From: a bacterium
Lineage (GTDB): Bacteria; UBP15; UBA6099
Direction: 5' to 3'
NCBI GenBank assembly: GCA_029564595.1
Contig: JAKQPS010000153.1
Location: 1 to 43,683 of the forward strand
DNA: 43,683 bases
The stretch's first letter is position 1. The number at the start of each line of letters is the position of its first letter. A model generated the notes under the pieces. That model was not told the DNA's origin. It saw only the letters and a program-made list of their open reading frames with translations, and did not search any database. Positions 1-43,683 of the stretch are shown one piece after another. The position numbers and the translations under genes were made by a program.

Positions 1-63
1 GCCTTCACGCGCTTCGCTCAGTATTCGCACTATCTGCTCTTCGGTGTACCTTTTCTTCTTCAT
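1..63 (-). CDS. IS3-family transposase OrfA, N-terminal fragment cut by the window edge
   Basis: Only the first 21 codons lie in the window. They translate to MKKKRYTEEQIVRILSEARE plus a glycine, which matches the conserved start of the helix-turn-helix OrfA protein of IS3-type elements. In that family OrfA binds the element ends and is joined to the OrfB integrase by a programmed frameshift; neither the rest of OrfA nor OrfB can be seen here. The ATG at 63 is preceded by a purine-rich stretch (GGGGGTAG) that could serve as a ribosome site. The identification rests on the peptide match alone; whether the copy is intact depends on sequence left of position 1. Confidence 0.8.
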   Translation of the reverse strand, partial: MKKKRYTEEQIVRILSEAREG

Positions 64-143
64 TCCATGCTACCCCCGTTAGGCTATATTTTACTGCTTT
101 CCTAACTTTCCGGGTGGTACTGTTTTCGGGGCGCATGTCCACA
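1..143 (-). mobile_element. Right-hand edge of an IS3-type insertion sequence
   Basis: Read on the minus strand, the sequence from 143 begins TGTGGACATGCGCCCCGA and leads after about 80 bases into the OrfA start at 63. A terminal repeat starting TG and a short untranslated leader before OrfA fit IS3-type ends. The exact boundary is a guess because the other terminal repeat is outside the window. It borders the AT-rich island at 150-3500. Confidence 0.45.
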
Positions 144-206
144 CCGCAAAATGACTAATGGATTGGAATAATAAATATGAGGTCTTGATACATTTCGGAG
201 CAAATC

Positions 207-296
207 ATGTTCCTAGTGCTTTATCAAGTTGGCATTGATGGCGATGGCGACGAATATGGATGGGAAAGTGTGTGCAGTTACGGAATTATAATGTAG
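207..296 (+). CDS. Possible 29-residue small ORF upstream of the membrane protein
   Basis: An ATG at 207 is preceded by CGGAGCAAATC, giving a GGAG ribosome site at normal spacing, and the frame runs 29 codons to TAG at 294-296. The peptide has a hydrophobic start (MFLVLYQVGI), then a DGDGDEYGW stretch. It may be a leader peptide for the membrane protein starting 36 bases later, a remnant of a broken gene, or chance. I recognise no family. Confidence 0.2.
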   Translation: MFLVLYQVGIDGDGDEYGWESVCSYGIIM

Positions 297-332
297 CTTT
301 TCGTTCGCAAATTTAATGTTGCGAGTACATTG

Positions 333-1310
333 ATGAACACAAATGACAAGCGCCGCTCAAGAAAGTGGTTTTTATTATACGGCCTGATGCTGGGAGCCGT
401 CCACTTTGTCGCCTTTTCAATATATTCCGTCGGGTTTCTGATATCCGCCAACCAGTTTTCTTTCCCCTCTCTTCTTTTGAGACTAGCCGTCGGTCTACTG
501 AACAGCTTGACTGTTTATGTTATACTCGGCGGCATTATATGGTACATTGTTTCACAAATAAAGTTGCGTATATTATTTTGGTTGTCAATTTTATACTCCA
601 TAATTCATGTTGTCTTGACTGGCTTCAAAAGCATTCATTCAAATCCTATTTTGAATTCAACTTATTGTGGTTACAATAATGATATTATTGATTATTCATG
701 CTGGCCGTCTTATTGGGAACGGCTTATTATCAGTGTGTTATTATTTTATTTGCTTTCACGAACCATTGAATATTTTTTGAATCTTAAAGCATCACATAAC
801 AAATCTGAATCGCAGAAATCAACACAAATAGAGAATAAACAGTTTATTAACATTCGACGTATGATGATATGGGGGCTTTATGGAGGCGTATTGTGGTCGT
901 TTCTGATCGTGGCCATATACATATACGTATTTGCTATTGGTCAATACTTCGTTTTACACCGCGATCCAGACATTACGATATTCACTTATCTGACTAAAGA
1001 ACATATAATCAATTACATATTTTATTGTTTGCCTTATGGTATCACTGTTGGAGTCGTCTTTTACTCTATCAAGACTGTGTTTCAATATATCCTATTTTTT
1101 GTTTTTATCCCGTTTGGACTTGCAACATCAAGAGGGATGCTACTATTGCTGACCAAAGGTCCTTACTTTCCAGTTAAATGCGACGCAAACAATGTATGCG
1201 GGTTAAATAGCATTGATATATTATTTGTCCAATATTTGCCTTTTGCTTTTTTGCTTTTCTTAATATTGCCAGACATTGTTACAGGAATCAAAAAGATGAT
1301 AAACGAATAG
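333..1310 (+). CDS. Unrecognised multi-pass membrane protein
   Basis: This is a 325-residue protein with about seven or eight long hydrophobic stretches (for example near residues 12-36, 46-75, 80-100, 130-148, 180-205, 230-270 and 295-315), so it should sit in the cytoplasmic membrane. A hydrophilic, lysine- and glutamate-rich loop lies near residues 153-175. I see no catalytic motif and no family signature. The ATG at 333 is preferred over the TTG just before it; the ribosome site is weak. Its coding sequence is strikingly AT-rich next to the GC-rich genes from 4.9 kb onward, and it lies between an IS3 edge and a MITE-like repeat, which suggests recent acquisition. Function unknown. Confidence 0.7.
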   Translation: MNTNDKRRSRKWFLLYGLMLGAVHFVAFSIYSVGFLISANQFSFPSLLLRLAVGLLNSLTVYVILGGIIWYIVSQIKLRILFWLSILYSIIHVVLTGFKSIHSNPILNSTYCGYNNDIIDYSCWPSYWERLIISVLLFYLLSRTIEYFLNLKASHNKSESQKSTQIENKQFINIRRMMIWGLYGGVLWSFLIVAIYIYVFAIGQYFVLHRDPDITIFTYLTKEHIINYIFYCLPYGITVGVVFYSIKTVFQYILFFVFIPFGLATSRGMLLLLTKGPYFPVKCDANNVCGLNSIDILFVQYLPFAFLLFLILPDIVTGIKKMINE

Positions 1311-1339
1311 TTTATAATAACTTTTTTGTGCGTGCTTGT

Positions 1340-1486
1340 GATCAGGGGTCAGACCGAGTGATAATTGACATATTAAGCCGATGTTGAATAAGTTCAAAAG
1401 GCGTAGGGGGCAACAACAATGACGAGAACTGCGGGAAAGCAAATATGTGTCAATAGTCTCTGCCTGTGACCCCATTTGACCTGATC
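1340..1486. repeat. REP/MITE-like element with imperfect inverted ends
   Basis: The left arm from 1345 reads GGGGTCAGACCGAGTGATAA followed by TTGACATAT. The right arm (about 1443-1473), reverse complemented, reads GGGGTCACAGGCAGAGACTA followed by TTGACACAT. The two match closely and are flanked further out by GATCAGG (1340-1346) and CCTGATC (1480-1486). About 70 bases lie between the arms and contain no gene. GGGGTCAG plus TTGACATA is a combination I associate with sequences near REP-associated tyrosine transposases, but no such transposase is in the window, so this would be a non-autonomous copy. Confidence 0.5.
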
Positions 1487-1564
1487 GCTTGTTTCTCAAC
1501 AGTCATGTATCGACAGACCCCCGATATTTGGTTTTAAGCTTCTTCGTAGACTTTCTGTCGCAAA

Positions 1565-1969
1565 TCAAATGCTTTCATATAATACCGCAGTTGGTATCCC
1601 ATCAAAATAACAAAAAGATTGGGGAGGGTGGAAGTCCTCTATAGCATCTTGAGGATTAATTGGTTCTTTAAATAATTTGAGTTTTTTGATTTCAAGGGCA
1701 TAACCTTTTGATTTTCCGTCAAAATAACAGAAAAAGTCATCTTTGCTTATTCCGGCCTTGCTTTTAAAATTGTCCCAAAGTGATTCAGGGGTGTCAGTGA
1801 TTATCTTCCCGACATCAAATGCCCCAACTATTTTCTTAGTCGGCGATGATTCATAAATCCATATCGTCTTAACGTCGCTTCTGAATATTGTCTTTCTGAA
1901 CTCGTATTTTTTTGTTCCCTCCAATATTTTTTTCACGTAAATCGGCTTAATTGACAGTAAAGCGTTCAT
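1565..1969 (-). CDS. ASCH/PUA-like domain protein coupled to the PIN-GNAT-EVE gene
   Basis: This 134-residue protein is a single ASCH-type (PUA-like) domain. It shows the N-terminal LLSIKP strand, the GTKKYEFRKTIF segment (residues 18-29) that matches the ASCH GxKxxExR pattern, an YESSPTKKIVGAFDV strand, and a PPQSFCYF end. ASCH domains bind RNA or modified nucleotides; the E. coli member YqfB hydrolyses N4-acetylcytidine, but that activity cannot be assumed here. The ATG at 1969 is chosen because GGAGGTGTCG precedes it. The start lies inside the upstream gene: the two reading frames overlap by 23 bases, so they are almost certainly translated together. The AT-rich composition matches the partner gene. 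Likely role: nucleic-acid or modified-base reader, or an enzyme working with its partner. Confidence 0.8.
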   Translation of the reverse strand: MNALLSIKPIYVKKILEGTKKYEFRKTIFRSDVKTIWIYESSPTKKIVGAFDVGKIITDTPESLWDNFKSKAGISKDDFFCYFDGKSKGYALEIKKLKLFKEPINPQDAIEDFHPPQSFCYFDGIPTAVLYESI

Positions 1970-3452
1970 CGACACCTCCAATCCTTTTCAATATTATATA
2001 CTTTTCATGTGACATTGACTGTATTGTCTGCGGCGGACCATTTAATATGCCTTTTGCCATGAGGGTGTCCAACGCTACAGGGTTAAGATGAAAATGGTAA
2101 TTGAATATGATTACCATCGTAGGGTCAACGGCCATATCTGCGATTTCTTTCTTTGTGTATACGCTCCTTTTACCGACATTCCTTATAATCTCATCCGGGT
2201 CTGTCGTATTGGCGTATACTTTTTCTACAACACCAATTATTGTAATTGCCTTATAATCTTCGGAGCGATAAAAAAGCAAAATATCCCCCGGTTTTAGGCT
2301 TCTTATCCTTGACTTGCTTAAATAAGCTTTTTTAATGGTATTTCTTTCTACAATCATTTCCCCGCTTATTCCGGGCAACATCATCTGTCTATCATCTCTA
2401 TCGATAAATAACCTTTTGTAATATCTAGGTTGAATCGGTACCACAAACTTATCCACATTCAAACCATCGCAAAAACTCGGATAAAACAGTCTAGAGATTT
2501 CAGAAGATGTGGCCCCTTCACGATCAGGCTTAAGTTTTTTCAAATAAATGCTTTCGCCGTCTCCCCTCGTGGCAATTAAAGTAAATCCGAACTCTTCAAT
2601 CAACTCAATTAAAAGATCATCATTTTTAGTGAAATGCGTCAGATATATTTCGTCGATATCATTTTTCATAGCATACTCGATAGATATTTTTATAAATAGC
2701 TCGCCAATTTTGAGGCCAGTAGCTGAAACGATGAAAGTGCATATTTTTAACCTCCTTTTTTTAGGTTGCGGCGGGATAGCGGCAATCTCCTCATCCTCGT
2801 CCTTCAATATTAACAAAGCGCCTATGCCTTGTTCTGTATCATATACCCAAGCCTTTCTTCCCTCGCGAGATATTTTTATCCACCAATCTCTAAAGGCGGT
2901 GCTTTCGGTTCCGGTTTCATAATCACCCTTTAATGTGTCTAATATCGGATCATCATAATTCAGACTTGCAATCGATACATGATTTATTTCGGAAGGTAGT
3001 AAAACCATTTCGTCTTTTTCATATTCAATAAAAAACGCTAAAGCTTCTTTTGCATTAAACACCCTGTCTGATATCCCCAAATGTTGAGCTTTTCGATGAA
3101 TGGCTCTATCTTCAGTAACGAAAAATACAAACGCATTTTTGTATATATTAAACAAAAGCACATTATCAACATAATCGTGCTCATTTGAAGGAGGCCCTAT
3201 AGTTTTTTCAAATTCACTACCTGTTTCAGGAATAAGGGTTTCACTGCAAATAGGATAATTTTCAATTTTTGACAATACTACTCTTTTCCGCTTCTCATCT
3301 TTGTCTTTTTTCACTTCCTCAATTGATAGCTTATGGACAAATATGCTGACACCCTGCTTATTAAGCAATTGGAATAATTTTGAAAGATCAGAGGGAGCTA
3401 CTTTATTATCTTCTCTGTATATAAAAATGTTCGTGTCAATCAATATGCGCAT
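1947..3452 (-). CDS. PIN nuclease - GNAT-like - EVE-like fusion protein
   Basis: This 501-residue protein appears to have three domains. Residues 1-140 are PIN-like: MRILIDTNIF with Asp6 and Asn8, an SIEEVKKD segment (Glu45/Glu46), VDNVLL (Asp96) and FVTEDRAIHRKA (Asp115), which supply the expected acidic metal-binding set for an RNase. Residues about 185-305 look like a GNAT acetyltransferase: a strand ending ICTFIVS, then GLKIGELFIKISIEYA resembling the acetyl-CoA loop and helix, then a C-terminal EEFGF strand. Residues about 375-495 resemble an EVE/PUA-like reader, with SLKPGDILLFYRS and a VVEKVYANT strand. The ATG at 3452 has only a distant AAAGG upstream. The gene is AT-rich and overlaps the ASCH gene. 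The PIN part is the surest; the GNAT and EVE calls come from pattern recognition. Confidence 0.7.
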   Translation of the reverse strand: MRILIDTNIFIYREDNKVAPSDLSKLFQLLNKQGVSIFVHKLSIEEVKKDKDEKRKRVVLSKIENYPICSETLIPETGSEFEKTIGPPSNEHDYVDNVLLFNIYKNAFVFFVTEDRAIHRKAQHLGISDRVFNAKEALAFFIEYEKDEMVLLPSEINHVSIASLNYDDPILDTLKGDYETGTESTAFRDWWIKISREGRKAWVYDTEQGIGALLILKDEDEEIAAIPPQPKKRRLKICTFIVSATGLKIGELFIKISIEYAMKNDIDEIYLTHFTKNDDLLIELIEEFGFTLIATRGDGESIYLKKLKPDREGATSSEISRLFYPSFCDGLNVDKFVVPIQPRYYKRLFIDRDDRQMMLPGISGEMIVERNTIKKAYLSKSRIRSLKPGDILLFYRSEDYKAITIIGVVEKVYANTTDPDEIIRNVGKRSVYTKKEIADMAVDPTMVIIFNYHFHLNPVALDTLMAKGILNGPPQTIQSMSHEKYIILKRIGGVDERFTVN

Positions 3453-3481
3453 TATATATATTTAACCTTTGTTTATGCCTG

Positions 3482-3500
3482 ACGCACATATAATGTGCGT
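3482..3500. promoter_or_regulatory. Perfect 8-bp palindrome upstream of the PIN-GNAT-EVE gene
   Basis: ACGCACAT at 3482-3489 is followed by ATA and by its exact reverse complement ATGTGCGT at 3493-3500. It lies about 30 bases upstream of the PIN-GNAT-EVE start codon at 3452. A palindrome in that place could be an operator for self-regulation of the two-gene module or a hairpin in its leader. TATAAT occurs inside it on the plus strand. No partner DNA-binding protein is recognisable, so the role is inferred from position only. Confidence 0.4.
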
Positions 3501-3871
3501 TCTCGCGCGACTTCTTATCAAGGCCCCGGTTCAGTTGTGTAGCTCGCAAACACCTCCCATAATCCGGCGGTATCACTGATTAGCAATATGCGTCTTTTTT
3601 CTATGCGACTCATTTTTCCTTATGTCGCTACAATATCATCTGTATTGCGGTTGCGCAAGCGCTTTGTGACAATTTTGCGCCCTCGGTTGAAGCGTGTCAG
3701 CGGAAATATCTCAAAATCCTTCGTTCGGCCTCCCGGTGTAGTCGGCTGAAGGCGGATTCGCAATTTGTGAAAATGTGGTTTGCTGCGGCTTGAAAAAGAA
3801 TAATTCGAGATGGGTTTCTCTGTGGGACGCTCCTCTATTGTCGGTCGCATGGTGACAAGTTTTTGCGGGAC

Positions 3872-3920
3872 GGCGAAAAGAGGGTACAGGCATCGTTGTG
3901 ACGCTCGCTGCCAGTCCCCT
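3872..3920 (+). repeat. 48-base intergenic repeat, copy 1
   Basis: Begins GGCGAAAAGAGGGTACAGGC, continues ATCG, and ends GCTGCCAGTCCCCT. It matches the copy at 4133-4181 at nearly every position and the inverted copy at 4503-4550. No coding sense is apparent. Confidence 0.8.
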
Positions 3921-3927
3921 CTTCCAT

Positions 3928-3952
3928 CGTTGCCAAGGTCTCCTTGGCAACG
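3928..3952. repeat. GCCAAGG palindrome, copy 1
   Basis: CGTTGCCAAGG, a TCT loop, then CCTTGGCAACG: an 11-base perfect stem. Eight bases separate it from the 48-base repeat at 3872-3920. Confidence 0.8.
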
Positions 3953-3994
3953 AAAGAAGAGGAAGCGGTGAAAGCGGAGCTTTCGGCCTATCCA

Positions 3995-4015
3995 TTGCCA
4001 AGGTGACCTTGGCAA
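3995..4015. repeat. GCCAAGG palindrome, copy 2
   Basis: TTGCCAAGG, TGA loop, CCTTGGCAA. The stem is conserved with copies 1 and 3 while the three-base loop differs (TGA against TCT). Confidence 0.75.
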
Positions 4016-4132
4016 CGATGATAACGGGGCGCGCTGCTTTTGCACCCACAAGCAAAAAACGCTTGAAGGTGGCGCCCGGCATTGGTGAAAGTTTTCAACG
4101 GTCTGTCTCGGCTTGACTCAAGAATATGAGGC

Positions 4133-4181
4133 GGCGAAAAGAGGGTACAGGCATCGCTGGGATGCGCGCTGCCAGTCCCCT
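4133..4181 (+). repeat. 48-base intergenic repeat, copy 2
   Basis: Same GGCGAAAAGAGGGTACAGGC start and GCTGCCAGTCCCCT end as the copy at 3872-3920, with a few changes in the middle (GCTGGGATGCGC in place of GTTGTGACGCTC). Confidence 0.8.
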
Positions 4182-4216
4182 TTTTTCGCCTTTTTCGTGG
4201 CTGGGGGGGGAGCAAC

Positions 4217-4243
4217 GGGCGACCCGCCGGGTCGCCCCTACGG
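4217..4243. repeat. GGGC...GCCCCTAC hairpin (GACCC stem)
   Basis: GGGCGACCC, GCC loop, GGGTCGCCC, followed by CTACGG. It is a member of the dispersed hairpin family whose outer end reads GTAGGGGC or GCCCCTAC. The same stem recurs at 26404-26430. Confidence 0.75.
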
Positions 4244-4275
4244 TTAATATTTTTATCATCGGGCGAAGGAAAGAG

Positions 4276-4302
4276 GGGCGGGAATGGGTGTTCCCGCCCT
4301 AC
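4276..4302. repeat. GGGC...GCCCTAC hairpin (GGGAA stem)
   Basis: GGGCGGGAA, TGGGTG loop, TTCCCGCCC, then TAC. Same outer layout as the neighbouring hairpins but with a different inner stem that still pairs perfectly. Smaller palindromes follow at about 4313-4326 (GGGAATGAATTCCC) and 4337-4354 (GCGACAAT...ATTGTCGC). Confidence 0.7.
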
Positions 4303-4502
4303 ACGGGAGCCGGGAATGAATTCCCGAAGGGGCAAAGCGACAATGAATTGTCGCACTCCAAAGCGCGCGGAATGCGGCGCGCGTTATCAGCGCAAATGCT
4401 TACGAGTAGCGGGTAGGTCTTAATGGTGGGAAAATGATTCAACACCCCCAAAGCGAGTTTGGGGGGGCGCCCGCGACCCTATTGTGGGCGCTTGCGAAAA
4501 CG

Positions 4503-4550
4503 GGGGGGCTGGCAGCGCGCTTTCCTGCGATGCCTGTACCCTCTTTTCGC
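4503..4550 (-). repeat. 48-base intergenic repeat, copy 3 (inverted)
   Basis: Reverse complemented, it starts GCGAAAAGAGGGTACAGGCA and ends GCTGCCAGCCCCC, matching the two plus-strand copies at 3872 and 4133. Copies 2 and 3 therefore form a long-range inverted pair around about 320 bases. Confidence 0.75.
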
Positions 4551-4583
4551 TTCTAACCACACCGCAGCAAATAGATGATCATC

Positions 4584-4614
4584 CATCGTTGCCAAGGTCT
4601 CCTTGGCAACGATG
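4584..4614. repeat. GCCAAGG palindrome, copy 3
   Basis: CATCGTTGCCAAGG, TCT loop, CCTTGGCAACGATG: a 14-base perfect stem, the longest of the three copies. Confidence 0.8.
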
Positions 4615-4656
4615 ATAACTTGTTATGCATAAGCTCTTTTCAAGCGAGCGAGAACC

Positions 4657-4682
4657 GTAGGGGCGATTCGCTGAATCGCCCG
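4657..4682. repeat. GTAGGGGC hairpin (GATTC stem)
   Basis: GTAGGGGCGATTC, GCT loop, GAATCGCCC. The outer GTAGGGGC is shared with copies at 23738 and 43480; the inner stem GATTC/GAATC is different but complementary. Confidence 0.75.
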
Positions 4683-4722
4683 GATTAGCGATAACGCAAA
4701 TAATGCGGACAGCCATATCAGC

Positions 4723-4746
4723 GGGCAAGTCATGAATTGCCCCTAC
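4723..4746. repeat. GGGCAA...TTGCCCCTAC hairpin
   Basis: GGGCAA at 4723-4728 pairs with TTGCCC at 4737-4742, followed by CTAC. The interior GTCATGAA is itself nearly palindromic. It is another member of the GTAGGGGC family. Confidence 0.65.
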
Positions 4747-4891
4747 AATTAAAATACCGGCATATATTCTAAATTTTTCCTTTAGCGAGCGGCGGCCAGC
4801 CGGACATGTCGGGCGCTATCATTGTTCCTCTTTCACAATTAGTTTGTTTTCAGGATGTCAAGGAGCGGCGCTAGCGCTATCATTACTCTGT

Positions 4892-6352
4892 ATGAAAGTT
4901 CTGTTTTTCTACATTGGAGTCGAAAGTCTCGGAATCGAGCATCTTGCGGCGGCTGCGCGCAAGGCGGGGCATCAGGTCGAACTCGCGTTCGACCCGTCTG
5001 TTTTCGGCGGACATCTCATGTGGGACTTTCCGTCGCTGGCTAAGATGTTCGACAAGCGCGCGGCTGTTTTGAAAAAAGTCGCCGATACTAAACCCGACAT
5101 CGCGGCTTTCTCTTGCGTTTCGGCAAACTATCAGTGGTCTCTCGGCTTGGCGCGAGACATCAAGCGCGCTCATCCCGGCATAGTCTCGATGTTCGGCGGC
5201 ACTCATGTCACGGCGGTTCCTGAAAGGGTTATCGCGGAAGACGCCGTGGATGTGGCGATTGTTTCAGAGGGGGACGTCTCATTCCCGCTCGCTATTGCGG
5301 ACGCCGGGAGCGGGAACCGGGAGGCAAGGCCGGGCGTTTTGAAAAAATCCGGCGGTGAAATCATCCGAGGCCCGGCTCCGGAGCCGGTCGAAGACTTGGA
5401 CGCGCTTCCTTTCCCGGCGAAGGATTTGTTCTATTCCAAGGCCCCCGCGCTCGAAAGGCATTACACCATAATGGCGTCGAGGGGCTGCCCTTTCAAATGC
5501 ACGTACTGCCACAACAGCTATTCCTCCTCGCTGTCCGGCGGACAGAGGATGAGGGACAGAAGCGTGGACAATATTGTGGCGGAACTGGAGCCGGTCGCGG
5601 CGCGCGGCAGGGCGCGCCTTGTCAAATTCTACGACGACGTGTTCGGATTCAATAAAAAATGGCTCGAAGAGTTCGCTGAAAAGTATCCATCGCGCGTCGG
5701 GCTGCCTTTTTATTGCTCGCTTCATCCCCGGACGGCAAACAAAGAGACGGCCGACAGACTGAAGGAATCGGGTTGCCGCTATGTGGCCATCGGGATTCAG
5801 TCGGTGGACGAAGGGCAACGCAAAAACGTTTTGAAAAGGATATATACAAATGACGACGCAAGGCGTAGCGTTGCGCTGCTCAAAGAGCGCGGCATTCGAG
5901 TTCTGCTGGACCACATAATCGGGCTGCCGGGGGACACTGAAGAGATGATGGAGGACGCGGCGCGGTTCTACAACGAGCTTCGCCCCACCCGGCTGCTGGT
6001 TTTCTGGCTGTCGTATTTCCCCGGAACGGAGATACTGGCGGCGGCCTCTGCGTCGGGCCTGTTGTCGGAAGCGGAAGTCGAGAGCATCAACGCCGGCATG
6101 GAGGGAAGTTTCTATGCGGGGCACGGCGGACGCAGGATATCGATGTTTATGCGCTTCATCGCTTTCTTCTCTATGATTCCTCTTCTTCCGAGGGGCGCGG
6201 TCGATTTTATGATCCGCAAAAAGCTTTACCGCCGGATGCCGCCCTCATCGACGATGTCAAAAATTGCCGTCGCGCTGAACGCGCTTATCACGAGAGACGC
6301 GTTCTTCATTTATAACGTGAGATATCTTCTGTCGAGGAAAAAAACGCCGTGA
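4892..6352 (+). CDS. B12-binding-type radical SAM protein
   Basis: This 486-residue protein has a typical cobalamin-binding domain at the N-terminus (roughly residues 1-150, including KPDIAAFSCVSANYQWSLGL and SMFGGTHVTAVPE), followed by a radical SAM core. The three cluster cysteines are in CPFKCTYC (Cys199, Cys203, Cys206), preceded by MASRG as in the family. RSVDNIVAEL and IGIQSVDEGQRKNVLKR are standard core segments. Such enzymes (BchE, methyltransferases, ring-forming enzymes) perform radical chemistry using S-adenosylmethionine and often cobalamin; the substrate cannot be told here. The ATG at 4892 is chosen because it begins the first beta strand; the frame extends upstream to a TTG at 4844 but that stretch looks non-coding. 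It is transcribed alone, converging on the gene at 6371. Confidence 0.85.
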   Translation: MKVLFFYIGVESLGIEHLAAAARKAGHQVELAFDPSVFGGHLMWDFPSLAKMFDKRAAVLKKVADTKPDIAAFSCVSANYQWSLGLARDIKRAHPGIVSMFGGTHVTAVPERVIAEDAVDVAIVSEGDVSFPLAIADAGSGNREARPGVLKKSGGEIIRGPAPEPVEDLDALPFPAKDLFYSKAPALERHYTIMASRGCPFKCTYCHNSYSSSLSGGQRMRDRSVDNIVAELEPVAARGRARLVKFYDDVFGFNKKWLEEFAEKYPSRVGLPFYCSLHPRTANKETADRLKESGCRYVAIGIQSVDEGQRKNVLKRIYTNDDARRSVALLKERGIRVLLDHIIGLPGDTEEMMEDAARFYNELRPTRLLVFWLSYFPGTEILAAASASGLLSEAEVESINAGMEGSFYAGHGGRRISMFMRFIAFFSMIPLLPRGAVDFMIRKKLYRRMPPSSTMSKIAVALNALITRDAFFIYNVRYLLSRKKTP

Positions 6353-6370
6353 TTTCCGGCGGGGCCGGAG

Positions 6371-8137
6371 TCAATCGGCGTCGCGGCAACACCTGAATCC
6401 TATCTTTTCGAGTTCGAGCAAGTTTTGCTGGTCGGCAAAATAGAGGGCGGCCCAATCGCAGCTTCTGCATCTCTGGCATCCGTTTCTTTCGCCGGGCCCC
6501 ATGAGACCCGCCATGCCGGGGTTGCCCGGAGTGGCCACCCACTCCCAGAGGCTTCCGGCCATGTCGTGTATGCCGTGCCTGTTGGCGCATTCGGGATACG
6601 CGCCGCTCTCAAACTTGCGGTTGGCGGAATTCTCGTCTCGCCAACTGCAGGCATCCTCCACAAAGGTGTATGATTCGAACTTTTCGGGATGCACGTAGAA
6701 GAACATATTGTCGTCGCCGCCCGCGCAGGCGCGCGCCCATTCCTCCGCCTCGCAAAGCCTTTTGCCCGCCGACTCGCACATCCGCGCGGCTTGCTCTATT
6801 GTCACGTTCGACACGGGGCGCTCGCCTTCCTTGTTCGGGTACTCGAACCTGTCTATGAAGTATGCGACGCCGGGGCCGGCGACGAGCGTCTCGTCTCCGC
6901 GCTGTTCGAGGCTGTAGCCGATGGATTTCTCCGGGAGGTCGAACCTGTCGAACAGCCCCGGCGCGCCTGTTCCGCCGCGAGGGAGCGCGACGCGCGAGAC
7001 GATGAGCGCCACGACCGCGACCGCCGCGAATGACGCGATGAAACTTCCCGCAGTCGCTCCTGAACGCGCGGCCGCGACGGCCTTCCCTTCCTCCGCTCTT
7101 TCTATGAGCTTCGACATCCCGAACACGTTCTCAAGGAAGCCGAGAACGCACATGGCGAAGAATATCTCGTGTATCACGAACGCCGTCATGAACAACGCGA
7201 TGACGAACGCTTTTCTGCCGGAGCCGGAGCCGAACGCTCTGTAAACGAGCCTCATTCCGTGGAACGTATACACGACAATAATCGTCGTCCACACAAGCTC
7301 GGCCACGGCTTGCGCCCGCAGGGCCGACGGCGGCATCTCATAGATGATGACGGCGAATGCCGCGATGAAGACAGCGATTTTGAGTTTCTTGGTGTTCGAC
7401 CTCGTTCCGGCGAACTTGAATAAAAAGTCGGCGAAAGCCGATATAAGAAAGGCGGCGGCGGCGGAGACGATAATCTTCAACGGGCCGTCGACTTCCCGCG
7501 CTACAGGGGATTCGAGAAAGATTTGCGCGGCGTATCCGGCTGCGAGAAGAATGGGAGTGGAGCGCGGCGCGATCATAGGGCCGAAACTCGGAAGATTCTT
7601 CGCGCCCGGCGCGCTCTTTGCCGCCACCACCGCGCAAAGATGAGCGTACGCCGCCGCCCCGGCGAATATCAGCCCCTGCGTCGTCGCCTTGAACATGAAC
7701 GCGCTCTGCTCCGAGATGAACCCGTAGATTACGCTCCTGACTGCCGGGTCGGTTATCCCCATCGCTTTCGCGAACCAGTCCATCGGCATCCCGAACATGT
7801 TGTTGTACACGAACAGCCTGATTATCGGCACGGTGAATCCGCAGTTGTAAAGTATCAGCCTCGTCACCAGATATATCAGCGCGGAGAAAACGACTATCTT
7901 CGCGCCGGGTTCGCGGCTCGCTAGATCGGCGGCTATCATCGACAACCCGAAGAATAATACGTACGGAAACATACCGGCGACGCTGAACGCCGTAAAAACG
8001 ACGAGCAACACTGCCGAGATAATTGTCGCGAAGTCCAGCCTGCGGGACTTGAGCCTGTAATACACCGCGCACAAGCCAATCACGCACAGTTGAATGGCCA
8101 GCGCGGGAAGAATCACATGGTGAAGGCCCCTATCCAA
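6371..8137 (-). CDS. Polytopic membrane protein with C-terminal FGE-sulfatase-like domain
   Basis: Residues 1-385 of this 588-residue protein contain about ten hydrophobic segments. Residues 425-588 form a formylglycine-generating-enzyme-like (SUMF1/FGE) domain, seen in AYFIDRFEYPN, the RLCEAEEWARACAGG stretch, HGIHDMAGSLWEWV and the end GFRCCRD. True FGEs oxidise a sulfatase cysteine using two cysteines in a CxxxxC setting; here the region reads NGCQRCRSCDW, which does not fit that spacing, so this may be a non-catalytic or different member. The tail probably faces outward. The start is a TTG at 8137 with GGGAG upstream; it overlaps the dikinase stop codon by 8 bases, so the two genes are coupled. 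No sulfatase is encoded in the window. Confidence 0.75.
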   Translation of the reverse strand: MDRGLHHVILPALAIQLCVIGLCAVYYRLKSRRLDFATIISAVLLVVFTAFSVAGMFPYVLFFGLSMIAADLASREPGAKIVVFSALIYLVTRLILYNCGFTVPIIRLFVYNNMFGMPMDWFAKAMGITDPAVRSVIYGFISEQSAFMFKATTQGLIFAGAAAYAHLCAVVAAKSAPGAKNLPSFGPMIAPRSTPILLAAGYAAQIFLESPVAREVDGPLKIIVSAAAAFLISAFADFLFKFAGTRSNTKKLKIAVFIAAFAVIIYEMPPSALRAQAVAELVWTTIIVVYTFHGMRLVYRAFGSGSGRKAFVIALFMTAFVIHEIFFAMCVLGFLENVFGMSKLIERAEEGKAVAAARSGATAGSFIASFAAVAVVALIVSRVALPRGGTGAPGLFDRFDLPEKSIGYSLEQRGDETLVAGPGVAYFIDRFEYPNKEGERPVSNVTIEQAARMCESAGKRLCEAEEWARACAGGDDNMFFYVHPEKFESYTFVEDACSWRDENSANRKFESGAYPECANRHGIHDMAGSLWEWVATPGNPGMAGLMGPGERNGCQRCRSCDWAALYFADQQNLLELEKIGFRCCRDAD

Positions 8138-10682
8138 TCCGCAGGACTCCCTTTCCGGCGACGACAGTCACAGTGTCGCCGTTTTTGACTTTTGACATAG
8201 CGCCCTCGACGCCTATTAGGACGGGGATTGAGGCCTCGCGGGCGAGCAGAACCAGATGCGACAGGGGGCTGCCGCGCTCAATGACGAGCGCCGATATCCG
8301 GCCCACCGCCGCGCCGTAAACGCCGTCCGGCCTGCCGACTATCAGGACAGGCATGTCGCCGCCTAAGTCCGGCAGCCGCCCGGCGGCCGCCAGCGCGCGC
8401 CCGCGCGCCGTCTCCGAGCCGACGCCGAGGCCCCGCAGTTCCCCGTCCGCCGCGCCCGCCGCAGCCTCCGGCTCTGGAATGTGGACGACCGCCCCCGCGC
8501 TCTCCGACAGGCGCTTCTCATGCTCCTCTTTCCGGCGCGCTATTTCCCAATCCCGCAACCCGCCCCTCGACATTTCGTCGATTGTCATGTGGAAGGAGTC
8601 CGCGCCGAACTCCGACGCGAGCGCCCTTTTGCGCATCTCAAAAACAGCCCGGTTCAGGCAGTCCCGCGCCCGCTCCCGCGCCGCCATCGTCTCCCTCTGC
8701 CGTCGCAGCATGAACCTGAAAACGAGCAACCCCGCGTTGACGAAGTTGCCCGACCATTTTTCTTTGAGCGCCCGCTCGACCCGCTGCTGAGAGGAGTCCG
8801 CCGCGCCGCCGCGCGCGCCCGCGTCCCCGGCGTCGCCCGCCACGCCCTGCCCGGTCAGCCACGGAGCCGGGTCGTCCGCCAGCCTCGGCGCCGCAACCTC
8901 CGCCTCCGGGTTGCCCCAGTAGCCGTATTCCGCGCGGAACATTTCGACTTGAGTGGCGTCGCCGGGGTTCACTCGCGCCGCCGCCTGAATCATCTTTTTC
9001 CACGGCGAATCCGGCGGGGCAATGCTTATTCCCGCCGCAGCCGCGAGCGCGTCCGGTTTGTCCGCGAGCGCCCGCGCCAAGAATGCGGCGCGCCTGCCCG
9101 CCAGCATGTCGCTCGTCTCGAATAAATCCAACTGAAGCCGAAATAATGGAATAAGAACACTGTTTTTTAGATATCTTAGTGAGCAGTCATCGTCCCGCGC
9201 GGCAGCCTTCAGACGCGCGTCGAGCAGTGAAAGTCGGCGCTTGAAACCGCGTCCGCTGATAATCCGGGCCGCCTCCGCCGCAGCCGGGGCGAGCGCCCGC
9301 GCGGACGCCTTCGCCCTCGCCGGATTGTGCGGATTAAGGCACGCCCTGACCGAATTATATTTGAGATAAAAACGCCCTTTATGCTCGGCGAAAAGAGTTT
9401 CGCCGCGCGGCATTCCTAGCGGAGCGAGTTTCGCCGACATGCGCCGCGACATCCCGTCCGGCAGATCAAAAAGGTCGCGCGTCAGAGTGGACGGCGGGAA
9501 ATCCGCGATGTCCACAATGAAGGAATTGACGAGAGTTTCAACCGGCTGGAACCCAGTGAGCGGGCGGGCCTGATAGAAATAAAGATTGCCGTTAAGCAAC
9601 CCTGCTTCCATCTGGGCGGGCCTGCCGAACAGGGCCTCCATCCTCGCCATCGCGTCTTCAAGGGCGGAGAGCGCGGCGGGGTCGACCGGATGCGGCGCCG
9701 GGCCGGATTCCGTCCGCTCCGCCCCGGTGAACGCGTTGCGGACAATCACGCCTTCCGCCCCGTCCGCCGCCTCGTACGACACGACAGTTTCTTCCATAAA
9801 ACCGTTCATATAGTTTGCCGAGCATCCGACCAGAAATATTTCGTGCTCAATTTTTTCCTGAACTATCACAGGCAGTCGGAACGAAGCGCGGGACGCGCCC
9901 GCGTTGTCCGCCGCCGCGACCGCGCGCGCGCTATAATAAGACGCCCACACCCGAATGATGGCGACCAGAGCCTCGTCCGCGCCGCGCCCCGCTGAAAGCG
10001 ACTCGAACACGCCCGCCATGCTCGCAGTCCTGCCATCCTCGCCGGGAAACGACGACCGGGCTATCATCCCGCCGCCGCCGAGCGCGCGCAACCCCTTCTC
10101 CAACCGCCTGACGAACCCACGCGGCAGCCGCGCCCCCGCAAGCAATTCCTCTATCGCCTCCTCCGCCCCCTCCAGCCGCAATATCTCTTGCCTCAGACCC
10201 TCGGCTTCTGTCCATTTCTCGAACACCGTACCGCTGATAATGAACCCGCGCGGGACATTGAATCCGAGCCGAAAAAGCTCTCCCACCCACTTCCCTTTGA
10301 ACCCCACTAGGTCCAACCCCGCGCGCGTTGCGCCGTCATAATCAATTATGTCTGAGTCCCTGACAGGAGCGCGCCGGAGCAACGCGCCGACCGCCCTGCT
10401 GAGCGCCCACACCGCCGCCAGAAGAATGGCCGCGCCGAGCGTGAACATCCATTTGCCGGAGCCGAATCCCAGCAGCGCCGCCACCGGCACGAGAAGCGCC
10501 GCGATCAGTATTGTCAGCGCGGCCGCGATGAACGCCCCCGCAGCCACCGGCATAGAGAACAATCCGGCGAAAAACACCCCGAAGCCCCGCCCGGAGGTCC
10601 ATGCTTCAGCCGCGCGGGACGCGATTTCTCCAATGAGCGCGATAAAAAGCGGGAATGTCATGTCAGATAGAAAATCAATCAT
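8130..10682 (-). CDS. Membrane-anchored PEP-synthase/rifampin-phosphotransferase-like dikinase
   Basis: This is an 850-residue protein. Residues about 5-105 carry several hydrophobic segments, so it is membrane anchored. Residues about 125-440 are a PEP-synthase-type ATP-binding domain: KGKWVGELFRLGFNVPRGF, then IARSSFPGEDGRTASMAGVF (209-217 being RSSFPGEDG). A long helical middle follows. The mobile phosphohistidine domain is at the very C-terminus, with GSPLSHLVLLARE and the acceptor His809. No PEP/pyruvate-binding barrel follows, so the order (ATP domain, helical domain, His domain) resembles rifampin phosphotransferase rather than PpsA. Such enzymes move the beta-phosphate of ATP through His to a substrate; the substrate here is unknown. 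ATG at 10682 is chosen for its AGGA site; the frame continues upstream but across the divergent promoter region. Confidence 0.8.
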   Translation of the reverse strand: MIDFLSDMTFPLFIALIGEIASRAAEAWTSGRGFGVFFAGLFSMPVAAGAFIAAALTILIAALLVPVAALLGFGSGKWMFTLGAAILLAAVWALSRAVGALLRRAPVRDSDIIDYDGATRAGLDLVGFKGKWVGELFRLGFNVPRGFIISGTVFEKWTEAEGLRQEILRLEGAEEAIEELLAGARLPRGFVRRLEKGLRALGGGGMIARSSFPGEDGRTASMAGVFESLSAGRGADEALVAIIRVWASYYSARAVAAADNAGASRASFRLPVIVQEKIEHEIFLVGCSANYMNGFMEETVVSYEAADGAEGVIVRNAFTGAERTESGPAPHPVDPAALSALEDAMARMEALFGRPAQMEAGLLNGNLYFYQARPLTGFQPVETLVNSFIVDIADFPPSTLTRDLFDLPDGMSRRMSAKLAPLGMPRGETLFAEHKGRFYLKYNSVRACLNPHNPARAKASARALAPAAAEAARIISGRGFKRRLSLLDARLKAAARDDDCSLRYLKNSVLIPLFRLQLDLFETSDMLAGRRAAFLARALADKPDALAAAAGISIAPPDSPWKKMIQAAARVNPGDATQVEMFRAEYGYWGNPEAEVAAPRLADDPAPWLTGQGVAGDAGDAGARGGAADSSQQRVERALKEKWSGNFVNAGLLVFRFMLRRQRETMAARERARDCLNRAVFEMRKRALASEFGADSFHMTIDEMSRGGLRDWEIARRKEEHEKRLSESAGAVVHIPEPEAAAGAADGELRGLGVGSETARGRALAAAGRLPDLGGDMPVLIVGRPDGVYGAAVGRISALVIERGSPLSHLVLLAREASIPVLIGVEGAMSKVKNGDTVTVVAGKGVLRIG

Positions 10683-10866
10683 GTCGGCTGTCCTGATATT
10701 GCACAAAAAAGAAACATTTGTCAAAGGAGAGAGGAGAGCCGGCGCGGGCGCGCTGTGGCATTTCGCCGCCGTTTCAGGGATAATACAAACGTCGGGTCGC
10801 GGCATAGGCCCCCAAAACGCAAGAAAGGCCGCCACGGTTCTGCTAAAGAAATTTTTCAAATATGCG

Positions 10867-12054
10867 ATGCTCGCGGCGGCGGCGGTCGCCGCTTTCTGGG
10901 CCGCCAACTCCGCCATGCACAGGGCGGCGCATTCAGCGTTGCTAGACGGCAACCTCGCAAAATCCCGCCTGCTCCTCCGCTTAGTCGTAGCGCATGAGCC
11001 GTTCTTCTTCATCCACCGGGGCGTTCTTGGAAAATCCGCCCTCATGGACGCGTTCGCCGAAACCGACTCCGTCCTCCGCGAAAAGAAAGCTTGGATAGTC
11101 GAAACCGGAGCGCCTGTGATGACCGCCCCGGCGGCGGCTGACGGCTTCGTCTATTTCGGCAACAATAAAGGAATCAAAGGGGGGACTGTCTTCAAGGCGG
11201 ACGCCGCCACCGGCAAGATTATATGGTCGCTGCGCATCGGCGGAGACATCGAGACCAAGCCCCTAGTCGTGGGCGACAGAGTGTTCGTTTCCGCGCACGA
11301 CGGGTTGAGCGCAATCGACGCGGCAACCGGGAAGCGCCTCTGGTTCCACTATATCAGGTGGGCGGAATCATCCCCGGCGTTCGCGACGGGAGCGGTGTTC
11401 GTCGGCGCGGACAAACCGGGCGCGCTGATGAAAATCGACGCCGAGACAGGGCAACTCATTTACAGCGTCCCGACTTCCGGCCCGGTCGAATCCTCCCCGG
11501 TCATCCACAACGGAAAAGTCTACATGGGCTGCAACCACGGATACGTTTACTGTTTCGACGGGGACACGGGGAAAGAGATATGGCGTCGCGGTTTGGGCGG
11601 GTCCGTCGAGGCCGCTCCTTTGATAATGGGCGGCAAAGTTTTCGCCGGAAGCAAGAGCGGCGCGTTCGCCGCGCTCGACGCCGACACCGGTTTCGAGGTC
11701 TGGCGCGCGGAAACGGGAGCCGAGATATGGTCGGGCGCGGCAAGCGACGGCAACGCGGTGGTTTTCGGCGACAACTCCCACACCGTCCGCGCTCTCCGAG
11801 CCGACACCGGCGAAACCATCTGGACATACGACGCTGAAACCGCCCGCTTCGAAACCACTCCGGCGGTTCACAACGGCGTCGCCTACATCGGTTGCCACGC
11901 GGGATTCCTTCATGCGATCCGCGTGTCAGACGGCAAACTCCTCTGGCGGTTCCTTACGGGATGGGACATCGACGATTCCCACCCTCTCATATACAATGGA
12001 CTTGTGATATTCGGCTCCACCGACGGCAGGGTGTACGCCCTGAAGGTTGATTGA
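10867..12054 (+). CDS. Exported or membrane-anchored PQQ-type beta-propeller protein (BamB-like repeats)
   Basis: This protein of about 395 residues has a hydrophobic N-terminus and then at least seven PQQ-like repeats, each with the pattern A.D..TG...W, for example AATGKIIWSLRIGGD, DAATGKRLWFHY, DGDTGKEIWRRGLGG and DADTGFEVWRAETG. Such beta-propellers act as interaction scaffolds or dehydrogenase-like folds outside the cytoplasm; no catalytic residue is claimed. The start is uncertain: ATG 10867 is the only in-frame ATG near the hydrophobic segment, but a lysine-rich LLKKFFKYA stretch just before it would make a better signal, so an alternative start codon slightly upstream is possible. It leads a tight run with two large membrane proteins (4-base gap, then a 4-base overlap), suggesting a shared envelope role. 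Confidence 0.75.
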   Translation: MLAAAAVAAFWAANSAMHRAAHSALLDGNLAKSRLLLRLVVAHEPFFFIHRGVLGKSALMDAFAETDSVLREKKAWIVETGAPVMTAPAAADGFVYFGNNKGIKGGTVFKADAATGKIIWSLRIGGDIETKPLVVGDRVFVSAHDGLSAIDAATGKRLWFHYIRWAESSPAFATGAVFVGADKPGALMKIDAETGQLIYSVPTSGPVESSPVIHNGKVYMGCNHGYVYCFDGDTGKEIWRRGLGGSVEAAPLIMGGKVFAGSKSGAFAALDADTGFEVWRAETGAEIWSGAASDGNAVVFGDNSHTVRALRADTGETIWTYDAETARFETTPAVHNGVAYIGCHAGFLHAIRVSDGKLLWRFLTGWDIDDSHPLIYNGLVIFGSTDGRVYALKVD

Positions 12055-12058
12055 CGAT

Positions 12059-13723
12059 ATGGCAAACGAGAGCGATTCAGCGCCCCGCATGACGCGCGGA
12101 CTCCGCGCCGCCTACGCGGCCGTCGCCGTTCTAGCGCTCGCCGCCGGAGCCGCCTTCTCCGCGCTCTATCCCCTTCCGTTCCCGGACGAGGCGCGGACGC
12201 TTTTCTTCTCCGGGCGCCCGCTGGCAATCGGCTTTTTTCTGTCGCTTTATGACAACCTACTGCCGCTCTACCACGCGTTCGCCCGCTCCGCATCTCTCCT
12301 CCCCGGCGGGCTGCCCGTCCTGCGCCTTCTGTCGTCCGTGTTTTTCCTAATCGGCGTCCACTGCGCCCGACTCGCGGTCTCGCGCTCCCGGATGTCTCCC
12401 CGCGATAAACAGCGTTCTCACGCTCTGATAATTTATTGCTCTTTATTCCTTGCCGTCGAATCATGGAGGGCGGCCCCGTTTTCATTTTCATTCATGCTGA
12501 TAGCGCTGTCATGGATGATGTTTATCGAGGCGCGCCGCAACCCCGCGCCGCGCGTCTTCCGGCTCCGCTCCGCCGCCGCAATCGCCGCCGCCTACTCTTG
12601 CGAAGCGGGCATCGTCTCGCTTCTGGTTCAGGCCGCAGCATCGGCGTCAGGAAAACGCTCCCCCGATTCGGGCGGCGTCTCCATGCGCCCCGCTTTGCTC
12701 GCCTCCGTTCCGGCGGTTCTCATCCTCGTCTCCGGCGCTTTCAAAACGGGCACTCTTCGCGCCGCCGAAAACATTTCCCTCTATTTCCAGTCATGGGCGG
12801 ACATCGCCGTTTCTGCGCCGGAGAACCCCGCGCGGATATTTGCGGCGCTCGCAACCGCTTTGGTTCTGTTCGCGCTGACATGGCTCGCCGCGCGCCCCGC
12901 CGGCAAAGCCCCTTCGACCTCCGCGCAACCTTTCCCTGTTGTTTTCACCCTCGCCTCCGCCCTTTTCATCGCCGCCGTTTTCCGATTCTCCTTCTTTCAA
13001 ATCGAATCCTTTCAAAACAAAGACAACGCCCGGTATGTAAAAAATATCGAACGGCTCCGCGCCGACTGCTCGAACGGAACCGGCGTCGTATACTTCGATT
13101 CCGGCGCCCCGGCAGACAAACATGTATTCCATTACTTCGACGAGTTATTTGATTGCGACGGGCTGCTGTACGGCGGGAAAGCGTTCCCCTCCGCCCCCAT
13201 CCTGCCGGAAAGTTATATCCGCGCCGCGCGTCCCTATCCGTTCAACCTTCTGAAAGAATACGCTCTCCGCAAAAACGCGCTGTCTATTCACAACGCCTCA
13301 GGCAGTTTGCTCCCGGACGCGAAATCGTCGCCGGACATTGCGTGGTTCTTTTCGGTCTATGAAGAGGACGGAGGCGTCTTCAGGCTCAGGCTCGGATTCT
13401 CCAAAGACGGCATCCTGCTGGAGCTTTTCGCCGTCGATTACGGGGATTCTGAAAAAGCGGCGGCCCTCATTCAGGCGGATGACTTCGCGCCGTGGATGCT
13501 GAAAAGCTACTACGGCGCGGCGGGCGGCGCGGACGTTAAATCCAAACTCGACGCTCTAGCGAGAGCATGCGGCGACAACGCCTCCTGTCTCGACGCCGCT
13601 ATTTCCAAATCACTGCTCTTCGCCGCGTCAGACGCCGATTCAGGAGCGCTCGTCGCGGAGGCCGTCTCGCTGGCCTATCCCGCCTACGCCCACGAAGGCG
13701 CGGGAAAGGAGGGCGCGCGGTGA
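12059..13723 (+). CDS. Probable GT-C-type membrane glycosyltransferase
   Basis: This 554-residue protein has many hydrophobic segments in its first two thirds and a soluble C-terminal region of about 230 residues. In the first outward-facing loop it has LPFPDEARTLFF with Asp43-Glu44, placed as in the acidic DE motif of GT-C enzymes such as the PMT/ArnT group, which use lipid-linked sugars. Overall similarity is too weak for a firm family name. The ATG at 12059 is preferred over TTG 12047; AAGG lies upstream. The stop codon overlaps the next start (GTGA), so the two membrane proteins are translationally coupled. The C-terminal region likely faces the periplasm. Confidence 0.55.
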   Translation: MANESDSAPRMTRGLRAAYAAVAVLALAAGAAFSALYPLPFPDEARTLFFSGRPLAIGFFLSLYDNLLPLYHAFARSASLLPGGLPVLRLLSSVFFLIGVHCARLAVSRSRMSPRDKQRSHALIIYCSLFLAVESWRAAPFSFSFMLIALSWMMFIEARRNPAPRVFRLRSAAAIAAAYSCEAGIVSLLVQAAASASGKRSPDSGGVSMRPALLASVPAVLILVSGAFKTGTLRAAENISLYFQSWADIAVSAPENPARIFAALATALVLFALTWLAARPAGKAPSTSAQPFPVVFTLASALFIAAVFRFSFFQIESFQNKDNARYVKNIERLRADCSNGTGVVYFDSGAPADKHVFHYFDELFDCDGLLYGGKAFPSAPILPESYIRAARPYPFNLLKEYALRKNALSIHNASGSLLPDAKSSPDIAWFFSVYEEDGGVFRLRLGFSKDGILLELFAVDYGDSEKAAALIQADDFAPWMLKSYYGAAGGADVKSKLDALARACGDNASCLDAAISKSLLFAASDADSGALVAEAVSLAYPAYAHEGAGKEGAR

Positions 13724-15594
13724 AAAGGACATTGAAATTCTTCGCTTGGCTGTTCGTCGCCGCGCACATCGCCGCGCCCGCCGCCCTCATACTCGCAAAC
13801 TCCAACCCTCTTACCTACAACGACTTTCCGGTGATGCTCTACTTCCAGCATCGCGCCTCTCAATTCTTCGAGTCTTATTTCGCTTTCTGGGGGTTCGACT
13901 ATTTCTACTCAGCCGGATACCCTCTCAATTTCACATGGAACAGCAACGTGTTCCTCCAGTTCCTTCAAACGTTCCTGAACCCTGCGCCTCCGGCGGCTGT
14001 TCTGGCCGCAGCCACTTTCGTTTCGGTGGCGATAGCCCCGCTCTGTTTCCGCGCGGGGCTTTCAAATTTCGGGCTGTCGGGGGCGCGGCGCGACTGGGCG
14101 CTCATCGTCATGCTCGCGTATTGGTGGACGGGCTACCCGGTGATCATGCTGCTCCTAGGCATGACCTCCGGCGTCTTCGCGTTCCATATCTGCTTCTACG
14201 CCGTCTCCGTGTTCTACAGGTTCATGCGCGAGGACGGCCCCGCGCACGCCGCGCGGCTCTGCCTGCTCGTCCCCCTGTGTTTCCTCGCGCACAAGACGGC
14301 CATAGTCGCGTTCGGAATTCCCGCCGCCGTCCTATTCGCCTGCCATTTGCGAAATGTCAACCTGCGCCGCCTAGGCTCCATAGCCATGTTCCTCGCGCTA
14401 ACTCTCGCCGTCAACTCCTTCTGGCTCGTCCCTTTCATGGAACTGGTCAAATTTAAAGTGGAGCTGGCCCACGCGCCTCACGGGCTGAACTTCGATCCGT
14501 TCCGGATATTCAAGGACTACTTCACGCTTTCAAAAGCGATGGGGCACAAGATACTAGAACCCTCGCAGAACCCCGTGTTCGCCGCGATGAACACGATATT
14601 GAAAGACTCGCTTCTGGCGCTCGGCATAGCCGGGATAATCGCCGGCAGGAAAGAACGCGCGCGCGCGGCGTTCTTCGCGCTGACAGCCGTCCTGTTCCTC
14701 GCGCTGATATACTTCGGCTCCTTCTGGAAACCGGCCGCGGCGGTAAACCCGACGCGCTACGTCGGCTATATTGATTTCCTTCTGGCGGCTCCCGCCGCTG
14801 CCGGAGCGGCCGCCGTTTTCCGCGCCCGCCCCGCGCTCTCAAGATTCGCCCTCCCCGCCCTCGCCCTCTTGTTCCTGCTCTCATTCGCGCACTTCGCCAT
14901 GTTCAACTCCATGATAAGGAAACCCATCGACGGCGACACGCGGGCGCTCGCCGTATGGCTGTCCGGCAACACCACCCCGAACGGGCGCATACTACTCGAA
15001 GATTCCGGCTGGAACGACCGGGACGCTCTGCCCCCCAAATACGGCGAAGGCCATTTCCCCGCCCTGCTCTCAGAAATCACAGGACGCGAATTCATCGGCG
15101 GCCCGTATCCATACATATTCCTCAAACACAACCTCGCGGGGTTTCACGACGGCCGATTCCTCGGAGCCGCGCTTTCCTCGTTTTCAGATTCCACGCTGGA
15201 CGCCGAACTCAACCGCTATAACATCCATTGGGTGGTCTGCTGGAGCGGCGACTGCAAGGAGCGGTTCGCGGCGCGCCCTCAGGCGTTTGCCCGCCAGACT
15301 GAAACCGGACGATTCATCGTCTTCGAGCGAACAGGGGGCGCGCCTTCCCCGTTCCTGTCCGGAGAAGGATTCGTCGCGGCGGACATCGGAGGAATTCGCG
15401 CATACAGGGTAAGGCCGGGCGCGGACGGAGCGGTCGTCCTAAAGTATCACGCGCTCGTCAACCCCGAAGTGTCCGGCGGCGGCGAAGCGGGCGCGGCGGC
15501 GGCGGGCAATGACCCCGTCGGCTTCATCAAAATTCAAAACCCCGGCGAATACATGCTTATAAGAAACTCTCCGGCAAAAAAGCGCGCGCGTTGA
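13720..15594 (+). CDS. Large membrane protein, possible GT-C/YfhO- or PTPS-related type
   Basis: This 624-residue protein has an N-terminal membrane anchor (KRTLKFFAWLFVAAHIAAPAA), then a loop with TYNDFPVMLYFQHRASQFF, about ten further hydrophobic segments, and a C-terminal soluble domain of about 200 residues. The layout, with an early acidic loop and a large exported tail, resembles membrane proteins annotated as YfhO-like or PTPS-related and, more loosely, GT-C glycosyltransferases. The start is GTG 13720, overlapping the previous stop by four bases, with GGAGG upstream. It is the third gene of a propeller/membrane/membrane set, so a joint role in building or exporting a surface glycan is a fair inference, not shown. 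Confidence 0.55.
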   Translation: MKRTLKFFAWLFVAAHIAAPAALILANSNPLTYNDFPVMLYFQHRASQFFESYFAFWGFDYFYSAGYPLNFTWNSNVFLQFLQTFLNPAPPAAVLAAATFVSVAIAPLCFRAGLSNFGLSGARRDWALIVMLAYWWTGYPVIMLLLGMTSGVFAFHICFYAVSVFYRFMREDGPAHAARLCLLVPLCFLAHKTAIVAFGIPAAVLFACHLRNVNLRRLGSIAMFLALTLAVNSFWLVPFMELVKFKVELAHAPHGLNFDPFRIFKDYFTLSKAMGHKILEPSQNPVFAAMNTILKDSLLALGIAGIIAGRKERARAAFFALTAVLFLALIYFGSFWKPAAAVNPTRYVGYIDFLLAAPAAAGAAAVFRARPALSRFALPALALLFLLSFAHFAMFNSMIRKPIDGDTRALAVWLSGNTTPNGRILLEDSGWNDRDALPPKYGEGHFPALLSEITGREFIGGPYPYIFLKHNLAGFHDGRFLGAALSSFSDSTLDAELNRYNIHWVVCWSGDCKERFAARPQAFARQTETGRFIVFERTGGAPSPFLSGEGFVAADIGGIRAYRVRPGADGAVVLKYHALVNPEVSGGGEAGAAAAGNDPVGFIKIQNPGEYMLIRNSPAKKRAR

Positions 15595-15676
15595 ACGGCG
15601 CGGCCTGCCCTCAAGCTCCCACTCGGATTCCTCCGCAAATTCCACAAGGTTTCTCTATTCAAAATCCGTTTCCCTG

Positions 15677-15705
15677 TTCACTTGCGCGGCGGCGCGTGTT
15701 ACACT
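15677..15705 (+). promoter_or_regulatory. Candidate promoter for the HD-GYP operon
   Basis: TTCACT at 15677 and TACACT at 15700 are separated by 17 bases and each match four of six sigma70 consensus positions. They sit about 30 bases before the HD-GYP start, in the only sizeable gap (142 bases) of this plus-strand run. Confidence 0.35.
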
Positions 15706-15736
15706 TATTTGCGTAGGAGGCGGGACGCTAGGGACT

Positions 15737-17140
15737 ATGCAGAAAATCTCTCTTGAACAACTTGATATGGGCGAGAAGCTCGTTCTCGCTCGCCCGGTGC
15801 TCCTCGGTTCGGGGGTAAAAGGCTTCAACTCCGGGGTGGAAGTAAACGAACGCGTCGCCCGCAAACTTATCGAACTCGGGTTTACAGAGGTTTGGGTCAG
15901 AGGCGAGAACGAGCCTCAGAGCGGCGTCATTGAAGGTTGCGACGACGAGTTGACCCAGACTGAAAAATTTCTCGCCATCAAACAGAACATAGCGACCTCG
16001 CTCGCGGACATAATGACCGAGAAGGACCCGGAGCGGGAGATGCTCCGCGTCAGGAGCATGAGCCGCACGAACATAAAGCTCGAAAAAGGCTCGCTCACAA
16101 AACTAGACCCGGCCAGACCGCCCGCAGAAATGAAACTGCTCAAACAGTTCTCCGAAGCAATCATCAGCGTCTCCAAGCTGGAACAGTTCCTCAAGGACTG
16201 CCGCGACCTCATAGACGGGCCGTTCTCGCCGCTGCGCATAGACAAAGTCTCAGTCAACCTAAACGACAACAGAATCGAGAGCAGCTACCTGTTTAACCAC
16301 ATGGCGAACTGCGGCATATATTTTCTGGCAACCATCGCCCGGTACAACGCCGACCTGAAGGCTCGCGGCGCGGTCTGCTCGGACGCCAAATTCGGCCCCG
16401 GCATAGACCACAATAAAAGGAAAAACATGCTCTTCTTTTTCTCCGACGAGGAAATCGCCAGCGGAGCCCTCGGCGCTTTCATGCACGACATCGGCTACCT
16501 CCACGACGGAATGCCGGACATCTTATTCAAACAAGGGGCTATCTCGCCTGAAGAACATTCCATCCTCAAAAAACACGTGGAAGTCTCCATGAATGTCGTC
16601 CAGCACCACATATTTTTCGCCAACCGCCCCCTCGCAAAACACGTGATAGAGAACCACCACGAGCGAATCAATAAAAAAGGATATCCCAAGCAGAGGAGCA
16701 ACCTGCACGTTTTCTCACAGATACTCGGCATGATAGACTGCTTCGATTCGATGACGCAGGATAGGCCGTGGCGCAAGAAGTTCTCCCGCGCGAAAGTCCT
16801 CGAATGGATGTACGACAACTCCGAGCAGAAGGCGGAAGCCGACGGCTCCATCCACGAGCCGATGTTCGACAGGGAACTGGTGCGCTGTTTCGAGCGGGTG
16901 CTGATGCTCTACGAGAACGGCGAGGTGGTTGACCTGTACCACGCGAAGACCGCCACGCCCGTCTTCAGGTGCAGGGTCAAGTCGCAGAACCCGGGACGCC
17001 CCGACCGCCCCGTTGTCGAGTTGACCTGCTGCCACGCCGACCCGGCTAGAAACGTCGAGGGAAAAATCATCAACCTGCTAAACATGCCCGACCTCTACAT
17101 GGGCGAAAGCTCCGACTTCAGGAAAGAACCGATAGTCTGA
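15737..17140 (+). CDS. HD-GYP domain protein, probable cyclic-di-nucleotide phosphodiesterase
   Basis: This 467-residue protein begins with a domain common at the start of HD-GYP proteins (LEQLDMGEKLVLARPVLLG... ARKLIELGFTEVWV). The catalytic half has FMHDIGYLHDGMP (His250-Asp251), ENHHERINKKGYP (His307, His308, Glu309 and GYP at 315-317) and SQILGMIDCFDSMT, all hallmarks of HD-GYP enzymes that degrade cyclic di-GMP. The usual lysine of HDIGK is replaced by tyrosine. About 100 residues follow the core and are unusual; they contain short strands but no known domain I can name. AGGAGG lies 20 bases upstream and a nearer AGGG precedes the ATG. The stop overlaps the next start by one base (TGATG), tying it to the methyltransferase-like gene. 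Confidence 0.8.
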   Translation: MQKISLEQLDMGEKLVLARPVLLGSGVKGFNSGVEVNERVARKLIELGFTEVWVRGENEPQSGVIEGCDDELTQTEKFLAIKQNIATSLADIMTEKDPEREMLRVRSMSRTNIKLEKGSLTKLDPARPPAEMKLLKQFSEAIISVSKLEQFLKDCRDLIDGPFSPLRIDKVSVNLNDNRIESSYLFNHMANCGIYFLATIARYNADLKARGAVCSDAKFGPGIDHNKRKNMLFFFSDEEIASGALGAFMHDIGYLHDGMPDILFKQGAISPEEHSILKKHVEVSMNVVQHHIFFANRPLAKHVIENHHERINKKGYPKQRSNLHVFSQILGMIDCFDSMTQDRPWRKKFSRAKVLEWMYDNSEQKAEADGSIHEPMFDRELVRCFERVLMLYENGEVVDLYHAKTATPVFRCRVKSQNPGRPDRPVVELTCCHADPARNVEGKIINLLNMPDLYMGESSDFRKEPIV

Positions 17141-18117
17141 TGCGAAACGACGACCCTTCGCTTGAAACCGTCAGTTTCCACTGCCGCAGCCCAATTTACA
17201 TGTGCGCAACCTGCACCCACGCCGAAAAATGCGCCGACCTGCTCAATATCCTCCGCATGTTCAAACTCGACGAGAAACCCCCCGAGTTCGACCTGCTGAC
17301 CAACTTCCCTTTCCTAAAAGAGCGCTCTTTCGAGGTTGACCCCCGCAACAAACTCAACGAGGTTTCAAGCGGCGAATGGCTCCAGTTCACCCGCACCGTC
17401 TTTTCCCAGAAGTTCCCTAAATTCTTTGGACACGACCTGCGAAGAAAACACCCCGAATATAAAAGCCCGCACTTGCTCGGACAGTTGATCGCTTTCTTCA
17501 CAAAGAGGCAGGACCTTGTGCTCGACCCGTTCGCGGGAACAGGCACGTCCCTGATCGCCGCGTCCCTGCTGGGCCGAGAGGCGGTCGGCTTCGAGATAGA
17601 GAGAAGCTGGGTGGACATCTATTACCACATCTGCCGCAAACACCGCATACCCCGCCAGAAGCTTGTGTCCGGCAACTGCTCGGAACTGCTTCACAGCGTG
17701 CCGCCTGACTCGGTGGACTTCGTCCTCATCGACCCGCCGAACCCTATGAATCCAGAGGAATGGGCCCCAAACTCTGCCCCGCCCTCCAAGCCCGTGGACG
17801 CGTTTTTCGACTTCATGCTCGGCGCGCTCAATTGCTGCCACTCCGCCCTCAAAGAACATAAACACATGGCTGTGTTCACCCGCAACCTGTACCAGAACGG
17901 CCAGTATATTTTCCTAACGCCCTACTTTGCCTCCATCGCCGCCGAAGCCGGTTTTCTTCTCAAAGGCGAAAAAATATGGGAGAACTCCGCAGAAAAACTC
18001 CGCCCCTACGGATACCCCCACTCATACGTGCCAAATATCTCGCATTACAGTATACTGATATTTCAGAAACAGACGCCGGGCGAAGAAAGCGACCCGGACG
18101 ACAGCTTCAAACCGTAG
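17140..18117 (+). CDS. DNA/RNA methyltransferase-like protein with N-terminal cysteine cluster
   Basis: This is a 325-residue protein. Residues 109-165 carry the AdoMet-binding region of amino-methyltransferases, including LDPFAGTGTSLIAA (129-136 is DPFAGTGT) and AVGFEIERSW. The catalytic-type motif IV reads IDPPNPM (DPPN, 198-201) where DPPY is usual. The end RPYGYPHSYVPNISHYSILIF resembles the tail of site-specific DNA methyltransferases. The N-terminus has Cys15, Cys22, Cys25 and Cys31, a possible zinc site. The known reaction of the family is methylation of an amino group on adenine or cytosine. No restriction enzyme is nearby; instead it overlaps an HD-GYP gene by one base, so defence is unlikely and a housekeeping or RNA role is possible. 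Confidence 0.7.
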   Translation: MRNDDPSLETVSFHCRSPIYMCATCTHAEKCADLLNILRMFKLDEKPPEFDLLTNFPFLKERSFEVDPRNKLNEVSSGEWLQFTRTVFSQKFPKFFGHDLRRKHPEYKSPHLLGQLIAFFTKRQDLVLDPFAGTGTSLIAASLLGREAVGFEIERSWVDIYYHICRKHRIPRQKLVSGNCSELLHSVPPDSVDFVLIDPPNPMNPEEWAPNSAPPSKPVDAFFDFMLGALNCCHSALKEHKHMAVFTRNLYQNGQYIFLTPYFASIAAEAGFLLKGEKIWENSAEKLRPYGYPHSYVPNISHYSILIFQKQTPGEESDPDDSFKP

Positions 18118-18156
18118 CGCCGTCCCGGCCGCCCCGCCCGCAAGAAAGGAAACGCC

Positions 18157-18600
18157 ATGCCGCTTCTCGATCAAATCACCGAACAAATCAAACAGGCGAT
18201 GAAAGACAAGGATGTCACCATGCTCGACACCCTGCGCTCTCTCAAAACCGCCCTGAAAAACAAACAGGTCGAACTCATGAGAGACTTGGACGAGGGCGAG
18301 GCTCTTCAGGTCATTCAGAGGGAAGCCAAAACCCGCCGCGAGTCCATCGAACAGTTTAAGGACGGCGGGCGCGAGGACCTTGTCGCCAAGGAAGAAGCGC
18401 AGCTCAAGATTATCGACTCCTTCCTGCCCGCCGAGATGTCCGACGCCGAAATTGAAGAAAAAGCCAAAGCTGTCATCGCCGAACTGGGAGCCTCGACTAA
18501 AAAGGAAGCCGGGAAAGTGATGAGCAAGCTGATGGCCGAACTCAAAGGCCGCGCGGACGGCAAACGCATCAACGCCATAGTCGGAAAACTGCTCGACTGA
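18157..18600 (+). CDS. yqeY: YqeY-like protein (GatB/YqeY domain)
   Basis: This 147-residue, mostly helical protein matches the YqeY family over its whole length: LLDQITEQIKQAMKDKD, LDTLRSLKTALKNKQVEL, FKDGGREDLVAKEEAQL and the end GRADGKRINAIVGKLL. The C-terminal part is the tRNA-binding-type domain also found at the end of GatB in the Asp/Glu-tRNA amidotransferase. The free-standing protein's job is not settled. AAGGAAACGCC precedes the ATG. It follows the methyltransferase-like gene by 39 bases and is the last gene of the run, ended by a terminator at 18670. Confidence 0.9.
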   Translation: MPLLDQITEQIKQAMKDKDVTMLDTLRSLKTALKNKQVELMRDLDEGEALQVIQREAKTRRESIEQFKDGGREDLVAKEEAQLKIIDSFLPAEMSDAEIEEKAKAVIAELGASTKKEAGKVMSKLMAELKGRADGKRINAIVGKLLD

Positions 18601-18669
18601 GCGCCGCTTTCAGCCCTCGACATCCGCGCCCGCCGCTGCCGCCATAGCCCCGGAACCCGGCCCGCGACG

Positions 18670-18702
18670 CGCCCGGTTCCGGCGGAAAAGCGGGCGTTTT
18701 TT
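18670..18702 (+). terminator. Intrinsic terminator after the YqeY-like gene
   Basis: CGCCCG at 18670-18675 pairs with CGGGCG at 18691-18696 and is followed directly by six T residues. A longer competing stem (CCGGAACC with GGTTCCGG) begins about 20 bases earlier. Confidence 0.75.
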
Positions 18703-18718
18703 ATAGTTCGCGAAATTG

Positions 18719-18747
18719 AACCCGAATCCTTTTTTCGGATTAGGGTT
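18719..18747. repeat. AACCCGAATCC-type hairpin
   Basis: AACCCGAATCC at 18719-18729 pairs with GGATTAGGGTT at 18737-18747 with one mismatch. It lies between two convergent genes and could end transcription from the right. Related AACCCGAAT hairpins occur at 23852 and 26351. Confidence 0.55.
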
Positions 18748-18785
18748 TATTCGTTTTCTCAGATTTTTCTCGTGAAAAATCCGGG

Positions 18786-19772
18786 TTAATCCGAGTGAAA
18801 TTCAATTATATCTTTGTCCTGAACTATGTAGTCGCGCTGAACTTTCTGGCCCTCGAATTTCTTAGAACCCCAGATGCGGGCAAATTTAAGGTTGTCGGCA
18901 AAATCATTGTGAACCATCCGGGCGACATCCATTACAGAGCTTCCCACAGGCAGCACGAACGGCGCTCTTAAGTCCGCCTTCTTGCCGGGAACTTTCGAAT
19001 AGACGCGCAACACGCCGAGAGCCTTGAAAATCTCCCTCTTAAGCTCTTCCAACCCCGCCCCGGTCGCAGCAGAGACCGGAAAAATCCGCAACTGTGTCGC
19101 CGCCGCCCGCCCGAACTCGCCCAGCAGTATGTCGTCCTCGTCGGCGTCCGTCTTGTTCACCGCCACAAAAGTCAACTTTTCCGCCACCCCCATAAGCTGC
19201 GGCGTGTCAGGTTTGACTGCGGAAAATTTGATCCTGATGTTCTCGAAAATAGCCGCCGTATCGACGAGTTGCGCCACAGGGTCGGCGGCGGAGATGTCCA
19301 CCACGCACAACAGCAGGTCCGCAGCGCGCGACAAGTTGGAATGATACGTCTCCACTCTGTCGGACGTCACCGGGGGCGTGTCTATCAACTGAATCTGGAT
19401 ATCCTCGAACGGCATCATGCCCGGCATCGGGCGGGTTGACGAAAAGGGGAAATCGGCTATCTCCGGTTTGGCGTTTGTTAGCGCCGCGAGCAGAGACGAC
19501 TTTCCAGTGTTCGGCGGGCCGACAATCACCGCCCTGCCCGCCCCCTCCACCTTTATCGCGTAGGGGTCCGTCCTCTTGCCGCCTGTTCGGTCGTCGGCGT
19601 CCCTCAGCTTGCTCAGCCGCTTCTTGAGGTCGCCCTGCATGTGGTCCGTCCCCTTGTGCTTGGGTATCACGGCCAACATGCGCTCCAGACAGGCTATCTT
19701 CTCCTCGACGGTTTTCGCCTGCCTGAACGCCTCTTCCGCCTTCTTGTATTCCGGTGTGAGGTTCGCCGGCAT
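18786..19772 (-). CDS. Obg/DRG-type GTPase with C-terminal TGS domain
   Basis: This 328-residue protein starts with a helical segment, then has the GTPase core: P-loop GPPNTGKSS (85-93), switch DTPP (131-134) and NKTD (206-209). The C-terminal 70 residues (from about 258) form a TGS domain, ending KVQRDYIVQDKDIIEFHSD. This order (helical start, G domain, TGS) resembles the DRG branch of Obg-like GTPases, which bind ribosomes or translation factors. The DTPP in place of DTPG is typical of this subgroup. The ATG at 19772 is preceded by AGAGGGA, close to the start. A perfect 11-base hairpin stands directly before that ribosome site (19785-19818), and a candidate promoter lies at 19835-19864. It is transcribed alone. 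Confidence 0.85.
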   Translation of the reverse strand: MPANLTPEYKKAEEAFRQAKTVEEKIACLERMLAVIPKHKGTDHMQGDLKKRLSKLRDADDRTGGKRTDPYAIKVEGAGRAVIVGPPNTGKSSLLAALTNAKPEIADFPFSSTRPMPGMMPFEDIQIQLIDTPPVTSDRVETYHSNLSRAADLLLCVVDISAADPVAQLVDTAAIFENIRIKFSAVKPDTPQLMGVAEKLTFVAVNKTDADEDDILLGEFGRAAATQLRIFPVSAATGAGLEELKREIFKALGVLRVYSKVPGKKADLRAPFVLPVGSSVMDVARMVHNDFADNLKFARIWGSKKFEGQKVQRDYIVQDKDIIEFHSD

Positions 19773-19784
19773 TTCATTCCCTCT

Positions 19785-19818
19785 TTTCAGCCCGCTTTTT
19801 CAACGCTGCGGGCTGAAA
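19785..19818 (-). promoter_or_regulatory. Leader hairpin directly upstream of the TGS GTPase ribosome site
   Basis: On the minus strand TTTCAGCCCGC and GCGGGCTGAAA form a perfect 11-base stem with a 12-base loop. The 3' arm ends next to AGAGGGA and the ATG at 19772. It could be a translational control element; it lacks a T tract, so it is not an obvious terminator. Confidence 0.5.
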
Positions 19819-19834
19819 TCGAATAACTGAAAAT

Positions 19835-19864
19835 AATATAGCACAACAAATTCCCGGCAGTCCA
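19835..19864 (-). promoter_or_regulatory. Candidate promoter of the TGS GTPase gene
   Basis: On the minus strand TGGACT (19864-19859) and TATATT (19840-19835) are 18 bases apart and match four and five of six sigma70 positions. Transcription would begin just before the leader hairpin. Confidence 0.45.
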
Positions 19865-19899
19865 CGACGCGGCGCGTCCGCCTTTTCGCTCCGGTACGC

Positions 19900-19927
19900 T
19901 TTCGTCTCCGCTTTTCAGAGTTATAAT
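19900..19927 (+). promoter_or_regulatory. Candidate promoter of the SMP-30-like gene
   Basis: A perfect TATAAT lies at 19922-19927, 65 bases before the start codon. The -35 region (TTTCGT at 19900) is poor, so an activator may be needed. Confidence 0.35.
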
Positions 19928-19992
19928 TCCCTTTGAATAAATAGGAACTGCCGGACAAATCTCAGCTCCGGCGCCAGACAGGAGAAACGATT

Positions 19993-20817
19993 ATGAAAAA
20001 CGCGGCCCTTTCGATTCTTGCCATCACGGCGGCATTCCTTTTCGCCTCAATCAGCGCATCCGCCCAGACAGGCGCTCAACTCATCCTTGAGGACAAAATT
20101 TCAGGCTCCGAAGGAATTGCCCTCTGCCCGGACGGAAAACTGTTCGCCGTCGAGAACGGCAGCGGCAAAATATTCCAAGTCATCGACGATGAAAACGTGT
20201 CGCTGTTTTCGGAAGGACACGCGCGCGCCGCCGGCATCGCCTGCGGCCCCGGCGGCGACATCTTTGTGGCCGACTACGGCTCCGGAACAGTATCCGTCGT
20301 CTCAGCGGACGGCAAGGATAAAAAAGTTTTAGCTGGCGGGTTTAAAACGCCGAACGGAATAGCCGTTTCGGCGGACGGAACAGTTTACATGTCCGACTCC
20401 ACATCCGGCATCGTCCACGAGATATCCCCGGACGGCAAAGCGGAGAGGCTGCTGGACGGCGTGTCGTTCGCCAATGGGTTGCTTATCAGCCCCGACGGCA
20501 AAATGCTCTATATCGCGCAGACCACCGCCGGAAAGATTGTCGCCGCCCCTCTCGACGGCCCGAACCGGGGCAAGAAAATCACATTCGCCTCCAAACTTAA
20601 AATGGCCGACGGCATAACAGGGACAGCCGACGGAACAATATACGCCTGCCTGTTCTCCTCAGGAGAAATCGCGAAAGCCGTCAAAGGAGCCGACCCTGAG
20701 ATAATCGCCTCCGGCCTTAAGACGCCCGCCACCCCCGTCGTCAAAGACGGCTCACTCTACATCACTTCCCTAACAGGCTCGGGACTTTACAAAGTCCCAT
20801 TGCCGAAAGAGGAATGA
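19993..20817 (+). CDS. Exported SMP-30/gluconolactonase-like beta-propeller
   Basis: This is a 274-residue protein with a clear signal peptide (KNAALSILAITAAFLFASI, cleavage expected after SASA near residue 24). The mature part is a six-bladed propeller of SMP-30/NHL type, seen in repeated units such as GIALCPDGKLFAVENGSGKIF, GGDIFVADYGSGTVSVV, PNGIAVSADGTVYMSDSTSG and ANGLLISPDGKMLYIAQTT. Family members hydrolyse lactones or bind metal in the central pore; the substrate cannot be predicted. AGGAG stands eight bases before the ATG. It is a single-gene unit, flanked by a TATAAT upstream and a strong terminator downstream at 20968. Confidence 0.8.
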   Translation: MKNAALSILAITAAFLFASISASAQTGAQLILEDKISGSEGIALCPDGKLFAVENGSGKIFQVIDDENVSLFSEGHARAAGIACGPGGDIFVADYGSGTVSVVSADGKDKKVLAGGFKTPNGIAVSADGTVYMSDSTSGIVHEISPDGKAERLLDGVSFANGLLISPDGKMLYIAQTTAGKIVAAPLDGPNRGKKITFASKLKMADGITGTADGTIYACLFSSGEIAKAVKGADPEIIASGLKTPATPVVKDGSLYITSLTGSGLYKVPLPKEE

Positions 20818-20967
20818 CCGCGCGCCGAAGATAAAGACGATTCTAAGCCGCATCTAACGCAATCCTGCGATAGGCTCGTCCTTCGTTGTTTTCGGTTTTG
20901 CCTGTTTTTGCAGCGCAAAAAAACGGCTGCCTTGAAAATCGTAATAATCATTTGTCAACATCAACTA

Positions 20968-20999
20968 AAAAGCGCCGCGCTGTGGAGCGCGGCGCTTTT
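20968..20999. terminator. Bidirectional terminator between convergent genes
   Basis: AAAAGCGCCGCGCT, GTGG loop, AGCGCGGCGCTTTT: a perfect 14-base stem with T-rich exits on both strands. It serves the SMP-30-like gene (plus) and the Nfn fusion gene (minus). Confidence 0.85.
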
Positions 21000-21030
21000 G
21001 ATTTGCATTAATCGAGCGGTCGGCGTCCGC

Positions 21031-23334
21031 TTATTTCAGAGTCTTGAGATATTCGTTCATTGCGGCGGCGGCTTTCTTGCCCGCGCCCATAGCCGATATG
21101 ACAGTGGCTGCTCCGGTGACGATGTCTCCGCCGGCGTAAACGCCCTTCATTGAGGTCTGTCCAGTTTCCTCGTCCGCCTCGATGGTTCCCCACTTCGAGA
21201 GTTTCAGTTCGGGGAGGGTCGAGAGAAGGAGCGGGTTGGGGCTTGTGCCGATTGCGACGACTACCACGTCCACGTCTATGCTGTAGTTCGAGCCTTTGAC
21301 GGGCACGGGGCGGCGGCGTCCGGAGGCGTCCGGCTCGCCAAGCTCCATCTTGAGCACTTCCATCGATTTGACCCAGCCTTTTTCGTCGCCGTCGATTTTA
21401 ACGGGAGCCTGAAGGAGGTCGAAGATAATGCCTTCCTCTTTCGCGTGGTGGACTTCCTCGGCGCGGGCCGGCAACTCATCCATCGAGCGGCGGTACACCA
21501 GATGCACTTCGTCCGCTCCGAGCCGCAGGGCGACTCTGGCGGAGTCCATTGCCACGTTTCCGCCTCCGATGATGGCCACTTTCTTGCCGACCTTTATCGG
21601 GGTGTCGTATTCCGGGAACCTGTATGCCTTCATCAGGTTGGCGCGCGTCAGGAACTCGTTGGCCGAGTACACGCCGTTGAGGTTCTCTCCGGGGATATTC
21701 ATAAACATGGGCAGACCGGCTCCGGACGCGATGAACATCGCGTGGAATCCGTCGTCGCTGAACATCTGCTGGACGGTGCGGGTCTTGCCGACCACGTAGC
21801 TTTCATGCACATGCACGCCGAGCTTGCGCAGGTAATCGACCTCGCGCTCGACGATGCTCTTGGGAAGCCTGAATTCGGGGATGCCGTAAACGAGCACGCC
21901 GCCGGACTTGTGAAGGGCCTCGAAGACATGCACTTCGTGTCCGAGCATGCGCATATCGGCGGCGACTGTCAGCCCCGCGGGGCCTGCGCCGACGACTGCG
22001 ATTTTGAAACCTGTAGCCGCGGGAATCTCCGGGATCGTCACTTTCCCCATCGCCGCTTCGTAGTCCGCCACGAAGCGTTCGAGGCGGCCTATCGCCACCG
22101 GCTCGTTCTTCTTGCCGAGCACGCATAGCGATTCACACTGCGACTCCTGCGGGCACACCCTTCCGCACACCGCAGGCAGCGCGTTCGTCTTCTTTATCGT
22201 CTGCACCGCGCCGAGATAATCCTTCTTGGCTATCTGCGAGATGAACGTCGGTATATCAATGTTCACCGGGCATCCTTCGACGCACGGTTTGTTCTTGCAC
22301 TGCAAGCAGCGCAACGACTCGCGGTACGCCATCATCTCGGTGTACCCGTAGGGGACTTCCTCGAAGTTGCGGCGGCGGATGTCCGCCGGCTGCTCCGGCA
22401 TCGGGGTCTTTTTCTTGCGCAGCTCTTTAAGGTTCTCCAGTTCGGCGAACTTTTCCTTTTCGCCCTCATACGCCGACTTCTCGTCGCCGGTATACGTGGC
22501 CTGCCTGTCCATGAGGCTCTTGAAATCGACCTGATGGGCGTCGAATTCCGGGCCGTCGACGCATACAAACTTCGTTCCGCCTTCGCCGTACCCTATCCTG
22601 CATCCGCCGCACATCCCCGTTCCGTCGATCATTATCGAGTTGAGGCTGACTATCGTCTTCAGATTATATTGTTTCGTGAGGTTGGATACGGCGCGCATCA
22701 TGACGACCGGGCCGATGGCCAGCACGAGATCCACTTTTTCGCTCTCGATGATGTCCTTCAACTGGTCTGTCACAAAGCCGTGGCGTCCGTATGTGCCGTC
22801 GTCAGTGGTGACGAACAGCTCTGTGCTGACCTCTTTCATCTTGTCTTCCCAGATGAGGAGGTCTTTGCTGCGGGCGCCTATGATTGACAGCACCCTGTTG
22901 CCTGCTTTGAACAACTCGCGGGCTATCGGGAACACCGGGGCCACACCCACGCCGCCGCCGACGCACACCACCGTGCCGAACTTCTCGATGTGGCTTTCCC
23001 TGCCGAGCGGGCCTACTATGTCCGCCACAGTGTCGCCGACGTTCAGTTTGGACATTTTCAGCGTCGAGGCTCCCACCACCTGAGCAATCAGCGTGAGCGT
23101 TCCCTTTTCGCGGTCGAAATCCGCTATCGTCAGCGGAACTCTCTCGCCCTGCTCGTCAACCCGGACCACCACGAACTGGCCCGCCTTCGCCTGCTTGGCT
23201 ATCTCCGGCGTCTTGAACAGGAAATGGAAAATTGTGGGAGAAATCTCCTCTTTTTCCAATATCACATTGTTCCTTTCAAGCGTTCCTGCGTCGAGACAGC
23301 TTCCATCGTGCGCCTTCACTGTTGCCTGACTCAT
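21031..23334 (-). CDS. Fused NfnA/NfnB-type (SudB/SudA, GltD-like) flavoprotein oxidoreductase
   Basis: This 767-residue protein joins two partners usually encoded separately. Residues 1-290 are the FAD/NAD-binding, 2Fe-2S subunit (NfnA/PyrK type), with CVGGGVGVAPVFPIAREL and Asp237, Cys242, Cys245, Cys258 in DGTGMCGGCRIGYG...FVCVDGPEF. Residues about 325-767 are the GltD/NfnB half: CLQCKNKPCVEGCP and CGRVCPQESQCESLC bind 4Fe-4S clusters, followed by VVGAGPAGLTVA and AIIGGGNVAMDSARVALRLG dinucleotide folds. NfnAB couples NADH and ferredoxin to NADP by electron bifurcation; the fusion form may act likewise or supply electrons to glutamate synthase. AAGGAG precedes the ATG by ten bases. It stands alone between terminators. 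Confidence 0.9.
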   Translation of the reverse strand: MSQATVKAHDGSCLDAGTLERNNVILEKEEISPTIFHFLFKTPEIAKQAKAGQFVVVRVDEQGERVPLTIADFDREKGTLTLIAQVVGASTLKMSKLNVGDTVADIVGPLGRESHIEKFGTVVCVGGGVGVAPVFPIARELFKAGNRVLSIIGARSKDLLIWEDKMKEVSTELFVTTDDGTYGRHGFVTDQLKDIIESEKVDLVLAIGPVVMMRAVSNLTKQYNLKTIVSLNSIMIDGTGMCGGCRIGYGEGGTKFVCVDGPEFDAHQVDFKSLMDRQATYTGDEKSAYEGEKEKFAELENLKELRKKKTPMPEQPADIRRRNFEEVPYGYTEMMAYRESLRCLQCKNKPCVEGCPVNIDIPTFISQIAKKDYLGAVQTIKKTNALPAVCGRVCPQESQCESLCVLGKKNEPVAIGRLERFVADYEAAMGKVTIPEIPAATGFKIAVVGAGPAGLTVAADMRMLGHEVHVFEALHKSGGVLVYGIPEFRLPKSIVEREVDYLRKLGVHVHESYVVGKTRTVQQMFSDDGFHAMFIASGAGLPMFMNIPGENLNGVYSANEFLTRANLMKAYRFPEYDTPIKVGKKVAIIGGGNVAMDSARVALRLGADEVHLVYRRSMDELPARAEEVHHAKEEGIIFDLLQAPVKIDGDEKGWVKSMEVLKMELGEPDASGRRRPVPVKGSNYSIDVDVVVVAIGTSPNPLLLSTLPELKLSKWGTIEADEETGQTSMKGVYAGGDIVTGAATVISAMGAGKKAAAAMNEYLKTLK

Positions 23335-23433
23335 ATTTTTAGTCTCCTTGAATAATTTTTAGCAAAGCAGCGTTCATTGCCCGTGATATTATATATTAAC
23401 ACCCTGCTATTTCAATATATTTCCGACGATAAG

Positions 23434-23459
23434 TAAAACCCCAGTTCGGGGGTCTTTTT
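23434..23459. terminator. Terminator-like hairpin with A/T flanks
   Basis: ACCCC at 23438-23442 pairs with GGGGT ending at 23453; AAAA precedes and CTTTTT follows, so it could stop transcription from either side, most usefully that of the TetR gene on the minus strand. Confidence 0.55.
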
Positions 23460-23546
23460 CGCGGTTTCAAATGAAGAACTTAGGAAAGCTTTAATCTCAA
23501 AAGTGTTAATAACGGCTTTTACCTTCGGCGATTGGAAAAGCTTATG

Positions 23547-23573
23547 AAAAGGGTTGTTTCTCATAACCCTTTT
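23547..23573. repeat. AAAAGGGTT hairpin
   Basis: AAAAGGGTT pairs perfectly with AACCCTTTT across a nine-base loop, followed by a further T. It may be an additional terminator. CTTATGAAAAG at its left flank recurs at about 43408-43418. Confidence 0.5.
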
Positions 23574-23737
23574 TCCCGAACTTCCGTTCTTTTTGATTAT
23601 TCTTTAGAATGACTGATTTCTATTAAGCGGTAGTCTAGCATGAAAGATTTTGAACCCGGATTCGCCGGTAGAGCCGATGAGCCGTGGGGATTTTCATAGC
23701 GGCGAACTGCTTCGTTGCGGCCACATTTTTTTGTTCT

Positions 23738-23760
23738 GTAGGGGCGCGGTTTCCGCGCCC
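23738..23760. repeat. GTAGGGGC hairpin (GCGG stem)
   Basis: GTAGGGGCGCGG, TTT loop, CCGCGCCC. It faces the next family member at 23778 in inverted orientation. Confidence 0.75.
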
Positions 23761-23777
23761 AATAACTACGACAATTT

Positions 23778-23801
23778 GGGGCGGGGCAACCCCGCCCCTA
23801 C
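23778..23801. repeat. GCCCCTAC hairpin (GGGGC stem)
   Basis: GGGGCGGGG, CAA loop, CCCCGCCCC, then TAC. With the previous hairpin it forms a pair whose outer GTAGGGGCG and CGCCCCTAC ends are exact inverted repeats. Confidence 0.75.
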
Positions 23802-23849
23802 TGCAAAAATGCGTCTTTCGCCTCGCATTTCATCCGCCCTGAACAATTG

Positions 23850-23929
23850 CTCCCGAATCCTAATGAAAAATTCGGGTTGAAAGGGATTTTTAGGAAAAAC
23901 TATTTGAAATGTTTTCCCTTAACCTAACC
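23850..23929 (-). repeat. About 80-base dispersed repeat, copy 1
   Basis: Read on the minus strand it runs GGTTAAGGGAAAACATTT, then an A/T-rich core, AATCCCTTTCA, and ATTAGG. The plus strand at 43303-43368 has the same order with small changes. It begins inside the last bases of the TetR gene and contains a CCCGAAT/ATTCGGG hairpin (23852-23876). Confidence 0.6.
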
Positions 23930-24550
23930 GTCTTGAAGCGTTGGTTTTTCCTTGAGAGAAAAAATGTGGTCGCGAAGGGTGGAGAAAGCGAATTTAAGAG
24001 GGGCGGCGTCTTTTTTCAGCCGGGAGAGCATTATTCCGCCCTCTAGCGCCATGATGATATATTCAGAAAACCCGGAAGAGTCGATATTGGAAGGAAGTTC
24101 GCCTTCGCGGCGGGCGTCTCTGACAAGCTTCTCGATCATCAAGCGCCAACGCTCGAAGAAAGCAGCGGTCCGTTCGCGGAGTTCTTCATCCGCGTCGCTC
24201 ATTTCGAGCGCGAAATTGGCGAAAAGACAGCCGCCGGCGCAATCCCGCGCCTCGATCAGCGCCGCCAGCGCCCCCATCATCGCCCCAAGCTTCTGCGCCG
24301 GAGAAAGCCCTTCCGCTTCGCAGGCGGCGTTCATCACATCGAAGAATATCCCTTCCGCCTCGTCCATCACCGCAAGAGCAAGCGCCTTTTTGCTGTCGAA
24401 ATGAAAATAAAAATTTCCCGCCTTGACGCCGCTTGCGGACATCAGGTCCCGCATCGACGTGCCGTTGTAACCCTTTTCTAGAAACAACGGCAACGAGGCC
24501 TCTATGATTCTGAGGCGCGTTTTGTCCGCTTTTGTCACATTTTCAGCCAT
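23924..24550 (-). CDS. TetR/AcrR-family transcriptional regulator
   Basis: This 208-residue protein has the family's N-terminal helix-turn-helix: TRLRIIEASLPLFLEKGY, GTSMRDLMSASGVKAGNFYFHF (about residues 11-52), then SKKALALAVMDE. The helical C-terminal half binds an unknown ligand; it contains DCAGGCLFANFALEMSD, a stretch typical of TetR proteins of the AcrR/YxaF type. TetR proteins repress nearby genes until a small molecule binds. It is divergent from the GreA-coil gene with a 213-base gap, where AGATAAA occurs twice (24563 and 24583), a possible but weak operator. The ATG at 24550 has little ribosome-site support. Its target cannot be told. Confidence 0.85.
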   Translation of the reverse strand: MAENVTKADKTRLRIIEASLPLFLEKGYNGTSMRDLMSASGVKAGNFYFHFDSKKALALAVMDEAEGIFFDVMNAACEAEGLSPAQKLGAMMGALAALIEARDCAGGCLFANFALEMSDADEELRERTAAFFERWRLMIEKLVRDARREGELPSNIDSSGFSEYIIMALEGGIMLSRLKKDAAPLKFAFSTLRDHIFSLKEKPTLQDG

Positions 24551-24763
24551 GTCTTTTTACGCAGATAAACTAGCATAACAAAGAGATAAATGCAATCGCA
24601 AACATTCCGGTTTGACGCTGTTTCGCGTCTCCATATTCCGGCGCGCCGAGGTGTTTAGCGACGAAGTTGGCCTCCCGCGCTTGACTTCGATGACGCGGAT
24701 GTATAGAATTTACAGTCCGAAAAAGACGGACGGGCGCATAAAAAGCCCGAAAGGCGCTTTAAC

Positions 24764-26317
24764 ATGGCGAAGAGTTTTAAGGAAGGCGATTGGGTCTGGC
24801 ATAAAAACAACGGCATCGGCAAAGTAAGCTTGAGTTCCGATTCCGAGTTGCTAGTGGAGTTCGAAGGCGGGAAAGACGAGATATTCGACACCGCCGGCAA
24901 GAAACGCGCTCCCCTCGTTAAGCTTTCATCCCGGGGTTTTCATCTCAGGAAACGGGACGAAGCGGAACAGTTTTCCAAACATATCAATCAGGAGCCTCTG
25001 GACGCCGCTCTGGCGCTGGTGGAAGATCAGCAGGCGGAGATAACCCCCGCCGAACTGAAGGCGTTGGTCTGCCCGGCCCTCGTCGCGGAGAATGAGTTTG
25101 CCGAATGGCAAACCCGCCTAGCGCAGGCGGCGAAATCCGACCCGCGCTTCGAAGTGGACAAGGCCGGAAAGATTTCTTACAAGGGAGAACTAGGCGAGAT
25201 CGCGCAGGAGCTGCTCGCCCGCTTCAGGCAGTCTCCGTCCCTGAAGGACAAACAAAAAATCGTCAGGGATATGATGCAGCTCGAACAGAAAGGCGTCCCC
25301 ATGGAGGATGTCAGGGAAACCGCGGTGACCTTCTTCACGGGAACCGCGATGAACCAGACGAACAAAATGGGCGCCCGACTGGAGGCGCTCATTTTTTTAG
25401 AGACGCTGGATCCCGAACAGCACGACGCCATCAAGGGTTCCATATACGACGAAATCCGCATGTTCGACGTCGAACAGTCGGCGGTCGCGGTGTCCGAAGT
25501 CATGGACAACGCGGTGCGCAAGCGCCTGTTCGAGCTTTTGCTCGAGCTCAGCCCCGAACAGTTCCTAGACACCGCTTTCATGCTCACCAAGAGGTTCAAG
25601 AAAACCCAGCGCGACTGGACGCTCGATACCTTGCTGTCGATGGAAGACAAGACATATATCAAACACATAGTCGATGTGGCGATGGCGGACATAGCGACTA
25701 ACATGCAGCCCTTCGTGTGGGTGTCGAAGACTCAGATTGAGAAATGTTCCGACATTGTCGACGTCGCCCCGCCCGCGGACGTGGTTATTTCCTCAATGTT
25801 CAGGATTCTCAACAACATTCACTTCACGTCCGCATACTCCTGCCGCAACAATTCCGACGGCCCAAGCGTCACCCGCGAGGAAGACGAACTGGTCAAGCTT
25901 CTCAAGGACGAGAAGAAAATCGGCAAGTTCCTCGACGCGCAACCCGCGGCCGTAGTGTCCCTGTTCGCCTCCCATTTCTTTGACTGCATCGCGTTCGATT
26001 TCGAGGAGCGGCAGAAACGGCTGAGGGAACTGAAGAACAAATACCCCGGCATCGAAGTTACCGAAGCGAAACGTCACAGCGAACAGGACGATGTCTACAG
26101 GATAACGCGCGAGAAATACGACCAGCTTGTGAGCGAGCTTGAAGATATAAACAGCTCGAAAATGGAAGAAGCGCTGTCCGACATCCGCACCGCCCGCGAA
26201 TGGGGCGACATCTCCGAAAACGCCGAGCTTAACATCGCTCAGGACAAACAGAGGATGCTTCTGGGGCGCAAGAACGAGATCGAGCGGATACTCGACAACT
26301 GCGAAGTCATCGACTGA
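24764..26317 (+). CDS. Tudor/CarD-like protein ending in the GreA coiled coil, without the GreA C-terminal domain
   Basis: This is a 517-residue protein. Residues 5-50 (GDWVWHKNNGIGKVSLSSDS... VEFEGGKDEIF) look like a Tudor/CarD-type RNA-polymerase-interaction fold. Residues about 65-440 are helical and acidic. The last 73 residues align with the N-terminal coiled coil of GreA: YRITREKYDQLVSELEDI, then TAREWGDISENAELNIAQD and GRKNEIERILDNCEVID. The tip residues GD and ENAE, which reach the polymerase active site in GreA, are kept. The protein stops exactly where the FKBP-like polymerase-binding domain of GreA would begin. GreA stimulates transcript cleavage; here the N-terminal parts may supply the polymerase contact instead. 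AAGG lies about ten bases before the ATG. Confidence 0.75.
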   Translation: MAKSFKEGDWVWHKNNGIGKVSLSSDSELLVEFEGGKDEIFDTAGKKRAPLVKLSSRGFHLRKRDEAEQFSKHINQEPLDAALALVEDQQAEITPAELKALVCPALVAENEFAEWQTRLAQAAKSDPRFEVDKAGKISYKGELGEIAQELLARFRQSPSLKDKQKIVRDMMQLEQKGVPMEDVRETAVTFFTGTAMNQTNKMGARLEALIFLETLDPEQHDAIKGSIYDEIRMFDVEQSAVAVSEVMDNAVRKRLFELLLELSPEQFLDTAFMLTKRFKKTQRDWTLDTLLSMEDKTYIKHIVDVAMADIATNMQPFVWVSKTQIEKCSDIVDVAPPADVVISSMFRILNNIHFTSAYSCRNNSDGPSVTREEDELVKLLKDEKKIGKFLDAQPAAVVSLFASHFFDCIAFDFEERQKRLRELKNKYPGIEVTEAKRHSEQDDVYRITREKYDQLVSELEDINSSKMEEALSDIRTAREWGDISENAELNIAQDKQRMLLGRKNEIERILDNCEVID

Positions 26318-26354
26318 CCGCCGGATTGTCCAAAAACCAACCCTCTATTCAACC

Positions 26355-26374
26355 CGAATCCTAACATGGATTCG
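26355..26374. repeat. AACCCGAATCC-type hairpin after the GreA-coil gene
   Basis: CGAATCC at 26355-26361 pairs with GGATTCG at 26368-26374; AACC precedes. It lies 38 bases after the stop codon and is followed by TTCTTTTTT, so it may act as the terminator. Confidence 0.55.
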
Positions 26375-26403
26375 CATTCTTTTTTGCGCGTCGTTTCCCA
26401 TCC

Positions 26404-26430
26404 GGGCGACCCGACGGGTCGCCCCTACGG
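26404..26430. repeat. GGGC...GCCCCTAC hairpin (GACCC stem)
   Basis: GGGCGACCC, GAC loop, GGGTCGCCC, CTACGG: nearly the same as the copy at 4217. Unpaired half-copies (GGGCGATTCGCTG at 26469 and GGGCGACCCGC at about 26520) follow in this 250-base gap, which otherwise holds nothing I recognise. Confidence 0.75.
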
Positions 26431-26567
26431 CCTCGCGCGCATTCTTTCCTATACGTCCTTTTCCATCCGGGCGATTCGCTGTTTCTGTTGTCCGTCTTTT
26501 GCCGGTTATCGCCTATTCCGGGCGACCCGCATCCTTCGCGCGATATATTTGATCGGGCGACAGCAGA

Positions 26568-27641
26568 TTAGTCGGAGGCGGAATTGTCGATGAGCGCGCG
26601 GGCGGCGTCGAAGACTTCTTCGACTTCAATTTGGTTGAGGCATTTGCGGTGGACGCATTCGGGGTCGGAGCACGGGGAGCAGTCGGAGTATAGGCAGATG
26701 GTTTTGGAGCGGGAGCCGATGAGTCCGAATCGTTCGGGGAGAGTGGGGCCGTAGATGCCGACGCAGGGAGCGGCGGCGGCGTCCGCTACATGGAGAGGGC
26801 CTGAATCCACGCCGACGATGACGGAGCAGCGGGCCATGAGCGCCGCGGAGTCGAGAATGGAGCCGCGCTCAAAGTCTTCGCAGAACGCGCCCTGCCCTGT
26901 CGCCGCGATAATCTCGTCTATGACTTCTTTGTCCGCGCGGGAGCCGAAACAGATGACGGAGCAGCCGAGTTCGTCGCGGAGCCGGCGGGCGAGGGCGGCG
27001 AATTTTTCGGATGTCCAACGACGGGAAGGATGCCCGGCGCAGGGGATCAGGCCGGCAAGACGAGAGCCTTCAGAGAAACCGTTTGAAGCGAGGAAAGCGG
27101 CCGCGTATTCCTTATTTGACGGCGGCAGAGGTATTTCCAGCGCGGGGTCGGGGTTCATAGCGCCGAGGGCGCGAACGAGGTCAAGCGAAAGGTCGGCGGT
27201 GTGACGCGACGCCCTGTCGGAGTCATCCACCGTAAAATCTGAGAATATCTGTTTGCTGCTGTAGCTTACCATGAATCTTGCGCCGCCCAGACGGAGCAAC
27301 AGGCTGGGGGCCAGTTTTCTCTGAGTGTCCACAATCAGGTCGAACTTTTCGGAGCGAATCGTCTTGACGAACCGCGCCAGACTGCGCGCGTTCAAGGCCT
27401 CGTAAAAATGGAATTCGAGGAACCTGTCCATGTATTCGCAGTTGTCGAACACGGGCCTGACGTAGCCGCGAAGGAACTTGCCGATGAAAACAACTTCGGA
27501 GCCGGGAAACTGTTTTTTAAGTTCCCTGAACAGGGGTGTTATGAAAAGGAGGTCTCCGAGTCCGGGAACGCCGATGTAAACGCCGATTTTTCGGATGTCG
27601 CGGAGGACGGAGGGGGATTTTTTCGAGAGAGGAATCAACAT
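26568..27641 (-). CDS. Glycosyltransferase family 9, heptosyltransferase-type
   Basis: This 357-residue protein has the two-domain GT-B layout of LPS heptosyltransferases: IGVYIGVPGLGDLLFITPLF at the N-terminus, FDLIVDTQRKLAPSLLLRLGG, and in the C-terminal half VGVDSGPLHVADAAAAPCVG followed by GIYGPTLPERFG. These enzymes move heptose from ADP-heptose to the growing lipopolysaccharide core at the inner face of the membrane. A short cysteine cluster (DCSPCSDPECVHRKC) near the end is common in this family. The ATG at 27641 lacks a close ribosome site; AAGGAG lies 17 bases away. It is the last gene of a minus-strand run, 45 bases after the small dehydrogenase domain gene. Confidence 0.85.
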   Translation of the reverse strand: MLIPLSKKSPSVLRDIRKIGVYIGVPGLGDLLFITPLFRELKKQFPGSEVVFIGKFLRGYVRPVFDNCEYMDRFLEFHFYEALNARSLARFVKTIRSEKFDLIVDTQRKLAPSLLLRLGGARFMVSYSSKQIFSDFTVDDSDRASRHTADLSLDLVRALGAMNPDPALEIPLPPSNKEYAAAFLASNGFSEGSRLAGLIPCAGHPSRRWTSEKFAALARRLRDELGCSVICFGSRADKEVIDEIIAATGQGAFCEDFERGSILDSAALMARCSVIVGVDSGPLHVADAAAAPCVGIYGPTLPERFGLIGSRSKTICLYSDCSPCSDPECVHRKCLNQIEVEEVFDAARALIDNSASD

Positions 27642-27686
27642 GGGCGAGAAGAGTCGTTCTCCTTGAGCGGCGCGGGAGCGCGGGCG

Positions 27687-27917
27687 TCAGACTTTGAACC
27701 TGTCGCCGTATTTTTCTGCGAACCCGGCGAGGCGCGCGCGCATCGTTTCCTCGCCGACCTCCGCCGCGTAAGCGAACGGAGTTTTTTTGAAGAGAGCGCC
27801 CATGCGCATCGCGTCGTCGATTTCCTGCGGAGAGGCGACGCCTTCAGCGGCGGCGCGTTCGGCTTCGGCGACTACGGCGGCGAAAATTCTGTTCAGGACA
27901 AGCTCACGATTTTCCAT
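27687..27917 (-). CDS. Detached second C-terminal domain of a 3-hydroxyacyl-CoA dehydrogenase
   Basis: This 76-residue protein (starting MENRELVLNRIFAAVVAEAE, then GVASPQEIDDAMRMGALFK) matches the all-helical 3HCDH C-terminal domain that in larger dehydrogenases forms the second of two copies. It starts within the last 14 bases of the dehydrogenase gene, in another frame, with AAAGGGG upstream at good spacing, so translation of the pair is coupled. The two could be a split of a once continuous protein, or a single frameshift could have divided them. The product alone has no NAD-binding site and would need to join its partner to act. Confidence 0.7.
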   Translation of the reverse strand: MENRELVLNRIFAAVVAEAERAAAEGVASPQEIDDAMRMGALFKKTPFAYAAEVGEETMRARLAGFAEKYGDRFKV

Positions 27918-28761
27918 AGTCGTAGAACCCCTTTCCGGATTTGACGCCGAGGCGGCCGGAAGCGATGAGGCGCTCGACTTCTTCGGGCGGAGCGAACCTG
28001 TCGCCGAAAGCGTCCTGCAGGATGCGCATGACTTTGTGTATGAGGTCGATGCCGAGTTGGTCGGCCATTTTAAAGAGGCCGACTGGCAACCCGGCGTCGG
28101 GTTTGACTAGGGCGCTGTCGATTTCAGCGCGAGACATAAGGCCCTCGCGCTCGCAGCGGGCGGCCTCCAGCATGGCGGCGCAAAGGAGCCTGTTGACGAT
28201 GAATCCGGCGGAGTCCGCGCAGCGCACGGGGGATTTGCCGATGGCTTCCGCGAGGGCGCAGACGGAGGACATGGTTTCGTCGCTCGTGCGCGCGCCCCTG
28301 ACCACTTCCACCAGACGCATCATGGACACCGGGTTGAAGAAGTGCATGCCCGCCACGCGCTCCGGGCGGGAGACGGCCTCCGCGATGGCAGAGACGCTCA
28401 ACGCCGAAGTGTTGGTGGCAAGGATTGCGCCGGGGGAGCAGGCCGCGTCCAGTTCGGAGAAAACCCGGCGCTTCAGGTCGAGGTTTTCGGGAACGGCCTC
28501 GATGATGAAATCGGCGTCCGCAAGCTCGTCGTATCCGAGAGTGACGGAGATAAGTTTCAATTTCTGTTCCATCTCGTCCTCTGACATTCTGCGGCGTCTG
28601 ACCTTGAACTCGTAAATCTGGCGGGCATTCGCCACGCCAACGTCGAGGAAGCGGCGCTCGATATCTTTCAAAACCACAGGGAACCCGGCTTGAGTGGCGA
28701 CAAAAGCGATTTCGCCGCCCATGACGCCGGCTCCGACTATGCCGATTTTTTTGATGTCCAA
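27904..28761 (-). CDS. 3-hydroxyacyl-CoA / 3-hydroxybutyryl-CoA dehydrogenase
   Basis: This 285-residue protein has the NAD-binding start IGIVGAGVMGGEIAFVATQAG, the IIEAVPENLDLKRRVF segment and the catalytic region GMHFFNPVSMMRLVEVV with His140. The first 3HCDH C-terminal domain follows (SAGFIVNRLLCAAMLEA) and the protein ends GVKSGKGFYDYGKS. It interconverts 3-hydroxyacyl-CoA and 3-oxoacyl-CoA with NAD in fatty-acid breakdown or butyrate-type metabolism. The start is TTG 28761 with GGAGG five bases before. It lies 37 bases after the FAD reductase gene and overlaps the detached domain gene, so the three probably form one transcript. Confidence 0.88.
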   Translation of the reverse strand: MDIKKIGIVGAGVMGGEIAFVATQAGFPVVLKDIERRFLDVGVANARQIYEFKVRRRRMSEDEMEQKLKLISVTLGYDELADADFIIEAVPENLDLKRRVFSELDAACSPGAILATNTSALSVSAIAEAVSRPERVAGMHFFNPVSMMRLVEVVRGARTSDETMSSVCALAEAIGKSPVRCADSAGFIVNRLLCAAMLEAARCEREGLMSRAEIDSALVKPDAGLPVGLFKMADQLGIDLIHKVMRILQDAFGDRFAPPEEVERLIASGRLGVKSGKGFYDYGKS

Positions 28762-28798
28762 ATCAACCTCCGAAGCGGGCGCGGCTCGCGGCGCCCAA

Positions 28799-30148
28799 TC
28801 ATTTCATTTCGGCGGGAGCGTCGAGCGCGGGCGGTATGGTCGCGAACAGTTGATTCACGCCGCGCCGCCACTTCTCGAATTCCGCCGGGTCGTGTTTTTC
28901 CGGGAACTGCATGTAAAGCTCGTTCGCTTTTTTTGCTGTCGACATGCCGTCGACCAGTTTGAGAATAAAACTCGGATTGTCGATCATTTTCATCAGCTTG
29001 ATAATCCGTCCGAGAGCGGATTCCTGTTTCGCCTTGCCCGTGCCCCAGAAATCCCTCGGTTTGATGATGCCTCTGCCGAGGAGTATGTCGAGGAGTTTTT
29101 TCGGTTGAGAGACGAGGAACATCTGGAGGGCGTGCAACTGGGCGAAAGAGGCGTCCTGAAGGCGTTTATATTCGGCGTTGTAGGGCCAGAGAGCCTCGAC
29201 GTCCGTCCTGCCGTTTTCGAGGGCGGAGTGGATTACGCGGGCGGCGATGGTGGCGGCTCGCAGCGAGCTGCCGACGCCGGAGCCGTCAATGGGGTTGCAC
29301 TGGCAGGCGGAATCGCCGCAGAGGACGAACCCGTCGGCGACGAACGAGTCGAAGCCGCGCCTGACGGGGATGGGAGCGCCGTAGCCGCCGCGCAACAAAT
29401 TCGGTTTGACATCCGGCGTTGCGGCCAGAAGCCCGGCGACGATGTCTCTGGGCCGCGGCCTGCCGGGGAAGTTAATGAACCCGGCGAAGAAGTCCGCCAT
29501 GCCCGGCTGCTCGCGGTGAATCCACTGAACGCCGTTGTTGATGCCGAAGACGACCCTGCTTTCGCGCTCGCGGGCGTCGTCCTTGTGGATTTCCCTGTGG
29601 GTGACGAACATTTCGGAGCGGCTGATGTATTTTGAGAATCCGTATTTTGCGGATGAATGCTGCCTGAGAGCGCCGGAGATGCCGGTGGCGTCGATGGTGA
29701 TGGAGGCGCGGATATCGATTTTTGAGCCGTCCGCGGCGCGGGCGACCATGCCGACGACGCGGTCGTTCTCGACGACAGGAGCAAGCGCGGCGGTCTTTTC
29801 CATGAAGCGGGCTCCGGCTTCGACCGCGTATCTCAACTGGCGCGCGGCCAGCATCTTCCTGTCCACGTTCATCTTCCCGGCGGTGTCCGCGACGAAAGAG
29901 AAAGTCTTCTGTCCGGGAGGGAAGACCTTGAAGTTGATGTTGCCCTGAAGCAACTCCGGCGGTTCGGGGGCGGGCAGCCCGACCTCGTCGTATATGCCCA
30001 TGTTCACGTTGTCCCACCAGTCGTGGCCGAGGCCGGAGGTCTCGCGCCGGTCGATGAGGACGACGCTGCGGCCCATCCTCGCGAGGTTTCTTGCCGCATG
30101 GCAACCGGCGATTCCGGCTCCAGCGATTGCTACGTCATACTTGTTCAT
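28799..30148 (-). CDS. FAD-dependent reductase of the geranylgeranyl-reductase family
   Basis: This 449-residue flavoprotein begins YDVAIAGAGIAGCHAARNLARMG with the FAD-binding GxGxxG at residues 10-15. It continues with SITIDATGISGALRQHS and VADGFVLCGDSACQCNPIDGSGVGSSLRAA, the second FAD motif typical of geranylgeranyl-reductase-like enzymes. The family saturates double bonds of isoprenoid chains (chlorophyll, archaeal lipids, quinones) or oxidises related substrates; the actual substrate here is unknown. About 110 residues after the FAD motif are helical and could form a membrane-surface or substrate part. GGGAGGATAA stands before the ATG. It heads a tight run with the hydroxyacyl-CoA dehydrogenase and its extra domain. 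Confidence 0.8.
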   Translation of the reverse strand: MNKYDVAIAGAGIAGCHAARNLARMGRSVVLIDRRETSGLGHDWWDNVNMGIYDEVGLPAPEPPELLQGNINFKVFPPGQKTFSFVADTAGKMNVDRKMLAARQLRYAVEAGARFMEKTAALAPVVENDRVVGMVARAADGSKIDIRASITIDATGISGALRQHSSAKYGFSKYISRSEMFVTHREIHKDDARERESRVVFGINNGVQWIHREQPGMADFFAGFINFPGRPRPRDIVAGLLAATPDVKPNLLRGGYGAPIPVRRGFDSFVADGFVLCGDSACQCNPIDGSGVGSSLRAATIAARVIHSALENGRTDVEALWPYNAEYKRLQDASFAQLHALQMFLVSQPKKLLDILLGRGIIKPRDFWGTGKAKQESALGRIIKLMKMIDNPSFILKLVDGMSTAKKANELYMQFPEKHDPAEFEKWRRGVNQLFATIPPALDAPAEMK

Positions 30149-30231
30149 TTATCCTCCCGGTCAAGCCCTTCCCGTCAGAGCGGGAGGGCGGCGATTTCAG
30201 TTTTTGGCGCGGCGGGTTAAGCCGCGCAATT

Positions 30232-30729
30232 TCATTCGACGGCGCTCCTGTTTTTAAGCATTGCTTCAAGGCGAGCCGCCTGCTCCTCGACTGACATCAG
30301 ATGAGCGCCGAGCGAGAAACGGAGTTCCTCTCTGGCGAAATCGAGCGCGACCAGCCTTTCCCGCAACGCCGATTCCCTCTTTGCGACAGTTTCTTCCACC
30401 ACGAGGGAAAAAGGAGCCGCCACGTCGCGGATGAAGTCTATGGAGCCTTCGATTGCGCCCTGCCCGCCTTTTACGGCGAAAACAGCGGGCTGGAAACGCG
30501 CAAGGTCAGACTCAAGCTTCAGATGTCCCTCATCGCGCAACGGAAACGACACCGACGAAACGGAGGTCCGCGCGGCGACGGCCAGCGCTGCGGCGAAAGC
30601 GAGCGCGGGCAGCGCGAGTCTCATCTTTTTTTTTGCCGAATGTAACAAATCCGCGGAGGCGCCGCGCCCCGCGTCCGGGCTCAAATTGTTCCCCGAATCC
30701 CTATTGAAATTATTGCGGTTTGTCGTCAT
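30232..30729 (-). CDS. Unrecognised small membrane-anchored protein with a coiled-coil tail
   Basis: This 165-residue protein has a hydrophilic start, one hydrophobic segment (MRLALPALAFAAALAVAA, residues 36-53) and a charged helical tail ending near LGAHLMSVEEQAARLEAML. Either ATG 30729 or the ATG at 30624 may be the true start; with the latter the hydrophobic segment would be a signal peptide. Both have weak ribosome sites. I recognise no family. The tail has heptad-like spacing of leucines, so the protein may form dimers or attach to a partner outside the cytoplasm. It lies between the FAD reductase and corrinoid genes, with gaps of about 80 and 110 bases. Confidence 0.5.
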   Translation of the reverse strand: MTTNRNNFNRDSGNNLSPDAGRGASADLLHSAKKKMRLALPALAFAAALAVAARTSVSSVSFPLRDEGHLKLESDLARFQPAVFAVKGGQGAIEGSIDFIRDVAAPFSLVVEETVAKRESALRERLVALDFAREELRFSLGAHLMSVEEQAARLEAMLKNRSAVE

Positions 30730-30838
30730 CTTAAAACCCGCAGCCGCGGTTGCTTTGATTCTGACGCGCCTATGCCGCCGCGAACCGGGCCAGTTGTCGC
30801 GGCCCCGCTGCCGTCCCGCGCGAGAAACGCGTCTGAAT

Positions 30839-31477
30839 TCAGACTGCGACGAGTTGTTTTGCTTTTTTGACCGCTTCGGCGGCGTCCTGTCCGAATGCGT
30901 CGGCGCCGATTTCGTCCGCGAACTGCTGAGTGAGGGGAGCGCCTCCGACCATGACTTTCACGCCGCCCCTGAGACCGCTGCCGCCAAGCTCGTCTATGAT
31001 GGACTTCATCTCGCGCATGGTGGTGGTGAGAAGAGCGGAGAGGCCGATCACGTCCGGCTTATGCTCGGAGACGGCTTTAGCGAATTTTGCGGCGTCCACG
31101 TCGGTGCCGAGATCGATAATCTTGAACCCGGCCCCTTTGAGCATGGCTGCGACGATGTTCTTGCCTATGTCGTGCAGGTCGCCTTTGACGGTTCCGATAA
31201 CGACCACGCCCCTCGGTTTGGAATCGCCGGCCGAAAGGAGAGGTTGCAGAATGGCCATGCAACCCTCCATCGCTCTTGCGGCGACGAGGAGTTCGGGTAT
31301 GAAGTATTCGTTGCGCTGGAAGAGGTCGCCCACTTCCTCCATAGCCGGCACCAGCGCGGAGTCCAGAATGTTCTGGGGAGCTTCCCCGGCTGCGATCAGC
31401 TTTTTGGTCGCCTCGACCGCTCCCGGCTGGTTTCCGTCAAGCACGCACTGCTTCAATTGTTGGTATGTTTCTTCCAT
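30839..31477 (-). CDS. Corrinoid (B12-binding) methyltransferase protein
   Basis: This 212-residue protein has the helical cap domain (roughly residues 1-85, with ALVPAMEEVGDLFQRNEYFIPELL) and the Rossmann-like B12 domain containing GDLHDIGKNIVAAML; Asp100, His102 and Gly105 form the DxHxxG cobalt-binding motif. In methanol, methylamine and methoxy-compound systems this subunit accepts a methyl group from a substrate-specific methyltransferase and hands it to a second one. Neither partner is encoded in the window, and the neighbours are a glycosyltransferase and an unknown membrane protein. GGAGAAGCGCC precedes the ATG at 31477. A likely promoter lies at 31511-31540, so it starts its own transcript. 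Confidence 0.88.
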   Translation of the reverse strand: MEETYQQLKQCVLDGNQPGAVEATKKLIAAGEAPQNILDSALVPAMEEVGDLFQRNEYFIPELLVAARAMEGCMAILQPLLSAGDSKPRGVVVIGTVKGDLHDIGKNIVAAMLKGAGFKIIDLGTDVDAAKFAKAVSEHKPDVIGLSALLTTTMREMKSIIDELGGSGLRGGVKVMVGGAPLTQQFADEIGADAFGQDAAEAVKKAKQLVAV

Positions 31478-31510
31478 GGCGCTTCTCCAATCCTAGTTAA
31501 TGTCGGAACA

Positions 31511-31540
31511 ATTATACTTGCAACAGGGGACGCAACACAA
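31511..31540 (-). promoter_or_regulatory. Candidate promoter of the corrinoid protein gene
   Basis: On the minus strand a perfect TATAAT (31516-31511) follows TTGTGT (31540-31535) with 18 bases between. It lies 34 bases before the start codon. The 88-base gap is too short for a cobalamin riboswitch. Confidence 0.5.
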
Positions 31541-31565
31541 CAAGGGAGGGCGAACAGGAGGCCGG

Positions 31566-32471
31566 TCAGCGGCGCGGAGGGAGGGACGCGGCCGGGTCTT
31601 TAGTTGACTCCGCCGGGGGCCATATATGGAGAGGCTCTTTGGAGAAAACAGCGTCCCAGTAGCCGAGGACGCGCGCGGCCAACTCGACGGCGACGGCTCC
31701 GGCGAGAAAAAGAAGAGGTTCCTCGCCACGCGCCGCCCTGACGGCCACCCGCGACAAGAGCCACCAGCGGAGGCTCTGCGTGGCGGTGCGGTGGGTGGTT
31801 CTGCGGGACAGCCTTTCATAGCCCGCGACGATGCTGCGCCGGCGCATGACTATCTCGCGGAGGTTGTCCGGGCCGAGGTTGTATACTTCGGCGCGCGGCT
31901 CGTAAACGATTTGAAGCCCTGCGGCGCGCACGAGGGCCTCTATCTGAGGCTCGTCCACCACAGTGTCGGCGGGCAAGCGGTCGAAGACTTTCTTGAACGC
32001 CACCATCTCGCCGCACTTGGGGCGTTTCAGCGCCACGTCGTGGTGCATAGACCACAAAAAATGGACGACGTATCCGGGGAATGTTTTTTTTGAATTGAGG
32101 GGAATGGGGCGCGCCCCGGTCATGCCCACCTCGCCGCGTTCCAGCGGAAGACAGAGGAATTCAACCGCGCGGGAGTCGGGAAGAGTGTCCGCGCCGACCA
32201 CCACGCAAACGTCCTTCGTCGCCTCGGCCAGAAACCGATTGACAGCCTCGGCTTTTCCCTTTCGGGCAGGCTCGACGACGAGCCTTACGCGGGGGTCGGA
32301 TTCAGCTTTGCGCCGGACGACGTCTTCGGTTCCGTCGTCGCAACCGCTGGCGACGACGATGATTTCGGTTATGCTCGCGCGCTCCAGCGACTGTCCGGCG
32401 AGCCGGTCGAGGACATTTCCGATATTTTTAGCTTCGTTGTGGGCCATGACGCCCACGCTGCATTCTATCAA
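31566..32471 (-). CDS. Family 2 glycosyltransferase
   Basis: This 301-residue protein begins with the GT-A fold: CSVGVMAHNEAKNIGNVLD, IIVVASGCDDGTEDVV, the GKAEAVNRFL segment and VVVGADTLPD, which holds an acidic residue in place of the metal-binding DxD. A VDEPQIEALVRAAG stretch and two basic segments follow, then a hydrophobic segment near residues 250-270 that may contact the membrane. GT2 enzymes add sugars to lipid or protein carriers. The start is TTG 32471 with GGGAG seven bases before. It lies 42 bases after the AttH/CrtC-like gene and belongs to the same strand run as the heptosyltransferase-type gene, fitting envelope glycan work. Confidence 0.82.
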   Translation of the reverse strand: MIECSVGVMAHNEAKNIGNVLDRLAGQSLERASITEIIVVASGCDDGTEDVVRRKAESDPRVRLVVEPARKGKAEAVNRFLAEATKDVCVVVGADTLPDSRAVEFLCLPLERGEVGMTGARPIPLNSKKTFPGYVVHFLWSMHHDVALKRPKCGEMVAFKKVFDRLPADTVVDEPQIEALVRAAGLQIVYEPRAEVYNLGPDNLREIVMRRRSIVAGYERLSRRTTHRTATQSLRWWLLSRVAVRAARGEEPLLFLAGAVAVELAARVLGYWDAVFSKEPLHIWPPAESTKDPAASLPPRR

Positions 32472-32513
32472 AACGCGCTCCCGGAGGAGATTTGCGCCGA
32501 ACGCGGGCGGCGG

Positions 32514-33722
32514 TCAGTCGGCGCGGTATTCCTTTATGGAGGCGAAGCGGCAGAAGCCGACACCGGATGCGGGCATGGCAGCGGATCGCTCGACCGAGCC
32601 TGTAAACTCGCACGGCCCGAACCAGAAACCGCCGACTCCGCGCATCAACATCAATTCGCTGTCCTTCGCGCCCTGCGCCGGGCGTATTTCGCCCCGCGCG
32701 TATTCGGATTCGATTTTCCAGCCGACATCGTAAATGGTAAGGGTGTCCGGACTGGTCCAGCTTTCGAGAGCGGAGAACGAAACCTCGTTGTCTCGCTGCG
32801 TCGAACCGTCGGGAGCTTTGTAAAGAGCCACGGCGCTGACCTGTTCGCCTTTGGAGTCGTAGAACCTAGCCGCCAGAAGGTCTCCGCCGTCGGGAAATGA
32901 AATTAGCGTCTTCGCCGACTGCGCCATAGCTTCGCCTTTCGGTTTGCCCCACCAGTGTTCGAGCCAAGCTTCGCCGGACAGCTTAACTTCGCCATCTTTG
33001 GCGGCGAGGGAGCCGGAGACTTTAAGGCGGGGAACGGCGTAGCCGACCAGCATGCCTGCCTCCGGGCCGTACAGGTCGCTGACGCTTTCAACGCGGACGG
33101 GGCGGTTTGCGTCGAAATAGAGAGGCTCCCGGCCGGACAGCAAAGACAGTTTCAAAACCCCGGCCCATGTGTTCAGGTCGATCTGATAGTCAAAAGCGGA
33201 GTTTGAGATCCGCTCAAGCCTGTTGCCGCCGAGGTTGATGTATAGGCGGCCTCTGTGCATCGCGGCGTCTTCTTCGGGGATGAGCGTGAAATTCTCGAAC
33301 TCGCCTTTCTCGGCGAGTTCGTATGCGCGCCTGAACGCGGGGAAATCGGGCCGTTGCTCGGCGCGCATCTGAAGCAAGTCTTTTCCTAGGGCTTGAACAA
33401 CGCCCATGCCGAACGAGCGAAAGTCGTGCGCGCCATCGGCCAGCCGCAGCGAGCCGTAGCCGTTGCGCACGTGGAAGTATCCGCTGCCGGCCCTGTTGAA
33501 GTGCGCGGTGAAATAGATAGGTTTATCAGAGCCGTCTTCTCTGAGGACGCCCTGAACGGACCAATACTCGAATGGAACTTCAAAGTGCGCGCCTTCGTCT
33601 TTATAGAAGCTCTCGTTGCCTGCAAGAAGATCGGAGGCTGATGCGGACGGTTTGCAAGCCATGCACAGAGCCGCCGCAAGAATAGCTATGCCAGCCGCCT
33701 TTCTCCATTTCGTTTTCGTCAT
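32514..33722 (-). CDS. Exported AttH/CrtC-like lipocalin-domain protein
   Basis: This 402-residue protein has a signal sequence (KTKWRKAAGIAILAAALCMAC) with cysteines at 20 and 24; these do not make a standard lipobox, so ordinary cleavage after SASA is more likely. The mature part has the two lipocalin-like halves of the AttH/CrtC group, seen in FEVPFEYWSVQGVLRED, VPRLKVSGSLAAKDGEVKL, GEAWLEHWWGKPKG (its WLEH..WG is the family hallmark) and GVGGFWFGPCEFTGS. The group includes carotenoid hydratase CrtC, but most members are of unknown function in lipids or envelope. GAGG precedes the ATG. It is followed after 42 bases by the GT2 gene. Confidence 0.72.
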   Translation of the reverse strand: MTKTKWRKAAGIAILAAALCMACKPSASASDLLAGNESFYKDEGAHFEVPFEYWSVQGVLREDGSDKPIYFTAHFNRAGSGYFHVRNGYGSLRLADGAHDFRSFGMGVVQALGKDLLQMRAEQRPDFPAFRRAYELAEKGEFENFTLIPEEDAAMHRGRLYINLGGNRLERISNSAFDYQIDLNTWAGVLKLSLLSGREPLYFDANRPVRVESVSDLYGPEAGMLVGYAVPRLKVSGSLAAKDGEVKLSGEAWLEHWWGKPKGEAMAQSAKTLISFPDGGDLLAARFYDSKGEQVSAVALYKAPDGSTQRDNEVSFSALESWTSPDTLTIYDVGWKIESEYARGEIRPAQGAKDSELMLMRGVGGFWFGPCEFTGSVERSAAMPASGVGFCRFASIKEYRAD

Positions 33723-33777
33723 GTCTCTGCCTCGCTGTTCGTCGATTTATATGCGATGAAAAAACCGGGCGGCGCGC

Positions 33778-35139
33778 TTACGGCACGCGTATCCCGTGAG
33801 CCTTGATTTTTTTATAAAGGTGGCTGCGTTCGAGTTGGAGGGAGCGGGCCGTCTCTGAGATATTGAAGCCGTGCTCCTTGAGTTTCTTCTCGATTAGTTC
33901 TTTTTCAAACAGGTTCATGGATTCTTTTAGAGAGCCAAGAGGCGCGTCTGAGCGCCAGTCGTCCGGAGCGACGCCTTCAGGCAGGTGGCCATAGACCGTT
34001 TTCGCCTCGATGACCGGTTCTTCGGCCATGATGAAAAGACGCTCCATGAAGTTTTGAAGCTCGCGGACGTTTCCCGGCCAAGAATAGTCCATCAGGGCCT
34101 CCACCGCGGACTCGGTCAACTGCTTCGAGGGGCGGCCGTACTCGTCGGCGAACTGCCTGAAGAAATGCCGCGCGAAAAGCGGTATGTCCGCCCTGCGCTC
34201 CCGGAGCGGCGGCACGTATATCGGGATGACGTTCAGTCTGAAGTAGAGGTCTTCGCGGAACCTGTTGGACTTTATTTCCGCTTCGAGGTCCTTGTTCGTG
34301 GCCGCGATTACCCTGACGTCAACCTTCACCGTGTTGTCTCCGCCGACGCGGTGGAACTCGTGTTCCTGAAGGACGCGGAGCACTTTCGCCTGAGTGTCGA
34401 GGTGCATGTCGCCAATCTCGTCAAGAAAGATGGTTCCCTTGTTGGCCGCCTCGAACTTTCCGCGCCGCATGGCCGCCGCGCCGGTGAAGGCCCCTTTCTC
34501 GTGTCCGAACAGTTCGCTCTCTATAAGCTCGTGCGGAATGGCCGCGCAGTTCACCTTGATGAAGGGGCGGTCCCTTCGAGGACTGGCGTTGTGCAGCGCT
34601 CTTGCCACCAGTTCCTTGCCCACCCCGTTCTCGCCTCTTATCATCACCCTGCTCTGCGAGTTGCCGACCGTCATAATTCTGCGGACAAGCTCTTTCATGG
34701 CGGAGCTTTCGCCGATTATGTCGTGTTTCTGCCGCACCTCGTCCCGCAGCGCGATGTTTTCTTTTTCCAGCCGACGGAACTCTATGGCGCGCTTGACGGT
34801 CAGCAACAGTTTTTCCCTCGAAACGGGCTTTTCGATAAAGTCGTAAGCGCCGAGCTTGGTTGCCTCGACCGCGGTGCTGATGGTTCCGTGCCCGCTCATC
34901 ATTATGACGGCGGTGTTGGGCCATTTCTCCTTGAAGACGCGCAGAAGCTCAAGCCCGTCCATGCCGGGCATCATAATGTCGAACACTCCGAGGGAACACT
35001 CGGCGGCGGCCTGCTCTTCGAGCGCCTTTGCTCCTGATTCCGCCGTCCTGACGGCATACCCGTTGGACTTCAACGCCATCGATATGGTCGATAGGATGTT
35101 CTTCTCGTCGTCCACTATCAGAATCGATTCATCGCTCAA
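33778..35139 (-). CDS. NtrC-family sigma54-dependent response regulator
   Basis: This 453-residue protein has a receiver domain with Asp10, Asp11, the phosphoacceptor Asp54 in VFDIMMPGMDG and Lys104 in FIEKPVS. An AAA+ domain follows: Walker A GENGVGKE (169-176), the sigma54-contact loop GAFTGA (216-221), Walker B TIFLDEIGD, and EFHRVGGDNTVKVDVR. The C-terminus is a Fis-type helix-turn-helix (NISETARSLQLERSHLYKKI). When phosphorylated it activates sigma54 promoters. The start is TTG 35139, with GGAGG eight bases before, and it overlaps the kinase gene by 11 bases. No sigma54 promoter was found by eye in the window, so its targets are unknown. Confidence 0.93.
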   Translation of the reverse strand: MSDESILIVDDEKNILSTISMALKSNGYAVRTAESGAKALEEQAAAECSLGVFDIMMPGMDGLELLRVFKEKWPNTAVIMMSGHGTISTAVEATKLGAYDFIEKPVSREKLLLTVKRAIEFRRLEKENIALRDEVRQKHDIIGESSAMKELVRRIMTVGNSQSRVMIRGENGVGKELVARALHNASPRRDRPFIKVNCAAIPHELIESELFGHEKGAFTGAAAMRRGKFEAANKGTIFLDEIGDMHLDTQAKVLRVLQEHEFHRVGGDNTVKVDVRVIAATNKDLEAEIKSNRFREDLYFRLNVIPIYVPPLRERRADIPLFARHFFRQFADEYGRPSKQLTESAVEALMDYSWPGNVRELQNFMERLFIMAEEPVIEAKTVYGHLPEGVAPDDWRSDAPLGSLKESMNLFEKELIEKKLKEHGFNISETARSLQLERSHLYKKIKAHGIRVP

Positions 35140-36982
35140 GCCCTGAGCCTCCAGTCTCGGCGGCTGTCTGATCGCCGAAAGTCACCGCGAACTCCGCTCC
35201 CTTTCCGGGCGCGCCGGACGCTTCTATCCTCGCGCCGTGGTCGGCGAGTATCCTTCTTGCGATGGAGAGGCCCAGCCCGGTCCCGCCGCTTTTTGATGTG
35301 AAATACGGCGTGAATATTCTCTCCAACTGTTCCGCGGTCATGCCGACCCCCGTATCCCTGAAGCGGAAGACGGCCCCGCCATCGGTCTTCACGGCGGACA
35401 CCGTCAAATCGCCGCCGTCCGGCATCGCTTCTACCGCGTTCTTTATCAGGTTGGTGAAAACCCTGTTGAGCTGGTCGCGGTCGGCCCTGATCACAATCGC
35501 CTTGTCGCAACCTATTATATTCAATTTGACCCCGGCCGGGGCGGTCGAGCTGTGAAATTTCACTAGGTTATGCAGCATCTCGGCGGCGTCCACGCGCTCG
35601 AACACCGGCTCCGGCATCTGCGCGAACTCCGAGAATTCATTGGCCAGTCTCCTCAGCTTGTCCACCTCTTCGAGTATCATGTCCGACGATTCCGGGAACA
35701 TCTCGTCGAACATCTTCCTGTTCTCCTCGAACACCGCTTTCAGGTTTTCGATGGAAAGCTGGATGGGGGAGAGGGGATTTTTAATTTCATGGGCGATCCT
35801 GCGGGCGACCTCGCGCCATGCCGCCGTCCTTTCGGTGAGCGCAAGCCGGATGCTGTAGTCGCGCAGGTCGAACGCCATCTTGTTCATGGTGCGCGCCAGC
35901 AACCCAATCTCGTCGCCGGACATGACGGGCGTCTCCGCCACGTCGAACTGCCCAGAGCCTATCAGCCGGGCGCTCCTCACCAGCTTCTCGATGGGCCTCG
36001 TTATCCCCACCGACATGATAACGGCGAGAGCCATAGAAACGCCGAGGCCGAGCAGCATCACGTACAATATGTCCCGCCGCGTCTGCGCGACTATGCCGTT
36101 CACGGTGTCCCGCGACACGCCGATGACCAGATAGCCCATCCCCCGTCCGGTGTCCGGGTCAGTCAAGGGGACTCCCCCGACCGTGAAGTCGGTGCGCCCG
36201 ACATGGACGCGCTTGGTTGTTTCCGGCTCCGCGTCGAGCTGCTCTAAAAACTCTTCGCCCACAGGCAGGCTCGTCTCCGGGTCTCCCTCCTGTGAACTGA
36301 GCGTCGCTTTGTTGCCTTCAAAGAGAACCACTCTGGCGGACGCCAGACGGTGGAGCCGGTCTACGTATTCTTGGCCTACCCGCGTGCCGCCAATGAGGAC
36401 TGCGTCGTTCACCCCAAGATAACGGATCGGATGGTATATCATAACCGAGACCGCGCCGCTTTGTTCGTCTCTCCTGAGGGTAACGCCGACAGTCCCGTTT
36501 TCGAGCGCGTCGCGCACGAACGCGTCGTCGGCGAAAGAGCGGGCTTCGATGTCGAACCGAGCCGGGTTGGCCCCGTCGGCTATAAGCCTGTATTCGGCGT
36601 CGGCCACCATCAGGATGTCCAGTCCGGAAGTCTTGCGCATCGCCTCCACGCGTCTTATCAGCACGTTCGGCCACATGCTGTATGTGGCGACGTCCTCGAT
36701 GAGGAAGCGGTCGTTGGCGAGCGTCTCCACTCTGTCCTTCGTGTTCTCCACCAGCGCGCGGTGCTCGTTTCGTATGCCGTCTAGGGCGCTGGTGACGCGT
36801 CCCCGGTCTATATTGTCGAAGCTCGTCTGGAGCCGCATGTTCAGCAGATAGAGCATGGGCGCGATGGGGATGAGAAAGACGACCAGCATCACGCCCATCA
36901 GTTTGGCGCGTATGGAAAGGCTTCGCCTCGCCCCCTCGGCGGGAGCGGTTTTCGCGTCCGTTTCCAATCTGTCCGCCGCCAT
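35129..36982 (-). CDS. Membrane sensor histidine kinase (NtrY/NtrB-like), partner of the NtrC-type regulator
   Basis: This 617-residue protein has a first membrane segment at about 27-48, a periplasmic sensor domain of about 250 residues (50-300), a second segment at about 305-327 and a HAMP region. The phosphoacceptor is His398 in ARRIAHEIKNPLSPIQ. The ATP-binding domain has NRVFTNLIKNAVEAM (N box), RDTGVGM (G1) and GGTGLGLSIARRI (G2). It should phosphorylate the adjacent regulator in response to an outside signal. The periplasmic part resembles a cache-like fold, by length and position only. The ATG at 36982 has AAGG upstream and is four bases from the end of the solute-binding-protein gene, so the three genes share a transcript. 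Confidence 0.92.
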   Translation of the reverse strand: MAADRLETDAKTAPAEGARRSLSIRAKLMGVMLVVFLIPIAPMLYLLNMRLQTSFDNIDRGRVTSALDGIRNEHRALVENTKDRVETLANDRFLIEDVATYSMWPNVLIRRVEAMRKTSGLDILMVADAEYRLIADGANPARFDIEARSFADDAFVRDALENGTVGVTLRRDEQSGAVSVMIYHPIRYLGVNDAVLIGGTRVGQEYVDRLHRLASARVVLFEGNKATLSSQEGDPETSLPVGEEFLEQLDAEPETTKRVHVGRTDFTVGGVPLTDPDTGRGMGYLVIGVSRDTVNGIVAQTRRDILYVMLLGLGVSMALAVIMSVGITRPIEKLVRSARLIGSGQFDVAETPVMSGDEIGLLARTMNKMAFDLRDYSIRLALTERTAAWREVARRIAHEIKNPLSPIQLSIENLKAVFEENRKMFDEMFPESSDMILEEVDKLRRLANEFSEFAQMPEPVFERVDAAEMLHNLVKFHSSTAPAGVKLNIIGCDKAIVIRADRDQLNRVFTNLIKNAVEAMPDGGDLTVSAVKTDGGAVFRFRDTGVGMTAEQLERIFTPYFTSKSGGTGLGLSIARRILADHGARIEASGAPGKGAEFAVTFGDQTAAETGGSGLER

Positions 36983-36986
36983 GCCT

Positions 36987-38435
36987 TCAGTCCGTTTCCC
37001 TTATGTAAGCCGAATCGATGCGGGGCGCGCCGAACGGCCCCGCCTCCGCCCCGTAAACGCTGCTCTGCCTTAAATACGCCGGTTTCCGAGAGAACAGCAT
37101 TATGACCGTTCCCTGCCCCTTAGCGTCCGCTCCCAGCCTCCCGGCTATGGCGGTCGAGCGCGTCAGAGTTCCCGCCGGGCCGTAAAGCGCCGTCTCCACC
37201 GATTCCGACAGCCCCATCATCACCGGCATCCATCTCAGTATGAACGCCGGAGCGTCGTCCGTGGCGTATTGAGAGATGTCAGCCAGCCCGCGCTCCCTGA
37301 GCGTCGCCTTGAAGCCCGCTTGGCCTAGGTTTAGTTGTATCTTTTCAGCAACTAATTTCAGCGCGGAACTGGTGTCAGGATACCACAACGGCAGGGGGAT
37401 GGCCGCGTCGCGAGGGGCCGACGATCCATGCTTCGCCGGGCCGGTGTTGTTCTCCTCCGCCCCCGCTCCGCCGAGTATCACTCTCACAATCGATTGCCTG
37501 TCTATCGCCGCGGACGCGGCCGACCTCGCCGCCCGCTCCGCGAGCGCCGGGTAGTCGGGGTTGACGTCTAGGAAATATATGTTTTTCATCTCCGACTCAA
37601 GCGGCGGGGGATACATCTCGCGCTCGGCCCTGCTCAGCCCGTGCGCGGGCACGTCCGACACGTCGAGAGCCCCGCGCTTGAACTCCGTCAGCCTGTCCCG
37701 GTCGTCTTTGACGACCCGCAGCGTTATCTTGTCCAGATACGGCCTTCCTTCGAAATACTTGGGGTTCGCCGCCAGCGTCGCGTCGCCTCTCGACGTCGTT
37801 TCGACGAGCGCGAACGGCCCCGTCCCTATCGGCGGAGAGAAGTCCCTGTTCGCCGCCGACACTATGGACAGCGCGGGAAAACACAGGTATCGCAGGAAGT
37901 TCGGCTGCCTCTCCGTAAGCCTGACCTCGAACCTCAAAGGGTCGGTTATCTTGAACCCTGAAATTCCGCGCTGCTTGCCGGAGCGGAACTCCGCCGCCCC
38001 CGCCACGCCGTCCAGCAGGCGCCCGTACGGCGACCTTCTATTGCTTATCAGCGACTTAAATGTGTGCAGCACGTCCGCCGAGTTCAGTTGCGCCCCGTTG
38101 TGAAACAACACTCCCGGCCTCAGCTTAAAGTAAAACGTCATTCCGTCGTCGGACACGACGGGCATCGAGTCCAGCAGAACAGGCGTCGGCGCTCCGCTCG
38201 GCCCCGGAGCCAGCAGCGTGTCGTATATAAGGTCTGCCGCTAAAAATTCGTGGTCGTACATGAACAGCGCCGGGTCGTATTTCGATATCCCGTCCGGTAT
38301 CGCAACGACCAGTTCTCCGCCGAATTTAGGAGGAAGAACGGCCGACGCCGGAGCGGCGCAAACCGCGATGAGCGCCGCCGCCGCGAGCGCCGCCGCCCTG
38401 ACCGTCCATCCGCCCGCTCTTATTTTTTTCATCAT
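36987..38435 (-). CDS. ABC-transporter-type peptide/nickel solute-binding protein, without transporter genes
   Basis: This 482-residue protein has a signal peptide (residues 1-32, ending APASA) and the SBP family 5 fold: GGELVVAIPDGISKYDPALF, LIYDTLL, TFYFKLRPGVLFHNGAQLNSADVLHTFKSL-type segments, PIGTGPFALVETTSRGD and ANPKYFEGRPYLDKITLRV. Known members bind oligopeptides, nickel or opines in the periplasm and deliver them to a permease. No permease or ATPase gene is in this run; instead it lies four bases before the kinase gene, so a role as signal receptor for that kinase is likely. AGGACAATAA stands before the ATG at 38435. Confidence 0.85.
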   Translation of the reverse strand: MMKKIRAGGWTVRAAALAAAALIAVCAAPASAVLPPKFGGELVVAIPDGISKYDPALFMYDHEFLAADLIYDTLLAPGPSGAPTPVLLDSMPVVSDDGMTFYFKLRPGVLFHNGAQLNSADVLHTFKSLISNRRSPYGRLLDGVAGAAEFRSGKQRGISGFKITDPLRFEVRLTERQPNFLRYLCFPALSIVSAANRDFSPPIGTGPFALVETTSRGDATLAANPKYFEGRPYLDKITLRVVKDDRDRLTEFKRGALDVSDVPAHGLSRAEREMYPPPLESEMKNIYFLDVNPDYPALAERAARSAASAAIDRQSIVRVILGGAGAEENNTGPAKHGSSAPRDAAIPLPLWYPDTSSALKLVAEKIQLNLGQAGFKATLRERGLADISQYATDDAPAFILRWMPVMMGLSESVETALYGPAGTLTRSTAIAGRLGADAKGQGTVIMLFSRKPAYLRQSSVYGAEAGPFGAPRIDSAYIRETD

Positions 38436-38488
38436 TTATTGTCCTGTCCGCTCGCGGACCGCGCCGGGCAGTCCGCGCCGCTTTATCG

Positions 38489-40264
38489 TCACCGCTTCGT
38501 GTAAGGCGGCAAAACCCTGAACAGCCTGAATCCGGCTCCCGTGTCGAGCGCCCCTATGATTTCCGTCCTGCCGTCGCCGTCGAAGTCCCAAGAGGCGAGA
38601 GCGGCCACCGCTCCGTTGAACGGTCCCGCGCGCCATATTTCAGTTATCAGCCCCGCCTCGGCCCTCAGCAGCGCCACCGCGTCTTCAGTCGCCGACTCGG
38701 TGGTCGCCACGATGTACTGCGCGGCTCCCTGCGCGCTCTCGTCCGCCTTCGCGCACAGAACCGCGCCTCCGTACCGCGTCTCCGTTCTCGCCTTCTCGTT
38801 GCCGGGCCCCTCGTACATCCTGATTACCCCGTCCTCGCCCGCCGCCACCAACTGCGTCAAATTCGCGCTCGTGTCCGACCACCGCCTCGCGCATATCGTA
38901 TAGTAGTCCGGCGACACCGGGAAATTCACCGTGCGCGGCGTCGCCCCGGACGTATCCACCAGTCGCGTCTTCAGTCCGTTGAAACTCGTCACCCCGACCC
39001 CGTAGTCGGACATCACTGTCACTGCCTCCGCCCTCATCGCGTCCGCAACGAATCCCGACACTCTCCCGGCCCGCTCAAGGCTCTCCCCCGTCCACTCATA
39101 CGCGAACGCCCTGTCAAACGGGTTCATCGAAACGAATAGCAAGTTCTTCCCGCCGAAACTGCCGACCTTCATCGTTCCGGCGACGCCTCTCTTCGGATAC
39201 ACCTTCTGGAACTTCCCCGACCACAACCTGCTCAAACGCCCCGGCTCGGAGAAATAATAGAGATCGAGCGCGCCTGATGTCAGGACCGCTATGCCCGGCG
39301 TCCCGTCGTCTTTCAGCGGGATCGCGGCAAGCGCCAGAACCGGGAGATCAGAGCGCATTCCTGACAGATACTCGACCGTTCCCGGAGTTGCTACCGGCAG
39401 CTTCGCAAGCGCGGCGTCGAGCGGGCCGGGACCTCCCGCCGCCTTCGGCTCAGGCATCTCCTCTTCAGGAAGCGCGTCCTCAGCCTCCTCCAATTCCGCC
39501 TCCACCGCCGCCGCCGCTTCCTCTATAGCCGCCCTCATGCTCTCGTCCATCTCATAGTCAAGGCCGTCCCCGGAATCCTCATCCGCCGACTCTTCTTCCG
39601 AGTCGTCCGGCTTTTGAGAGCTTTCAACTGATGTCCGAGGCTCTTCCTGAGACGCCGCTTCTTCGTCAGAATCCGCCGGGGCAGCCGCCGGTTTCGCTTC
39701 AACGGAATCAGGCGCGCCCGCGCGGCTTGCGTACTCCTCAGTCTTCAACGACCCGGCCTTCCGCAAAAGATATTCCCGCGACAGCGCGACGCCGCCGGAC
39801 GCGCTCCTGAGCCGCGCCGTAAGCAGCGTCCTCCCGGATGCGTCCACCGCTATCCTCGTCTCCGCCACATATCCCACAGGAGCCGCCGCCGCTATCCGCC
39901 TGACCTGTTCATCCGTCAGATATCCCGCGCCGCCACCGCCCGCCGTCGTCGCCGAAAGCACGTCGAACCGCGACGCCGGCAACAGCCTGAAGTATTCCTT
40001 TTCAGCAACCGCAAGCATCAGGTCGGCTCTGAAACTCTGTAGCGCCGAGCCGAACTCGCCTGTCTCGTCCTCCGCCGGAGCCACCGCCACTGACACCGAC
40101 TTCGCCGTCGCCGCCCCGGCCCCTATGTACGCTCCGAAATCCTCTGCCACTAGTTCGGCAATCCCCTGCGGCAGAGAAGTTTCCATCGCAACCGCAGCCG
40201 CGCCCGCCGCGACAACCGCCGCGGCCATAACCGCCGCCATCGCATGTATCCATCTTTTTTTCAT
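38489..40264 (-). CDS. Exported acidic protein with FG-GAP/propeller-like C-terminal half
   Basis: This protein of about 591 residues has a signal sequence (KKRWIHAMAAVMAAAVVAAG). The N-terminal half holds a predicted alpha/beta region with PVGYVAETRIAVDASGRTLL, then a long acidic linker rich in Glu, Asp, Ser and Ala. The C-terminal half is beta-rich: SLPVL-type strands, VGSFGGKNLLFVSM, LVAAGEDGVIRMYEG and a final AALASWDFDGDGRTEIIGAL that resembles an FG-GAP/VCBS unit. The function is unknown. The start at ATG 40264 is chosen because it opens the signal peptide; the frame continues to an ATG at 40363 that would overlap the lipoprotein stop by four bases, so that longer form is also possible. 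Confidence 0.65.
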   Translation of the reverse strand: MKKRWIHAMAAVMAAAVVAAGAAAVAMETSLPQGIAELVAEDFGAYIGAGAATAKSVSVAVAPAEDETGEFGSALQSFRADLMLAVAEKEYFRLLPASRFDVLSATTAGGGGAGYLTDEQVRRIAAAAPVGYVAETRIAVDASGRTLLTARLRSASGGVALSREYLLRKAGSLKTEEYASRAGAPDSVEAKPAAAPADSDEEAASQEEPRTSVESSQKPDDSEEESADEDSGDGLDYEMDESMRAAIEEAAAAVEAELEEAEDALPEEEMPEPKAAGGPGPLDAALAKLPVATPGTVEYLSGMRSDLPVLALAAIPLKDDGTPGIAVLTSGALDLYYFSEPGRLSRLWSGKFQKVYPKRGVAGTMKVGSFGGKNLLFVSMNPFDRAFAYEWTGESLERAGRVSGFVADAMRAEAVTVMSDYGVGVTSFNGLKTRLVDTSGATPRTVNFPVSPDYYTICARRWSDTSANLTQLVAAGEDGVIRMYEGPGNEKARTETRYGGAVLCAKADESAQGAAQYIVATTESATEDAVALLRAEAGLITEIWRAGPFNGAVAALASWDFDGDGRTEIIGALDTGAGFRLFRVLPPYTKR

Positions 40265-40359
40265 TTTTCCGCCCGCCGGCTCTTTCGCATTTCCGAACCG
40301 GCCCGTTTCACCTTCCTTTTGGTATTCCGCAATATGATTATGACGCTCTATCTTCGCCT

Positions 40360-43209
40360 TCATCTCTCTAACGGAACCAAGTTCGTTCCCTCCGGCGTCA
40401 CAACGCTCCTAGTGGCTCCCGCTCCGCCGCGTTCCACTGCGGGCGCTTCGCCACGAGGCTCCGGCCCGCGCTCGACCGCCCCGCACACGCCGTCCTTTCC
40501 CCTCATAAGCCCTTCGGCGCACTCGCACCGCTTCAACTCCGCGTCATACCTCTCCCTGTCGCCGCATGCGCATTCATACCCCGTCGCGTCCGGCTTCATC
40601 CCGCCCGCGCAAGCGTCCGCGCACTCGGCAACCGCCGGGTTCATTATCTTTCCCGCCTCGCACACGCACCTGCCCGCCGTCCTGTCGTATCTCGACTCCG
40701 GCGGACACTCGCACACGCCCGCCTTCTCGTTGGCGACGCGGCCCGGCGGACATTCCTCGACACACCCCCCGCGGCCTTCCAGCAACAGCCCCTTTTCGCA
40801 CGCGCACATCATCGTCGCCCTGTCCAGCTTCATCCCCGCCCCGCACTCGCACTCCTTCGCCTCCGCGCCGTACGCCGCGCCCTCCGGGCATTCGCACCTG
40901 CCCGCGCCCGCCGCAGTCCTCATCGTGGCCGGACACGCCGCCGCGCATTCCCCCGTCGCCGTCACCAACAGCTTGCCCGCTCCGCACTCGCACTCCCCCG
41001 TTATCTCAAACGCCGTCATCCCCGCCGGACACTTGTCCACGCATTTCTTCGCCGCGTGATCGTAAACTTTTCCCTTCGCGCACCTGAGCGCCCCGGCGGC
41101 CCCTATCATTACGACAGCCGTTTCACCCTCCGGGTTCTCCCCTCCCGCCGTTATTCTCGCCGGGTACACGTTACCAGCGAACCCGACCGCCTCCCCGTCG
41201 CCCGGCGCTCCATCTCCGTCAGAGTCCCTGAACGCCGCAACGAAATACTTCCCCTTCGGCGCTTTTTCTATCGTATATTTTCCGTCCGAGCCGCTCACCG
41301 CGACCGTCCCGCTCATCGGTTTTTCATTCAGAAATCGGGCCGACGCGTAGAGGCCGACCGTCGCTCCGCCCACCGGCTTGCCCTTGTGCTCCACCCTTCC
41401 ATGCAGTCTCGACATCCCCGCCTTCGCCGCCCCCGGCGCAACCACGCACGCCGCCTTCCCGGCCTCGCAGAACTTCATCTTTCCCGGAACCGGCTTCGAG
41501 TCCGCGTTCGCCAAGTCCGTCCCCGCCGCCCTCTCGACCCTGTCGGAATAACCGTCCCCGTCGGTGTCCGCCGGGGGAGCCGGAAGAAGGACGGACGGAA
41601 CCGCCGTCAATATGGGAGCCGGAACCGAGCCAGCGTCCGCGGGGTCCGTCCCGGCAATCCGCTCCTCGATGTCCGACGCGCCGTCGCCGTCTGAGTCCGG
41701 GCCGTCGTAGTATTCCGTCGGCAGCGACCAGAGGGTAGCGTTCATGCAAATCTCCCTGAGCGACCATTCGAGCCGCCCCGCGTCCGCCGCGTCTAGTTTG
41801 ACAAAACGCGACCTCACGGCCTCCCCGACGGGCTTCAGCGCCGCCTCCGCTTCCGCTAGGAACTTCGCGTGAGCCGCCACCGCCTTCCCCATGTCGGCCT
41901 CCGCTCCGTTCAGCGCTTCGGCCATCCTGCGCTCCGCGGCGGTCAACCCCTCGAACGCCTCGTATGCCTCCCCGGCCTCCAGCCCGATTTCTCCGATTAT
42001 CAATACGTCCCTCAAATCGGACGCCCATTTTCTTTTCAGTTCAAACCGCTTCGCGACGTCCTTTTCGGCGTCAATTTTCGCTGCTTCGCCTCTAAAATCC
42101 TCGAGGACCGTCTTGGTCGGCGATATCAGCAGAGACACGGCCTCAAGCGGCGAAGGAGCCGCGTCGCTTGCTCCATCCGCCGCAAACGCCTTCATGCGCC
42201 CGCGCGCGTCCTCCCCTCGCCCTGCCGCCGCCAGCGCGCGCCCAAGCGCCGCCCCGTACGCGGGCATGTCGAACGTTCCATCCGCAACCGCCGGACAACC
42301 CGCCCCGCGACCGCCCTGCCTCATGCATCTGGCCGCCCAGTCGAGCGACATGTCCCGCGCCGTCCGCCACGCCGCAATATCCGTCATCGTTCCCCGCGCG
42401 AGCTTCGCCTCTTTCGATTCCTTTGAGACCGCCACTTCGGCAGCCTCCCGCAGGGCGTCCGTGGCCGCCCCCGCCTCCCGCGCCGCCTCCAGCCTCGTCA
42501 GCGGCCCGGCAATCCCCCTGACCAGCGCCGCCATCCGCGCATCGTCCGCCGCCGTCCCCGCCCCGAACAACATTTCCGTATATTTTGCGTGCGCCGCCCG
42601 CGCCACCGGCAGCAACTTGTCCGCCGTCTTCTCAGGATCCCCCGGCCCGCCATTCTCAAAAAACAATGCCTCGTCCACCAACTGCTTCACGAACGACGCG
42701 TCTATCTCCCACGGCTTCGCGTCCCGCTTCTTGGCAATCCCCGACTCCGTCATCTTCCTAAGCAGCCTCGCCTCGATATCCGTCTCAGGGTTCACCGCCA
42801 CGCTGTTCGTCCCCGCAGAAAGCGGAGGCAGAATTGCCGAGAGCGTCGGCTTGCCGTCTCCCGTCTCGACTCTGACCACCAGAGCGCTCTCGCCCGCAGG
42901 CGCTCCAGTTATCCTGAAAACCCCGTTGTTCACCGCCGCCGCCGCGCTCCCCGGCAACGGCAGCAGCGCCGTCCCGTCCGGCGGGATCCGGTACAATCTG
43001 GCAGTCGCCCCGGCGCGCAGCGCTTCCGCCCTGCCCGCTCCGTCCGCAGCAACTCCGTACCCCGAATACAAATCAACCCGGCCCGTCACAACCGCGTCCC
43101 CGGTTGCCGCCTTGTCGCTTTCTCCCTTTTTGCCCCCTGCGCCCCCGCACCCGGCCATCACCACCGCCGCCGCCAGCATCGCAACCGCCATATATCCTTT
43201 TAATCTCAT
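40360..43209 (-). CDS. Large surface lipoprotein with calcium-type repeats and a regular cysteine array
   Basis: This 949-residue protein starts with a lipoprotein signal (RLKGYMAVAMLAAAVVMAGC, lipobox VMAGC). Residues about 38-140 look like a carboxypeptidase-regulatory-like beta domain. A helical middle follows. Near residues 545-620 are two DSDGDG/DTDGDG units with GTDPADA and GTDLANA, typical of thrombospondin type 3 calcium repeats. Another beta domain (LHGRVEHKGKPVGGATVGLY) with DSDGDGAPGDGEAVGF comes next. Residues 710-909 hold 26 cysteines in a strict pattern: loops of 11 or 12 residues separated by CxC or CxxxC. It should be lipid-anchored and exposed. The ATG at 43209 is chosen for the lipobox; earlier in-frame starts lack it. 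It is the first gene of a five-gene run. Confidence 0.82.
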   Translation of the reverse strand: MRLKGYMAVAMLAAAVVMAGCGGAGGKKGESDKAATGDAVVTGRVDLYSGYGVAADGAGRAEALRAGATARLYRIPPDGTALLPLPGSAAAAVNNGVFRITGAPAGESALVVRVETGDGKPTLSAILPPLSAGTNSVAVNPETDIEARLLRKMTESGIAKKRDAKPWEIDASFVKQLVDEALFFENGGPGDPEKTADKLLPVARAAHAKYTEMLFGAGTAADDARMAALVRGIAGPLTRLEAAREAGAATDALREAAEVAVSKESKEAKLARGTMTDIAAWRTARDMSLDWAARCMRQGGRGAGCPAVADGTFDMPAYGAALGRALAAAGRGEDARGRMKAFAADGASDAAPSPLEAVSLLISPTKTVLEDFRGEAAKIDAEKDVAKRFELKRKWASDLRDVLIIGEIGLEAGEAYEAFEGLTAAERRMAEALNGAEADMGKAVAAHAKFLAEAEAALKPVGEAVRSRFVKLDAADAGRLEWSLREICMNATLWSLPTEYYDGPDSDGDGASDIEERIAGTDPADAGSVPAPILTAVPSVLLPAPPADTDGDGYSDRVERAAGTDLANADSKPVPGKMKFCEAGKAACVVAPGAAKAGMSRLHGRVEHKGKPVGGATVGLYASARFLNEKPMSGTVAVSGSDGKYTIEKAPKGKYFVAAFRDSDGDGAPGDGEAVGFAGNVYPARITAGGENPEGETAVVMIGAAGALRCAKGKVYDHAAKKCVDKCPAGMTAFEITGECECGAGKLLVTATGECAAACPATMRTAAGAGRCECPEGAAYGAEAKECECGAGMKLDRATMMCACEKGLLLEGRGGCVEECPPGRVANEKAGVCECPPESRYDRTAGRCVCEAGKIMNPAVAECADACAGGMKPDATGYECACGDRERYDAELKRCECAEGLMRGKDGVCGAVERGPEPRGEAPAVERGGAGATRSVVTPEGTNLVPLER

Positions 43210-43302
43210 GTGTCTATTCACTCTCCATCTTTCATATCTGTCAATAATACCACTACCCCCGCCTTTTTGCATCAAACCCGCTCCGCCCGCCTCGCCCGGT
43301 TG

Positions 43303-43368
43303 GGGCTTAAGGGAAAACTTTTAAAAAAGTTTTCCCTTAAAATCCCTTTCAAAATCTTTCATGTTAGG
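43303..43368 (+). repeat. About 70-base dispersed repeat, copy 2
   Basis: Runs GGCTTAAGGGAAAACTTTT, an A/T-rich core, AATCCCTTTCA, and TTAGG, matching the minus strand of 23850-23929. A GCCAAA/TTTGGC hairpin follows at about 43369-43400. Confidence 0.6.
43307..43340. repeat. Perfect 16-base palindrome
   Basis: TTAAGGGAAAACTTTT, two A residues, AAAAGTTTTCCCTTAA. The stem has no mismatch. Copy 1 at 23.9 kb has a degraded form of the same stem, so this looks like the better-preserved version. Confidence 0.7.
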
Positions 43369-43479
43369 GCCAAAGACAGAGCTTCGCTTCCGCCTTTGGC
43401 GCGTATCTTATGAAAAGTTATTGGGAAAGGGGTTTCAGAGAACTCTAGTTCTTAAAATAATTTTGACAAGAAAAGAATC

Positions 43480-43506
43480 GTAGGGGCGACCTGTCGGGTC
43501 GCCCGG
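43480..43506. repeat. GTAGGGGC hairpin (GACC stem)
   Basis: GTAGGGGCGACC, TGTCG loop, GGTCGCCCGG. Same family as the copies at 4217, 4657, 23738 and 26404. Confidence 0.75.
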
Positions 43507-43594
43507 ATAGGATAGCTCATTGGCATCTATTTCCAAATGGTTTCCTGATTCCCCCTGAAACTCATATAGTGGTAAAACCTAAAAAAGCCCCGTT

Positions 43595-43683
43595 TCACTT
43601 AACAAATATCTTCTCGAGGCGCATTGATTTTGGAGCGCTGCGATTCATCGCCGCTTTAATCGCGATCAACGCTGACAAGAGCC
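43595..43683 (-). CDS. Possible C-terminal end of a minus-strand gene cut by the window edge
   Basis: The minus strand is open from the window edge to TGA at 43597-43595, giving 28 residues that end SAPKSMRLEKIFVK. The stop is followed on the minus strand by CGGGGCTTTTTT, like a terminator tail without a clear stem. The fragment is too short to identify and may be chance. Confidence 0.3.
   Translation of the reverse strand, partial: LLSALIAIKAAMNRSAPKSMRLEKIFVK

Follow-up and report, generated by a model that had tools for sequence, protein, structure and literature searches.

Fusions of an EVE domain with a GNAT-like domain, often carrying an N-terminal PIN domain, make up the 'purple' EVE cluster of Bell et al., 2020 (PMC7641849), who found an ASCH gene as their operon partner in nearly every case, the PIN-bearing form near type I restriction-modification (RM) systems and the PIN-less form in prophages, and who predicted a toxin-antitoxin (TA) function for these (PIN)-GNAT-EVE + ASCH operons; no module of the cluster had been tested by then. 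The layout is credited, in the same paper, to Iyer et al., 2013. The family is also catalogued by PADLOC as the candidate system PDC-M11, and the record of Escherichia phage PhiR47_2 (PV340567.1) annotates a PIN-less pair, both members of which match the PADLOC PDC-M11A/B models, as GevT toxin and GevA antitoxin. These names stand as record annotation only, with no paper found behind them in the searchable literature. Nor did a search of that literature find a bench experiment on any PDC-M11 family member, so that, as far as it shows, a widespread family has apparently gone without bench tests. Two proteins related in fold to the ASCH partner have been characterized: YqfB, an ac4C amidohydrolase with Thr24 as its essential nucleophile (PMC6972931), and ZmASCH (ZMO0922, PDB 5GUQ/5GUS), in which Tyr47 and Ser128 matter for RNA binding and weak cleavage (PMC5615036).

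Relation to the PDC-M11 family

The window analyzed here, a stretch of 43,683 nucleotides from a bacterial contig, carries two overlapping genes, A and B, near one end (Table 1). Both reading frames are intact at the coordinates given in an earlier note on this DNA. A matches PDC-M11A at E 1.4e-146 over residues 1-500 of 501, and B matches PDC-M11B at E 6e-51; both matches are nearly full length and we found no difference from the catalogued system. It is therefore near certain that the pair belongs to the PDC-M11, or (PIN)-GNAT-EVE + ASCH, family. It is an ordinary, intact member of a catalogued candidate anti-phage TA family rather than a new family, and the earlier note's impression that no such layout had been described does not hold, since the layout is covered by the PADLOC models and set out by Bell et al., 2020 (PMC7641849).

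Table 1. Positions of the two genes, their domains, and their junction in the window.
Feature	Position	Strand	Description and basis
Gene A	1947-3452	minus	ATG start; 501-aa PIN-GNAT-PUA (EVE/ASCH-like) fusion, PDC-M11A; open reading frame, translation
PIN domain of A	3003-3452	minus	Residues 1-150; acids Asp6, Glu46, Asp96, Asp115; Pfam, conserved acids
GNAT-like domain of A	2523-2990	minus	Residues 155-310; GxKxGE replaces canonical motif A
C-terminal PUA-like (EVE/ASCH-type) domain of A	1977-2507	minus	Residues 316-492
Gene B	1565-1969	minus	134-aa ASCH protein, PDC-M11B; ATG at 1969
A/B overlap	1947-1969	minus	Exactly 23 nt; sequence
GGAGG Shine-Dalgarno of B	1975-1979	minus	Within A codons for Gly-Gly; five bases before B ATG

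The window pair shares with the operons of Bell et al. its domain order, its partner, and its gene order (as in many archaea). The RM association of those operons holds among the pair's relatives, whereas no RM gene was found beside the window pair, where one side is out of view because only 1.5 kb separates the genes from the contig end; no AAA_17 ATPase gene was found beside it either. With GevT/GevA the pair has in common homologous GNAT-PUA and ASCH proteins, the gene order, and the 23-nt overlap, but GevT lacks the PIN domain of A.

Domains and conserved residues

The PIN domain of A is recognized by Pfam PIN_12 (2.6e-5) and PIN_3 (0.006), both under the curated cut-offs, and PIN_3 matches 11 of 61 relatives of A, at best at 3.8e-7. 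The four acidic active-site residues of a PIN-domain RNase are all present in A: Asp6, Asp96, and Asp115 are kept in 56-57 of 57 aligned PIN-bearing relatives, and position 46 is D or E in 55 of the 57. Of the acids proposed earlier from the sequence, these four stand, with Glu46 and not Glu45 as the second of them.

For the GNAT-like domain, a profile of 61 relatives matches Naa50 at 4.5e-6, Foldseek matches the AlphaFold model of A (mean pLDDT 90.3) to many GNAT folds at 1e-4 to 1e-5, and Pfam Acetyltransf_1 is found in 17 of the 61 relatives (best 2e-10). Profile, model, and Foldseek thus agree with the note that a GNAT fold is present; the domain also has a loop like those that bind AcCoA. 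The catalytic signatures of canonical GNAT acetyltransferases, a class that includes the GNAT toxins of aminoacyl-tRNA, are altered in the alignment to Naa50. Lys248 stands at a Gly position of motif A (R/Q-x-x-G-x-G/A), which is Lys in 55 of 57 PIN-bearing relatives and Leu in four PIN-less ones, and the Tyr of FYxxxGF is replaced by Ile285 in the window protein, by Ile, Leu, Cys, or Val in all 57 PIN-bearing relatives, and by Phe in the PIN-less ones. Judged from its sequence, the core may bind CoA, but one cannot count on it to transfer acetyl groups in the textbook way.

The C-terminal domain of A was originally called an EVE/PUA-like reader. The PUA-like fold is confirmed, but Pfam EVE (PF01878) scores 0.0013 and 19.2 bits against a cut-off of 23 and is found in 14 of 61 relatives (E 0.001), and the best solved fold is that of ZmASCH rather than a classical EVE domain (Foldseek E 2.5e-7, TM 0.81 by target). 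Structure models and Foldseek thus find, in residues 185-495, the folds whose absence the note had named as a refutation. In hhalign the domain also shares 130 aligned columns with the ASCH partner (E 2.7e-4, at a modest probability of 42%), and its Tyr395 and Ser/Thr476 correspond to the RNA-cleft Tyr and Ser of ZmASCH.

B is an ASCH protein, as had been read from its sequence: its model (mean pLDDT 95.0) superposes on ZmASCH with 1.6 A rmsd over 125 columns, the two are homologous at E 1e-29 with about 28% identity, and Pfam ASCH scores 20.2 bits, slightly below its cut-off of 21.2. The ASCH motif GxKxxxxR is present (Gly18, Lys20, Arg25). Tyr39 and Ser118, equivalent to Tyr47 and Ser128 of ZmASCH, occur in all 54 partners compared. 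The fold also resembles YqfB, weakly (TM 0.5-0.7). When Lys20 and Arg25 of B are aligned to Lys21 and Arg26 of YqfB by their equal spacing, the position of Thr24, the nucleophile of the Thr-Lys-Glu triad, is taken by Glu23 in 54 of 54 partners. We note separately that 52 of the 54 match NCBIfam NF008917, a model for ribosomal protein L22 in fusion with an unknown domain; fusions of this ASCH-like domain to a ribosomal protein therefore exist too.

Junction, linkage, and distribution

The 23-base overlap and the GGAGG ahead of the ASCH gene, both pointed out in the note, are present in the sequence. Through the overlap, the end of A (DERFTVN-stop) doubles, in a different frame, as the first residues of B (MNALLSIK). 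B could be opened upstream at a TTG (1981), which is probably not its start because homologues begin at the Met of the conserved ATG. Exactly the same overlap length occurs in 49 of 73 non-redundant loci with A followed by B, spread over ANME archaea, Altiarchaeales, haloarchaea, Micrarchaeota, Chloroflexota, and Melainabacteria as well as a Methanothermobacter prophage and E. coli prophages. Across these loci the tail of A, GG[IV]DERFT[IV][NH]-stop, is the other frame of the ribosome-binding site of B and of its MNxLLSIKP start, and most relatives have purine-rich Shine-Dalgarno-like strings where the window has GGAGG. In lineages without the overlap A also lacks this tail, so the DNA, and not the protein, is the most likely cause of the tail's conservation. 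A candidate RNA structure at the junction, as a means of translational control, was rejected because shuffled versions of the region fold at least as well (z 1.07).

The two genes are nearly always linked, contrary to the other refutation named in the note, that homologues would usually have them unlinked. Among 386 genomes, 10 carry A (counted at E < 1e-90) and all 10 carry B; across 78 non-redundant loci, retrieved with patterns taken only from A and counted after removal of near-copies, every case without B is one in which the DNA runs out. Evolutionary distances of A and B correlate (mirror-tree r 0.73), a value reached in 0 of 2000 permutations, none of which exceeded 0.26. In the 386-genome survey B is strong in 12 genomes, and two of these have it alone, so B may act on its own. 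One scan of species genomes with a seven-sequence alignment confirmed 349 relatives; a single-sequence scan of genome contigs detected none. The PIN-less prophage version is present in 275 of 5,426 complete E. coli genomes. In the tree of A, the window protein lies among archaeal sequences, nearest to Methanophagales (56%), in no well-supported small clade, a placement that is only suggestive of acquisition from archaea. Two loci (L052:2348-4048 and L075:5661-6935) have longer proteins beside the pair in which an ASCH-like domain is joined to further GNAT/PUA-like stretches, possibly a further fusion form of the family, and on the minus strand of L166, in one genome, ASCH-like, PUA-like, and GNAT proteins are encoded as separate genes in a different neighborhood.

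The PIN domain of A is absent from the prophage clade, where the rest of A is retained and which groups in the tree with PIN-bearing bacterial proteins. In five Methanothrix-group loci it is about 50 residues shorter, with the Asp96 region lost and the remaining active-site motifs partly degenerate. Since two lineages keep the rest of the system while the PIN domain is missing or eroded, the essential unit kept by selection is GNAT-PUA + ASCH, with PIN as an added effector.

The surroundings of the window pair fit the AT-rich composition and the IS3 edge that the note had described as signs of transfer. GC content is 36-42% at positions 1-4000 and about 58% beyond, and the start of an IS3-type orfA, MKKKRYTEEQIVRILSEAREG at position 63 on the minus strand, lies at the contig end in positions 1-140. 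Identical copies of these 140 bases stand at or close to the ends of contigs C88 and C79, so the assembly probably broke at this element. On one side of the pair is an AT-rich gene (333-1310) for a 325-aa multi-pass membrane protein without a match in Pfam, NCBIfam, or PADLOC; on the other is non-coding DNA that holds palindromic repeats. The palindrome CGTTGCCAAGGTCTCCTTGGCAACG, a REP-like or MITE-like repeat, is found at 3928-3952, 3993-4017, and 4587-4611 and has 28 listed sites in the genome (at most 2 mismatches), often paired about 65 bases apart in opposite orientation; sharing of these repeats across about 28 sites indicates that the contig belongs to its bin. Positions 1340-1475 hold an interspersed repeat of roughly 130 bases that has CAGGGGTCAGAC and GTGACCCC-like ends; the same genome contains about 8 more copies at 75-87% identity.

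Toxin-antitoxin and other readings

The explanation we favor, and think fairly likely to be right, is a mobile TA-like defense pair in which A is the toxic or effector side, B restrains it, and PIN is an accessory RNase. The PUA-like domain of A would bind (probably modified) nucleic acid, the GNAT-like core would be the essential active or sensing unit, and the PIN domain would be a Mg-dependent RNase that cuts RNA once the complex is released. Made from the overlapping start directly after A, B would restrain it, through direct binding or by competing for its nucleic-acid ligand through the related PUA fold; once infection or the loss of B set A free, RNA damage or translation arrest would stop the phage. 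Here we infer which partner neutralizes and which is neutralized, the ligand, the trigger, and any GNAT chemistry. Several lines of evidence point this way: the match of both the window pair and the GevT toxin/GevA antitoxin pair to PDC-M11A/B; the prediction of TA function for exactly such an operon by Bell et al., 2020 (PMC7641849); the obligate pairing and correlated divergence of A and B; the type I RM genes near relatives; the conserved PIN acids together with the absence or erosion of PIN in two lineages; and the RNA-binding Tyr and Ser of ZmASCH kept in all 54 partners. The defense link suggested in the note also holds up. Against the TA-like reading we count the solo B genes and the lack of an RM gene found here. 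That the toxin gene comes first counts against it as well, since type II TA systems more usually have another order.

The RM neighbors also permit another reading, in which the pair is an RM accessory: A and B would read modified DNA bases, and A would attack RNA or protein when a phage blocks the type I system, so that it would serve as a back-up effector and not as part of a free-standing TA system. In 14 of the 43 PIN-bearing loci whose flanks are adequate, the fetched DNA includes HsdM; several Methanosarcinaceae carry B as a fusion with HsdS, and like associations are reported by Bell et al., 2020 (PMC7641849). However, about two thirds of the PIN-bearing loci show no hsd genes in the fetched DNA, the window's own genome (97% complete) has no HsdM_N match, and PIN-less members live in prophages without RM, so we regard this reading as unlikely, if not strongly so. 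Decidedly unlikely, in our view, is a form of the TA idea in which the GNAT core is no working acetyltransferase but a degenerate sensor that binds CoA or another ligand and so controls an effector bound to nucleic acid, and in which the ASCH antitoxin, descended from a PUA-like domain like the toxin's, blocks it by mimicking the same nucleic-acid contact.

The acetyl-mark idea of the note would have the GNAT write on nucleic acid, the PUA-like domain read, and the ASCH protein erase as YqfB does with ac4C. The GNAT fold and its AcCoA-binding-like loop, the weak likeness of B to YqfB, and the retained GxKxxxxR motif speak for it, but the invariant Glu23 in place of the YqfB nucleophile disfavors erasure, and the altered motif-A Gly and the FYxxxGF Tyr missing throughout weaken the case for writing, for which the fold is present; we give the whole scheme a slim chance. 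Slightly slimmer still is the chance that B is itself the RNase, as weakly reported for ZmASCH, and A its regulator: B is homologous to ZmASCH and conserves its Tyr and Ser, yet ZmASCH activity is weak, its authors find no metal-binding acids (PMC5615036), and PV340567.1 names the ASCH partner as the antitoxin.

The locked 23-nt junction, the dispensable PIN domain, the atypical GNAT motifs, and the two related PUA-like domains that share a Tyr/Ser pair lead to testable predictions about which part of the system is toxic, and a vague 'modified-base' idea is thereby sharpened.
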